Shown here in pieces: positions 1-64,000 of a DNA stretch of 64,000 nucleotides. The stretch spans positions 5,900,734 through 5,964,733 of the forward strand of contig CP136061.1 of the NCBI GenBank assembly GCA_032622095.1, given 5' to 3'. The stretch's first letter is position 1; the number at the start of each line of letters is the position of its first letter. Source of the stretch: Siphonodentalium dalli (Eukaryota; Mollusca; Scaphopoda; Gadilida; Siphonodentaliidae). The notes under the pieces were generated by a model that worked only from the letters and a program-made list of their open reading frames with translations, was not told the origin of the DNA and did not search any database. Both the position numbers and the translations under genes were made by a program.

Positions 1-3000
1 TACAGGTCGTACCTTTAGTCCGATCATCATAAAATTTGTCATGGCTGTTTAAATTGGAATGTAGATGGGACCGAGTAATTTTGGGGTCATTCGGACAAAA
101 AACATGGCCGCCAGCGGCCATCTTAAATTTCAAAATTTAATCCATTAGCACTGGCCACAGGTCGTACTGTTCGTCTGATCATCACGAAATTTGTCATGGA
201 TGTTAATATTGACATGTAGATGGGAACGAGTAATGTTGGGGTCATTCGGCCAAAAAACATGGCCGCCAGCAGCCATCTTGGATTTTACTCTTTGTATGAC
301 TAAATTCATTAGCACGGGCTACAGGTCGTACCTTTAATCTGATCATCATCAAATTTGTCATGGATGTTAATATTGACATGTAGATGGGAACGAGTAAGTT
401 TGGGGTCATTCGGCCAAAAAACATGGCGGCCAGCAGCCATCTTGGATTTTACTCTTTGTATGACTAAATTCTTTAGCACGGGCTACAGGTCGTACCTTTA
501 GTCTGATCATCATCAAATTTGTCAGGGATGTTAATATTGACATATAGATGGGAACGAGTAATTTTGGGGTCATTTGGCCCAAAAACATGGCCGCCAGCAG
601 ACATCTTGGATTTTACTCTTTGTATGACTAAATCCTTTAGCACGGGGTGCAGGTCGTACCTTTAGTCCGATCATCATAAAATTTGTCATGGCTGTTTAAA
701 TTGGAATGTAGATGGGAACGAGTAATTTTGGGGTCATTCGAACAAAAAACATGGCCGCCAGCGGCCATCTTAAATTTCAAAATTTAATCCATTAGCACTG
801 GCCACAGGTCGTACTGTTCGTCTGATCATCACGAAATTTGTCATGGATGTTAATATTGGCATGTAGATGGGAACGAGTAATGTTGGGGTCATTCGGCCAA
901 AAAACATGGCCGCCAGCAGCCATCTTGGATGTTACTCTTTGTATGACTAAATTCTTTAGCACGGGATACAGGTCGTACCTTTAGTCTGATCATCATCAAA
1001 TTTGTCATGGATGTTAATATTGACATGTAGATGGGAAACAGTAAGTTTGGGGTCATTCGGCCAAAAAACATGGCGGCCAGCAGCCATCTTGGATTTTACT
1101 CTTTGTATGACTAAATTCTTTAGCACGGGCTACAGAACGTACCTTTAGTCTGATCATCATCAAATTTGTCATGGATGTTAATATTGACATGTAGATGGGA
1201 ACGAGTAATTTTGGGGTCATTTGGCCAAAAAACATGGCCGCCAGCAGACATCTTGGATTTTACTCTTTGTATGACTAAATCCTTTAGCACGGGCTACAGG
1301 TCGTACCTTTAGTCTGATCATCATAAAATTTATCATGGCTGTTGAAATTAGAATGTAGATGGGAACGAGTTATTTTGGGGTCATTCGGACAAAAAACATG
1401 GCCGCCAGCGGCCATCTTGGATTTCAAAATTTAATCCATTAGCACGGACCACAGGTCGTACTGTTCGTCTGATCATCATGAAATTTGTCATGGATGTTAA
1501 CATTGACATGTAGATGGGAACGAGTAAGTTTGGGGTCAATAGGCCAAAAAACATGGTCGCCAGCAGCCATCTTGGATTTTACTCTTTGTATGACTAAATC
1601 CTTTAGCACGGGCTGCAGGTCGTACCGTTAGTCTGATCAACATAAAATTTGTCATGAATGTTAATAATGACATGTAGATGGGAACGAGTCATTTTGGGGT
1701 CATTCGGCCAAAAAACATGGCCGCCAGCAGGCATCTTTGATTTTACTCTTTGTATGACTAAATCCTTTAGCACGGGCTTCAGGTCGTACCTTTAGTCCGA
1801 TCATCATAAAATTTGTTATGACTGTTGAAATTGGAATGTAGATGGGAACGAGTCATTTTGGGTTCATTCGGACGAAAAACATGGCCGTCAGCGGCCATCT
1901 TAAATTTCAAAATTTAATCCATTAGCACTGGCCACAGGTCGTACTGTTCGTCTGATCATCACGAAATTTGTCATGGATGTTAATATTGACATGTAGATGG
2001 GAACGAGTAATTTTGGGGTCATTCGGCCCAAAAACATGGCCGCCAGCAGACATCTTGGATTTTACTCTTTGTATGACTAAATCCTTTAGCACGGGCTACA
2101 GGTCGTACCTTTAGTCTGATCATCATAAAATTTATCATGGCTGTTGAAATTAGAATGTAGATGGGAACGAGTTATTTTTGGGTCATTCGGACAAAAAACA
2201 TGGCCGCCAGCGGCCATCTTGGATTTCAAAATTTAATCCATTAGCACGGACCACAGGTCGTACTGTTCGTCTGATCATCATGAAATTTGTAATGGATGTT
2301 AATATTGACATGTAGATGGGAACGAGTAAGTTTGGGGTCAATAGGCCAAAAAACATGGTCGCCAGCAGCCATCTTGGATTTTACTCTTTGTATGACTAAA
2401 TCCTTTAGCACGGGCTGCAGGTCGTACCGTTAGTCTGATCAACATAAAATTTGTCATGAATGTTAATAATGACATGTAGATGGGAACGAGTCATTTTGGG
2501 GTCATTCGGCCAAAAAACATGGCCGCCAGCAGGCATCTTTGATTTTACTCTTTGTATGACTAAATCCTTTAGCACGGGCTTCAGGTCGTACCTTTAGTCC
2601 GATCATCATAAAATTTGTTATGACTGTTGAAATTGGAATGTAGATGGGAACGAGTCATTTTGGGTTCATTCGGACGAAAAACATGGCCGTCAGCGGCCAT
2701 CTTAAATTTCAAAATTTAATCCATTAGCACTGGCCACAGGTCGTACTGTTCGTCTGATCATCACGAAATTTGTCATGGATGTTAATATTGACATGTAGAT
2801 GGGAACGAGTAATTTTGGGGTCATTCGGCCCAAAAACATGGCCGCCAGCAGACATCTTGGATTTTACTCTTTGTATGACTAAATCCTTTAGCACGGGCTA
2901 CAGGTCGTACCTTTAGTCTGATCATCATAAAATTTATCATGGCTGTTGAAATTAGAATGTAGATGGGAACGAGTTATTTTTGGGTCATTCGGACAAAAAA

Positions 3001-6000
3001 CATGGCCGCCAGCGGCCATCTTGGATTTCAAAATTTAATCCATTAGCACGGACCACAGGTCGTACTGTTCGTCTGATCATCATGAAATTTGTAATGGATG
3101 TTAATATTGACATGTAGATGGGAACGAGTAAGTTTGGGGTCAATAGGCCAAAAAACATGGTCGCCAGCAGCCATCTTGGATTTTACTCTTTGTATGACTA
3201 AATCCTTTAGCACGGGCTGCAGGTCGTACCGTTAGTCTGATCAACATAAAATTTGTCATGAATGTTAATAATGACATGTAGATGGGAACGAGTAATTTTG
3301 GGGTCATTCGGCCAAAAAACATGGCCGCCAGCAGGCATCTTTGATTTTACTCTTTGTATGACTAAATCCTTTAGCACGGGCTTCAGGTCGTACCTTTAGT
3401 CCGATCATCATAAAATTTGTCATGACTGTTGAAATTGGAATGTAGATGGGAACGAGTCATTTTGGGTTCATTCGGACGAAAAACATGGCCGTCAGCGGCC
3501 ATCTTAAATTTCAAAATTTAATCCATTAGCATGGGCCACAGGTCATACTGTTAGTCTGATCATCATGAAATTTGTCATGGATGTTAATATTGACATGTAG
3601 ATGGGAATGGGCTACAGGTTGTACCTTTAGTCTGATCATCATTAAATTGTCATGAATGTTAATAATGACATGTAGATGGGAACGAGTCATTTTAGGGTCA
3701 TTCGGCCAAAAAACATGGCCGCCAGCAGCCATCTTTGATTTTACTCTTTGTATGACTAAATCCTTTAGCACGGGCTACAGGTCGTACCTTTAGTCTGATC
3801 ATCATAAAATTTGTCATGGCTGTTGAAATTGGAATGTAGATGGGAACGAGTAAGTTTGGGGTCATTTGGCCAAAAAACATGGCCGCCAGCAGCCATCTTG
3901 GATTTTACTCTTTGTATGACTAAATTCTTTAGCACGGGCTACAGGTCGTACCTTTAGTCTGATCATCATCAAATTTGTCATGGATGTTAATATTGACATG
4001 TAGATGGGAACGAGTAAGTTTGGGGTCATTCGGCCAAAAAACATGGCCGCCAGCAGGCATCTTTGATTTTACTCTTTGTATGACTAAATCCTTTAGCACG
4101 GGCTACAGGTCGTACTTTTAGTCTGATCATCATAAAATTTGTCAAGAATGTTAATAATGACATGTAGATGGGAACAAGTCATTTTGGGGTCGTTCGACCC
4201 AAAAACATGGCCGCGGCCATCTTGGATTTCAAAATTCAATCCATTAGCACTGGCCACAGGTCGTACTGTTTGTCTGATCATCATGAAATTTGTCATGGAT
4301 GATAATATTGAAATGTAGATGGGAACGAGTAATTTTGGGGTAATTCGGCCAAAAAACATGGCCGCCAGCAGCCATCTGGGATTTTACTCTTTGTATGACT
4401 AAATTATTTAGCACGGGCTGCAGGTCGTACCTTTAATCTGATCATCATAAAATTTGTCATGGATGTTAACAATGACATGTAGATGGGACCAAGTAAGTTT
4501 GGGGTAAATAGGCCAAAAAACATGGTCGCCAGCAGCCATCTTGGATTTTACTCTTTGTATGACTAAATCCTTTAGCACGGGCTACAGGTTGTACCTTTAG
4601 TCTGATCATCATAAAAATTTTCATGGTTGTTGAAATTGGAATGTAGATGGGAACAAGTCATTTTGGGGTCGTTCGACCAAATACATGGCCGCCAGCTGCC
4701 ATATTGGATTTTACTCTTTGTATGACTAAATCCTTTAGCACGGGCTACAGGTCGTACCTTTATTCTGATCATCATAAAATTTGTCATGGTTGTTGAAATT
4801 GGAATGTAGATGGGAACGAGTCATTTTGGGTTCATTCGAACAAAAAACATGCCAGCGGCCATCTTGGATTTCAAAATTCAATCCATTAGCACGGGCCACA
4901 GGTCGTACTGTTTATCTGATCATCATGAAATTTGTCATGAATGTTAATAATGACATGTAGATGGGAACGAGTCATTTTGGGATCATTCGGCCAAAAAACA
5001 TGGCCGCCAGCAGGCATCTTTGATTTTACTCTTTGTATGACTAAATCCTTTAGCACGGGCTACAGGTCGTACCTTTAGTCCGATCATCATAAAATTTGTC
5101 ATGGCTGTTGAAATTGGAATGTAGATGGGAACGAGTCATTTTGGGGTCATTCGGACAAAAAACATGGCCGCCAGCGGCCATCTTAAATTTCAAAATTTAA
5201 TCCATTAGCACTGGCCATAGGTCGTACTGTTCGTCTGATCATCACGAAATTTGTCATGGATGTTAATAATGACATGTAGATGGGAACGAGTAATTTTGGG
5301 GTCATTTGGCTCAAAAACATGGCCGCCAGCAGACATCTTGGATTTTACTCTTTGTATGACTAAATCCTTTAGCACGGGCTGCAGGTCGTACCTTTAGTCT
5401 GATCATCACAAAATTTCTCATGAATGTTAATAATGACATGCAGATGGGAACGAGTCATTTTGGGGTCATTCGGCCAAAAAACATGGTCGCCAGCAGGCAT
5501 CTTTCATTTTACTCTTCGTATGACTAAATCCTTTAGCACGGGCTACAGGTCGTACCTTTTGTCCGATCATCATAAAATTTGTCATGGCTGTTGAAATTGG
5601 AATGTAGATGGGAACGAGTCATTTTGGGTTCATTCGGAAGAAAAACATGGCCGCCAGCGGCCATCTTAAATTTCAAAATTTAATCCATTAGCACTGGCCA
5701 CAGGTCGTACTGTTCGTCTGATCATCACGAAATTTGTCAAGGATGTTAATATTGACATGTAGATGGGAACGAGTAATTTTGGGGTCATTCGGCCAAAAAA
5801 CATGGCCGCCAGCAGCCATCTTGGATTTTACTCTTTGTATGACTAAATTCTTTAGCACGGGCTACAGGTCGTACTTTTAGTCTGATCATCATAAAATTTG
5901 TCAAGAATGTTAATAATGACATGTAGATGGGAACAAGTCATTTTGGGGTCGTTCGACCCAAAAACATGGCCGCGGCCATCTTGGATTTCAAAATTCAATC

Positions 6001-9000
6001 CATTAGCACTGGCCACAGGTCGTACTGTTTGTCTGATCATCATGAAATTTGTCATGGATGTTAATATTGACATGTAGATGGGAACGAGTCATTTTGGGGT
6101 AATTCGGCCAAAAAACATGGCCGCCAGCAGCCATCTGGTATTTTACTCTTTGTATGACTAAATTCTTTAGCACGGGCTGCAGGTCGTACCTTTAGTCTGA
6201 TCATCATAAAATTTGTCATGGATGTTAATAATGACATGTAGATGGGAACGAGTCATTTTTGGGTCATTCGGCCAAAAAACATGACGCCAGCAGCCATCTT
6301 GGATTTTACTCTTTGTATGACTAAATTATTTAGCACGGGCTACAGGTCGTACTTTTAGTCTGAACATCATAAAATTTGTCAAGAATGTTAATAATGACAT
6401 GTAGATGGTAACAAGTCATTTTGGGGTCGTTCGACCCAAAAACATGGCCGCCAGCAGCCATCTTGGATTTTACTCTTTGTATGACTAAATCCTTTAGCAC
6501 GGGCTACAGGTCGTACCTTTAGTCTGATCATCATAAAATTTGTCATGGTTGTTGAAATTGGAATGTAAATGGGAACGAGTCATTTTGGGTTCATTCGGAC
6601 AAAAAACATGGCCGCTAGCGGCCATCTTGGATTTCAAAATTTAATCCATTAGCTCGAGCCACAGGTCGTACTGTTTGTCTGATCATCATGAAATTTGTCA
6701 TTGATGATAATATTGACATGTTGATGGGAACGAGTAATTTTGGGGTCATTCGGCCAAAAAACATGGTCGCCAGCAGCCATCTTGGATTTTACTCGTTGTA
6801 TGACTAAATCCTTTAGCACGGGCTACAGGTTGTATCTTTAGTCTGATCGTCATTAAATTTGTCATGAATGTTAATAATGACATGTAGATGGGAACGAGTC
6901 ATTTTGGGGTCATTCGGGCCATAAAACATGGCCACCAGCAGCCATCTTTGATTTTACTCTTTGTATGACTAAATCCTTTAGCATGGGCTACACGTCATAC
7001 ATTTAGTCTGATCATCATAAAATTTGTCATGGCTGTTGAAATTGGAATGTAGATGGAAACGAGTCATTTTGGGGTCATTCGGACAAAAAACATGGCCGCC
7101 AGCGGCCATCTTGGATTTAAAAATTTAATCCATTAGCATGGGCCACAGGTCATACTGTTAGTCTGATCATCATGAAATTTGTCATGGATGTTAATATTGA
7201 CATGTAGATGGGAATGGGCTACAGGTTGTACCTTTAGTCTGATCATCATTAAATTGTCATGAATGTTAATAATGACATGTAGATGGGAACGAGTCATTTT
7301 AGGGTCATTCGGCCAAAAAACATGGCCGCCAGCAGCCATCTTTGATTTTACTCTTTGTATGACTAAATCCTTTAGCACGGGCTACAGGTCGTACTTTTAG
7401 TCTGATCATCATAAAATTTGTCAAGAATGTTAATAATGACATGTAGATGGGAACAAGTCATTTTGGGGTCGTTCGACCCAAATACATGGCCGCCAGCAGC
7501 CATCTTGGATTTTACTCTTTGTATGACTAAATCCTTTAGCACGGGCTACAGGTCGTACCTTTAGTCTGATCATCATAAAATTTGTCATGTTTGTTGAAAT
7601 TGGAATGTAGATGGGAACGAGTCATTTTGGGTTCATTCGGACAAAAAACATGCCAGCGGCCATCTTGGATTTCAAAATTCAATCCATTAGCACGGGCCAC
7701 AGGTCGTACTGTTTGTCTGATCATCATGAAATTTGTCATGAATGTTAAAAATGACATGTAGATGGGAACGAGTCATTTTGGGGTCATTCGGCCAAAAAAC
7801 ATGGCCGCCAGCAGGCATCTTTGATTTTACTCTTTGTATGACTAAATCCTTTAGCACGGGCTACAGGTCGTACCTTTAGTCTGATCATCATAAAATTTGT
7901 CATGGTTGTTGAAATTGGAATGTAAATGGGAACGAGTCATTTTGGGTTCATTCGGACAAAAAACATGGCCGCTAGCGGCCATCTTGGATTTCAAAATTTA
8001 ATCCATTAGCTCGAGCCACAGGTCGTACTGTTTGTCTGATCATCATGAAATTTGTCATTGATGATAATATTGACATGTTGATGGGAACGAGTAATTTTGG
8101 GGTCATTCGGCCAAAAAACATGGTCGCCAGCAGCCATCTTGGATTTCACTCGTTGTATGACTAAATCCTTTAGCACGGGCTACAGGTTGTATCTTTAGTC
8201 TGATCGTCATTAAATTTGTCATGAATGTTAATAATGACATGTAGATGGGAACGAGTCATTTTGGGGTCATTCGGGCCATAAAACATGGCCACCAGCAGCC
8301 ATCTTTGATTTTACTCTTTGTATGACTAAATCCTTTAGCATGGGCTACACGTCATACATTTAGTCTGATCATCATAAAATTTGTCATGGCTGTTGAAATT
8401 GGAATGTAGATGGAAACGAGTCATTTTGGGGTCATTCGGACAAAAAACATGGCCGCCAGCGGCCATCTTGGATTTAAAAATTTAATCCATTAGCATGGGC
8501 CACAGGTCATACTGTTAGTCTGATCATCATGAAATTTGTCATGGATGTTAATATTGACATGTAGATGGGAATGGGCTACAGGTTGTACCTTTAGTCTGAT
8601 CATCATTAAATTGTCATGAATGTTAATAATGACATGTAGATGGGAACGAGTCATTTTAGGGTCATTCGGCCAAAAAACATGGCCGCCAGCAGCCATCTTT
8701 GATTTTACTCTTTGTATGACTAAATCCTTTAGCACGGGCTACAGGTCGTACTTTTAGTCTGATCATCATAAAATTTGTCAAGAATGTTAATAATGACATG
8801 TAGATGGGAACAAGTCATTTTGGGGTCGTTCGACCCAAATACATGGCCGCCAGCAGCCATCTTGGATTTTACTCTTTGTATGACTAAATCCTTTAGCACG
8901 GGCTACAGGTCGTACCTTTAGTCTGATCATCATAAAATTTGTCATGTTTGTTGAAATTGGAATGTAGATGGGAACGAGTCATTTTGGGTTCATTCGGACA

Positions 9001-12000
9001 AAAAACATGCCAGCGGCCATCTTGGATTTCAAAATTCAATCCATTAGCACGGGCCACAGGTCGTACTGTTTGTCTGATCATCATGAAATTTGTCATGAAT
9101 GTTAAAAATGACATGTAGATGGGAACGAGTCATTTTGGGGTCATTCGGCCAAAAAACATGGCCGCCAGCAGGCATCTTTGATTTTACTCTTTGTATGACT
9201 AAATCCTTTAGCACGGGCTACAGGTCGTACCTTTAGTCCGATCATCATAAAATTTGTCATGGCTGTTGAAATTGGAATGTAGATGGGAACGAGTCATTTT
9301 GGGGTCATTCGGACAAAAAACATGGCCGCCAGCGGCCATCTTAAATTTCAAAATTTAATCCATTAGCACTGGCCACAGGTCGTACTGTTCGTCTGATCAT
9401 CACGAAATTTGTCATGGATGTTAATAATGACATGTAGATGGGAACGAGTCATTTTGGGGTCATTCGGCCAAAAAACATGGTCGCCAGCAGGCATCTTTGA
9501 TTTTACTCTTCGTATGACTAAATCCTTTAGCACGGGCTACAGGTCGTACCTTTAGTCCGATCATCATAAAATTTGTCATGGCTGTTGAAATTGGAATGTA
9601 GATGGGAACGAGTCATTTTGGGTTCATTCGGAAGAAAAACATGGCCGCCAGCAGCCATCTTGGATTTTACTCTTTGTATGACTAAATCCTTTAGCACGGG
9701 CTACAGGTTGTACCTTTAGTCTGATCATCATAAAATTTGTCATAAATGTTAATAATGACATGTAGATGGGAACGAGTCATTTTTGGGTCATTCGGCCAAA
9801 AAACATGGCCGCCAGCAGCCATCTTGGATTTTACTCTTTGTATGACTAAATTCTTTAGCACGGGCTACAGGTCGTACTTTTAGTCTGATCATCATAAAAT
9901 TTGTCAAGAATGTTAATAATGACATGTAGATGGGAATAAATCATTTTGGGGTCGTTCGACCCAAATACATGGCCGCCAGCAGCCATCTTGGATTTTACTC
10001 TTTGTATGACTAAATCCTTTAGCACGGGCTACAGGTCGTACCTTTAGTCTGATCATCATAAAATTTGTCATGTTTGTTGAAATTGGAATGTAGATGGGAA
10101 CGAATCATTTTGGGTTCATTCGGACAAAAAACATGCCAGCGGCCATCTTGGATTTCAAAATTCAATCCATTAGCACGGGCCACAGGTCGTACTGTTGTCT
10201 GATCATCATGAAATTTGTCATGAATGTTAATAATGACATGTAGATGGGAACGAGTCATTTTGGGGTCATTCGGCCAAAAAACATGGCCGCCAGCAGCCAT
10301 CTTGGATTTTACTCTTTGTATGACTAAATCCTTTAGCACGGGCTACAGGTCGTACCTTTAGTCCGATCATCATAAAATTTGTCATGGCTGTTGAAATTGG
10401 AATGTAGATGGGAACGAGTCATTTTGGGGTCATTCGGACAAAAAACATGGCCGCCAGCGGCCATCTTAAATTTCAAAATTTAATCCATTAGCACTGGCCA
10501 CAGGTCGTACTGTTCGTCTGATCATCACGAAATTTGTCATGGATGTTAATAATGACATGTAGATGGGAACGAGTAATTTTGGGGTCATTTGGCTCAAAAA
10601 CATGGCCGCCAGCAGACATCTTGGATTTTACTCTTTGTATGACTAAATCCTTTAGCACGGGCTGCAGGTCGTACCTTTAGTCTGATCATCATAAAATTTG
10701 TCATGAATGTTAATAATGACATGTAGATGGGAACGAGTCATTTTGGGGTCATTCGGCCAAAAAACATGGTCGCCAGCAGGCATCTTTGATTTTACTCTTC
10801 GTATGACTAAATCCTTTAGCACGGGCTACAGGTCGTACCTTTAGTCCGATCATCATAAAATTTGTCATGGCTGTTGAAATTGGAATGTAGATGGGAACGA
10901 GTCATTTTGGGTTCATTCGGAAGAAAAACATGGCCGCCAGCGGCCATCTTAAATTTCAAAATTTAATCCATTAGCACTGGCCACAGGTCGTACTGTTCGT
11001 CTGATCATCACGAAATTTGTCATGGATGTTAATATTGACATGTAGATGGGAACGAGTAATTTTGGGGTCATTCGGCCAAAAAACATGGCCGCCAGCAGCC
11101 ATCTTGGATTTTACTCTTTGTATGACTAAATTCTTTAGCACGGGCTACAGGTCGTACTTTTAGTCTGATCATCATAAAATTTGTCAAGAATGTTAATAAT
11201 GACATGTAGATGGGAACAAGTTATTTTGGGGTCGTTCGACCCAAAAACATGGCCGCGGCCATCTTGGATTTCAAAATTCAATCCATTAGCACGGGCCACA
11301 GGTCGTACTGTTTGTCTGATCATCATGAAATTTTTCATGGATGATAATATTGAAATGTAGATGGGAACGAGTAATTTTGGGGTAATTCGGCCAAAAAACA
11401 TGGCCGCCAGCAGCCATCTGGGATTTTACTCTTTGTATGACTAAATTCTTTAGCACGGGCTGCAGGTCGTACCTTTAGTCTGATCATCATAAAATTTGTC
11501 ATGGATGTTAACAATGACATGTAGATGGGAACGAGTAAGTTTGGGGTCATTCGGCCAAAAAACATGGTCGCCAGCAGCCATCTTGGATTTTACTCTTTGT
11601 ACGACTAAATCCTTTAGCACGGGCTACAGGTTGTATCTTTAGTCTGATCGTCATTAAATTTGTCATGAATGTTAATAATGACATGTAGATGGGAACGAGT
11701 CATTTTGGGGTCATTCGGCCAAAAAACATGGCCGCCAGCAGCCATCTTGGATTTTACTCTTTGTATGACTAAATTCTTTAGCACGGGCTACAGGTCGTAC
11801 TTTTAGTCTGATCATCATAAAATATGTCAAGAATGTTAATAATGACATGTAGATGGGAACAAGTCATTTTGGGATCGTTCGACCCAAAAACATGGCCGCG
11901 GCCATCTTGGATTTCAAAATTCAATCCATTAGCACGGGCCACAGGTCGTACTGTTTGTCTGATCATCATGAAATTTGTCATGGATGATAATATTGAAATG

Positions 12001-14250
12001 TAGATGGGAACGAGTAATTTTGGGGTAATTCGGCCAAAAAACATGGCCGCCAGCAGCCATCTGGGATTTTACTCTTTGTATGACTAAATTCTTTAGCACG
12101 GGCTGCAGGTCGTACCTTTAGTCTGATCATCATAAAATTTGTCATGGATGTTAACAATGACATGTAGATGGGAACGAGTAAGTTTGGGGTGATTCGGCCA
12201 AAAAACATGGTCGCCAGCAGCCATCTTGGATTTTACTCTTTGTACGACTAAATCCTTTAGCACGGGCTACAGGTTGTATCTTTAGTCTGATCGTCATTAA
12301 ATTTGTCATGAATGTTAATAATGACATGTAGATGGGAACGAGTCATTTTGGGGTCATTCGGCCAAAAAACATGGCCGCCAGCAGCCATCTTGGATTTTAC
12401 TCTTTGTATGACTAAATTCTTTAGCACGGGCTACAGGTCGTACTTTTAGTCTGATCATCATAAAATATGTCAAGAATGTTAATAATGACATGTAGATGGG
12501 AACAAGTCATTTTGGGATCGTTCGACCCAAAAACATGGCCGCGGCCATCTTGGATTTCAAAATTCAATCCATTAGCACGGGCCACAGGTCGTACTGTTTG
12601 TCTGATCATCATGAAATTTGTCATGGATGATAATATTGAAATGTAGATGGGAACGAGTAATTTTGGGGTAATTCGGCCAAAAAACATGGCCGCCAGCAGC
12701 CATCTGGGATTTTACTCTTTGTATGACTAAATTCTTTAGCACGGGCTGCAGGTCGTACCTTTAGTCTGATCATCATAAAATTTGTCATGGATGTTAACAA
12801 TGACATGTAGATGGGAACGAGTAAGTTTGGGGTAAATAGGCCAAAAAACATGGTCGCCAGCAGCCATCTTTGATTTTACTCTTTGTATGACTAAATCCTT
12901 TAGCACGGGCTACAGGTTGTACCTTTAGTCTGATCATCATAAAATTTGTCAAGAATGTTAATAATGACATGTAGATGGGAACGAGTCATTTTTGGGTCAT
13001 TCGGCCAAACAACATGGCCGCCAGCAGCCATCTTGGATTTTACTCTTTGTATGACTAAATCATTTAGCACGGGCTACAGGTCGTACCTTTAGTCTGATCA
13101 TCATAAAATTTGTCATGGTTGTTGAAATTGGAATGAAGATGGGAACGAGTCATTTTGGGTTCATTCGGACAAAAAACATGGCCGCTAGCGGCCATCTTGG
13201 ATTTCAAAATTTAATCCATTAGCACGAGCCACAGGTCGTACTGCTTGTCTGATCATCATGAAATTTGTCATGGATGATAATATTGACATGTAGATGGGAA
13301 CGAGTAATTTTGGGGTCATTCGGCCAAAAAACATGGTCGCCAGCAGCCATCTTGGATTTTACTCGTTGTATGACTAAATCCTTTAGCACGGGCTACAGGT
13401 TGTATCTTTAGTCTGATCGTCATTAAATTTGTCATGAATGTTACTAATGACATGTAGATGGGAACGAGTCATTTTGGGGTCATTCGGCCATAAAACATGG
13501 CCACCAGCAGCCATCTTTGATTTTACTCTTTGTATGACTAAATCCTTTAATTAGCATGGGCTACAGGTCATACCTTTAGTCTGATCATCATAACATTTGT
13601 CATGGCTGTTGAAATTGGAATGTAGATGGAAACGAGTCATTTTGGGTTATTCGGACAAAAAACATGGCCGCCAGCGGCCATCTTGGATTTAAAAATTTAA
13701 TCCATTAGCATGGGCCACATGTCATACTGTTAGTCTGATCATCATGAAATTTGTCATGGATGTTAATATTGACATGTAGATGGGAATGGGCTACAGGTTG
13801 TACCTTTAGTCTGATCATCATTAAATTGTCATGAATGTTAATAATGACATGTAGATGGGAACGAGTCATTTTAGGGTCATTCGGCCAAAAAACATGGCCG
13901 CCAGCAGTCATCTTTGATTTTACTCTTTGTATGACTAAATCCTTTAGCACGGGCTACAGGTCGTACCTTTAGTCTGATCATCATAAAATTTGTCATGGCT
14001 GTTGAAATTGGAATGTAGATGGGAACGAGTAATTTTGGGGTCATTTGGCCAAAAAACATGGCCGCCAGCAGCCATCTTGGATTTTACTCTTTGTATGACT
14101 AAATTTTTTAGCACGGGCTACAGGTCGTACCTTTAGTCTAAACGTCATAAAATTTGTCATGGATGTTAATGATGACATGTTGACATTTTGGGGTCATTCG
14201 GCCGAAAACATGGCCGCCAGCAGCCATCTTGGATTTTACTTTTCTCTTCA
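1..14250. repeat. Satellite array of ~160-165 bp monomers, truncated by left window edge
   Basis: About 88 head-to-tail monomers, each marked by caggtcgtac, a gatcatcat block, gtagatgggaacgag, ggggtcattcgg and catggccgccagc. Two monomer types alternate irregularly. One runs on from 'ggattttactctttgtatg' and the other from 'tttcaaaatttaatccatt'. The second type often carries a short hairpin (atggccg-ccag-cggccat). Higher-order repeats are visible, with periods of about 802, 1357 and 643 bp. The short minus-strand reading frames recurring every monomer are shadows and not genes: they share the repeat period and end at each monomer. The monomer length fits the old bivalve ~160 bp satellite class, but I cannot compare sequences. 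Confidence 0.95.
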
Positions 14251-14375
14251 TGTCTATAAACTAGTATTAGACATTCAACTTTCCATATTCCTAATCGCTC
14301 CATTGACTGTAATACATTAAATTATTCCCTTTTCAAGTTGAGCTACAGTGTCATTGACACTTTCATTAGTTTATT
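14251..14375 (+). mobile_element. Right terminus of the element carrying the satellite array
   Basis: The array stops here and is followed by sequence ending in gttgagctacagtgtcattg and acactttcatta. The same flank follows the shorter arrays at 44,340-44,370 and 38,920-38,945, and a degraded version follows the monomers at 25,222-25,250. A shared boundary implies that the array is the expanded core of a mobile element and not free satellite. It contains a small hairpin (gtgtcattgacac). A non-autonomous Helitron-like or pearl-like element with internal tandem repeats is my best guess. Confidence 0.6.
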
Positions 14376-15389
14376 ATCGGTACGGTAGCAATAAAGAGCG
14401 TTTGTCTCACTTACTTTTGTGCGACAAATATTTATAAATAGCTATTACGTGCACAACATTTTAAAGATCGAATGAGACTTGTCTGTTTAAAGCCACGTGG
14501 CGGTTCGCACATAATATTATTCGCAATACCAAAATAGATCGATAAATATCTGAACTACCTTCTGCGAGCATTATGTAAGCCAAACGGACGCATTGGAGTT
14601 AACGGAAATACAAAGTGTCCAAAACACAAAACAGCCATTCGTGCGCGTCACGTGTGTAGTTTTACTAATAGCACCATCAACAAAACACAAATATTTATTT
14701 TACCCACTGAGGCCAGTTATAAAAAGACATGACGACATCTTAATTTAAGTGCCCGTGCCCTTAACAAAGTCTGCCAGCTGCAGTATGACGTAATCAGTGA
14801 CACGTGCTTTTGCGCAGAATGTGTTTTTTTTCCTGGATATACGGGAGTTCCACTTTGTGTCTTGTCTTTTATTGCTAAGACAATAATTCCCGTTATACGA
14901 ACAAATGGTGTTTGTGATTTGCAGTTAATGAATGTCAATAAAGTTAATAACGATATTTATTCTGGGGACTATTTAAATAGTGTCGTTATCATTCAATTTA
15001 GGGATCACGTACATTTGAACATTGATATAAACTGTAGATACGGGATTTATCGAGCTGTCTAAATTGGCCGAAATCATTTGTCCCCCGATAACCAACACTA
15101 ATTACAAATAGTGTCATTTATGGGAATTTTTGGCAATAAAACGAGACTAGAAATGTTATTGTAATATTTTAATATTCACATTAATTGAAAAATGACTTTC
15201 TCAAAGTAACTTATACTTACCTTTACTTAATCTGGAAGCCCGTTATAATGGGCATATTTCCCAATACTCGGTTTCATCTAATTCAATATTTTAATAATAC
15301 ACTTCACGATACACAATCATGGATGGAGATCGTGAGAACGGCCGTCCTATTTTGGAAGATTGACGGTCAGACATCGAATCCCGTCATTA
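14376..15389. other. Unassigned AT-rich intergenic or intronic sequence
   Basis: No convincing coding exon, RNA gene or repeat is visible. Short open frames on both strands lack recognisable motifs. It may lie in an upstream intron of the rabenosyn gene, whose 5' exons are not seen in this window. Confidence 0.4.
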
Positions 15390-15595
15390 ACCGCGTTACA
15401 AAAACGCTACCACGTAGCGGTATTGTCACCGCGTTTGTGCGGTGCATTACCACGTGTCACCGCGGTACCAACATTCGTTACCGCTGGTAGTGCGGTGGTA
15501 CCGTGAACGTCGCGGTGGTACCGTGGTACGCGCGTGGTAGTGCAACCGCGAATCGGCGGTATGTCGCGGTAATGCACCGCGGTATTAACGCATGT
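15390..15595. repeat. CpG-rich cluster of short quasi-palindromic units
   Basis: About 200 bp of GC- and CpG-rich sequence lies in AT-rich surroundings. It is made of interleaved units such as accgcggta, ggtaccgtg, gcggtggtacc and taccacgt on both strands. GGTACC occurs several times. No regular period, coding frame or known family is evident. Confidence 0.6.
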
Positions 15596-16088
15596 ACACC
15601 TCGTTAAAAAGGGTCGCTTAATTTGAGCAGTGCTGTATGTATTACTGTGATCATATCAATTATCAGTTATAGCTAATCGCTGTCTCCAAGGTATGGGTTA
15701 AACATCTGCCGATCGTGATCTGCCTCACGTTTTGAATTCATAAGCATTGTGTATTTTTTATTTCTTTTTGTGTTCATAAGCGGTTGTAAAACTGCCGTTC
15801 TTCCAAACTTATTACATGAAATGCTACCATTCTCTCACAATTGTGTTTGGACATTATTCATAGTAATTAGAGTGATGATTTGAACATAAAGTTTCCACAT
15901 TTGAACCATTGTTGTATCATTTTAATTGAAATATTACATATCTCCTATTTTTGTTATATAGGCGACTATAGTGCAGGTCAATTTCAATTTTGCCAATGCA
16001 TTTCACCCTGGAGGAAGCCCACTTCGCCCTATTTTTTGTGACAGGGAGAAGTCACTTCGCCCTGAAAATCAGGCCTAGGCTGGTTCCT
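15596..16088. other. Unassigned sequence
   Basis: AT-rich. A segment near 15,685-15,720 (ggttaaacatctgccgatcg) resembles 22,000-22,040, so part is probably a dispersed repeat. A paired ttcgccctattttttgtgac / cacttcgccctgaaaat motif lies at 16,021-16,065. No gene seen. Confidence 0.35.
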
Positions 16089-16113
16089 GGTGTGTGTGAG
16101 GGTGTGTGTGTGT

Positions 16114-16153
<40 letters not shown>

Positions 16154-16182
16154 GTATGTGTGTGTGTGTGTGCGTGCATTCT
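16089..16182. repeat. (TG)n microsatellite
   Basis: An interrupted TG/GT dinucleotide run of about 90 bp with a few agg and at interruptions. The TH-rich minus-strand frame over it is a shadow. Confidence 0.95.
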
Positions 16183-16734
16183 GAACATTGTTCGAGTCTG
16201 TATTCTGTCATTTTCTGATAATTTTTTTAATACTTGGCACGTATATCAACCAGCATGGGAACCTGTGCACCTCCGATTTTGAGTTCGGTCTGACTCATTT
16301 TGGCGGAGTTATTGCCCTTTTTAAACACATCATCGTACATCCTGGGACATATCGATTGTCCATGTCTCTATTCCGTTATTTTCCAATCAATTTTTTAAAA
16401 ACTTGGCACAGGTGTCAACCAGTATGGGAACCTGTGATTTTGAGTCGGAGTCATTTTCGCAGAGTTATTGCCATTTTTCGACATAGAAATGTTTTATGTT
16501 TTTGATTTTAGAGTTATTGACCCTTTCTCAACACATTGAAAATGCGCAAAATATTGAGTGAATATGCACTTTGTATCATATTGGTATAATAAATTACTCC
16601 TATAGTTTGTAATAAAGAAATTTGAAACCCATAAATCCTTGAAACCAGCCACCTTCGTCAGTGGACATTTTGGGCAGCGACCATTGGTATTGTCACACAT
16701 CCAGTTTCAATGTCAAGATCCAAATTATGAATGT
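16183..16734. repeat. Degenerate dispersed repeat, two diverged units
   Basis: Two diverged copies of a block with 'acttggcac...tcaaccag.atgggaacctgtg' and 'gagttattgcc' occur near 16,230-16,320 and 16,385-16,475. Similar 'gttatggccctt'-type strings recur near 24,245, 35,125, 38,090, 41,235 and 41,405. This is old dispersed repeat sequence with no coding content. Confidence 0.5.
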
Positions 16735-16770
16735 ATATAATGTATATAATGTATATAATGTATACGGTAT
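16735..16770. repeat. Short 10-bp tandem repeat (tgtatataa unit)
   Basis: Three to four copies of atgtatataatg. Confidence 0.85.
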
Positions 16771-16802
16771 AACAGTGCCACAGTACTTTAAAGAGTTATA
16801 TA

Positions 16803-17057
16803 TATAAAGTCTACACTACATAGACATGTAAATATTTACTATTTCATAAAGTCTACACTACAGAGACATGTAAATATTTACTATTTCATAAAGTCTACAC
16901 TACATAGACATGTAAATATTTACTATTTCATAAAGTGTACACTACAGAGACATGTAAATATTTACTATTTCATAAAGTCTACACTACAGAGACATGTAAA
17001 TATTTACTATTTCATAAAGTCTACACTACAGAGACATGTAAATATTTACTATTTCAT
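16803..17057. repeat. 42-bp minisatellite, ~6 copies
   Basis: The unit runs ataaagtctacactacagag, then acatgtaaatatttactatt, then tc. It includes a perfect 12-bp palindrome (gtaaatatttac) and a gtctac...gtagac inverted pair. It ends about 75 bp before the rabenosyn penultimate exon, so it lies in the preceding intron. Confidence 0.95.
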
Positions 17058-17131
17058 TTAGAAATATATCACATCCTGACCTAAGTCTTTTCTACCAAAT
17101 TATTTTAAAATTAGATAATTTTCCTTTTCAG

Positions 17132-17218
17132 CAATGGTGAATCTACTCACTCCCTGCTGGAAGCGACTCAACTCAGAAACAAACTAGTCAAATCGTATGA
17201 ATACATAGATGCAATAAG
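17132..17218 (+). CDS. RBSN: Rabenosyn-5, penultimate exon (87 nt)
   Basis: The exon is preceded by a pyrimidine-rich acceptor (ttttccttttcag) and followed by a consensus donor (aag|gtgagt). One base completes an upstream codon, 28 codons follow, and two bases (ag) remain. The peptide includes LRNKLVKSYEYIDAI, and the split codon plus the exon at 23,052 continues as SKRICGFGLDADPPPSP. This matches the coiled-coil stretch before the C-terminal Rab5-binding domain of rabenosyn-5, a FYVE effector of Rab4/Rab5 in early-endosome recycling. The FYVE and N-terminal exons are not seen in this window. Reading past this donor meets an in-frame TGA at once. The last ~31 bases plus the donor have been tandemly amplified immediately downstream. 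Confidence 0.85.
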
Positions 17219-20200
17219 GTGAGTTGATCATTTAACAAACAGTCAAATCGTATGAATACATAGATGCAATAAGGTGAGTTAATATAACAAACAGTCAAAT
17301 CGTATGAATACATAGATGCAATAAGGTGAGTTGATCATTTAACAAACTAGTCAAATCATATGAATACATAGATGTAATAAGGTGAGTTGATCATTTAACA
17401 AACAGTCAAATCGTATGAATACATAGATGCAATAAGGTGAGTTGATCATTTAACAAACTAGTCAAATCATATGAATACATAGATGTAATAAGGTGAGTTG
17501 ATCATTTAACAAACTAGTCAAATCATATGAATACATAGATGCAATAAGGTGAGTTGATCATTTAACAAACAGTCAAATCATATGAATACATAGATGGAAT
17601 AAGGTGAGTTGATCATTTAACAAACTAGTCAAATCATATGAATACATAGATGCAATAAGGTGAGTTGATCATTTAACAAACAGTCAAATCATATGAATAC
17701 ATAGATGCAATAAGGTGAGTTGATCATTTAACAAACAGTCAAATCGTATGAATACATAGATGCAATAAGGTGAGTTGATCATTTAACAAACAGTCAAATC
17801 GTATGAATACATAGATGCAATAAGGTGAGTTGATCATTTAACAAACTAGTCAAATCATATGAATACATAGATGCAATAAGGTGAGTTGATCATTTAACAA
17901 ACAGTCAAATCATATGAATACATAGATGCAATAAGGTGAGTTGATCATTTAACAAACAGTCAAATCGTATGAATACATAGATGCAATAAGGTGAGTTGAT
18001 CATTTAACAAACAGTCAAATCATATGAATACATAGATGGAATAAGGTGAGTTGATCATTTAACAAACTAGTCAAATCATATGAATACATAGATGCAATAA
18101 GGTGAGTTGATCATTTAACAAACTAGTCAAATCATATGAATACATAGATGCAATAAGGTGAGTTGATCATTTAACAAACTAGTCAAATCATATGAATACA
18201 TAGATGCAATAAGGTGAGTTGATCATTTAACAAACAGTCAAATCATATGAATACATAGATGCAATAAGGTGAGTTGATCATTTAACAAACAGTCAAATCG
18301 TATGAATACATAGATGCAATAAGGTGAGTTGATCATTTAACAAACAGTCAAATCGTATGAATACATAGATGCAATAAGGTGAGTTGATCATTTAACAAAC
18401 AGTCAAATCATATGAATACATAGATGCAATAAGGTGAGTTGATCATTTAACAAACAGTCAAATCGTATGAATACATAGATGCAATAAGGTGAGTTGATCA
18501 TTTAACAAACAGTCAAATCATATGAATACATAGATGGAATAAGGTGAGTTGATCATTTAACAAACTAGTCAAATCATATGAATACATAGATGCAATAAGG
18601 TGAGTTGATCATTTAACAAACAGTCAAATCATATGAATACATAGATGCAATAAGGTGAGTTGATCATTTAACAAACTAGTCAAATCGTATGAATACATAG
18701 ATGCAATAAGGTGAGTTAATATAACAAACAGTCAAATCGTATGAATACATAGATGCAATAAGGTGAGTTGATCATTTAACAAACAGTCAAATCATATGAA
18801 TACATAGATGCAATAAGGTGAGTTGATCATTTAACAAACTAGTCAAATCATATGAATACATAGATGCAATAAGGTGAGTTGATAATTTAACAAACAGTCA
18901 AATCATATGAATACATAGATGCAATAAGGTGAGTTGATCATTTAACAAACTAGTCAAATCATATGAATACATAGATGCAATAAGGTGAGTTGATCATTTA
19001 ACAAACAGTCAAATCATATGAATACATAGATGGAATAAGGTGAGTTGATCATTTAACAAACAGTCAAATCATATGAATACATAGATGGAATAAGGTGAGT
19101 TGATCATTTAACAAACAGTCAAATCATATGAATACATAGATGCAATAAGGTGAGTTGATCATTTAACAAACTAGTCAAATCGTATGAATACATAGATGCA
19201 ATAAGGTGAGTTGATCATTTAACAAACTAGTCAAATCATATGAATACATAGATGCAATAAGGTGAGTTGATCATTTAACAAACAGTCAAATCATATGAAT
19301 ACATAGATGGAATAAGGTGAGTTGATCATTTAACAAACAGTCAAATCATATGAATACATAGATGGAATAAGGTGAGTTGATCATTTAACAAACAGTCAAA
19401 TCATATGAATACATAGATGCAATAAGGTGAGTTGATCATTTAACAAACTAGTCAAATCATATGAATACATAGATGCAATAAGGTGAGTTGATCATTTAAC
19501 AAACAGTCAAATCGTATGAATACATAGATGCAATAAGGTGAGTTGATCATTTAACAAACAGTCAAATCATATGAATACATAGATGCAATAAGGTGAGTTG
19601 ATCATTTAACAAACAGTCAAATCATATGAATACATAGATGCAATAAGGTGAGTTGATCATTTAACAAACTAGTCAAATCGTATGAATACATAGATGGAAT
19701 AAGGTGAGTTGATCATTTAACAAACAGTCAAATCATATGAATACATAGATGCAATAAGGTGAGTTGATCATTTAACAAACAGTCAAATCATATGAATACA
19801 TAGATGCAATAAGGTGAGTTGTTAATTTAACAAACTAGTCAAATCGTATTAATACATAGATGCAATAAGGTGAGTTGTTAATTTAACAAACTAGTCAAAT
19901 CGTATGAATACATAGATGCAATAAGGTGAGTTGATCATTTAACAAACAGTCAAATCATATGAATACATAGATGGAATAAGGTGAGTTGATCATTTAACAA
20001 ACAGTCAAATCATATGAATACATAGATGCAATAAGGTGAGTTGATCATTTAACAAACTAGTCAAATCGTATGAATACATAGATGGAATAAGGTGAGTTGA
20101 TCATTTAACAAACAGTCAAATCATATGAATACATAGATGCAATAAGGTGAGTTGATCATTTAACAAACAGTCAAATCATATGAATACATAGATGCAATAA

Positions 20201-21986
20201 GGTGAGTTGATCATTTAACAAACAGTCAAATCATATGAATACATAGATGCAATAAGGTGAGTTGATCATTTAACAAACTAGTCAAATCGTATGAATACAT
20301 AGATGGAATAAGGTGAGTTGATCATTTAACAAACAGTCAAATCATATGAATACATAGATGGAATAAGGTGAGTTGATCATTTAACAAACAGTCAAATCAT
20401 ATGAATACATAGATGCAATAAGGTGAGTTGATCATTTAACAAACAGTCAAATCATATGAATACATAGATGCAATAAGGTGAGTTGATCATTTAACAAACT
20501 AGTCAAATCGTATGAATACATAGATGGAATAAGGTGAGTTGATCATTTAACAAACAGTCAAATCATATGAATACATAGATGCAATAAGGTGAGTTGATCA
20601 TTTAACAAACAGTCAAATCATATGAATACATAGATGCAATAAGGTGAGTTGATCATTTAACAAACAGTCAAATCATATGAATACATAGATGCAATAAGGT
20701 GAGTTGATCATTTAACAAACAGTCAAATCGTATGAATACATAGATGCAATAAGGTGAATTGATCATTTAACAAACTAGTCAAATCATATGAATACATAGA
20801 TGCAATAAGGTGAATTGATCATTTAACAAACTAGTCAAATCATATGAATACATAGATGCAATAAGGTGAGTTGATCATTTAACAAACAGTCAAATCGTAT
20901 GAATACATAGATGCAATAAGGTGAGTTGATCATTTAACAAACAGTCAAATCATATGAATACATAGACGCAATAAGGTGAGTTGATCATTTAACAAACAGT
21001 CAAATCGTATGAATACATAGATGCAATAAGGTGAGTTGATCATTTAACAAACTAGTCAAATCGTATGAATACATAGATGCAATAAGGTGAGTTGATCATT
21101 TAACAAACAGTCAAATCGTATGAATACATAGATGCAATAAGGTGAATTGATCATTTAACAAACTAGTCAAATCATATGAATACATAGATGCAATAAGGTG
21201 AGTTGATCATTTAACAAACAGTCAAATCATATGAATACATAGATGCAATAAGGTGAGTTGATCATTTAACAAACTAGTCAAATCGTATGAATACATAGAT
21301 GCAATAAGGTGAGTTGATCATTTAACAAACAGTCAAATCGTATGAATACATAGATGCAATAAGGTGAGTTGATCATTTAACAAACAGTCAAATCATATGA
21401 ATACATAGATGCAATAAGGTGAGTTGATCATTTAACAAACAGTCAAATCGTATGAATACATAGATGCAATAAGGTGAGTTGATCATTTAACAAACAGTCA
21501 AATCGTATGAATACATAGATGCAATAAGGTGAGTTGATCATTTAACAAACAGTCAAATCGTATGAATACATAGATGCAATAAGGTGAGTTGTTAATTTAA
21601 CAAACTAGTCAAATCGTATTAATACATAGATGCAATAAGGTGAGTTGATCATTTAACAAACTAGTCAAATCGTATGAATACATAGATGCAATAAGGTGAG
21701 TTGATCATTTAACAAACAGTCAAATCGTATGAATACATAGATGCAATAAGGTGAGTTGATCATTCAACAAACAGTCAAATCGTATGAATACATAGATGCA
21801 ATAAGGTGAGTTGATCATTTAACAAACAGTCAAATCGTATGAATACATAGATGCAATAAGGTGAGTTGATCATTTAACAAACAGTCAAATCGTATGAATA
21901 CATAGATGCAATAAGGTGAGTTGATCATTTAACAAACAGTCAAATCGTATGAATACAATAGATGCAATAAGGTGAGTTGATAATTA
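17187..21986 (+). repeat. 55/56-bp minisatellite of exon 3' end plus 5' splice site, ~86 copies
   Basis: Each unit carries the last ~31 exon bases (tcaaatcgtatgaatacata, then gatgcaataag), the full donor gtgagt, and about 24 bp of intron (tgatcatttaacaaac). Three near-binary variants mark copies: ctag/cag, cgt/cat and gca/gga. The first copy is the functional exon end; the rest lie in the intron. The cag form also puts an AG immediately before the exon-derived segment, so each unit resembles a 31-nt microexon. The spacing between units is far too short to be an intron. Confidence 0.95.
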
Positions 21987-22029
21987 ACCAACACTATTTT
22001 CTAAGGTTTAAACATCTGCTGATCATGAT

Positions 22030-23051
22030 CGGTCTGTCATTTCCGTTACTTGTCAGGATTCTTCAATATGTGAGATTGTATATGCCGAAACAATGTGTGT
22101 CTTTTTAAATGTTTAAGCATATATGATATCAATATATATTTTTTTCCATTCCCAGTGAGAGAATTTCTGGATTTGAATTAGACGCTGACCAACCTCGTCA
22201 GTGAAAAATAAAATGAAGCTAAAATGGTCAATAAGATTGTATATATGCCCAAACAAATTGCGCCTTTAATCTATTTTAAAGATTTATATTAGTAAGGCCA
22301 AAACAAAAAACTTGTCTGTTTATGATTTCTTGAGTGAAAAAAACCAGGTAGGCAGGTAGGATTTTTTTTCTCCAATTCCATCTATAATGAACCATATTCT
22401 AAAAACAAGATAAAAGTTGGTATTCCCAATACCTTTGTATCCAGTTGCTGAAATTTCTGACAGAAAACTAGTTTTATATCTGACAATTATACCCAGAATA
22501 TACACCAGAGTGATCTGAGTTCCAAGAAGGGACATGAAAATGCTATCTCCCGTGGCTCATGGCACCGCAACACTGTACATGACAACATTGATACATTTTC
22601 ACCTGGCCGTGCGACTCTCAGAACAGAACAGATTTATTCCTGAGATTCATCTGCAACCACAAATACATGTATTTTAATAGAAGTAAATTTATTTTTAAAT
22701 TATCCAACTAAAATTATTGCTGCTTAATGTAAGCATAGTATATAGTATGTATTTAGTGATATAGATGTATTTTACATGTCAATTACATGAATACAAAAAA
22801 AAAAAAATTGTTGCAAATTTTAGAAAACAATTCCAGGTTGGCCCAATTTCGGCAGGTTGGTCGGCAAACCGGAAACACTGATTTTTTTTTGGCATAAGAG
22901 TATATCTGGATTCACTATTCAGACAAGAAGCTGACCCACCTCAGTCACTGAAACATATGCAGGATCGGTGATCAGTGAGATCCTATATGCCTAAACTGAG
23001 TGTGTCCCTTCAATATATGCACCATAAATAGATTTTCTTCTTTTTTTTTAG
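22030..23051 (+). repeat. Tandem duplications of the intron/terminal-exon boundary
   Basis: Three versions of the same intron-end plus exon-start occur. A copy with intact acceptor is at 22,156 (gagagaatttctggatttga). A decayed copy lacking a clear acceptor is near 22,900 (gtatatctggattca). The real terminal exon starts at 23,052. Shared flanks such as gagattgtatatgccgaaac confirm duplication. Two old single-base runs (poly-A near 22,790 and poly-T near 22,880) lie between. Confidence 0.75.
22156..22204 (+). pseudogene. Duplicate of rabenosyn terminal-exon start, possible alternative last exon
   Basis: The sequence after ttttttccattcccag reads in the phase left by the 17,218 donor and gives S-ERISGFELDADQPRQ-stop, with TGA at 22,202-22,204. 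It is clearly homologous to the start of the true terminal exon. An AATAAA lies at 22,207-22,212. If used, it would make a rabenosyn lacking its Rab5-binding end. It may simply be a dead duplicate. Confidence 0.6.
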
Positions 23052-23577
23052 TAAAAGAATATGTGGATTCGGATTAGATGCTGACCCACCTCCATCACCG
23101 AAACAAGTGAAACTACAAGGATCAGTGAGATTGTACGCCAGTAATTTCATGCAGGATAACATGATCGGATTGCAAGCTCTCCCGACGTCAGAACAATACC
23201 ACGTATTACAGAAAGCGCGGTTAGACGAGCAGGAACGACGGCTGAAGGAGGAGAGGGAATCCGCTCTCGTAGCTCAAGAGATAGAACGGGAACGACTGAA
23301 GAAACTCGAGAATTCGCCCGTGAAGAAAGTAAAAAACAATGAGCGAGAACGCAGTGATTCTCGTGATAGTGTCGGGTCGGGTTGGAAGCCGGCCGGTAAT
23401 GTGGTTTCTCCTGCTAATTCTGATGATCCTCTCGTGCAGCAAATGAATATAATACGCGGGTACATAAAACAGGCGAAACAAGTGCAGAAGTACGACGAGG
23501 TCGACATGTTACAAATGAACCTTAAAGAACTACAGCAGGAGTATCTCCGAAATAAACACAAGCAAGATGAAGCATGA
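23052..23577 (+). CDS. RBSN: Rabenosyn-5, terminal exon with Rab5-binding domain
   Basis: Acceptor is a poly-T tract followed by tag. One base completes the split serine codon, then 174 codons run to TGA at 23,575-23,577. Visible parts are a conserved start (GLDADPPPSP), NFMQDNMIGLQALPTSEQY, and a charged coiled coil (about QKARLDEQERRLKEERESAL). A low-complexity S/N/G linker leads to the C-terminal domain DDPLVQQMNIIRGYIKQAK, with DEVDMLQMNLKELQQEY. In rabenosyn-5 this last helical hairpin binds Rab5-GTP, and the protein links Rab4/Rab5 to VPS45 and EHD proteins in endosome recycling. The stop-codon region is itself tandemly repeated just downstream. Confidence 0.88.
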
Positions 23578-23691
23578 TCGTAACCAAGCAAGATGAAGAA
23601 TGATTGTAACCAAGCAATATGAAGCATGATCGTAACCAAGCAATATGAAGCGTGAATGTAACCAACCAAGATGAAGCATGATATTGTAACC
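23560..23691 (+). repeat. 26-bp tandem repeat seeded on the rabenosyn stop codon, ~5 copies
   Basis: The unit aagcaagatgaagcatgatc+gtaacc starts inside the last codons, includes the TGA and repeats into the 3' UTR. A further copy with flanking sequence occurs at 24,005-24,070, where it reads on into the same gttttcatgattaggtctaa flank seen at 23,703. Confidence 0.85.
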
Positions 23692-23742
23692 TTGTTTTGG
23701 TAGTTTTCATGATTAGGTCTAAAAAAAATAGTGTTTTATAAT

Positions 23743-23997
23743 ACCCATATAATATGAGCAGGGGGATGCTCGTATCCAGGGCCTACAGTAGAGGTACCCC
23801 TGTCTTGGACGTCGGTAGTGGATAACTTCACGAATAATGATGTACAGAGCAGTCTACCTTGCGGCAGTTTACAAATGTCAGGATAAGAGTAACAAAAGCA
23901 TAGAATATAACAGTCGAGACTACCTTGGATTAACCAACCTTTATCATATTCCCGTGGGGACCGGGATACGAGCATCCCCTGCTCATATATTATGGGT
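23743..23997. mobile_element. MITE with ~33-bp terminal inverted repeats
   Basis: The left arm acccatataatatgagcagg and gggatgctcgtatcc is mirrored by gggatacgagcatcccctgc and tcatatattatgggt at the right end. The 255-bp interior has no coding capacity. It separates two copies of the rabenosyn 3' UTR segment. Target duplication is not clear; the superfamily is unassigned. Confidence 0.8.
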
Positions 23998-24070
23998 AAC
24001 ATAAAACACAAGCAAGATGAAGCATGGTTGTATCCTTGTTTCAGTAGTTTTCATGATTAGGTCTAAAAAA

Positions 24071-24790
24071 TAGTGCTGTTTCTAGATCTGGTGATCCACC
24101 AACCCTCCTAATATAATTGCCCCCCCCCCCCCCAAAAAAAGGTTTCCAGATGATAACTGTAATTTCTGATCGGATCTGAACCAAATTTGGTATGTCATGT
24201 TATCAGCTCCAAATACAGGTCAAGTACGAATATGGGTTTGCCGGAGTTATGGTCCTTATCGACTTAATATTTGCCCATTATTTTGGGTTCTGGATAACTT
24301 TAATTTTAGTTATCTGATTGTTTTTAAATTCAACTGAATATCTTGATATTTGGTACGTGGTTCAAATTGCAAAAGACAAAGGACAAGTTTGAATTTGGTC
24401 GTGGTCCAATGAATTTTGACACAATTAAAAAAAAATCTATCCTTACTTAAAAGCTACCTTTTCAGGGTACATGTGGTCGGCAACCTTTTATTCTGTATTT
24501 TAAAAATGAACGCAAAGACCAAAAAAACTAAATTGTTTTATCGATCCCTGACTGAGGTAGTAAAACTGCGCTGATTAGTTGCCGATCTGCATTATTTAGA
24601 CCTGAAGTCAGTGCTTTAAGATGGCGGCGAACTTCTGTACATGGGCTACAAGGCTTCCTTATTCCAGCCAATACCTACAGTAATGTGCTCATTATGTCCT
24701 GTTATATCATTTTGTGCTGCCAAGGGGCATATATTCAGAACAAATATATTCCAGATATAAAATAATTAATATTCTTTTTTATTTCCACTT
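24071..24790. other. Unassigned sequence with C/A homopolymer run
   Basis: A poly-C run followed by poly-A lies at 24,119-24,141. The remainder contains old dispersed-repeat strings (gccggagttatggtcctt) and no credible exon. Confidence 0.4.
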
Positions 24791-25250
24791 GACAAAGTTA
24801 TGTTTGAGCAATTCCATGAGCTTGCATCTGTTGTTCATCTGTGCATGCGCCATCCATCCGTGACACCCTACAGACCACATTACTCATCTGATCATTACCA
24901 AATTTCATATGGATCTTTTGGGTGACCGCTAGATGGGACCTGTCAAATGTTTCTGAATTTTGTTGAATAACATGGCTGCCAGTGGCCATCTTGGATTTTA
25001 CTCTTTGCATGACTAAATCATTCGGCACACCCTACAGACCACATCCCTCATCCGATCGTCACTAAACTTCAAGGATCTTCTGGGTGACCACAGATGGCCA
25101 TCTTGGATTTCACATTTGAATCTACCGGCACACCCTGCAGTCGACATTTATTGGAGAAATGTTTTCAAAAATTTACAGGCATGTTCAGGATCACTTCTAG
25201 ATGGGAGCTATCAAATTTGAACGATATTCAATCTAAAACTGCAGTGCCAT
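24791..25250. repeat. Degenerate 2-3 monomer relative of the satellite array
   Basis: Diverged monomers carry gtgacc..tagatgggacctgtc, aacatggctgccagtggcca, tttgcatgactaaatc and cggcacaccctacagacc. They end at a degraded copy of the shared right terminus (agtgccattgatgctttcat). This looks like an old, unexpanded copy of the element that carries the 14-kb array. Confidence 0.75.
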
Positions 25251-25349
25251 TGATGCTTTCATAAACCTATGTTACCACAAACATCACTATTTTTTTAGGC
25301 ATATATAAAACATGATTGTTGGCCTGATTATAGCATGTCTGTCATTTGA

Positions 25350-25440
25350 AGAATGAGGTCCCCAGAGAGTGAATTTAGTGACGCTATCCCGCATAGATAG
25401 CTAGCATCACTAAATTCACCCTCTGGGGACCTCTTTCTGC
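25350..25440. repeat. 91-bp hairpin element (GAATGAGGTCCCC family)
   Basis: Near-palindrome: gaatgaggtccccagagagt and gaatttagtgacgct are mirrored by agcatcactaaattcaccct and ctggggacctctttc. Other copies at 25,658-25,747, 26,974-27,064, 27,604-27,668 (core deleted), 28,308-28,398, 30,820-30,910, 31,103-31,193 and 36,052-36,142. Partial copies occur at 32,385-32,458, 35,811-35,844, 39,631-39,680 and 49,708-49,770. Flanks often include tgtctgtcatttgca and ttaggcct, so the hairpin belongs to a longer repeat. Confidence 0.85.
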
Positions 25441-25559
25441 TTAGGCCTCATCTTCATTGGAAAGTTTCTTTATTATCAAATTTCTACAGAAACTTCTTCA
25501 CATAGATTCTATTTCTTTTTTAGTTTAGTTCTCTATATCCCTAAATTGGCTGACGACAC

Positions 25560-25747
25560 ATTGCATAATCGAGGTTCCCAATGGGTGTACATCACAATAT
25601 TCACCATTTGGGAACTTCAATCTGAGTCTATGTCTCCCATAGCAGATGAGACCATGCAAAATGAGGTTCCCAGAGGGTGAATTTAGTGATGCTAGCCCAC
25701 TATGCAGGATAGCGTCACTAAATTCACCCTCTGGGGACCTCATTCTG
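25560..25747. repeat. Composite repeat: second hairpin plus GAATGAGGT hairpin
   Basis: The segment gaggttcccaatgggtgtac ... caccatttgggaacttcaat forms its own inverted repeat. It is followed by ctgagtctatgtctcccata and a full 91-bp hairpin at 25,658. The same order recurs at 26,888-27,064, showing a composite mobile unit. Confidence 0.7.
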
Positions 25748-25874
25748 TAAATGCGCACTAAACTCAGACTTGATGTAGGCTTGTTCCTGTAGCAAGATGA
25801 AACATAATTGTAGGCTTGTTCGTGTAGTTTTCAGGACTGTTTTCATGAATTATTCCAAACAAAAATTTATGTTC

Positions 25875-26130
25875 TATTTCCCAGTCGCCTGCCTCCACAT
25901 AAAAATATGGCTCCATGGATGCTTTTTATGGTGCTCGAATTATTATCGTCTGCTCATGTTTGTCTGGGGCTCTGTATGGGTGAAATTATAAAATTGTTAA
26001 AGAATACAAGAACAAATTATTAAAATTGTAAAAAATTGTTAGGGCCAATGCATTCTCTTATATATGCGAGGCGACCTATGGTCGACTCGCATATATAAGA
26101 GAATGCATTGGCACAGGGTAAAAAAAAATC
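25875..26130. mobile_element. Fragment of palindrome-bearing MITE
   Basis: Contains gtttgtctggggctctgtat and an AT-rich spacer, then the 69-bp palindrome at 26,044-26,112 (gccaatgcattctcttatat ... atatataagagaatgcattg) and cacagggta. The layout matches 48,610-48,805. No TTAA-flanked termini are preserved. Confidence 0.7.
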
Positions 26131-26234
26131 CCAACTTACGACTGGATTTGATTTGGCGGGTCACATTAATACATGCTCTGCTCGTGTCATAATTATAAAT
26201 CATCCTGCCACTTGACAAAGGATGACCATAGATT

Positions 26235-26453
26235 TACAGTAATGCTCTAATTAATCGACTCCTTTAACCACAGCAGAATTATGGGTAACTTTTCAGGATT
26301 TAGTCGGAAATATGGCTTGTTGCCATTCATCTGAAAGCACTTGGCGAGAGCTTTCCGATGAATGGCAACAAGCCATATTTCCGACTAAATCCTGTAAAGT
26401 TACCCATAATTCTGCTGTGGTTAAAGGAGTCGATTAATTAGGGCATTACTGTA
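26235..26453. mobile_element. TA-flanked foldback MITE (mariner-like), copy 1
   Basis: Starts cagtaatgctctaattaatc and ends gattaattagggcattactg with TA on both sides. The two ~100-bp arms are nearly complementary throughout (cagaattatgggtaactttt ... aagttacccataattctg). A second copy lies at 36,889-37,105. TA duplication and CAGT ends fit Tc1/mariner derivatives. Confidence 0.85.
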
Positions 26454-26973
26454 GCTTCACACATTACAGCTTGTATTATTTGATACATCCCTTTGTTATT
26501 TCTGGTAAATTTTCTTTTTGATTTGTTTATTAAGTATTTCTCAGGTTGTATAACAGACTGTTACATTAAAATTGCATTAACTCTTAAAGGGGTACTGTAC
26601 ACAAAATCTGGCCGTTTATGATATCATCTCCTTTTATATTAACAGAATATATGCAACAAATGAATGAATTTGAGTCATGGATTAGTGCAAAATACACTCA
26701 TGTGCTCTATGAATGATGCAAACAACATGGTAATTATAGTAAAAATGAATGTATGACTCCAGCCTTTTATTCATTTTCATTATAATTACCACGTTGTTTG
26801 CATCGTTCATAGAGCACATGAGTGTATTTCTTTATTAGTTTAGTTTCTCTTTTCCCCAAAATTGGCAGACGACACAATGCATGATTGAGGTGCCCTAATG
26901 GGTGTAAATCACAATATTCACCATTTGGGAACTTCAATCTGAGTATATGTCTCCCATAGCAGATGAGACCATG

Positions 26974-27064
26974 CAGAATGAGGTCCCAAGAGGGTGAATT
27001 TGGTGATGCTAGCCTGCTGTGCAGGATAGCTTCACTAATTTCACCCTCTGGGGACCTCATTCTG
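26974..27064. repeat. 91-bp hairpin element (GAATGAGGTCCCC family)
   Basis: Same family as at 25,350, sitting just outside the TTAA element at 27,140. Arms end cagaatgaggtcc and gggacctcattctg. Confidence 0.8.
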
Positions 27065-27139
27065 AAAATGACAGGCACCTTATTCTCAGGCCTGAATCGG
27101 ACGATCTGCGTTGTAACACAAGGCACCCGTGTGAGCAGT

Positions 27140-27521
27140 TTAACCCTTTACCCAACAAACCGGCCAAAACCGGCCAAATAAAGCTTCAACAGCCTAAAAT
27201 ATCTTCGGTCTGTCTCAATAGAACCATACAAATATGGATATCATTAGAACCGGCTCCTTGGCCACATTGTGATAGTTACAGTTTTGCCCTTTGCCAATGC
27301 ATTCTCTTAGGTCGCCTCGCATATATAAGAGAATGCATTGGCCTAAAAAAATCATTTTTTTAACACTTTTTATCATTTTTTTCTTACATTCTTTAACAAT
27401 TTTATAATTTTTAATGTGTTAAGCCAATGCATTCTCTTATATATGCGAGGCGACCTATGGTCGACTCGCATATATAAGAGAATGCATTGGCACAGGGCCG
27501 TTCTGTTGGGTAAAGGGTTAA
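27140..27521 (+). mobile_element. TTAA-flanked MITE (piggyBac-like) with two palindromes
   Basis: TTAA followed by ccctttacccaaca at the left, and tgttgggtaaaggg followed by TTAA at the right. TTAA target duplication and CCC-starting ends are the piggyBac hallmark. Inside are a conserved subterminal block (aataaagcttcaacagccta), a core-deleted palindrome (27,293-27,344), an AT-rich spacer and a full palindrome (27,423-27,491). No transposase is present. Confidence 0.9.
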
Positions 27522-27676
27522 CATAAGACAACAGATCGTGTTATTTTAATGGACCAACACAACACAGTCGTCTGAATGCTGGAAATAGTTTGTCTGTAAT
27601 TTGCAGAATGAGGTCCCCAGCATGGCAGGCTAGCATCACCAAATGCACCCTCTGGGAACCTCATTCTGCTGAGGCC

Positions 27677-28133
27677 TTAACCCTTTACCCAACAAAAACG
27701 GCCAAATAAAGCTTCAACAGCCTAAAATATCTTCGGTGTGTCTCAATAACACCATACAAATATGGATATCATTGGAACCGGTTCATTGACCCCATTGTGA
27801 TGGTTACAGTTATGCCCTGTGCCAATGCATTCTCTTATATATGCGAGTCGATCATAGGTCGCCTCGCATATATAAGAGAATGCATTGGCCTAAACAAAAT
27901 TCATTTTTTAACACTTTTTACCATTTTTTCTTACATTCTTTAGCAATTTTATAATTTTTTCTTACATTTTTTAACAATTTTTATAATATTTTTCTACTTT
28001 CTTTGACAATTTTATCATTTTTAATATGTGTTAAGCCAATGCATTCTCTTATATATGCGAGGCGACCTATGGTTGACTCGCATATATAAGAGAATGCATT
28101 GGCACAGGGCCGTTCTGTTGGGTAAAGGGTTAA
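27677..28133 (+). mobile_element. TTAA-flanked MITE (piggyBac-like), two full palindromes
   Basis: Same ends as the element at 27,140 with TTAA at 27,677 and 28,130. Carries full palindromes at 27,821-27,889 and 28,035-28,103, separated by an AT-rich spacer that is longer than in the neighbouring copy. Confidence 0.9.
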
Positions 28134-28307
28134 CTGCTATGGGCGATCTAGGATCAGATTGAAGTTCCCCAGTTGAAGATCTGCAAATTAGGGGATATAG
28201 AAACTACAGATTAGGGGATATAGAAACTGATCAGAAGGAGGGTGGAAGTAACTACAAACAATGTTAATTTGAGACTATGAATACTTCCCAGAAGATGATG
28301 CCTAAGC

Positions 28308-28398
28308 TGAATGAGGTCCCCAGAGGGATAATTTAGTAAAACTAGCCCGCTGTGCAGGGTAGCGTCACTAAATTCACCCTCTGTGGACCTCATTCTGC
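28308..28398. repeat. 91-bp hairpin element (GAATGAGGTCCCC family)
   Basis: Diverged copy lying just after the TTAA element. The conserved 'cttcccagaagatg' context precedes it, as at 31,080 and 36,030. Confidence 0.75.
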
Positions 28399-28399
28399 A

Positions 28400-29030
28400 A
28401 ATTACAGACACACTATTTCAAGGCTTGTGTCGTCTGCTCCAGTCTATTTGGGGCTCTCTATGAGTTCAGACACATAATGGCCAGTTAACAATAGTTAAAA
28501 ATAAAACCATGTTGTAAAATATTTAGAAAAAATCATTTTCGAGGCATTATCTGTTTTGCTATTCTATTATTAAGAAAAGAATGTTGTTTGAGCTTGTTTT
28601 ATTGGCTCATGTTATGGTGTGATTTATTGGAATATGCATCGAGACCCCTGTGAATTTTGATAATCGTTTTGTTATTCGATTGAACCTCGATATTCGATTC
28701 AAAGTGATTCAACTTTAAAACAATGAATACTAATTTTGAATACTTCAAACCAGTGAACACGAAAGTAAATGCTTTCATCGGTATTATATTTGAACATTCA
28801 CAACTAGTGTGAAGTATAAAAAGTAGATACGCTAGCAAATATTTGCTCAAAATCTGCCATTTTAAGTTAACATTAATAACTGTTCTACATTACCCTCTTG
28901 TTTCACGACCGCAGACATAACAGTTTATAATTTAATCTGAGGACATTCAATTTGAGATGGTAAGATACCTCACAATTCTGTTGAACATCACGTGACTCAC
29001 AGTGACTGCTAATACCTTCATTATATAAAG
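28400..29030. other. Unassigned AT-rich sequence, possible hAT-like end
   Basis: A segment near 28,634 (gcatcgagacccctgtgaat, then cgattgaacctcgatattcg) is weakly mirrored at 30,410-30,480 (gatattcgatttg ... cactattcgcaggggcc). The two may be ends of an old ~1.85-kb DNA transposon into which later elements inserted. No coding exon seen. Confidence 0.3.
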
Positions 29031-29033
29031 TTA

Positions 29034-29194
29034 TTATACAATGTTGTGTACAGTATGTGTTTTTCTTGTACGAGTCCAGGTTGTGGTGAAAAGTCATATT
29101 GGACGAGACACGCCAGTGTCGAGTCCAATATGACTTTTCACCACAACCTGGACGAGTACAAGAAAAACTCATACTGTACACAACATTGTATAAT
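29034..29194. mobile_element. 161-bp foldback element
   Basis: Near-perfect inverted repeat. ttatacaatgttgtgtacag and gtccaggttgtggtgaaaag are mirrored by cttttcaccacaacctggac and ctgtacacaacattgtataa, around a short core (gagacacgccagtgtc). Scraps of it (gagtccaatatgac) recur at 29,430-29,535. Superfamily unassigned. Confidence 0.85.
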
Positions 29195-29945
29195 GACATT
29201 TTTATTATCCATCTGCAGTATGTTTATCCAAATTTTGGAAATAAAACTTTTGTGGTTATTTTTGGTATTTGTCGGCACTTAATTCTCTATAAGCCTGTAC
29301 CGTATATTGATCATCAGAAAGCATGATTTGGAAAAGTAAACACGGAAGTGAAAAAAAACTCAATAAAATCCATCAATGTTGTGCGCGCATCACAATTTCA
29401 CCGATTCATTTCGCAATAGAGTTAATTCGTGACGTCACGGAGTCCAATATGAAAAGTCATATTGTACAGTCGGGAGTCCAATATGACTTTCGGGAGTCCA
29501 ATTACACTCCAATTACACTCCAATATGACTTTTTCCAGGACTATCACGTGGCGGCTTTTGTCCAATCGGAAATGGTGTTAGTTAAGGGATGGATAATAAT
29601 ATGTATTATTGTATTACCTTCATTATCTGTTTGTGTTTGCTCAGTTTTGACTTGCAGTGACAGTTGTAATGTCATTCGCAAAAGTGCAAGTCAAAGTCCT
29701 TTAATTCAATGGCCGTTTTAATTTTGAGAGAGTTGTGATAACATAATTCTGCAATGGTCCATTTATTTCGCATTTTGAATCGATATGGAATTCCCCATTA
29801 GTGGCATCATTCAATTCCAGAAGTTTTTATTTACCCTGCAATAAAATTGACAAAATGGTATTTTTCAAATTGTTTGTTATATTTTGAAGAAATGATGTCT
29901 TTAATTGTCGATCCACCTTTCACAAAAAAGATGACAACGAGTTTT
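29195..29945. other. Unassigned sequence with scraps of the 161-bp foldback
   Basis: Repeated gagtccaatatgac fragments occur at 29,430-29,535, including short direct repeats of 'ccaattacact'. The rest is AT-rich with no supported exon. Confidence 0.4.
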
Positions 29946-29947
29946 AT

Positions 29948-30337
29948 TTAACCCTTTACCCAACAGAAGGGCCCTGTGCCAATGCATTCTCTTATATATG
30001 CGAGTCGACCATAGGTCGCCTCGCATATATAAGAGAATGCATTGGCTTAACACATTAAAAATTATAAAATTGTTAAAGAATGTAAGAAAATATGGTAAAA
30101 AGTGTTAAAAAAAGATTTTTTTTAGGCCAATGCATTCTCTTATATATGCGAGGCGACCTATGGTCGACTCGCATATATAAGAGAATGCATTGGCACAGGG
30201 CATAACTGTAACTATCACAATGTGGTCAAGGAGCCGATTCCAATGATATCCATATTTGTATGGTTCTATTGAGACAGACCGAAGATATTTTAGGCTGTTG
30301 AAGCTTTATTTGGCCGGTTTGTTGGGTAAAGGGTTAA
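29948..30337 (-). mobile_element. TTAA-flanked MITE (piggyBac-like), inverted orientation
   Basis: TTAA plus ccctttacccaacagaaggg at left; gtttgttgggtaaaggg plus TTAA at right. Internal order is reversed relative to 27,140. Full palindromes at 29,978-30,046 and 30,126-30,194. Confidence 0.9.
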
Positions 30338-30819
30338 TAGATAATTCTGACATACAGATGAATATGGGAAATATATCTTTATATTATCATTTCGGATTTT
30401 GAAACACTTGATTCGATATTCGATTTGTTTTTAAGAGCTATTCGATACGATTCGATCAAAAACCCACTATTCGCAGGGGCCTATATACAACACATGACCT
30501 AATTAGTATTGCTTGATGACCAATCACGGCACAGTATTCAGTCACGGAACAGGATTCAGTGTAACAAACGGACTATGCAAATATAGTGCCATAACATTTA
30601 TCCACAGGGTATCATGCTTTCCTATGTTCTGTGCTTCATGGTTAAATCATACAGGGAGCAGTCTAGAGGGCGACATTGAAGATATCCTCTCCCTAAATTG
30701 TGTCATTTCTCCCTAATTGTGTCCCAGGGAGAAGGGACTTCTCTCTCTCTCTCTCTCTCTCTCATATACCAGAATGCACATGTCCCCGCCAAGCCTGCAA
30801 ATAGCATGTCTGTCATTTG
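30338..30819. other. Unassigned sequence with (TC)n microsatellite
   Basis: A TC run lies at 30,739-30,764. Duplicated ccctaattgtgtc strings occur around 30,690-30,725. No gene supported. Confidence 0.4.
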
Positions 30820-31193
30820 CAGAATTAGGTCCCCAGAGGGTGAATTTAGTGACGCTATCCCGCACAGTGGGCTAGCATCACTAAATTGACCCTCTGGGAA
30901 CCTCAATCTGCTTAGGCCCTCAACTGCTAGGTAGACCTAGGATCAGATTGAAGTTCCCCAGTTGAAGTTGGTGATTGGGCACCTCAATTATGAATTTTAT
31001 CTTCTGCAAATTAGTGGATATAGAAACTTCCAAGAAGAGAAATGTAACTAAAAACCATCTTAATTTGACATTATAGATACTTCCCAGAAGATGAGGCCTA
31101 AGCAGAATGAGGTCTCCAGAGGGTGAATTTGGTGATGCAAGCCCGCTATGCGGGATATCATCACTAAATTCACCCTCTGGGGACCTCATTCTG
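30820..31193. repeat. Composite repeat with two 91-bp hairpins
   Basis: Hairpins at 30,820-30,910 and 31,103-31,193 are linked by ggatcagattgaagttcccc, agttgaagttggtgat and ttctgcaaatta-type sequence. The same linker occurs at 28,150-28,240 and 35,870-36,050, so the two hairpins and the linker behave as one ~370-bp unit. Confidence 0.75.
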
Positions 31194-31251
31194 CAAATGA
31201 CAGACACGCTATTTGCAGGCTTGGTCCCTGCAGCATATTAAACTCTATTTT

Positions 31252-31563
31252 CTGATTATTATGATGTTTGATTGATTGATTGATTGGTGTTTAATATCAC
31301 TTTCAGCAACAAAGGTCATAACACGACATTGCCAGTTTTAACGATTAATCTAACAGTGATTTCAATGGCTGATAAACTCATCGTCCATGTGCGGCAAACC
31401 ACTGGCCATTGGCGAGTAACTGGCAACTCCACCAGATAACATTTTAAGTTATAAATTCCATGATGGTAACGTGTAGATTTGAACCCTCATTGCCATGGCT
31501 GGAGGGCGTGGAATTCTTCTCCTAACCGACTGAGCCACTGAATCCCCCCTGATTATAATGGTG
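31252..31563 (-). mobile_element. tRNA-derived SINE with (TTGA)n-type tail
   Basis: Read on the minus strand it starts with a tRNA-like region. A box is tggctcagtcggttaggag (about 31,520-31,540) and B box is gggttcaaatc (about 31,477-31,487). It ends in an (attg)n/(caat)n tail at 31,267-31,285. Imperfect ~15-bp target duplications flank it: ctgattattatgatg (31,252-31,266) and ctgattataatggtg (31,549-31,563). Confidence 0.85.
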
Positions 31564-32118
31564 TCATTACTCATTATAATCGTTTTTAAATGTGCTCTTG
31601 TGTTACTTATTGGAACATAGAATAGTGATGATGCAGTGTAAATTGAACTTTTCCTTAATAACAATCAAATATGGAGAAGCTCTAGGTTGGTCCCCAGATT
31701 CATACATTCTTTGTTTCATCACTTTTGCTTCCTTTGCTGTTCATTTGTAAATTGGTGCATACATGTGTTTTCATCACTATTTTCGAAAATCGCATGAGAT
31801 CGTGCAATAATTTTATTTGAGCTACATGTATGTGCATGTTTGTGTGGGTGTGTGTGTGTAAGTGTGTGTGTTTCAAAAAAGGTCCATAGCTCTGGTGAAT
31901 GGAACCCAAAATGGAACTTGACCATATTTTATGTTTGTAACCGGCGTATTCCAGGGCTCCTTCTGCAATTTAATTTATCTGTCTGCTTTTATCACCTTAA
32001 CATCCCTCCAAATGAATAATAGACCGTTCCAGTATAAACTTTTAACAGACTGGGAGAATCCAATATTGGATAAGATTAAATCTCCTGTCCATAGAATTTT
32101 TTCTGGTACTAAACACTC
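31564..32118. other. Unassigned sequence with TG-rich tract
   Basis: A short TG-rich tract lies at 31,832-31,872. No coding exon or element end recognised. Confidence 0.35.
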
Positions 32119-32292
32119 TACTGTATGGAGCCTCACACAGACCGAAGCAGACGACAGTCGTCAGTGCATTGTTCTCTCTGTCTGGGTCTCCATAAAGGAT
32201 TATATAACACTCCCGTATGGAGCCTCTCTCAGACCGAAGCAGACGACAGTCATCGGTGTATTGTTCTCTGTCTGGGGCTCCATAAAGGGATA
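32119..32292. repeat. Two tandem ~85-bp hairpin units (agacgac family)
   Basis: Two copies of tatggagcctc...cagaccgaagcagacgacag ... gtctggg(t/g)ctccata. Each unit begins and ends with complementary tatggag / ctccata. Related modules at 32,985-33,050, 35,632-35,705, 40,963-41,030 and 48,563-48,635. Confidence 0.7.
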
Positions 32293-32506
32293 ATCAATTT
32301 AGTATAGAAAGGGTTAAAATATATGCAGTCCAGTTGATATTTCTGATATCAGACAAGTCTAAGTTTAGTGTGTCTGTCATTTGCAGAACGAGGTCCCCAG
32401 AGGGTGAATTTAGTGACGCTATCTCGCATAGCAGGCTAGCATCACTAAATTCACACTCAGTTGCGGACCGAGATGACTTGTCTATGAGTGTGGCTAAAAA
32501 ACTATT

Positions 32507-32959
32507 TGAACCATTTACCCAACAGAACGGCCCTGTGCCAATGCATTCTCTTATATATGCGAGTCGACCATAGGTCGCCTCGCATATATACGAAAATGCA
32601 TTGGCTTAACATATTAAAAATGATAAAATTGTCAAAGAATGTAGAAAAATATTAAAAAATTGTTAAAAGATGTAAGACAAAATTATAAAATTGTTAAAGA
32701 ATGTAAGAAAAAATGGTAAAAAGTGTTAAAAAAAGATTTTTTTAGGCCAATGCATTCTTATATATGCGAGGCTACCTATTGTTGACTCGCATTTATAAGA
32801 GAATGCATTGGCACAGGGCATAACTGTAACCCTCACAATGTGGTCAATGAACCGGTTCCAATGATATCCATATGGTGTTATTGAGACAGACCGAAGATAT
32901 TTTAGGCTGTTGAAGCTTTATTTGGGCGTTTTTGGCCGTTTTGTTGGGTAAAGGATTAA
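32507..32959 (-). mobile_element. TTAA-type MITE with degraded left end
   Basis: Right end gttgggtaaagga plus TTAA. The left end reads ttgaaccatttacccaacag, showing decay of the TTAA/CCC junction. Palindromes at 32,537-32,605 and 32,746-32,812, the second with loop and arm changes. Confidence 0.85.
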
Positions 32960-33044
32960 TTAAGAGATTTATCCCACAGGGAGCCTCACACAGATGGAAG
33001 CATGCACTGCAGAGTGTCGTCTGCTCCAGTATATGTGGGGCTCT

Positions 33045-33073
33045 ATAAGGGGTTTTGTTGGGTAAAGGGTTAA
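33045..33073. mobile_element. Solo right end of TTAA MITE
   Basis: gttttgttgggtaaagggtt followed by aa, preceded by an agacgac-type hairpin module. The rest of the element is missing. Confidence 0.7.
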
Positions 33074-33364
33074 CACTTGAATGTTAAGATGTTGGATGTT
33101 ATGTTCTCATTTTGTCTGTTTATATGAGCAGTGAGTGTCTTATTATTATGTATACCTATTTATTATTATTATTATTTATTATTTCCTTCTTTCCAACCAC
33201 CACAGTTGTTGGAAATTATTATCAAATCTGCTGATAAGACTCACCGTTTAATAATAGAGAGATTCCGCTTGTAGGTTTTGGAATGTTACATGTAGTCATT
33301 AAACCAACATTTTAGGAAAATGTCCTATCATAAAAATGGTTTATTTCATTTGGAAGATAGCTGA

Positions 33365-34535
33365 GGGTTAGTTATAATAGAATTATTATGGTCATTGATC
33401 CTTTGAATGTATAACCCAGGGTTAGTTATAATAGAATACTATGGTGATTGATCCTTCGAATGTATAACCTGTTATAACCCACGGTTAGTTATATTACAGT
33501 ATACTATGGTGATTGATCCTTCGAATGTATAACCCGTTATAACCCACGGTTAGTTATAATAGAATACTATGGTGATTGATCCTTCGAATGTATAACCCAG
33601 GGTTAGTTATAATAGAATACTATGGTGATTGATCCTTCGAATGTATAACCCAGGGTTAGTTATAATAGAATACTATGGTGATTGATCCTTCGAATGTATA
33701 ACCCAGGGTTAGTTATAATAGAATACTATGGTGATTGATCCTTTGAATGTATAACCCACGGTTAGTTATAATAGAATACTATGGTGATTGATCCTTCGAA
33801 TGTATAACCCAGGGTTAGTTATAATAGAATACTATGGTGATTGATCCTTCGAATGTATAACCCACGGTTAGTTATAATAGAATACTATGGTGATTGATCC
33901 TTCGAATGTATAACCCACGGTTAGTTATAATAGAATACTATGGTGATTGATCCTTCGAATGTATAACCCAGGGTTAGTTATAATAGAATACTATGGTGAT
34001 TGATCCTTCGAATGTATAACCCGTTATAACCCAGGGTTAGTTATAATAGAATACTATGGTCATTGATCCTTCGAATGTATAACCCGTTATAACCCAGGGT
34101 TAGTTATAATAGAATACTATGGTGATTGATCCTTCGAATGTATAACCCACGGTTAGTTATAATAGAATACTATGGTGATTGATCCTTCGAATGTATAACC
34201 CGTTATAACCCAGGGTTAGTTATAATAGAATACTATGGTGATTGATCCTTCGAATGTATAACCCGTTATAACCCAGGGTTAGTTATAATAGAATACTATG
34301 GTGATTGATCCTTCGAATGTATAACCCGTTATAACCCAGGGTTAGTTATAATAGAATACTATGGTGATTGATCCTTCGAATGTATAACCCGTTATAACCC
34401 AGGGTTAGTTATAATAGAATACTATGGTGATTGATCCTTCGAATTTATAACCCGTTATAACTCAGGGTTAGTTATATTACAGTATACTATGGTGATTGAT
34501 CCTTCGAATGTATAACCCGTTATAACACAGCCGAT
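33365..34535. repeat. 53/63-bp minisatellite, ~20 copies
   Basis: The unit is acccagggttagttataata + gaatactatggtgattgatc + cttcgaatgtata. Some units carry a 10-bp addition (acccgttata), giving 63 bp, and the gg/cg variant (cagggtt/cacggtt) is interspersed. The first units are less regular than the later ones. Confidence 0.95.
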
Positions 34536-35420
34536 TGCCATAAGCTCTTTTGACTTCAACTACTGCAGAGTTATGCCATTTTAAACGACATTTATTAATA
34601 TAGCGCCAAAGTCTTGTTAAAATTTTATATAACAAGATGTTCCCTAATTGCAGACATTTGTTTGTCTCGTATTAATTGTCGCTGTCACATGCTGCCATTT
34701 ACCTTACAAGCTACACGTCACAAGTTAAAAGAGGAATCTCTCTAATATAGGCATGTATGGAAAGCTCCTTATCAGATTGACATTCACCATCCGAGATACT
34801 TCTAATTATAGCCTGTGACTCACTATCGATGGTTACTCATCAGATTTATGAATTTGGTGGTGTTTGAAGTTAAAGTGAATGTAGCAAAAACCGGCAAATC
34901 ATTCAGTGTAAGGTTCCAGCGAGATAGTTAATTGTTTACGATCTGTTAATTTTTATACGCTTTTTTTTTTTTTTTTAAACGGGGCATATTATGTTATTAG
35001 TCTGCTTTTGGTTTCAGGATGATAACTTTAGATTATATCAAATGAATGAATTGAAATTTGGTATGTGAGTTAGTCTAAAATACAGGTCAAGTTCAATTTG
35101 GAATTCACCCGCCAAATTTGACCAGTTATGGCCTTTTCTCGGAATTCTCACACCCTGGTGATGCCCTAAATGTTAATGCTGAAATAGAGTTTGAAACAAG
35201 CAGTAGTAGGAGTTTGGATTGACTCTGAATTGACCAGCTTTCCGTACATGTCTACATTATTATTAAATGGAAGGATATGTGTCTTTATCAGCAGATTTTA
35301 ATAACAATTTCCAACAACTCGCGTTCCAACGATCATTTTAATTGATATATCAAAACCCAGTCTCTTTTTAAAAGCTGACGAAAATTTTACAATATTTACG
35401 TCCTTGGATATCTATTGTCA
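34536..35420. other. Unassigned AT-rich sequence
   Basis: A poly-T run lies near 34,960. 'gaccagttatggccttttc' near 35,120 is an old dispersed-repeat string. No gene seen. Confidence 0.35.
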
Positions 35421-35421
35421 G

Positions 35422-35735
35422 TTAACCCTTTGAGTGCCAGGTCGATTTTTGTATCAACCCATATACCCTGTGCCAATGCATTCTCTTATATATGCGAGTC
35501 GACCATAGGTCGCCTCGCATATATAAGAGAATGCATTGGCCTAACAATTTTTTATTATTTTTTACAATTATTTACAATTTTAATAATTATTTTTTATATA
35601 TTCTTTAACAATTTTATAATTTCACCCATACAGAGCCCCAGACAAACATGAGCAGACGACACTCTTCTATATGCTTCAGTGTACATGTATGTGTGGGGCT
35701 CCCTGCAGTGTTATTCATACAATTTTTCATATATG
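35422..35735 (+). mobile_element. TTAA-type MITE, second family (CCCTTTGAGTGCC ends)
   Basis: TTAA then ccctttgagtgccaggtcga and tttttgtatcaacccatat, then the full 69-bp palindrome at 35,472-35,540, an AT-rich spacer and an agacgac hairpin module. A mirror copy ends at 48,846. The opposite terminus is not clear. Confidence 0.75.
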
Positions 35736-35810
35736 GAATTGGTATACTACTTCATGTTGGGAATTTAGGCCTACACTGGCCAAGCCTGGAAATAACGTCT
35801 TGTCATTTGC

Positions 35811-36142
35811 AGAATAAATTCACCGTCTGGGGACCTCATTCTGCTTAGGCCCTCAACTGCTATGGTAGATCTAGGATCAGATTGAAGTTCCCCAGTTGAA
35901 GTTGGTGATGATCACCCATTGGGCACCTCGATTATGGATTTTACCTTCTGCTGCAAATTAGGGGGATATAGAAACTTCCCAGATGGGAAAACGTAACTAA
36001 AAACAATGTTAATTTGATACTATAGATACTTCCCAGAAGATGAGGCCTAAGCAGAATGAGGTCTCCAGAGGGTGAATTTGGTGATGCTAGCACGCTATGC
36101 GGGATATCATGACTAAATTCACCCTCTGGGGACCTCATTCTG
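35811..36142. repeat. Composite repeat: half hairpin, linker, full 91-bp hairpin
   Basis: Same arrangement as 30,820-31,193, with the first hairpin reduced to its right half (35,811-35,844) and the full hairpin at 36,052-36,142. Confidence 0.75.
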
Positions 36143-36888
36143 CAAATGACAGACACGTTATTTCCAGGCTTGGCCAGTGCAGGCCTAAATTTTCAAAAGT
36201 AAAATTTGCATCGTTGTAGAAATGAAATATAATAGACCCATCTAGAGATGTACATCTGTTAGGATTATCGTCGGCTTTTCAATGAGACTGATCAAAACCT
36301 AAGTTATTGTTAATGTCTGTTATAACGTCTGGAAATAAAAATACTATCAAATTATGGTTTGTGAATACTCTGTGATGAGGGTACCCAAGTAAAAATCACA
36401 TCATGTATTGTGAAAACTCTGTTGTAAGATTAATGGCCTGCTGGAAATTCCATGTAAAGTGTGGGTCAGTCCTAAACAACTGGTGTGTACACAAGCGATG
36501 CATTTTTGGGTATATATTGTGAAGTATGTCATAAGGACAATAACTGTGTCAACCAAATAAAAAGTAGCATAACCCATGACATAGCGGCTGAATAGTTATT
36601 TAAAAGGAAGCTCTCATTTCAGATAGTGTACAACCAGCAATGGTGAAGCTTCTTGCAAAAGGCCGAATCTGTGCAAACTCGCCTCAATAATACTATCAAC
36701 ATCGCTCAGGTGGAAAATTAAAGGACCGTAACCTGGTGTTGAGTCTTAATCATTTTGAAAATAATAATTTATAGCATTTATTTTAGAAAGTTAGTCAGTA
36801 TACATGTGTGTTGTAAAAGGAAAGATAAATGTTTGCATAGTCTTCAGAAAGATATATATGTGTTCAAAAAGTAAAAAAGAAAACCACC
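36143..36888. other. Unassigned sequence; contains one copy of an ~80-bp duplication
   Basis: aatactctgtgatgagggta near 36,365 recurs near 37,752 with flanking similarity, a diverged direct duplication about 1.4 kb apart. No exon recognised. Confidence 0.4.
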
Positions 36889-37105
36889 TACAGTAATGCT
36901 CTAATTAATCGACCTCTTAACCAAAGCAGAATTATGGGTAACTTTTCAGGATTTAGTCGGAAATATGGCTTGTTGCAATTCATCGGAAAGCTCTCGGGGA
37001 GAGCTTTCCGATGAATGGCAACAAGCCATATTTCCAACTAAATCCTGAAAAGTTACCCATAATTCTGCTTTGGTTAAGAGGTCGATTAATTAGAGCATTA
37101 CTGTA
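36889..37105. mobile_element. TA-flanked foldback MITE (mariner-like), copy 2
   Basis: Same ends as 26,235 (cagtaatgctctaattaatc ... gagcattactg) with TA on both sides and near-complete self-complementarity. One arm reads ttgcaattcatcgg and the other ccgatgaatggcaa, showing point decay. Confidence 0.88.
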
Positions 37106-38271
37106 TATCATCAGTTCCAATAAGTGATATCACTAACTCGCGGTGAATCCGCCATTTGGTCTCCGGAGGTCAAAGTTAACAAGTAGCATATATTTTTAGC
37201 ATATGACTCCAGTCTGGGAATTCCCAAAATAAAATGGCAACAGTTCGTTACGAATCGCAGGTGCGACAACTTCATAAAACTAATTAAACACCCTGGATAC
37301 ATACAATACGTAGGTTTCGCACAGTAGATGGATTGGATGTATCACGTATGTTTTTTAGTTATTTTTTTAATGCAAGAACTCACTATTTATCAGTAACATA
37401 TGGGAAGTTCGTTGACAAAAAAAGGGCATCTGAATGTCTGCATCGTCACCAGATCCTAACTCTATAGATGACATGGCCACAAAACAATTCTTAAACACGT
37501 AGTTGCACTCAGAATAAATGAAATTAAGCCATAAAATGTTGAATGTCGAATGTTTACAAATGGATGCTACTTCTTAACTTTGACCTTTTGCCGGTGGGTT
37601 GGGTAAAATGCTAGGAATCGGGCCATATGGAACCATCGGCCATCATGAAAATAGCGAACCAGTGACAAGGCTTATTATCCCTCTAAATGAAGGACTACCG
37701 CTTTTCGGCACATAAATAATAAATAAAATTATCACTCTCAAATTATGTTTGTAAATACTCTGTGATGAGGGTACTCCGAGTAAAACTCACATCACGCATT
37801 GAAAATTAAAATTGTGATCATACAAACATTCATATCCCGATGTTCCTAATGACCACATGGATTCTCATTTTGAATATAAGCTGTCCAAGGAAGTCTATTT
37901 TTAAGCAATTTTTTTTCACTTTGTAAAAACTCGACCTATTGTCCATGCAGGCGTCTACAAATGTCATTAGCTCGATAACTTGAACAAATTTCAACGGATT
38001 TCTTTGATATTCGGTATATGAGACATGCTCAGCAATATCTTGATCAAGTTTGAAAACCAGCCTGGTCCATGCATTGTGGGTGGAATTACGGCCCTTAATT
38101 AGTTAATTTTGTTGAATAATTTTGATGGTGTTCGCTTGAAAACTTAAACAAATATTAACTGATTTTGTTTATATTCTGTACATAACAAATATTTAAGTGC
38201 CATCTTCATCCGCTTAACTGAAAGTTCATTAAGAGTTCAACAGTTAATATAAGCAGCTGATCACGGAAAAT
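37106..38271. other. Unassigned AT-rich sequence
   Basis: Contains the second copy of the ~80-bp duplication and old dispersed-repeat strings (attacggcccttaattag). No supported exon. Confidence 0.35.
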
Positions 38272-38500
38272 ATCAAATTAATTAACGACGGAAACATATC
38301 TATCAAATTAATTAACGACGGAAACATATCTATCAAATTAATTAACGACGGAAACATATCTATCAAATTAATTAACGACGGAAACATATCTATCAAATTA
38401 ATTAACGACTGAAACATATCTATCAAATTAATTAACGACGGAAACATATCTATCAAATTAATTAATGACTGAAATATATCTATCAAATTAATTAACAAAA
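38272..38500. repeat. 30-bp minisatellite, ~8 copies
   Basis: The unit is tatcaaattaattaacgacg + gaaacatatc. Because 30 is a multiple of three, the minus strand stays open as a 10-residue repeat; there is no reason to call it a gene. Confidence 0.95.
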
Positions 38501-38735
38501 TTGAAAGTTTGTAAAAACAGAATAATCAATCGGGTTTTAATGAGTACGTGATATAATTCACTTGGGGAGTTGGACCAAAAGAACTCCTTTTGTGAATTAT
38601 GTCACATAATCATTGAAATAAATTGATTACCTTGTAATCTACAAGCCTCATATTAATCCTGGTCATTTCTTGTTTCTGATCAAATTAAATACATAAATAT
38701 TTACATACAGTTTGATATGTATTAAATTACTACAA
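38501..38735. other. AT-rich sequence with small foldback
   Basis: gagtacgtgatataattcac and gtgaattatgtcacataatc form an imperfect inverted repeat around 38,540-38,610. Nothing else noted. Confidence 0.4.
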
Positions 38736-39200
38736 CATATTTTAAGATGGGAGCTATCAAATGTTTTTGATATTCATTGGAAAAGTGGCTATCTTAGATT
38801 TTATTTTATATATATCTCTTCATGTTGATAATCTAGTATTACTTAGACATTTCAACTTTCCGCATTCCTAATCCATTGACTGTAACACTTGAAATTATTC
38901 CCTTTCCATTGTTGAGCTACAGTCATTGACACTTTCATTACTGAATACTGTTAAAAAGCATGGCTGCCAGTGGCCATCTTGGATTTTACTCATGGTATGA
39001 CTAAATCCTTTAGCACACCTTACAGGTCACATTTCTCATCCAATCATTACCAATTGGATCTTTCGGGTGACCTCTAGATTGGAGCCTCCATTTTTTCCCG
39101 AAATTCGTAAAAAAAAAACATTGGCCGTCAGCAGCCATCTTGGATTTCAAATGTGAATCCTGCAGCCCACATTTATTGGAGATATGAGAGCTATCAAATT
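38736..39200. repeat. Degenerate copy of the satellite-bearing element
   Basis: Contains the shared right terminus (gttgagctacagtcattgac, actttcatta at ~38,921-38,942) preceded by the same unique flank as 14,250-14,370 (tctagtattacttagacatt). Diverged monomers with catggctgccagtggccatc follow to ~39,190. Confidence 0.75.
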
Positions 39201-39832
39201 TTAACTGTTTTATTAAAAACATGACAATTCTTTAATACAAGACAACTTATACAACAAATTCTGGAGCCGAACAATTTGAAAAGGCAGAGGCTTGTCATAT
39301 ACAGGTACTGGATGGATGGACGCATGGCTAGACAGATGGATGCATGCAATACAGTAAACCCCCCCACCCATCTTTTGGGATGGGGATATAATTATGAAAC
39401 TCGTTTGATAAATTTGAGTCACCTTTATTCACCATTAGTCATTTTATCTTCTGCAAATTATGGGATATAGAACAGAAGGGGAAAAAGTAACTAAAACAAT
39501 GTTATTTGAGATTAGAAATCGTTCCCAGAAGATGAGGCCTAAGCGATGCTACCCCGCACAACAGGCAAGCATCACCAAATTCACGACAGCAGCAATATGC
39601 ATGCCTTGAAATAGTGTGTCTGTCATTTGCAGAATGAGGTTCCCAGAGGGTGAATTTTGTGATGCTACCCTGCATAGCGAATCATCAGGATCTTCAGTCA
39701 TTTAGCAGCACATGAATCATCAGGATCTTCCAAAATTTTCTGGGTTTTTTCCATGATGAATTTAATGGAGCTTTCATGATGATTGATTGCACATCAGTGC
39801 TGAAATTACGAAATTAAAAATTATGGTTGAAG
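39201..39832. other. Unassigned sequence with fragments of the hairpin repeat
   Basis: Partial GAATGAGGT-hairpin pieces at 39,540-39,595 and 39,631-39,680, and a short direct repeat (gaatcatcaggatcttc) near 39,678 and 39,715. No gene supported. Confidence 0.4.
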
Positions 39833-40084
39833 TTAACCCTTTTCATGACTGGAGCTTCCTGGAATTTTGCGAAAACCCTGTGCCGATGCATCCTCTTATA
39901 TATGCGAGTCTCCCATAGGGAGCCTCGCATATATAAGACAATACATATGGCCGAACAGTATTGACCTTTACCTTGTAAGCCAGAGCATTCTCTTATATAT
40001 GCGAGGCTCCCTATGGGAGACTCACATATATAAGACAATGCACTTGCACAGGATCTTGAATGCTGAACTAGCTGAAACGGTTAA
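39833..40084. mobile_element. TTAA-type MITE, third family, two variant palindromes
   Basis: TTAA plus cccttttcatgactggagct at left and gaaacgg plus TTAA at right (weak end match). Two palindromes at ~39,878-39,950 and ~39,978-40,047 share the outer arms of the 69-bp palindrome but have a different core (tctcccatagggagcc). It sits 28 bp beyond the stop codon of the minus-strand gene and may supply part of its 3' UTR. Confidence 0.75.
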
Positions 40085-40111
40085 TGATCTACGATCTAAT
40101 TTTGTCCCAGA

Positions 40112-40319
40112 TCAAGACCCTTCTTCTTCTTGTCGTTCTATTTCCTCAAAGAATTTCATTTTCCTGTATTTTCCCGTTTCTTCCTTAGGAAATGGCACGA
40201 AAGCCGGGCATGGCCTTTGTCCGGGAATCTCGCACACACACCACCTCCTGAATGTGTCTCCGAAATAAGCCGGGTTTGACGCCACCGCCTGATCTAACTC
40301 CTCCTTCTCAAGTTGTTCT
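40112..40319 (-). CDS. Terminal exon of an unidentified gene (68 codons plus stop)
   Basis: On the minus strand an acceptor (ttctatttcag) precedes one base plus 68 codons and TGA at 40,112-40,114. The peptide begins EQLEKEELDQAVASNPAYFG, continues with DTFRRWCVCEIPGQRPCPAF, and ends in an acidic/basic helix (KMKFFEEIERQEEEGS). The single leading base fits exactly the two-base overhang of the exon at 46,369-46,456, which supports a real gene. I do not recognise the family; the cysteines (CVC...RPC) could be structural. The start of this exon also exists as a partial duplicate at ~46,149. Confidence 0.7.
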
Positions 40320-40343
40320 CTGAAATAGAAATGTCGAGTATAT

Positions 40344-40893
40344 TAACCTTTCTATACTAAATACTCATTGATGAGTAGTTATCCCAATGGAAATGTTCAG
40401 ATAATAAGTTTAAAGTTTAACCCTTTATATACTAAAGCATCACTGACGAGTAGTCATCCCATAGGAAATGTTCAGATAATAAGTTTAACCCTTTCTATAC
40501 TAAAGCATCATTGATGAGTAGTTACCCCATAGGAAATGTTCAGATAATAAGTTTAACCCTTTCTATACTAAACACTCATTGATGAGTAGTTATCCCATAG
40601 GAAATATTCAGATAATAAGTTTAACCCTTTCTATACTAAAGCATCATTGATGAGTAGTTATCCCATAGGAAATATTCAAATAATAAGTTTAACCCTTTCT
40701 ATACTAAACACTGATTGATGAGTAGTTATCCCATATGAAATGTTAAGATAATAAGTTTAACCCTTTCTATACTAAATACTCATTGATGAGTAGTTATCCC
40801 ATTGGAAATATTCAGATAATAAGTTTAACCCTTTCTATACTAAACACTCATTGACGAGTAGTTATCCCATTGGAAATATTCAGATAATAAGTC
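40344..40893. repeat. 67-69 bp minisatellite, ~8 copies, abutting the 3' splice site
   Basis: The unit is taaccctttctatactaaac + actcattgatgagtagttat + cccataggaaatattcagat + aataagtt. The array begins ~25 bp upstream (in transcript sense) of the terminal-exon acceptor at 40,320. It carries a near-palindromic core, actcattgatgagt, shared in inverted orientation with the 77-bp array at 44,519. Confidence 0.92.
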
Positions 40894-41457
40894 CAGCAAA
40901 GGACCATATCTGAATATTTCCCTCCAATAAATAGGGTATTTTTTTCTTTACCCTTAGGGAACCTCACATGCATGAGCAGACGACGACACTCAGCAATACA
41001 AACTGCTACATGTATGGTGCTCCCTGCAGGATTGTCATTATGCCCCTGACAAGGTTTGGGACATATAGTTGAGCACTCCATCCATACGGCTGTCCGTACT
41101 AAAATATCACATTGTAACTCAGGTGTTAATTATCAGATTTAGTTGTCTGTTGACATGGTGATAGCATCAGTTTGGAAGAAAAAAAATATCCTCATTCTAT
41201 CTGATTCTATGGGTTTTTTCCATTAATTTTTACCAGAGTTATGGCCCTTGTTTGACTGGAATTTTTTTTTATTTTGTCTCTACTGACAATGCAGCTTGTA
41301 ATTCGGACATGGATCATCAGATACTTGTCCTTTGACATGGTGATAGCCCAGAATGCGGTAAAGGATACCCACATACTACAGGTTTTGTCCATTAATTTTA
41401 ACCAGAGTTACATCCCTTGTTTGACTTGGGAATTTCTAAATTTTGTATCCATATGAA
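40894..41457. other. Intronic sequence with dispersed-repeat pieces
   Basis: An agacgac-type hairpin module lies at 40,963-41,030. Two diverged ~130-bp copies of a gttatggcccttgtttgact block lie near 41,235 and 41,405. No exon recognised. Confidence 0.4.
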
Positions 41458-42540
41458 TACAGTAAAACCTCTCTAATCCGAACACCCTTCGGACCGGCCC
41501 TTCTGTTCGGTTTAGAGAGGTGTTCGGTTTACAGAAAATCGCAAAACCATCGGAATATATTGCCTCTGTCGGTAAGAGTTATTGAGACCCGAACACCTCC
41601 GTACTGATTTATTAAACTTTATTCAATAAACTACAAAATACAACAAAAAATCAATTGCAATAGATAAACATGTACTTAAGTACTTAAATAAGACTTTAAA
41701 TATATGTACAGATAAACCTGGAAACACGGAAATGATACATTTTACGGTGATTCCCGGTTTTTGAAAATGTTGACGGTAGATTTCATATCTGATCCGTCGT
41801 TTTCCCGACGGCTCATTAATTGTGATAAGTTGTTTAAAACTGTGATGGTGACAATAAACCACCATCCTGTACTTTTAGCTAATTGGTGTTTAGTTTGGAC
41901 AATTGTTGTACAAACAAAGAGTCCCTTCCAGCTCAATAACTGATGTAAAAACAACGTGTCGCTGCTCTAATTAGCTGTGAAGTCACCATTGTTCAATCAG
42001 TTTGCAAATAAGCAAACATGTATCTATGTGTATCTGAAGGTGGTGCAGTGCAGTAACAAATTCTGGTTTAGGCGTATCCAATTAGACACCTGTTGTTTTA
42101 ATCTGCTTCAAAGCTTCGCCGAGACAAAAGAACGCTAACTAAATTGGTACGCTTATTCAATAGTACGAAAGTACATTACCTGTGTGCACGCAAGTTGGCC
42201 TGGTAACCATTTCGGAATTTATTTAGAATAAGATTAAATATAAATACGGCCGTAACTTTTTATTATCAGGCATTATATTCGTTTTAATTTGTAATTACGT
42301 TCACATCATTACCTTTTAACTGATTGCGTTCGGTCTCTTCCATCACTTTCAGCGTTCGGATTGTGGAGGTAAACATTAGTGTATTTGTTCACTTATGGAC
42401 TAATAAAGCCGGCCGATATTCGGAGCACAGAGGTTTCGGATTACAGAGGTAATCATTAGTGACAATGCACTTGGGTAAATTTGGGACCGAACAATTCGTT
42501 CGGATTGGAGAGAGATTCGGATTGGAGAGGTTTCACTGTA
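41458..42540. mobile_element. Non-autonomous pogo/Tigger-like element, ~1.08 kb
   Basis: Ends cagtaaaacctctctaatcc and ggattggagaggtttcactg are inverted repeats flanked by TA on both sides. Subterminal gttcgg(a/t)tta-type repeats recur at both ends. The CAGT(A/G)AAACCTC(T/C)CTAATCCGAA-type end is typical of pogo/Tigger elements. The interior has no recognisable transposase. Confidence 0.85.
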
Positions 42541-42723
42541 TATAAGCTTGTAACTAATTGGGCATGGATCATCAGATTTGGTTGAGCTTTCTATTAATAG
42601 CACAGTTTAGGGGGAAAGGATATCCACTTCTTGGATTTAGAAAATAAAATTTTTCCATCCATACAAATATTTTTAGTATTACCCACAGATGACAAATAAA
42701 AACAAATGCAGAAGGACACCTTT

Positions 42724-44372
42724 TTAGCTCAACTTTACTTTGTAAAGTTTGAACTATTGCCATGGCTTGGTATCCGTCGTCTGTGTGTGTGTGCGTGTGT
42801 GATTCGTCAACAATTTCCTTTAGCACGGGCTACAGTTCGTACCTTTGATCCAATTATTATGAAATTTGTCATGGATGTTGACATTGACATGTAGATGGGA
42901 ACAAGTCATTTTGGGGTCATTCGGAAAAAAAAGATGGCCGCCAGTGGCCATCTTGGATTTCAAAATTCAATCCATTAGCACGGGCTACAGGCCGTACTGT
43001 TCGTCTTATTGTCATGAAATTTGTCATGGATGTTAATATTGACAAGTGGATGGGAACGAGTAATTTTGGGGTTGTTCGGCCAAAAAACATGGCCACCGGC
43101 AGCCATCTTAGATTTTACTCTTTGCATGACTAAATTCTTTGGCACGGCCTACAGGTCGTACCTTTGGTCGGATCATCATAAAATGTGTCATGGATGTTAA
43201 CAATGACATGTAGATGGGAACGAGTCATTTTGGGGTCATTCGGCCCAAAAACATGGCCGCCAGCAGCCATCTTAGATTTACTCTTTGCATGACTAAATCC
43301 TTTAGCACGAGCTACAGGTCGTACCTTTAGTCGGATCATCATGAAATTTTTCATGGCTGTTGAAATTGGAATGTAGATGGGAACGAGTCGTTTTGGGGTC
43401 ATTTGGACAAACAACATGGCCGCCAGTGGCCATCTTGGATTTCAAAATTCAATCCATTAGCACGGGCTACAGGTCGTACCTTTGGTCTGATCATCATGAA
43501 ATTTGTCACGAATGTTAACATTGACATGTAGATGGGAACGAGTAATTTTGGGGTCATTCGGCCCAAAACATGGCCGCCGGCAGCCATCTTAGATTTACTC
43601 TTTGCATGACTAAATCCTTTAGCACGGGCTACAGGTCGTACCTTTAGTCGGATCATCATGAATTTTTTCATGGCTATTGAAATTGGAATGTAGATGGGAA
43701 CGAGTCGTTTTGGGGTCATTTGGACAAACAACATGGCCACCAGTGGCCATCTTGGATTTCAAAATTCAATCCATTAGCATGGGCTACAGGTCGTACCTTT
43801 GGTCTGATCATCATGAAATTTGTCATGAATGTTAACATTGACATGTAGATGGGAACGAGTAATTTTGGGGTCATTCGGCCCAAAAACATGGCCGCCGGCA
43901 GCCATCTTAGATTTACTATTTGCATGACTAAATTCTTTGGCACGGCCTACAGGTCGTACATTTGGTCGGATCATCATAAAATGTGTCATGGATGTTAACA
44001 ATGACATGTAGATGGGAACGAGTAATTTTGGGGTCATTCGGCAAAAAAACATGGCCGCCAGCAGCCATTTTGGATTTTACTCTTTGTATGACTAATTCCT
44101 TTAGCACGGGCTACAGGTCGTACCTTTAGTCTGATCATCATGAAATTTTTCATGGCTATTGAAATTGGAATGTAGATGGGAAAGAGTCATTTTGGGGTTA
44201 TTCGGACAAAAAACATGGCCGCCAGCTGCCATCTTGGATTTTACTCTGTGTATGACTAAATCCTTTACTGCTCATTTTTTACACTCCTTTTTAATCTCTG
44301 TATTCATTGCCAATCACACTAAAATTACCTTCTTTACAAAGTTGAGCTACAGTGTCATTGACACTTTCATTA
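42724..44372. mobile_element. Satellite-bearing element with 9 monomers and both ends
   Basis: The left end tagctcaactttactttgta + aagtttgaac precedes a gtccgtcgtctg-type segment and a GT tract. About nine ~160-bp monomers (42,825-44,270) follow, then unique sequence, and finally ctttacaaagttgagctaca + gtgtcattgacactttcatt. Left tagctcaac...gtaaag and right ctttac...gttgagcta are inverted. This is the best-preserved copy and shows what the 14-kb array grew from. Confidence 0.75.
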
Positions 44373-44518
44373 ATGTTTTAATGGAGAGAAATGTGGAGGA
44401 ATGTGGAGGAATGTCCCGATATGAAGAAGTTCAACAAATTATATGTCAGTTTGAACAAACGATATGTCCGTTTCTTGAACTTATTATATGGACAATTCCC
44501 CATTAGGGAACTACTCGT
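44373..44518. other. Spacer before the 77-bp array
   Basis: Contains short direct repeats (atgtggagga, then gaacaaacgatatgtc-type strings). Nothing else seen. Confidence 0.4.
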
Positions 44519-46117
44519 CCATGAGTATTGGTAGTATTGGCAGTATAGTAATAATTAGTATAGGTTTGACACCACAGTCTGATCTAACTACTCGTCCATG
44601 AGTATTGGTAGTATTGGCAGTATAGTAATAATTAGTATAGGTTTGACACCACAGTCTGATCTAACTACTCGTCCATGAGTATTGGTAGTATTGGCAGTAT
44701 AGTAATAATTAGTATAGGTTTGACACCACAGTCTGATCTAACTACTCGTCCATGAGTATTGGTAGTATTGGCAGTATAGTAATAATTAGTATAGGTTTGA
44801 CACCACAGTCTGATCTAACTACTCGTCCATGAGTATTGGTAGTATTGGCAGTATAGTAATAATTAGTATAGGTTTGACACCACAGTCTGATCTAACTACT
44901 CGTCCATGAGTATTGGTAGTATTGGCAGTATAGTAATAATTAGTATAGGTTTGACACCACAGTCTGATCTAACTACTCGTCCATGAGTATTGGTAGTATT
45001 GGCAGTATAGTAATAATTAGTATAGGTTTGACACCACAGTCTGATCTAACTACTCGTCCATGAGTATTGGTAGTATTGGCAGTATAGTAATAATTAGTAT
45101 AGGTTTGACATCACAGTCTGATCTAACTACTCGTCCATGAGTATTGGTAGTATTGGCAGTATAGTAATAATTAGTATAGGTTTGACACCACAGTCTGATC
45201 TAACTACTCGTCCATGAGTATTGGTAGTATTGGCAGTATAGTAATAATTAGTATAGGTTTGACACCACAGTCTGATCTAACTACTCGTCCATGAGTATTG
45301 GTAGTATTGGCAGTATAGTAATAATTAGTATAGGTTTGACACCACAGTCTGATCTAACTACTCGTCCATGAGTATTGGTAGTATTGGCAGTATAGTAATA
45401 ATTAGTATAGGTTTGACACCACAGTCTGATCTAACTACTCGTCCATGAGTATTGGTAGTATTGGCAGTATAGTAATAATTAGTATAGGTTTGACATCACA
45501 GTCTGATCTAACTACTCGTCCATGAGTATTGGTAGTATTGGCAGTATAGTAATAATTAGTATAGGTTTGACACCACAGTCTGATCTAACTACTCGTCCAT
45601 GAGTATTGGTAGTATTGGCAGTATAGTAATAATTAGTATAGGTTTGACACCACAGTCTGATCTAACTACTCGTCCATGAGTATTGGTAGTATTGGCAGTA
45701 TAGTAATAATTAGTATAGGTTTGACACCACAGTCTGATCTAACTACTCGTCCATGAGTATTGGTAGTATTGGCAGTATAGTAATAATTAGTATAGGTTTG
45801 ACATCACAGTCTGATCTAACTACTCGTCCATGAGTATTGGTAGTATTGGCAGTATAGTAATAATTAGTATAGGTTTGACACCACAGTCTGATCTAACTAC
45901 TCGTCCATGAGTATTGGTAGTATTGGCAGTATAGTAATAATTAGTATAGGTTTGACACCACAGTCTGATCTAACTACTCGTCCATGAGTATTGGTAGTAT
46001 TGGCAGTATAGTAATAATTAGTATAGGTTTGACACCACAGTCTGATCTAACTACTCGTCCATGAGTATTGGTAGTATTGGCAGTATAGTAATAATTAGTA
46101 TAGGTTTTACACCACAG
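44519..46117. repeat. 77-bp minisatellite built from a duplicated exon fragment, ~21 copies
   Basis: The unit is taactactcgtccatgagta + ttggtagtattggcagtata + gtaataattagtataggttt + gacaccacagtctgatc. Copies are almost identical (cacc/catc is the main variant). On the minus strand part of each unit (ttagatcagactgtggtgtc + aaacc) is homologous to bases ~25-50 of the terminal exon at 40,319. Confidence 0.95.
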
Positions 46118-46149
46118 TCTGATCTAACTCCTCTTTCTCAAGCTGTTCA
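46118..46149 (-). pseudogene. Partial duplicate of the terminal exon
   Basis: On the minus strand a possible acceptor (tttctatgacag) precedes a sequence coding EQLEKEELDQTVV and then TAA, in the same phase as the exon at 40,319. It lies 219 bp downstream of the 46,369 donor. Splicing to it would give a product shortened by more than 50 residues. It merges directly into the 77-bp array, so it is the probable seed of that array. Confidence 0.7.
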
Positions 46150-46368
46150 CTGTCATAGAAACACAAAGCTTAAAGATGCACAATCTGGTTGGATGATTCC
46201 CGTATCATCCAGTTACAACAACAACAACAATGGAAATTCAACAAAAGCCGATGTAGTTACCCAAATTAGTTTAAATTACATTATTTGCAATAAATGCAAC
46301 AATACCAAGCACTGTAATCATATTTGAATCAATTAAAAGAAAATGAACTTAATTTTTATAAAGCTTAC

Positions 46369-46456
46369 TTTGTTTTACAGAACACCTTCTTTATCTGATC
46401 TGATATCTGTTCTTTAGACCTCCCATCGACATCTACAACAAATTTCTTCCCATTTT
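46369..46456 (-). CDS. Internal exon of the same unidentified gene (88 nt)
   Basis: Minus strand: acceptor gcattaatttcag, then 2 + 84 + 2 bases, then donor gtaagc. It encodes NGKKFVVDVDGRSKEQISDQ + IKKVFCKT. The overhang phase matches the exon at 40,319. The VDGRSKEQISDQIKKVF stretch loosely recalls the C-terminal helix of nucleoside-monophosphate kinases, but this is only an impression. Upstream exons were not found; the gene probably starts at higher coordinates. Confidence 0.65.
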
Positions 46457-46902
46457 CTGAAATTAATGCAAAACAAACTTCAGAAAACATTAAATCAGTA
46501 ACCAATTGTTATTAACTTTTTCTAATTGCTCAAATGTTTTCATGTCATGTTTTTTATTACAAACTGGGAAAGAAAAAGTGTCTATTTTTGGAACATTAAA
46601 CTGTTAAAGATGCTTCGTCCAATTTAACATCCCTAAATTACTATATCTGCAGCTTCAAATTCCATATAGCGATGCCGGGTTTGAACTGGATGTGTCATCA
46701 AAAATGTAAACCAACTTCTTCTTTCATATGTGAATGGTGAATGGCATGGTCATATATTGGGCATCGAGATTACCATCTATATTGTACCTGAGTTAAAGGT
46801 TCACACCATTTATACAAGTTTTTCAATTTTTACCAGTACAGAATATGCACCTCACTCAAGTGGGTCCCACAAAGTTTAGTCACTCAATGGAACTATAGTC
46901 TG
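46457..46902. other. Unassigned intronic sequence
   Basis: AT-rich; no exon or repeat recognised. Confidence 0.35.
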
Positions 46903-47291
46903 TTCTGCTTCAGGGGCGCCGGAAGCATCCAAGGGCAGGGGGGCAGAGCCTACAAAAAGGGCACTTTTCCGCAAAAAAGGGCATTTTCTCCGCAAACTCG
47001 GGAAAATAACCATAAATTCATTGTGGCAAAAATCCCTATTTTAATGGTATTTGTCGGTTTTTATGGCCGTTTTGTGATAAAATTGACAAAAAATTAATAT
47101 TCCTTGTGAAATTGGTGGTATTTGGACCAAAAAAGTCACATTTTGCTATAAAAACACGAGATTAAACACACAAAAAGCATTTTCTGTCTCCAGAAAAAGG
47201 GCAAGTCCTGCCCCCGCTCGCCTCCTTGGTCAAGGGCAGGGGGGTCAGCTGCCCCCTCTGCCCCCCCTCTTCCGGCGCCCCTGTTCTGCTT
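46903..47291. mobile_element. hAT-like MITE with 8-bp target duplication
   Basis: Ends caggggcgccggaag and cttccggcgcccctg are exact inverted repeats and are flanked by identical 8-bp ttctgctt at 46,903-46,910 and 47,284-47,291. CAGGGG-type ends with 8-bp duplication are typical of hAT. The 373-bp interior is non-coding. Confidence 0.93.
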
Positions 47292-47331
47292 GACAGCCGA
47301 TGTTAGAAGTCTTAACAATATAACCTCCCCA

Positions 47332-47768
47332 TTAACCCTTTACCCAACAAAACGGCCAAAAACGCCCAAATAAAGCTTCAACAGCCTAAAATATCTTCGG
47401 TCTGTCTCAATAACACCATACAAATATGGATATCATTGGAACCGGTTCATTGACCACATTGTGATGGTTACAGTTATGCCCTGTGCCAATGCATTCTCTT
47501 ATATATAAGAGAATGCATTGGCCTAAAAAAAATCTTTTTTTAACACTTTTTACCATTTTTTCTTACATTCTTTAATAATTTTATAATTTTTTCTTACATT
47601 TTTTAACAATTTTTATAATATTTTTCTACATTCTTTGACAATTTTATCATTTTTAATATGTGTTAAGCCAATGCATTCTCGTATATATGCGAGACGACCT
47701 ATGGTCGACTCGCATATATAAGAGAATACATTGGCACAGGGCCGCCGTTCTGTTGGGTAAAGGGTTAA
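47332..47768 (+). mobile_element. TTAA-flanked MITE (piggyBac-like)
   Basis: TTAA plus ccctttacccaaca at left and tgttgggtaaaggg plus TTAA at right. Palindromes at 47,486-47,524 (core deleted) and 47,667-47,735 (full). Same internal order as 27,140 and 27,677. Confidence 0.9.
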
Positions 47769-48079
47769 AGGGATGGGTGGCCTTCATTGTAGGTTATAAT
47801 TTAGAAAAAACATTTATCAAATTATGATAATTTCCTCAAGAATATACAAATAGTATAGCATAATGATGATATGAATGCGATATTATTCATAAAACACACT
47901 TTGTGTCAGAAAAAAAGCAGGTTTAGTTTCTCGTAAAAATTGCAGTGAATTGTTTCTAAGCAGTCACAATATTGCGTAATTTCCTTATTGAGATTCGCGC
48001 GCATTATATGTCGATTGTAAAACCCCTAATTTGGTGTCTAAATTTACAAGGAGAAAATACTAACAGGATTGACAAATAT
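47769..48079. other. Unassigned AT-rich sequence
   Basis: No exon, repeat or element end recognised. Confidence 0.35.
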
Positions 48080-48311
48080 TCATCTCTTTGCTAGAACAAT
48101 TATATTATGTAAACGTTTTCTGTCTGATGATTTCCCAATCATGAAGTAACGTGGATTAGCTGGATTTTGAACTAACAGCTGGTAGAATGGGTCGATTAAA
48201 ACAAAATTTGGTGTGATTTGAATGTGATTGTTGATGGTGCCAATAATTTTAGCTTTGCCTTCCACAGCAAAACGGAACATTTTCATTGGATGATCTGGTA
48301 GTTCCGAGTGT
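48080..48311 (-). CDS. Candidate terminal exon of an unidentified gene
   Basis: Minus strand: a possible acceptor (atttgtttatag) precedes 1 base plus 76 codons ending in TGA. The peptide has protein-like composition (HSELPDHPMKMFRFAVEGKA, then NNHIQITPNFVLIDPFYQLL, ending RKRLHNIIVLAKR). I do not recognise it. Because it ends in a stop, it would belong to a different gene or transcript from the exons at 46,369 and 40,112. Could also be a chance frame or exon relic. Confidence 0.4.
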
Positions 48312-48499
48312 CTATAAACAAATGGTTCTGTCACGTTTTTTATGTATATTTACATCACAAACCGTACAAACATGACAATAACATGCAATGTCCGCGATAT
48401 TTATGATTGGTATAAGAACAACATCTGTCTATTATATAATACTCTTTCTGTTTATGGAGGTTTTAGCGGATGTCTATTTGTCTGTTAAAGAAAATAAGA

Positions 48500-48846
48500 A
48501 TAAATTATTAAAATTGTAAAAAATTGTAAAAAAAAATAATAAAAAATTGTATGAATAACACTGCAGGGAGCCCCACACATACATGGAAGCATATAGAAGA
48601 GTGTCGTCTGCTCATGTTTGTCTGGGGCTCTGTATGGGTGAAATTATAAAATTGTTAAAAGAATATATAAAATATAATTATTAAAATTGTAAATAATTGT
48701 AAAAAAAAATAAAAAATTGTTAGGCCAATATTGGCATTCTCTTATATATGCGAGGCGACCTATGGTCGACTCGCATATATAAGAGAATGCATTGGCACAG
48801 GGTATATGGGTTGATACAAAAATCGACCTGGCACTCAAAGGGTTAA
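48500..48846 (-). mobile_element. TTAA-type MITE, second family, mirror copy
   Basis: Reads in the opposite sense to 35,422-35,735: agacgac hairpin module (48,563-48,635), AT-rich spacer, full palindrome (48,724-48,796), ggtatatgggttgatacaaa, then gacctggcactcaaaggg plus TTAA at 48,843. Left terminus not identified. Confidence 0.75.
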
Positions 48847-49443
48847 ACAGCTATACCCACTGCGAAGTCCGCCCGTATCTTTTAACATCCTGTCAGTGTA
48901 ATAAACTTGTTACTATTAACACACTTATGAGGGTGGGGTATGATTTATATTTGAACATGAACAGATGATGACAATATAATTAACCTTTCCATGACTGGAC
49001 CTTCCTGAAATTTTGTGAAAACCCTGTGCCAATGCATTCTCTTACCTAAAAATATCTGTAAAAATGGTGATGGCGTGAGGTTTTTGAAGATATTTATCTG
49101 TATGTGTGGGTTCTTGTATTGCACCTGAGGGACATTCCAGAAAACAAAGTCACTGAAATTAAACAAAAAGTATTAAAGTGGAAGATAAATAATATTGAAA
49201 ATAAAAAAAATTGACATGGAATATCCAATGAATTAAAGACATATTTTGTGCTTATTTTATTACCAAAGCAACCTTGTTTAACCCTTTAACGATTTCGCCA
49301 TCGAGAGTCACTGCATTTAATTAATATATAAGAATGACGGTGTGTATTGTCAATTTAGATATAATATCTGTAAAAATAACTACTTTGAACAAGATTATTC
49401 TCCATTTCTATTTGATCACCCTACTGGAGTGTTTCACATCACT
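48847..49443. other. Unassigned sequence with a solo MITE end
   Basis: Near 48,980 'ttaacctttccatgactgga ... accctgtgccaatgcattct' is a truncated left end of the third TTAA family, as at 39,833. The rest is AT-rich without a supported gene. Confidence 0.45.
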
Positions 49444-49654
49444 TTAACCCTTTCAGTGCCAAGTCCGATTTTTGTATCAACCCATATTTTCTTGATCATT
49501 TTTCAAATTTATTGATTATAATAATGGGATACATTGATGGAAAGAGCTCTTTCCATCAATGTACATGTATCACATTATTATAATCAATAAATTAAAAAAT
49601 GATCAAGAAAATATGTGTTGATAAAAAAATCGGACTTGGCACTGAAAGGGTTAA
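49444..49654. mobile_element. TTAA-flanked foldback MITE (CCCTTTCAGTGCCAAGTCC ends)
   Basis: TTAA at 49,444 and 49,651. Ends ccctttcagtgccaagtccg and cggacttggcactgaaaggg are perfect inverted repeats, and the arms remain complementary almost to the centre (ggaaagagctctttcc). The end sequence is related to the CCCTTTGAGTGCC family at 35,422 and 48,843. Confidence 0.9.
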
Positions 49655-49971
49655 AGCTACTTCAGACATTTGTCACGAGACCTGAGAATAAGGCGCCTGT
49701 CATTTGCAGAATGAGGACCCCAAATGGTGAATTTAGTGATGCTATCCGCATAGCAGGCTAGCATCACTAATTTTTTATACCTGTTACAGGTACATGTATG
49801 GGTGCCCAAACTTGAGAAGCTCAAATGTCCCCAAATCCTAGTGGACAGCATCGAGTCAATTTTCCAAGGCAATTCAACAATATGCTATGTAAATAAAAAA
49901 TCTGTAGTTTCAATAAGGCCTTTATTTGCATGTTAAATTTTGAAATCAGAAATATTATGTCATATATATAA
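49655..49971. other. Hairpin-repeat fragment and unassigned sequence
   Basis: A partial GAATGAGG hairpin lies at 49,708-49,770 (left arm then agcatcacta). The remainder is AT-rich. Confidence 0.45.
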
Positions 49972-51401
49972 TACAGTCAATTTCGCTTTATTGCATAGCA
50001 TCGGTGCATGGTTTTTCTCATGCAATTAACCGAATATGCATAAAGCCGAAATCACCCCATCACCCCATTTTAGGTTTTTAGATTTTTAGTTTGTACCATA
50101 GTATAGCGAAATTAGTCTGTCGCCGTCTATCAATTTCAAATTTCATCTCACTCCTTGTTGTAAATTACTGTTATGTCAATAAACTGATTCATTAACATCA
50201 TTATTTGTTGTAATAAAATGATTACATACCATCATTATCACACACAAAAAACATTAAGAAAAAAAACATTTCATTCACGTGTATTAATTTCTCCCATCCC
50301 ATAATTTCTACTGCCTATCTATTTATAGACATTATGACATTGTATTCCCAGGCCACACCAAACACATTCCTTGTTATTTCCATTACAGAATAGATTTATA
50401 ATGAGTACACAATTGTGTTTAATACTTTATTTTAATTTAAACAAACATGATAAAAACAGACAAAGCAAATGATAAATAACAACAACAACATTAATAATAT
50501 ACAGAATTACGGAATCCAGTCGACGAATTCTGTGATCACGCACTGTCACCGCATCTTACTAATGATTCTCTGGAATCGTTTCTGGAGATAGTAGATAGCA
50601 TTTCAATCCATGTTATTGTCGTCGTGGGTTTTTTTTTAGTTGGCGACCTTGACACTTTGTTGATAGAATTCCTGGAATTGTCCTTTCACATTCAATATGA
50701 TTTTCGGAATTCGTACTGCAGGTTTTTACAAACGTTTTTATTTTTATGAAGCAGACACAACTCAACAATCAAATAAATATACAAACTTTAATAAATCATA
50801 CAATTCACAAATAAATAAGGAAACATACAGGAAATGTGTGTGAACAGAAGCATGTTAGAAGAAATAGAAAAGCATGTGTGTTTAGTCGGCGTCCTTGACA
50901 CTTTGTTGGTGGAATTCCCCGGAATCTTCCTTTCACTTTGAAATCTCAGAATTGCAACTGGAACTTCAGGTGTTTACAAACGTTTACAAATTCAACAAAC
51001 AAACAAATAAATATACAAATGTTAATAAATTATGCAATTCAAAAAGAAATATGGAAACCATACAGGAAATGTGTGTGAATAGAAGCATGTTAGAAGATAA
51101 ATTGAAATTGAAAATTGCTCGTCAACAATTTTGTATTAACTATCCCATAAAATACGTATTTCAAACTAACTTTTATTTTAAATTGCTATAAATTTGACAC
51201 CATAAGGAGACTTTTAACCCCTTATCAGCAAAATTTTGGTTGATTTTCTTATGCATAAAAACGGAATACAGTGTGACCTTTATGCATATAAACGATTAAA
51301 AAATAGTCTTTTTGTGAGAAAATGGTTTGGTGCATGCATATTTTATGCAAATATCTGAATTATGCATTTAAACGATATGCAATTAACTGAAATTGACTGT
51401 A
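49972..51401. mobile_element. Non-autonomous TA-flanked element, ~1.43 kb
   Basis: Ends cagtcaatttcgctttattg and gcaattaactgaaattgact+g are inverted with TA on both sides (mariner/pogo type). Subterminal tatgcat/atgcaatta motifs recur at both ends. An internal direct duplication of ~240 bp (about 50,636-50,880 and 50,881-51,110) shares gaccttgacactttgttg-type sequence and acaggaaatgtgtgtgaa. No transposase frame. Confidence 0.8.
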
Positions 51402-52590
51402 CATGTGTATATTAATCGTTAATATCAGTGTATTTATTCCCTATCCAATTTTAATACAAAATTGTCCATTATACAAATCCAGCTTGAGGTCATCTCTGTC
51501 TGAGGAATAGCTTTTGGTTTTACACCAAATTGTTTTGATTGGTACAGTGAACAAAATACAAAGAAAGCATGCAGAATGTGTGTATATAAACACGTGACAT
51601 GAGCTCTGCTCGACGTGCTCGTGCAGTAACACTAGTTATATACTGCTGGAGTATCCTTGACACTGAGTGTGACAATGTGTCTTTTGCCAAATGCGGTAGT
51701 TCCTTTGATGTTGGCTTAAAGTTGTTGTAGCCACTGTATATTGTGGTGCTTACATCCTTTTACATGTATAGTTCATTAACTTGAGATCAAAGAAAGACGA
51801 TCTGTTTTAATTTGGTTTCTATTATAAGGAAGTTTCAATGTTCCTGCTTGTTAGTGTATACATATTTTTATTTCCAAATCCAACATAACATAATATACAG
51901 ATGATACAAATATGCAAAAATAGAAGAGATAATGTATGGAAATGAGGATCAGACAACAAGCCCGAGGGCTTATATGAAGTCTTCTCCTCTTTGGCGACAT
52001 GCCCCTTCCCCAATAAGTGAGGTAGGGGTATCGGTCAGACGGGAAAGGATATAAATATTTTTTTTTAAGGAGAAGTAACTAAGTTTGAGTTAGGGATGGA
52101 AACAGGGGAAAGATAGTGTTATGGATAGCAGGAGGTCGTATATACAGAATAGTGACAAGTAAGTAACTTACAAAATAATCGTTATCGGAAGACATTTAGT
52201 ACTACATATATAATGGGGAACATCGTGCTGCCGCATAACGCGATCAGAATCCAAAGCAATTTGTTACCCATACAGATCATGGAAATCTTTTTGTTCTCAT
52301 AATATATGTCTGTACTGCATTAAATATTTGTTTTTTTTCGCGAAGACTAAGCTCCCTTGACCCCGCATTAGTGTATTCTCAGATAGGGCAACATTGGGTA
52401 GGGAGTCAAAAATTCTCTTCTGGGCTCTTGATAAAATGAACATTCAAAGAGATAGTGGTAAGTTGTCTTGTTGCTTGTTGTCTCAAGTGAAAGGAAATGG
52501 CTATTTTTCATTCATGATAAACATCCAAATTTTCTCCAGACAGGGTGCCGGGTATGTGCTTCCCATGAAATACGCCCACATTCCCCTAGT
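51402..52590. other. Unassigned sequence
   Basis: A tatataaacacgtgac string (TATA-like plus an E-box-type CACGTG) is near 51,583 but no exon follows convincingly. No repeat family recognised. Confidence 0.3.
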
Positions 52591-53325
52591 CCAACAAATT
52601 AGACTATTCGGATTAATACATATTTTAATATTTGGACATTTACAATTGTATTAATCCTTCTAGTCTAATAAAAGAGCTGAAAGCAAAGTTAGCACACATT
52701 TTGAAGCAGGTCAACATCAGTGACCACCGATATGACCCCATCAAATCAAAAATTCTAAATACCATTTTCTCTTAAATTATCTACAAATACATTAGTCTTA
52801 CCTGTAGCGGAGATAGTATTCTTTGTGTTCACACATAGATTGTGATATAAAAGTTGTCAGAATTACAGATTTGTTAGTTTAATCCCGGATTGGAAAACAT
52901 ATCACGATTTTCAAATACATATAAATTATGTTAATTTCGCGTGTTTTCCCAGATTTCTGATCTATTACGCATGCGCGTGCTTTCGTTTTCGTATGTGTTC
53001 GCTAGCGTAGACGGGTTTGAATATTTCTGTCGGTTGAGTTGTTATAAAATTATATGGATTAATAGTGACACAAATTTATGCTAGTTAGTTCAGTCATGAT
53101 ATTTAACATTCCAACAAAAGGTACATGTATGTGTTTTTTATTTGTAGTTTTATTTGTGTCATTAGACGTGAACAGTGTAAGTTAAAGGGACATGCCCTTG
53201 CCACATAACTCTTGCGGCTTCGTAGCGTTCAAAGTTTTCACGTCCTTTGTTGGACGATGAGGGATTAAGACCACATAAATGTCCAAATATTAAAATAGGT
53301 CTTAATCCGAATCGTCTAATTTGAT
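52591..53325. mobile_element. Possible DNA transposon remnant with ~45-bp inverted ends
   Basis: Left ccaacaaattagactattcg + gattaatacatattttaata + tttggacattt is mirrored by aaatgtccaaatattaaaat + aggtcttaatccgaatcgtc + taatttgat on the right. The interior contains a CpG-containing stretch near 52,965-53,030 (cgcatgcgcgtgctttcg). No transposase; target duplication not visible. Confidence 0.55.
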
Positions 53326-53801
53326 CAGAATGGGACCCATACTACGAGAAAGACAAAACAAAACTAGAGAGGGTCCAACGGAGAGCAGTGCGGTTTATCA
53401 AGCAAGACTACCGATCAAGAGAGAAAGGATGCGTGACGACCATGCTCAAGGATCTAGGATTACCATCACTAGAAGAACAGAGCAGAGACTAGCGTTATTT
53501 TATAAGGTGGTTAAGGGGTCGGCCCCGGGTATAAAACCTGAAAACTACATTGTACCTGACAAACTATAAACCAAGGAGAAAGAGGAAAGCAGTAAAGTTC
53601 GAGGATTTTGTCAGTGATAACATCATAGAAAAACTGACTGTAAACAACGAAAGTGCCTTCGAGCTGATCCGGACAAACACGGATCAATTTGGAAACTCCT
53701 TCTTTCCAAGAACAGTTATTGACTGGAACCATCTGGACGATACCACAGTCAACGCTGCCGACTTAGAAACATTCAAGTCGGCACTGGGAGAACATCACTA
53801 G
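53326..53801 (+). pseudogene. LINE reverse transcriptase 3' fragment (frameshifted)
   Basis: Frames on the + strand give LERVQRRAVRFIKQDYRSRE and TTMLKDLGLPSLEEQSRD, then (after a frame change) LALFYKVVKGSAPGIKPENY, then (another change) NSFFPRTVIDWNHL and FKSALGEHH-stop. This is the usual C-terminal tail of CR1/jockey-type LINE polyproteins. The three pieces lie in different frames with an in-frame TAG near 53,489, so it is dead. The 3' tail (53,855-53,870) shows a short tacagatacagatac repeat. Confidence 0.85.
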
Positions 53802-54544
53802 CGCTCCTCCCGCCGTCCTGCAAAAGCCAGATTTGGTTACTAAGGACGTACCACATACAGATACAGATACCCCTACTGCCAGCTAGTACTGGCCCTAGCG
53901 GAAACCCTGTTATTCTGCGGCGGGATTAATCAGGGACAATCAGGATTGTGTGCGCCGACACTAAAGTAGTATCATTTTGGCAGAATCTTGTGCCTGTGAG
54001 TCTATAATTTGGAATTTTGGCTGCAATTTAGTGCAATTATTAAATGCCATGCAGCATCAAGACAAAAGCCATCATGAGCATGGTCTGAATAATTTGTAGT
54101 TTGACTGAGATTACCTTGCTCCCTGACTTGACTCCTGCTCTTTGTTGTAATTGATAGTCAAAACTTTCACTTGCTTTCGGAAGAATAGAGATCCCTTTTC
54201 TAAATACTTTAAAGTTCTTCTAACTGGCGCAGCACCTTTCATAAAAGGCATCTTGACCTACCCATGTATCGAAAACTGGGTTCTAAAACGAAAGTAGATT
54301 GTTGTCGTAAAATCACAAAAGTGCGAGGAATCGTGTCAAATCAGCTTCAACTGTTACTTATAGTGACATACAATAAGTATTCATCTCTAAAAAACATTGA
54401 AAATATTACGTACGATTTGTTTATAGTAGCCACGTTAAAATGATTTGTTCGCGCAATATCCAAAATTACGACATTGCAGACGATTTTCAAGGGTGAAATT
54501 TTGAACTTCATTATCTTCAAAGGAAATGTGGTGGTTTCGCTGAA
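53802..54544. promoter_or_regulatory. Probable promoter/5' UTR region of the + strand gene at 54,545
   Basis: No repeat recognised between the LINE tail and the ATG. The last ~120 bp are moderately CpG-containing (gttcgcgcaatatcc, attacgacattgcagacg), which fits a 5' UTR. No TATA box is convincing. This is inferred from position only. Confidence 0.3.
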
Positions 54545-54638
54545 ATGCCGTCACAGTCAGATCGGTTTCGTGCAGCTGCTGTGGGAACAGCTGTTGCCTT
54601 TGGGTTAGCTGTGACTGCATATTTGTTTCTGAAGAAAA
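54545..54638 (+). CDS. Likely first coding exon of a membrane-anchored protein
   Basis: ATG followed by 31 codons and a strong donor (aaa|gtgagt at 54,639). The peptide MPSQSDRFRAAAVGTAVAFG + LAVTAYLFLKK has a basic N-terminus, a ~20-residue hydrophobic segment and a basic stop-transfer end. This is the form of an N-terminal anchor in mitochondrial outer membrane, peroxisome or ER. I cannot assign the gene. Its next exon is not in the window, because the downstream 9 kb is occupied by an antisense Gypsy element. Without splicing it would end at a TAG about 12 codons later. Confidence 0.55.
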
Positions 54639-54768
54639 GTGAGTTTACTTTTTATACCGGGTACCGGTAGTTTAAAACAATGAAATATGGAAAGTGCCAA
54701 TTTCAGTGCCAAATAATATAATTTTAATATTACGTCAGTGGAAACGGGCCAGCTCGCCCCAGTCGACC

Positions 54769-55104
54769 TGTGTCAGCTCGCCCGAGCCAACTGGCTCCTA
54801 GTGATAATGTCTTATTTAAGTTGTTGTGTTATCTTTTTGGGGTATGGCAAAGATAAGCTTATTTATATAAGGTTCTCACCTGTTTTACTCTCCTAGTCCT
54901 TCCAGCTATATACTTCCCTGGCGTGCTTTACCGATGGCGGTCCCGATTCAAGAGAGCGCACACTTCATTTTTAGCTCCGCCCTTCTCTCCCGTCTTTCTC
55001 CCTTATTACCCAATCACAGGCCAGTTAGAGTTCAAGGTGTCAAAGGTTACAGTTCATGGTTTCTTATGGGTCAGAGGTCATAGTTCATACTGACATATTC
55101 TACA
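54769..55104 (-). mobile_element. 3' LTR of the Ty3/Gypsy element (left boundary tentative)
   Basis: On the minus strand a purine tract is directly followed by TGTAGAATATGTCAG, the expected start of an LTR. A TATA-like element (gctatata on +, 54,905-54,912) lies inside, consistent with a U3 promoter. The other end is less certain; tgtgtcagctcgcc at 54,769 would give TG...CA termini and a ~336-bp LTR. The 5' LTR lies beyond the right edge, so neither LTR identity nor target duplication can be checked here. Confidence 0.65.
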
Positions 55105-55117
55105 CTCCTCCCCCTCC
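55105..55117 (-). other. Polypurine tract
   Basis: Minus strand ggagggggaggag abuts the LTR start TGTAG. This is the plus-strand DNA primer site expected between the last ORF and the 3' LTR. Confidence 0.8.
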
Positions 55118-55257
55118 AGTTCTTGCAGAATGCATTGTGAGGACTTCTGCTATCCTATCTGGTCTGCGACTGGGTGGTTATAAACAAATACATGTAGACA
55201 AATTCCGCTTTGTACAATCCCCTCAACAGGATGTCGCCGTTCCTCGTTGACACCATG

Positions 55258-55442
55258 CCATAGCTCAGCGTTCCTCGCTGTTCCCACATTGCAGCTCAGC
55301 GTTCCTCGCTGTTCCAATATTGTAGCTCAGCGTTCCTCGCTGTTCCCATATAGCAGCTCAGCGTTCCTCGCTGTTCCCATATAGCAGCTCAGCGTTCCTC
55401 GCTGTTCCCATATAGCAGCTCAGCGTTCCTCGCTGTTCCCAT
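55258..55442 (-). repeat. 31-bp minisatellite over the end of ORF3, ~6 copies
   Basis: The unit agctcagcgttcctcgctgt + tcccatatagc overlaps the last codons of the Tpt1-TatD ORF. The TatD-family C-terminal stretch (GTARNAELLYG) lies in the first copy, and the present stop codon (55,389) falls inside the next copies. The array has probably altered the protein's tail. Confidence 0.92.
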
Positions 55443-58073
55443 GCCAATGACTTCTTGGGTTTGACCCCTTATTTCCGCCACAGCAGCCACTACTTCGCCT
55501 ATATTCTTTGGGCTAGAAAATGCCCTGTTCCCTGCAAAGTACGGTCCATCCGTCTCTACCAGCAATCTTTCGTCCGGAACACTCCTCAAGGCCTCTTTCT
55601 GCTCTTCATCAAAATGTTTCACCAGCCCAGTAAACCCAAAATAACAATTTGGTAACTCCATCCATTCCCTCAGTACTTCAGATCTCTGTGAGCAACAATG
55701 GAGATGCAGTGGTTGGTTGACAAGCCTCATTCTCCTAATGATGTTCAATGCAATCCTTGCCACTCGATCTCCATACCTGCTGGCTCCTCTAAGGTGTAGA
55801 ATGATGGGCTTACTGGGCATGCTTAGTTTTAGGAGGTCTATGAACAGCCGTTCTTGTAAGTCGAATGAGGATGGGTGACTAGTATCATCCAGGCCAATCT
55901 CTCCCAAAGCACACACCGAACGATGGTTCAGATAATCTCTAATAAGATCCAGGGTGTGGCTTGAAGCCTGCCGATAGTTTTTCGGGTGAAACCCTATAGC
56001 CGTTCTCCACCTCTGACCAAGATCCACTGTCCAGGGGTAAGACTCCGGATCACAAAATACCGCAACCCCACCGATTACGCTACATGGGACCTTTCCGTCC
56101 GGAAATCCCTCAAAATATTGGTCCCAACAAAGGGTATCGGTGCCCTTGTTCGCTCGCTCCAGAATCCGATCCGGGTGGAAATGACTGTCATATAATTTGA
56201 GCAGTGGCTTTGGGGGAGGATCAGCGAGAGCGTCTTCACACTCCACCCAGGCCTCCAAACTGTCATCCTCCAGTTCTATCTCCAAAACCCCGCACTTCTC
56301 GGTCTCCATGGGGCAGGTCTGGAGTTCTCCCTGGGACTCTAAGAACATTTCTTCCTCTGGTGGAGACTTTGGTGTTGACTCTATACTGCTATCCTGACTG
56401 TCTGTGGCCCCAGCCTGGCTCAACCCGGTGAGGGGTCGAGTCAAAGTACTGGGCTCCTCAGGCACCCTCTCTTCGACTTGAGTCTTCCGATCCATCTCGG
56501 TTAGGGGACGGACCATAGAATAATCCTCCGTACTCACCAGTACCTCCTGGGTAGCAATCGTCTGGTCCCACCCGGTTAGCGGTAGGATCATAGGCGACTC
56601 TACATCTTCATTGGTGGAGCACTCCTGATCCAACCCGGTGAGGGGTCGAACCACAGAAGCACTTCTCCCATATACTCTGATCCAATGCTCCTCCCGTGAC
56701 AATCCATCTTCTCTATCTCTACAGCACTGTTTCAACTCATCCAATTTCTCCGGCTTAAGCATTTGAAGCAACACATAGAGAACCCTCCAATATAAAAAAC
56801 AAGCAGGGGAGTTAATAGGACTCAACCTACATTGTACAGTTTCCCCATCCTGAAAACATGGATCAGTGGACCGGCGCAGCCTATCTATGTAAAACTTGTA
56901 CATGTCTCCTGATATACTAGTATCGGGCGAAATCAGTCGGTCAGAATTAATCTTGTCGATCAAAGGTTTGAAGTGTTCTAAGGTCACCGCCTCAATAGGA
57001 ATCCTTTGAATAAATCCAACCAGTGTTTTTATTCCCTCTGCCATTTGTTGACATATTATCTCAGCCTGTTCAATTGAAACCGGTTCCCACAAAGTCTCTG
57101 GAACATGCGCATACAAGACATGTCGTTTCAATTGTGAAAACCTTCCCCTACATATCAAGCATAGAGTATTTCTGTTCTGCCTTAATCCTGCTTTCTTCAA
57201 ATTCTGTTTAAGACGCCACCTGCGATAACTTCTAAGGGTGGAAAACTTCTTTTCTGTCCTCGGCTGTGGAGTCGATGGTAATTCTCCCAGTCTGCTCCTC
57301 TCTTCATCCCTTCGAATTACATCTTTGAAAAAGGCTGGTGGTATCGTATGTTCCTCATCCCCTGCAGATAATATTACATTGTTAGCCGATCGAAATAATT
57401 TGAAGCCAGCCTGCAAATATTTATTTATATCCAAATATATTGCCACTTCACTTAGGGGCCTCATTCCACTAACCACAGTTTTATTTTCCGGTTCATGGGT
57501 GGAGAAGTGGATCATCTGTCTCCCCATGGTCTTAAGCCCTTCAACCTTAATTTTCGCCCAATTTTCCAATGACGTTCCATGCACCGCTTGTTCCAATTCT
57601 TCGCATGTTAAGATGGGTGTCAATTCTAGTTTCTCAACTGGTGTGGAGTGAGCTTGGTAAGCCTTGATCTCCATTAGTTCCATTAATCCTCTCTTTGATT
57701 GTCTTAATGCAAATCTGTTTTTTTCATTAGTATTTACTACCCGTGTGATGTCTTCTCTGGTCACCCCATGAAGAAATGGGTCCTTGAGCAAAATCTGTAC
57801 TTCCATATACCCTTCCTTATTTATTTTTGTGGTATGACGGAGCAAATACGACAAATGTCTCCCGATAGCTTCGTCATTTGGTTTCTTCCTACCTGGCCTA
57901 TCAGTCCTAAAATGGTGGACCGCAACAGGGTCTTCGCAAACTACTTGTTGAAGCGTGTTCTGAGAATCACGGTGGGATTGATTTAAATCTAGTGACTCAC
58001 TATGTCTTGATGGTGTCCAGTAATGTGATTTCCTTCTGTCCCTCTCATTCATTCTTAACTTCTTTGCTGACAT
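55389..58073 (-). CDS. Gypsy ORF3: Tpt1/KptA-like RNA 2'-phosphotransferase fused to TatD-like nuclease
   Basis: This intact 894-codon frame starts 43 bp after the pol stop, on the same strand. Residues ~66-255 are Tpt1/KptA-like. LSYLLRH (R79, H80) is followed by GYMEVQILL, NEKNRFAL, IKAYQAHS (H142), VHGTS (165-168) and GMRPLSEVAIYLD (R205), then NNVILSAG. Known Tpt1 enzymes use NAD+ to remove a 2'-phosphate from RNA; some also ADP-ribosylate nucleic-acid 5'-phosphate ends. A small finger (CLICRGRF...HVLYAH, ~305-323) and a linker with four RPLTG-type repeats (~475-553) follow. Residues ~626-892 are TatD: YDSHFHPDR, GEIGLD (E725), LHLRG (H760), LHLHCCS and VETDGPY (D842). Unusual: one Tpt1 catalytic arginine position is K137. 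It occupies the place of env, and no signal peptide or membrane segment is visible. Function in the element is unknown. Confidence 0.88.
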   Translation of the reverse strand: MSAKKLRMNERDRRKSHYWTPSRHSESLDLNQSHRDSQNTLQQVVCEDPVAVHHFRTDRPGRKKPNDEAIGRHLSYLLRHTTKINKEGYMEVQILLKDPFLHGVTREDITRVVNTNEKNRFALRQSKRGLMELMEIKAYQAHSTPVEKLELTPILTCEELEQAVHGTSLENWAKIKVEGLKTMGRQMIHFSTHEPENKTVVSGMRPLSEVAIYLDINKYLQAGFKLFRSANNVILSAGDEEHTIPPAFFKDVIRRDEERSRLGELPSTPQPRTEKKFSTLRSYRRWRLKQNLKKAGLRQNRNTLCLICRGRFSQLKRHVLYAHVPETLWEPVSIEQAEIICQQMAEGIKTLVGFIQRIPIEAVTLEHFKPLIDKINSDRLISPDTSISGDMYKFYIDRLRRSTDPCFQDGETVQCRLSPINSPACFLYWRVLYVLLQMLKPEKLDELKQCCRDREDGLSREEHWIRVYGRSASVVRPLTGLDQECSTNEDVESPMILPLTGWDQTIATQEVLVSTEDYSMVRPLTEMDRKTQVEERVPEEPSTLTRPLTGLSQAGATDSQDSSIESTPKSPPEEEMFLESQGELQTCPMETEKCGVLEIELEDDSLEAWVECEDALADPPPKPLLKLYDSHFHPDRILERANKGTDTLCWDQYFEGFPDGKVPCSVIGGVAVFCDPESYPWTVDLGQRWRTAIGFHPKNYRQASSHTLDLIRDYLNHRSVCALGEIGLDDTSHPSSFDLQERLFIDLLKLSMPSKPIILHLRGASRYGDRVARIALNIIRRMRLVNQPLHLHCCSQRSEVLREWMELPNCYFGFTGLVKHFDEEQKEALRSVPDERLLVETDGPYFAGNRAFSSPKNIGEVVAAVAEIRGQTQEVIGMGTARNAELLYGNSEER

Positions 58074-58097
58074 CTAAAAATTAGGAATAGACTTTGT
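58074..58097 (-). promoter_or_regulatory. Splice-acceptor-like sequence before ORF3
   Basis: Minus strand ctattcctaatttttag directly precedes the ATG. It has a pyrimidine/T-rich tract, a branch-point-like cctaat and a terminal AG. By analogy with retroviral env expression it could make a spliced subgenomic mRNA for ORF3. The matching donor would lie upstream, probably outside the window. Confidence 0.4.
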
Positions 58098-58116
58098 ACG
58101 ATGAAGCTGAACATTA

Positions 58117-61100
58117 TTAATTACACTCAGGACAGACGTATTGTTTTAAAGCTCGTCCTTGTTTTGCAGTAACCTTAACGCACTCCCCATGATACCATTC
58201 CCTGCAGCTGTCACATTGGATCATGAATTTGCCATCGTCTATTTTATTGCACCAGCAGTACAGAATATCTGCAGAGGAAATAGAGGCTCTTTCCTCCCCT
58301 CTTTTAATGACGGCCCGTAGCCATTTTGGCAGTTCCTCATCTCGACACAACTTAAGTCGGTCATGATGGAGTGTTACTAAACCGGTCTTAAGTCTGACCT
58401 TAAAGGTGCTCTTAGAAAGTAACTGCATTATTACGCCCGGTCCCTTCCAGTTCACCGATAGTTTTTTATTTTTCCCCTTGATAACTGCTGTGTCGCGTAG
58501 GTAAACTATATCTCCCAACTTAAATGGTTTACAAAACATCCTGGCATCGTACTTTTTCTTCATTTGGACCTGAGACTGTTTTAGTTTATCTCTAGCAATC
58601 TCATGGGCGACCCTCATTGTATTTTCCAGTTCCAAAACAAACTCAGGTATATTTTCCATGCTTTTATGAGGGAAATTTGTGGGGTACATGAGGTCGACGG
58701 GTTTGGTTACCTCTCTGCCCAACATCAAACGATTCGGAGTGAAACCGGTTTGCCGACAAACCGATGATCGCAAAGCTCCAGCTATTTGGGGTAGGAAAAT
58801 GTCCCAACTTTTCTGTTTTTTGCCCACAAAGCAGCGCACCGCGTCCATTAAAGTTCTATTATATCTTTCGCATTGGCCATTAGCGGATGGTCTATATGGC
58901 GAGCATCGGAGCTTATCAATATTCAGTGCCTTACACATTTCCGCAAAAAGATCGCTCTCAAAGTTCCGCCCTTGGTCTGTCAAAATCCCAAATGGAAGAC
59001 CAAAGCGAGTAAAGAATTCATTTATCGCTGCCCGCGCCGTATCAATAGCTGTTTGAGAAGGTAATGGAATACATTCCACCCATTTGGTGAAAGAGTCAAC
59101 GATCATGAGGACATATTCATTTCCCTGTTCCGTCCTCGGTAATGGCCCCAAAAAGTCCATGTGCACGCGTTCCATAGGTGCCCCCATTTGAATTTGTTGA
59201 AGTGGAGTGCGAGGGTGCCGGCTTTGCTTTTTACAAACATTGCAAGTCTTGCAGGCTGCCACCCAGATCTCAACATCGTTATTTAGCCCAACCCAATAAC
59301 CAATTTCCTTGACCCGCTCTTTCGTTCTACTCATTCCTTGGTGTCCAGAAAGTGGAACATTGCGGCATAACTCAAATATTTCTTTTCTCATATTAAATGG
59401 AACCACTATAACTTTTCGCCCAGTCTTGCGGGTTCTATACAAAACATTATCATTATCAAGAACGCAAAGTTCCTTATTTAACCAATAATTTTTGGCAGCA
59501 GGGCTAGATATCAGTAAATCCCCTTCCGAAGGTTCCACAGTGTTGATTAGCCAATTCAAAATAAGTTTGAGATCTGGGTCAGCGTCTTGAGCTAGCTTAA
59601 TATCGTCCGATGAGTGCTTTTGAAATTCCACTAACTGGACCGATGGTTTATGTTCAGGACCTGACCCCTTTCCGGTGAGGGAAAGGGCCATAGGATCCTT
59701 GGTTTCTCTATTTATAGTCTCTCCACCCGGATCCCAGGTCTCGTGTAGGCCTAATGGAGTATTTGGGATCAAAGGCTGTGTAAGCAACTTATTGGGGACC
59801 TCTTTGTGAGGGTTAGTCAGGTTAGTTTGAGGAGAATCCATGGTTGGTGTTACTCCAGCTGAGGCCCAAAATAAATTTAAATCAAATTTAGCGCTTTGCT
59901 CCCTTTTTCCAATTCGTGAAATGGCAGACAGAGGTATTATGTCATTCACTTCTTCCTCAAATTTCTTTCTCTTCAACTCAACCCTTTTGCAGTAGGCACA
60001 TCCCCCACAAGGCAGCGATTCAATCCCAGTCTCTGCTTTACAATATTCGTCCCATGGGATCCTACTCAGCGCATCTGCATTCGAATGTTTTTCACCCTTC
60101 CGAAATACTATTTGCATGTTAAATTGACTTAATTCGAGGAGCCATCTAGCCAATTGGCCTTGGGGCTCCTTGAAATTCATCAACCACGTAAGACTGCTGT
60201 GGTCTGTACGGAGCGTAAAAGGTTTGCCCAATAAATAATGCTTGTATTGGCGAGTAAAACATACGACAGCTAAAAGTTCCTTACGTGTGGTGCAATAATT
60301 CCGCTGTTCCTTTGATAAAGCTAGACTCCCATAGCAAATAACTTTTTCTTGCCCATTTTGTATCTGAATTAATTCAGCCCCCATACACGTTTGTGAACAA
60401 TCGGTATCTAGCAGATATGGGTCGGTTTTATTCGGAAGGGCCAATACTGGTGGGCTCGTTAGAAGTTTCCGAAGGTTTTGCCAGGCAGATTCTTCAGAAT
60501 CTCCCCATGAAAAAGGTTTTTTCCTTATAGAATCGTATAACGGTTTGGCAAGTTCTGCAAAATCTTTAACAAAGTTACGGTGATAGTTAACTAACCCCAT
60601 AAACCGCTCCACTTCCTTCGCTGATCGTGGACGTGGCCAATCTTTGACTACTTGAGTCGCACTATCCCCCATTTCTAGCCCGTTTGCACTTATGACTCTT
60701 CCAAGGAATTGCACTTCTTTTTGGAACAGAAGACATTTCCGGGGTTTTAGTTTTAAGCCATATTCCCGAAACCTCAATAGGACTTCTTTTAAATTGTTTA
60801 TGTGCGAATCTACTCCCTGCCCCATAACCAAACAATCGTCTACGAATGCCAAAGTGGTCTTCCAGAGGAGCCCGCGCAACACAAGATTCATTGCCCGACA
60901 GTAACTAGCTACCGCGCCCGTCAGTCCAAAACTTAAGCGTTCAAACTCAAAAATCCCGTATTTAGTAATAAACGCAGTCTTAGGTTGGTCTTCCTCTCGG
61001 ATACGGAGCTGGTAATACGCCTGGTTGCAGTCCAATTTTGAAGCCCATTCGTTGTCAGCTAGTGCCGCAAGACAATCATCGACTAGCGGTAGGGGAAATT

Positions 61101-63180
61101 GATCTTTTTTGGTTACCGCGTTCAATTTTCGATAATCTAAGCACCACCGCACCGTATGATCGGGTTTACGGATAAGAACCGGGACTGAACACCACTCGGA
61201 CATAGAAGGTTTAATTATTCCGGCGCCCAAAAGTTTCTTCAAGTGCGACTCCTCCTCCCCCGCAAAGGCTTCCGGGGTCCTGCGCATTCTTAATTTAACG
61301 GGTGTTGCATCACCAGTAGGAATGGTGTGCTCTATAGCCGTAAAGTGCCCAAGATCATATTCGTGGGTAGCAAAAATGTCTTGGAATTCTATTAATAAGT
61401 CTTTTAATTTCAATTGTTCTGAATAATTCAAGTGTACTATTGACCTTTCAAAAAGTTGTGATAAATGAGGGGGCAATGTTGAGATATTTCCATTTTCCAC
61501 CACAGTTTCATTGACTCGTGGGTGATTATCGCAAATCCTTTCCGACGTCAGTGAACTAATCTCAGAAACATGAGAGATTTGACGGTTCTTCCTCAGCGTT
61601 ACCGAAGACCCGGTAGGATTTAAAATGCAACAAAGTATTTCAGTGGTCCCTTTACTGTGTAACGAACACCCCACAATTATTTTATCCCCTATAACTGGTT
61701 CTACTATAAAATCGTGGGCCATGGAATTTACTCTACAACCGACCAGCCTACCTGTACGAGGGGGAATCACACATTTATTGGAAATCATTACCGGTTGAAT
61801 CCTTTCTTCCGGTTTTTTATCATTCATCCTTTGGTTAGAAAACAAATAGGAACCTACGTGTACGTCACTCTCCCTCCCGGGGCCTGTACCGACTATCATA
61901 CTCTCGCCAAGTTGGTCCTCAGGCGGTAAGACCGGGAGATCAGAACTTGCAGTCATATTGTCACCAAGTTGGTCCTCCGGCGGCAAGGCCGGGAGCTCAA
62001 AACTTGCAGTCATATTCTCACCAAGTTGGTCCTCCGGCAGCAAAGCCGGAAGATCAAAACTTGCAGTCATACTCTCACCAAGTTGGTCCTCCGGCAGCAA
62101 AGCCGGAAGATCAAAACTTGCAGTCATACTCTCACCAAGTTGGTCCTCCGGCGGCAAGGCCGGGAGATCAAAACTTTCAGTCATACTTTTACCAAAAAGA
62201 TGAGGACACTTCCTATTGACTGTACCAATTCCCACCAGCCCAAATGTACACAAAGGACTACCACAAGATATAGGAATGAGTTCGTTATTGAGGCGGAGTT
62301 CATCATTTAAGAGGTCTAAGGTCATAAAATGTTTTTTCATGAAATCATAGCCTAAGAGCATTTGATCATAAATGGGTGCTACATAGAAATTTTCCTGAAA
62401 GATTTGGGCTCCCAATTTAATCTCTACTGGCCCTACATATAACCCTCCCATACCAGAATTCCTGGCGGCTAACTTTAAGTTCACATGATTTATAATTGGC
62501 GGTGTTATAGTAAAACCTTCAAAAATCTTATCGGAAATTATGGAGACTTCTGCGGCTGAATCTATTACCGATTCCACTTCCATACCATTTAGAAATACAT
62601 TCACCATCGCCAACGGTCTTTGAACCTTATGAATCCCAACTACCGGATCGGCTGGTAAAGAGTTGCTGAGAATGTTAGGTAGAGTTTTTCCCTCTAAATC
62701 TCCCAGCAACCCTTGACAGGCCTGGTCCCTTAAAAGTGTTTGGGCTGTGATAAAGTTTGAGACTGCCATCGAGTCCTTTAAACCATTGAGTACCAAACCC
62801 TCTTGCGCCGTAAACTCTGATGTTAAATCAATCAAAATTCCCTCCGGTACTGAAATAACCTCGGGTATTGTATCACTTGAGAAATTGATCAAATCGTCAG
62901 GTATTGATTTAACTATTGAATCCATTAAGTTGTCGGGTATTGGGTTAACTTTATTGGATACCCGGCTGATATTATTGAGAGGAAATGGCTCCCCTTTAAC
63001 GGACAATTCATTTACATGTACATCTGTGTAATCAATATTTACATTTATTAGCTCATTCTTACCAACTTCCTTGAGACCATCTACAAATGGAGCCGGAATC
63101 AGGCCTCTTGACCCGACTCTCTGAAGTTTGACATGCCCATTTTGTTTCCGGTTTCCGCATTTTCCGGAGGCGCTGAACGA
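58117..63180 (-). CDS. pol: Gypsy pol: protease, RT, RNase H, integrase, C-terminal PHD finger
   Basis: Open from 63,180 (after a TAA at 63,181-63,183) to the stop at 58,117, in the -1 frame relative to gag. Numbering from codon 63,006: protease ~135-235 (VIDSAAEVSII, active D149). A linker with five 19-residue repeats covers 274-368. RT is ~560-770 (DYRKLNAVT, LSFGLTGA, FVDD at 721-724). RNase H is ~865-985 (DTDCSQTCMGAEL, RKELLAVV, TDHSSLTWL, HSNADALSR). Integrase is ~1205-1440: zinc region with GHQG and CKTCNVC, catalytic D1284, D1344 and E1380, an exact D,D35E spacing. A GPLPR/SPYRPSANGQCER core is present. The first His of the zinc region appears to be replaced (CRNVPLSGH). A C4HC3 PHD finger (1583-1628) ends the protein. 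All frames are intact, so the copy is young. Confidence 0.93.
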   Translation of the reverse strand, partial: SFSASGKCGNRKQNGHVKLQRVGSRGLIPAPFVDGLKEVGKNELINVNIDYTDVHVNELSVKGEPFPLNNISRVSNKVNPIPDNLMDSIVKSIPDDLINFSSDTIPEVISVPEGILIDLTSEFTAQEGLVLNGLKDSMAVSNFITAQTLLRDQACQGLLGDLEGKTLPNILSNSLPADPVVGIHKVQRPLAMVNVFLNGMEVESVIDSAAEVSIISDKIFEGFTITPPIINHVNLKLAARNSGMGGLYVGPVEIKLGAQIFQENFYVAPIYDQMLLGYDFMKKHFMTLDLLNDELRLNNELIPISCGSPLCTFGLVGIGTVNRKCPHLFGKSMTESFDLPALPPEDQLGESMTASFDLPALLPEDQLGESMTASFDLPALLPEDQLGENMTASFELPALPPEDQLGDNMTASSDLPVLPPEDQLGESMIVGTGPGRESDVHVGSYLFSNQRMNDKKPEERIQPVMISNKCVIPPRTGRLVGCRVNSMAHDFIVEPVIGDKIIVGCSLHSKGTTEILCCILNPTGSSVTLRKNRQISHVSEISSLTSERICDNHPRVNETVVENGNISTLPPHLSQLFERSIVHLNYSEQLKLKDLLIEFQDIFATHEYDLGHFTAIEHTIPTGDATPVKLRMRRTPEAFAGEEESHLKKLLGAGIIKPSMSEWCSVPVLIRKPDHTVRWCLDYRKLNAVTKKDQFPLPLVDDCLAALADNEWASKLDCNQAYYQLRIREEDQPKTAFITKYGIFEFERLSFGLTGAVASYCRAMNLVLRGLLWKTTLAFVDDCLVMGQGVDSHINNLKEVLLRFREYGLKLKPRKCLLFQKEVQFLGRVISANGLEMGDSATQVVKDWPRPRSAKEVERFMGLVNYHRNFVKDFAELAKPLYDSIRKKPFSWGDSEESAWQNLRKLLTSPPVLALPNKTDPYLLDTDCSQTCMGAELIQIQNGQEKVICYGSLALSKEQRNYCTTRKELLAVVCFTRQYKHYLLGKPFTLRTDHSSLTWLMNFKEPQGQLARWLLELSQFNMQIVFRKGEKHSNADALSRIPWDEYCKAETGIESLPCGGCAYCKRVELKRKKFEEEVNDIIPLSAISRIGKREQSAKFDLNLFWASAGVTPTMDSPQTNLTNPHKEVPNKLLTQPLIPNTPLGLHETWDPGGETINRETKDPMALSLTGKGSGPEHKPSVQLVEFQKHSSDDIKLAQDADPDLKLILNWLINTVEPSEGDLLISSPAAKNYWLNKELCVLDNDNVLYRTRKTGRKVIVVPFNMRKEIFELCRNVPLSGHQGMSRTKERVKEIGYWVGLNNDVEIWVAACKTCNVCKKQSRHPRTPLQQIQMGAPMERVHMDFLGPLPRTEQGNEYVLMIVDSFTKWVECIPLPSQTAIDTARAAINEFFTRFGLPFGILTDQGRNFESDLFAEMCKALNIDKLRCSPYRPSANGQCERYNRTLMDAVRCFVGKKQKSWDIFLPQIAGALRSSVCRQTGFTPNRLMLGREVTKPVDLMYPTNFPHKSMENIPEFVLELENTMRVAHEIARDKLKQSQVQMKKKYDARMFCKPFKLGDIVYLRDTAVIKGKNKKLSVNWKGPGVIMQLLSKSTFKVRLKTGLVTLHHDRLKLCRDEELPKWLRAVIKRGEERASISSADILYCWCNKIDDGKFMIQCDSCREWYHGECVKVTAKQGRALKQYVCPECN
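61903..62187 (-). repeat. 57-bp (19-residue) tandem repeat inside pol, 5 copies
   Basis: Encodes five copies of SMTASFDLPALLPEDQLGE with small changes, between protease and RT. All three forward frames on the opposite strand stay open across it, which is a shadow of the in-frame period. Confidence 0.95.
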
Positions 63181-64000
63181 TTAAAGGGCTTGCCACTGGG
63201 ACAATTTCGAGCGTAATGGCCCCTACCCCCACAAGAAAAACAGGTAAACCTCCCTCCATTTTCCTTACTAAACCGGTTAGGCCTCTGATCATTTCCGCGC
63301 CCCCTTCCACGACCTACTCCGGGTTGAAGGTTAGATATTTGACGCATCAAAACTCCGTAGCCATCCTCAGTATTGGAGGCTTGCGACTTAACTTCTACTC
63401 TCGATACTCCCGGAGAATATTCACTTTCAAATGCCCCAACACTTCGTACTTCCCTTTTTCTTCCCAGGGCTTGAGTGGCTTGAATGTATTTCACCTTTTT
63501 TACTGCATCTTCTATGTTTGGTAGTTGGAGCCCGTTGGTATAATCCCCAGAATTCCGATCATAAAGCCCTTGACAAAATCTGGCCACAGCTTGTCCCATT
63601 ATAATATTTTCCGGTGACCCTTTCCATACTTTAGAAGCCTTCATAAGAACCCGATCCGCCCACTCCTGTAGGAGTTCATCTCTATTTTGGGTCATACTCA
63701 AGAATTGGGCGCTTAGAGTTTCGGGCGGTTGTTGGGCCCCATAATGAACCACCAATTTGTCCATCACGGCTTGGAAACCCAAATCCGGATGATTTTCGGA
63801 AAGAAAAGCGTAGTAGTCAAGAACCTTTCCCTCCAAGCTTAAACATAAGGCCGTTAATTTCTCAACTGCAGTCAATTGATGTAAAACAGCGAAGCTTTCA
63901 AACTTAGCCCGAAAACCTTCAAAGCTATTGCGGCCATCAAATTTCAATCCATGAGGGAGATTAGGAAACTTATGTCTTCGATCCCTTTCCTGAACATGGT
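63099..64000 (-). CDS. gag: Gypsy gag (N-terminus beyond the window edge)
   Basis: The frame is open without a stop from the right edge to TGA at 63,099, so ~300 codons are visible and the start is outside. The first visible residues include RRHKFPNLPHG, and the frame continues LKFDGRNSFEGFRAKFESFA. The helical capsid-like region ends in an R/G-rich stretch (GVGRGRGRGNDQR). Next comes one zinc knuckle CFSCGGRGHYARNCP (C-x2-C-x4-H-x4-C) that packages RNA in this family. It overlaps the open pol frame by ~82 bp. Confidence 0.9.
   Translation of the reverse strand, partial: HVQERDRRHKFPNLPHGLKFDGRNSFEGFRAKFESFAVLHQLTAVEKLTALCLSLEGKVLDYYAFLSENHPDLGFQAVMDKLVVHYGAQQPPETLSAQFLSMTQNRDELLQEWADRVLMKASKVWKGSPENIIMGQAVARFCQGLYDRNSGDYTNGLQLPNIEDAVKKVKYIQATQALGRKREVRSVGAFESEYSPGVSRVEVKSQASNTEDGYGVLMRQISNLQPGVGRGRGRGNDQRPNRFSKENGGRFTCFSCGGRGHYARNCPSGKPFNRSAPPENAETGNKMGMSNFRESGQEA

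Follow-up and report, generated by a model that had tools for sequence, protein, structure and literature searches.

The window is a 64,000-nucleotide stretch of DNA from Siphonodentalium dalli. On its minus strand, and continuing past its right edge, lies a 12,307-bp full-length Ty3/Gypsy-type LTR retrotransposon with open gag and pol, whose third frame (ORF3) is predicted to encode a Tpt1/KptA - zinc finger - TatD protein with the checked catalytic residues in place. The features are as follows, in window numbering; A is the family of the window's own element and B is a second, related family.

54821..54824, minus: target-site duplication ACAA, 4 bp, flanking the paired LTRs
54825..55104, minus: 3' LTR, 280 bp, TG...CA, 279/280 identical to the 5' LTR
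55105..55117, minus: polypurine tract, 13 nt, GGAGGGGGAGGAG, directly before the 3' LTR
55389..58073, minus: ORF3, 894 aa, predicted KptA - zinc finger/helical module - linker - TatD, with an LTR pair around it in each tested copy
55407..56201, minus: predicted TatD nuclease domain, metal ligands H631 H633 E725 H760 H792 D842 present
56229..56663, minus: linker with a repeated RPLTGL-like motif (four in A; three RPVKGL-like in B)
56664..57176, minus: zinc-finger plus helical module, residues 300-470, common to KptA-less relatives
57105..57161, minus: C2H2-type zinc finger C305/C308/H318/H323; C, C, H, H invariant in 10/10 aligned rows
57360..57875, minus: predicted Tpt1/KptA domain, residues 67-238, with R79 H80 R120 R185 and H165/T167 present
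58074..58091, minus: splice-acceptor-like sequence TTCCTAATTTTTAG, its final AG abutting the ORF3 ATG
58117..63180, minus: pol open frame (PR, RT, RNase H, IN, PHD)
58123..58257, minus: PHD finger at the pol C-terminus, nearest to the CXXC1/BPTF/DIDO1 fingers
58888..59403, minus: integrase, H2C2 plus catalytic core, Pfam profile match
60700..61173, minus: reverse transcriptase domain, Pfam profile match
63099..64000, minus: gag, 3' part, with CCHC knuckle; the frame continues beyond the window edge
66852-67131 (outside the window; bases to its right were added), minus: 5' LTR, 280 bp

The gag frame has its first ATG at 66134, outside the window, and totals 1011 aa; pol follows in the -1 frame relative to gag with an overlap of 82 nt. 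A Pfam profile search put the pol domains in the order protease-RT-RNase H-integrase, then the PHD finger, with a weak protease match (E 3.5e-4, under the Pfam cut-off), and a structure search returned Ty3 as the top PDB match and closest solved structure. The sequence TTGGCGACGAGAATA comes after the 5' LTR, at the candidate position of a tRNA primer-binding site. The paired LTRs with TG...CA ends, the target-site duplication and the pol order make this a Ty3/Gypsy-type LTR retrotransposon, and with its near-identical LTRs it looks recently active.

The original prediction was of a Gypsy element with an intact 894-codon Tpt1-TatD fusion in the env position, on the same strand as pol and shortly before the polypurine tract, and this anatomy bears it out. 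ORF3 runs intact from ATG to stop (58073..55389), starts 43 nt past the pol stop, and ends 271 nt before the 13-nt purine run and 284 nt before the 3' LTR. Shuffling the bases of 24 kb of the region 300 times (three frames, one strand) gave a longest open frame of at most 198 codons, with a mean of 125; together with the Pfam matches below, this rules out a chance frame or artefact. By a simple rule, set once this site had been seen, the element strand contains 3 such sites across 8,900 nt, one of them the acceptor-like sequence before the ORF3 ATG; in family B, ...CTAATATCCTTGTATGATCATTCCAG stands nine bases ahead of the ATG and fails the same rule. LTR-retrotransposon ORF3s are typically expressed from spliced messages (excerpts of PMC5408684), and this one is probably also made from a spliced subgenomic RNA, for which the acceptor is weak evidence.

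Motifs of both enzymes had been read in the frame by eye, and the profile search agrees: ORF3 matches PTS_2-RNA at residues 67-238 (E 3.7e-44, 151.3 bits against a gathering score of 26) and TatD_DNase at residues 667-889 (E 1.1e-35, 123.8 bits against 27). These two were the only Pfam families found in ORF3 at E up to 1; DEDDy and GDSL were absent. The KptA motifs are R79-H80, H165-G-T167 and G-M-R205, and the Arg-His-Arg-Arg tetrad defined in PMC6333775 (R79 H80 R120 R185), with the HGT residues H165 and T167, is complete in family A and the same in B. The KptA stretch RANQGHS, frequent in relatives, is KAYQAHS in family A. The TatD metal ligands (H631-x-H633, E725, H760, H792, D842) are invariant in the alignment with relatives, and the VIA list holds mostly TatD and other amidohydrolase-like chains. 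Foldseek found no match for the zinc-finger/helical module alone at E up to 0.001.

These residues bear on whether the captured gene is kept for a role other than catalysis, such as binding, particle structure or env replacement. Such a role would suit the zinc finger and the long, predictedly disordered linker (pLDDT <50 across most of it), and the enzymatic ORF3s of bdelloids have been considered as a possible substitute for env (excerpts of PMC5408684). Against it, deeply conserved columns are kept (9/10 in KptA, 23/27 in TatD) where overall agreement is only 41% and 30%. By hydropathy, the family A ORF3 has no 19-residue window above 1.6 (maximum 1.14), so nothing resembling a membrane span that would help in env replacement, and a retroviral or insect-retrovirus envelope reading was rejected on this measure; family B has one window above 1.6 (1.74), inside the KptA domain. 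A non-enzymatic role therefore seems decidedly improbable.

ORF3 was used as a query against the 2.23-Gb genome (9 contigs) to search for other copies. At least 68 ORF3 matches were found; copy counts are lower bounds because 51 of 645 candidates were scored. A full-length, stop-free frame was present in 6/15 family-A loci examined: the window, C4:52.0M, and a subfamily of 950-974 codons at C5:107M, C3:149M, C5:155M and C8:95M, in whose member L128 the added length is a duplicated linker piece. The remaining 9/15 had stops, frame breaks or deletions. ORF3 lies inside a near-identical LTR pair in 10/10 family-A copies tested, window included; in the nine others, picked from the best matches, the LTRs are 99.3-100% identical, and 8/9 have identical four-base flanks (at C4:52.0M the duplication is GTGA, after a 3-base shift was corrected by eye). 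ORF3 has thus moved as part of the element. A single-copy host gene lying next to pol by chance, which the original prediction had named among its risks, is ruled out, since the gene is multicopy and LTR-bounded in the tested copies. As to ORF3 being a regular part of the element, the claim stands for every ORF3-bearing copy tested; the query being ORF3 itself, the count covers ORF3-bearing elements only.

The same genome holds family B, seven matches of near-equal score with about 36-37% identity over ORF3 residues 58-889. Its copies are 96-99.9% identical to L115, six with frames of 1465-1492 codons and one of 1031. The L115 ORF3 (1,486 aa; KptA E 1.4e-47, TatD E 4.3e-36) starts about 50 nt past the end of the pol match, in a 15,709-bp element with 508-bp LTRs. 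B pol is 61% identical to the window pol across the last 438 residues, PHD region included. An LTR pair surrounds ORF3 in 2/2 B copies tested (99.8 and 100% identical), with a four-base flank duplication, TAAT, at C5:85M. Families A and B agree at 47% in KptA, 30% in the zinc-finger/helical part, 26% in the linker and 44% in TatD, and 18 checked residues are identical between them. The predicted KptA - zinc finger - TatD fusion is common to two diverged families. The B N-terminal region includes a short stretch with weak similarity to P0008, a KptA-less relative (E 0.003). Two further loci were seen: D (C5:201.67M), which is broken, has KptA, finger and TatD pieces and no gag/pol match within 7 kb upstream, and C (C7:123.46M) is a fourth related locus, nested with D in the TatD tree.

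The dN/dS of ORF3 was estimated across copies by Nei-Gojobori with Fisher p. Between the window and L098, L128, L129 and L130, which form one subfamily and are not independent comparisons, it was 0.31-0.36 (p 8.5e-5 to 1.8e-6). By part, in the same comparisons, it was 0.11-0.27 for KptA (p 0.0012 to 0.12), 0.23-0.29 for TatD (p 0.031 to 0.083), 0.31-0.37 for the zinc-finger/helical part (p 0.0055 to 0.018) and 0.52-0.56 for the linker (p 0.16 to 0.19). Against L092 the whole frame gave 0.35 (p 0.01). It was not low against the near copy L131 (0.56, p 0.18), and was 1.02 against L095 (3 synonymous changes, 11 not). Among B copies it was 0.32-0.79, with no p <0.05. For pol the values were 0.12 against L106 and 0.10 against L108, and 0.21 (p 0.025) for its integrase-PHD part. 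The family A ORF3 is under purifying selection, and the comparison with pol indicates a weaker constraint on it than on pol overall. That ORF3 is a recent passenger host gene with no function for the element would fit the many broken copies, with full-length stop-free frames in a minority of the family-A loci; dN/dS below 1 makes it very improbable indeed, as does the occurrence of the fusion at the same place in two families that share about 61% identity at the pol end and about 37% in ORF3.

Three protein searches, limited by shared words and to 0.55-1.75x query length, returned 4, 9 and 8 rows, none with both PF01885 and PF01026. The TatD query led to P0006-P0011, which lack KptA and combine TatD with the finger and module seen in ORF3, the W-R pair of the module being invariant; P0010 is one such protein from Haliotis cracherodii. 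P0005 has TatD and no clear finger. In the TatD tree, A, B, C and D form one group (99/96) inside a ZnF-TatD clade with P0005-P0010 (100/97), adjoining P0011-P0013. The TatD half is thus in a ZnF-TatD clade beside animal proteins, P0012 and P0013, which we take to be TATDN2-like from their architecture, the tree holding no sequence named TATDN2. A bacterial origin of the domains was rejected: the ORF3 KptA groups with eukaryotic Tpt1 (99/99), and its TatD with a set including animal proteins (100/99, in a tree that took 16 of 80 listed bacterial loci). Those 80 matches, from a genome-contig search, carry bacterial record titles, and no family member was recognised among the matches listed. In viral contigs no relative was found with ORF3 or P0001 as queries; searching them with alignment A2 gave 5 loci. 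KptA occurs in 52 of 50,697 phage records and 9 of 72,556 plasmid records.

The KptA query returned two ENA contig proteins of LTR-type pol. P0019 is a 1,337-aa pol in the order RT, RNase H, KptA, integrase; P0001 likewise has KptA ahead of integrase and aligns colinearly with P0019 through KptA and integrase at 27.5%. Both keep the tetrad, and position 205 is P in P0019. KptA is therefore found in two arrangements, inside an LTR-type pol and in ORF3, from which we infer two captures. In the KptA tree A and B group at 96/89 and the pol-embedded pair at 90/89; an AU test did not reject one common origin for the KptA of ORF3 and that within pol (p 0.435). In the simplest history, a retroelement ORF3 with finger and TatD would have acquired KptA ahead of the divergence of A, B and D, locus C would have lost it, and KptA would have entered the pol of another lineage separately or by exchange. 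The zinc-finger module, the PHD finger ending pol, family B, the pol-embedded KptA, R120 and R185 of the tetrad and the 5' LTR all go beyond the original prediction.

With middling confidence, we are led to suspect that ORF3 is a non-envelope accessory enzyme which may process the element's RNA or RNA/DNA, its activity and substrate being read from sequence. The Tpt1 half would use NAD+ to clear the 2'-phosphates that remain once element RNA has been cut and repaired; the TatD half, like human TATDN2, would trim or cut RNA, including RNA in RNA/DNA hybrids; the zinc-finger/helical module would hold nucleic acid or the particle. Together the two enzymes would keep the genomic RNA and its hybrid fit for reverse transcription. 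Human TATDN2 resolves R-loops and acts on RNA as both an exo- and an endonuclease (excerpts of PMC12709183). Animals have CNP, CLP1, RLIG1 and Trpt1, a possible yeast-like ligation path; PMC13247085 states that evidence for the complete path at work in metazoan cells is lacking, and describes RNA ligation as able to help LINE-1. Together with the work on TRPT1, this literature makes RNA maintenance during reverse transcription the likeliest reading, and end-capping against decay or piRNA the boldest alternative. Several observations count against RNA maintenance: the KAYQAHS stretch, the near-copy dN/dS, the absence of significance in B, the weaker constraint relative to pol, the weak splice acceptor, whose rule B fails, the statement of PMC13247085 on the metazoan path, and Tpt1 loss, which has no phenotype in mouse or E. 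coli (PMC6333775).

In the end-capping alternative, which we consider unlikely, the Tpt1 half would put ADP-ribose on the 5'-monophosphate ends of cleaved element RNA, making them unusable by 5'-3' decay and by the piRNA machinery, which need a 5'-phosphate, and TatD would clear the leftover pieces. Purifying selection on ORF3 is in keeping with this, and human TRPT1 does cap 5'-monophosphate RNA with ADP-ribose, giving a product resistant to XRN1; the capped mRNA, however, is not translated (both from excerpts of PMC9458441). The link to Piwi proteins is conjectural, and P0019, with its KptA embedded in pol, points to a role inside the particle instead.

A role on cDNA seems quite doubtful: KptA would ADP-ribosylate 5'-phosphate DNA ends and TatD would trim 3' ends, protecting linear cDNA or preparing it for integration. 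Integrase needs free 3' ends, which speaks against this role. In its favour, the fold search lists PDB entries of TkoKptA with 5'-ADP-ribosylated DNA, and E. coli TatD works on ssDNA and RNA (excerpts of PMC12709183).

Returning to RNA processing, a broader proposal, tentative and on the unlikely side, is that LTR elements have taken up Tpt1 repeatedly as a module, on two occasions or more: once into pol, where it separates RNase H from integrase, and once into ORF3, where it accompanies a ZnF-TatD nuclease. It would edit the ends of the element's own RNA, by removing 2'-phosphates or by capping 5'-phosphate ends with ADP-ribose, so that cleaved transcripts evade decay or piRNA processing and stay reverse-transcribable. 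If true, this would be a retrotransposon-encoded, NAD+-dependent RNA-repair or counter-silencing system. The enzyme pair would link NAD+-dependent RNA end chemistry to reverse transcription and would point to damaged or processed transposon RNA as a possible substrate of animal Tpt1, the purpose of which is unclear. Since the LTRs of ORF3 copies are identical or nearly so, the element looks recently active and offers a setting in which to study the pair.

Among known systems, Ty3 has the same PR-RT-RH-IN order and LTR and PPT anatomy; here a PHD finger is added to pol, along with an enzymatic ORF3. The KptA half shares the fold, tetrad and HGT motif of the RNA 2'-phosphotransferase Tpt1/KptA/TRPT1 and differs in its predicted fusion to a nuclease and its carriage by a retroelement. 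Animal TATDN2-like nucleases have the same C-terminal TatD behind a long N-terminal region and are the nearest outside group in the tree, whereas the ORF3 TatD falls in the separate ZnF-TatD clade (100/97). KptA has been reported in jumbo phages, sawfly nucleopolyhedroviruses, Bodo saltans virus and two RNA viruses; in the latter, Beihai picorna-like virus and Botrylloides leachii nidovirus, it is likewise embedded in animal RNA-based agents, in polyproteins of positive-strand viruses rather than in an LTR element (excerpts of PMC9503650). 'TatD', 'retrotranspos' and 'LTR' have 0 occurrences in the main text of PMC9503650. In keeping with the original prediction, no LTR element with KptA or TatD, alone or paired, was found in the literature searched (PMC, partial texts, with most subscription journals outside its scope). 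The closest parallel is the Juno/Vesta LTR retrotransposons of bdelloid rotifers, as described in excerpts of PMC5408684. They too have an enzymatic, non-envelope ORF3 behind pol that retains its active-site residues (DEDD being DEED there), one type being related to 3'-end-processing exonucleases; in Adineta sp. 11 two enzyme types are joined in one ORF3, as here, and one enzyme type was gained at least twice. The enzymes there are a DEDDy exonuclease and a GDSL esterase rather than Tpt1 and TatD. The bdelloid ORF3 was not found to depart significantly from neutrality, while the comparisons between subfamilies here give a dN/dS clearly below 1. Enzymatic third frames of LTR elements are thus already known from bdelloid rotifers, and the element of S. 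dalli presents a predicted Tpt1-TatD pair that is under purifying selection and occurs in diverged families.

The C-terminus of pol in this Ty3/Gypsy-type element carries a PHD finger, and the position of the insertion relative to neighboring genes can be read alongside it.

58123-58257, (-): PHD finger at the C-terminus of pol; nearest fingers are those of CXXC1, BPTF and DIDO1
54251-54825: interval from the element edge to the start codon of mS25 (MRPS25)

The CXXC1, BPTF and DIDO1 PHD fingers are H3K4me3 readers. The element lies 574 nt away from the start codon in the first exon of mS25 and 280 nt beyond the ATG (54545) of a probable divergent small gene, perhaps inside that gene's first intron. 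The insertion is promoter-proximal, as would be expected if the PHD finger of pol directs integration.

Repeats occur within the element and elsewhere in the window.

56229-56663, (-): linker repeats of ORF3, the KptA-TatD fusion frame; RPLTGL-like motif four times in the window element's family (A), RPVKGL-like three times in the diverged second family (B)
61896-62195: pol, 57-bp repeats that keep the reading frame, located between the protease and RT domains; repeat unit close to SMTASFDLPALLPEDQLGE
55207-55454: 31-bp tandem repeat spanning the ORF3 stop codon
44355-46271: 77-bp unit repeated in tandem, with numerous identical copies

The linker repeat is a possible binding motif.

A KptA-less relative in the same genome, L123 (locus C), belongs to one TatD group with A, B and the broken locus D.

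G000:C7:123456400-123461400: L123, open frame of 1,483 codons

The L123 frame has two zinc-finger/helical units and no KptA, and its TatD ligand motifs are altered (HFR, GDIGID). No gag/pol match was found in the 7 kb before the frame or the 4.7 kb after it, and a comparison of the two flanks showed nothing in common beyond short repeats of 73-75% identity and still shorter matches. These sequence features make L123 a candidate domesticated gene.

TATDN2 is marked among the non-Hox genes of the giant squid Hox cluster in a figure legend (PMC6962438); at a guess, it may be ORF3 of a related element. A ZnF-TatD protein recorded under a Sedimenticola MAG (P0007) is probably, again as a guess, contamination from an animal host.

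KptA also occurs within LTR-type pol in two ENA proteins, P0001 and P0019; in P0019, whose cluster has 11 members, it is placed between RNase H and integrase.
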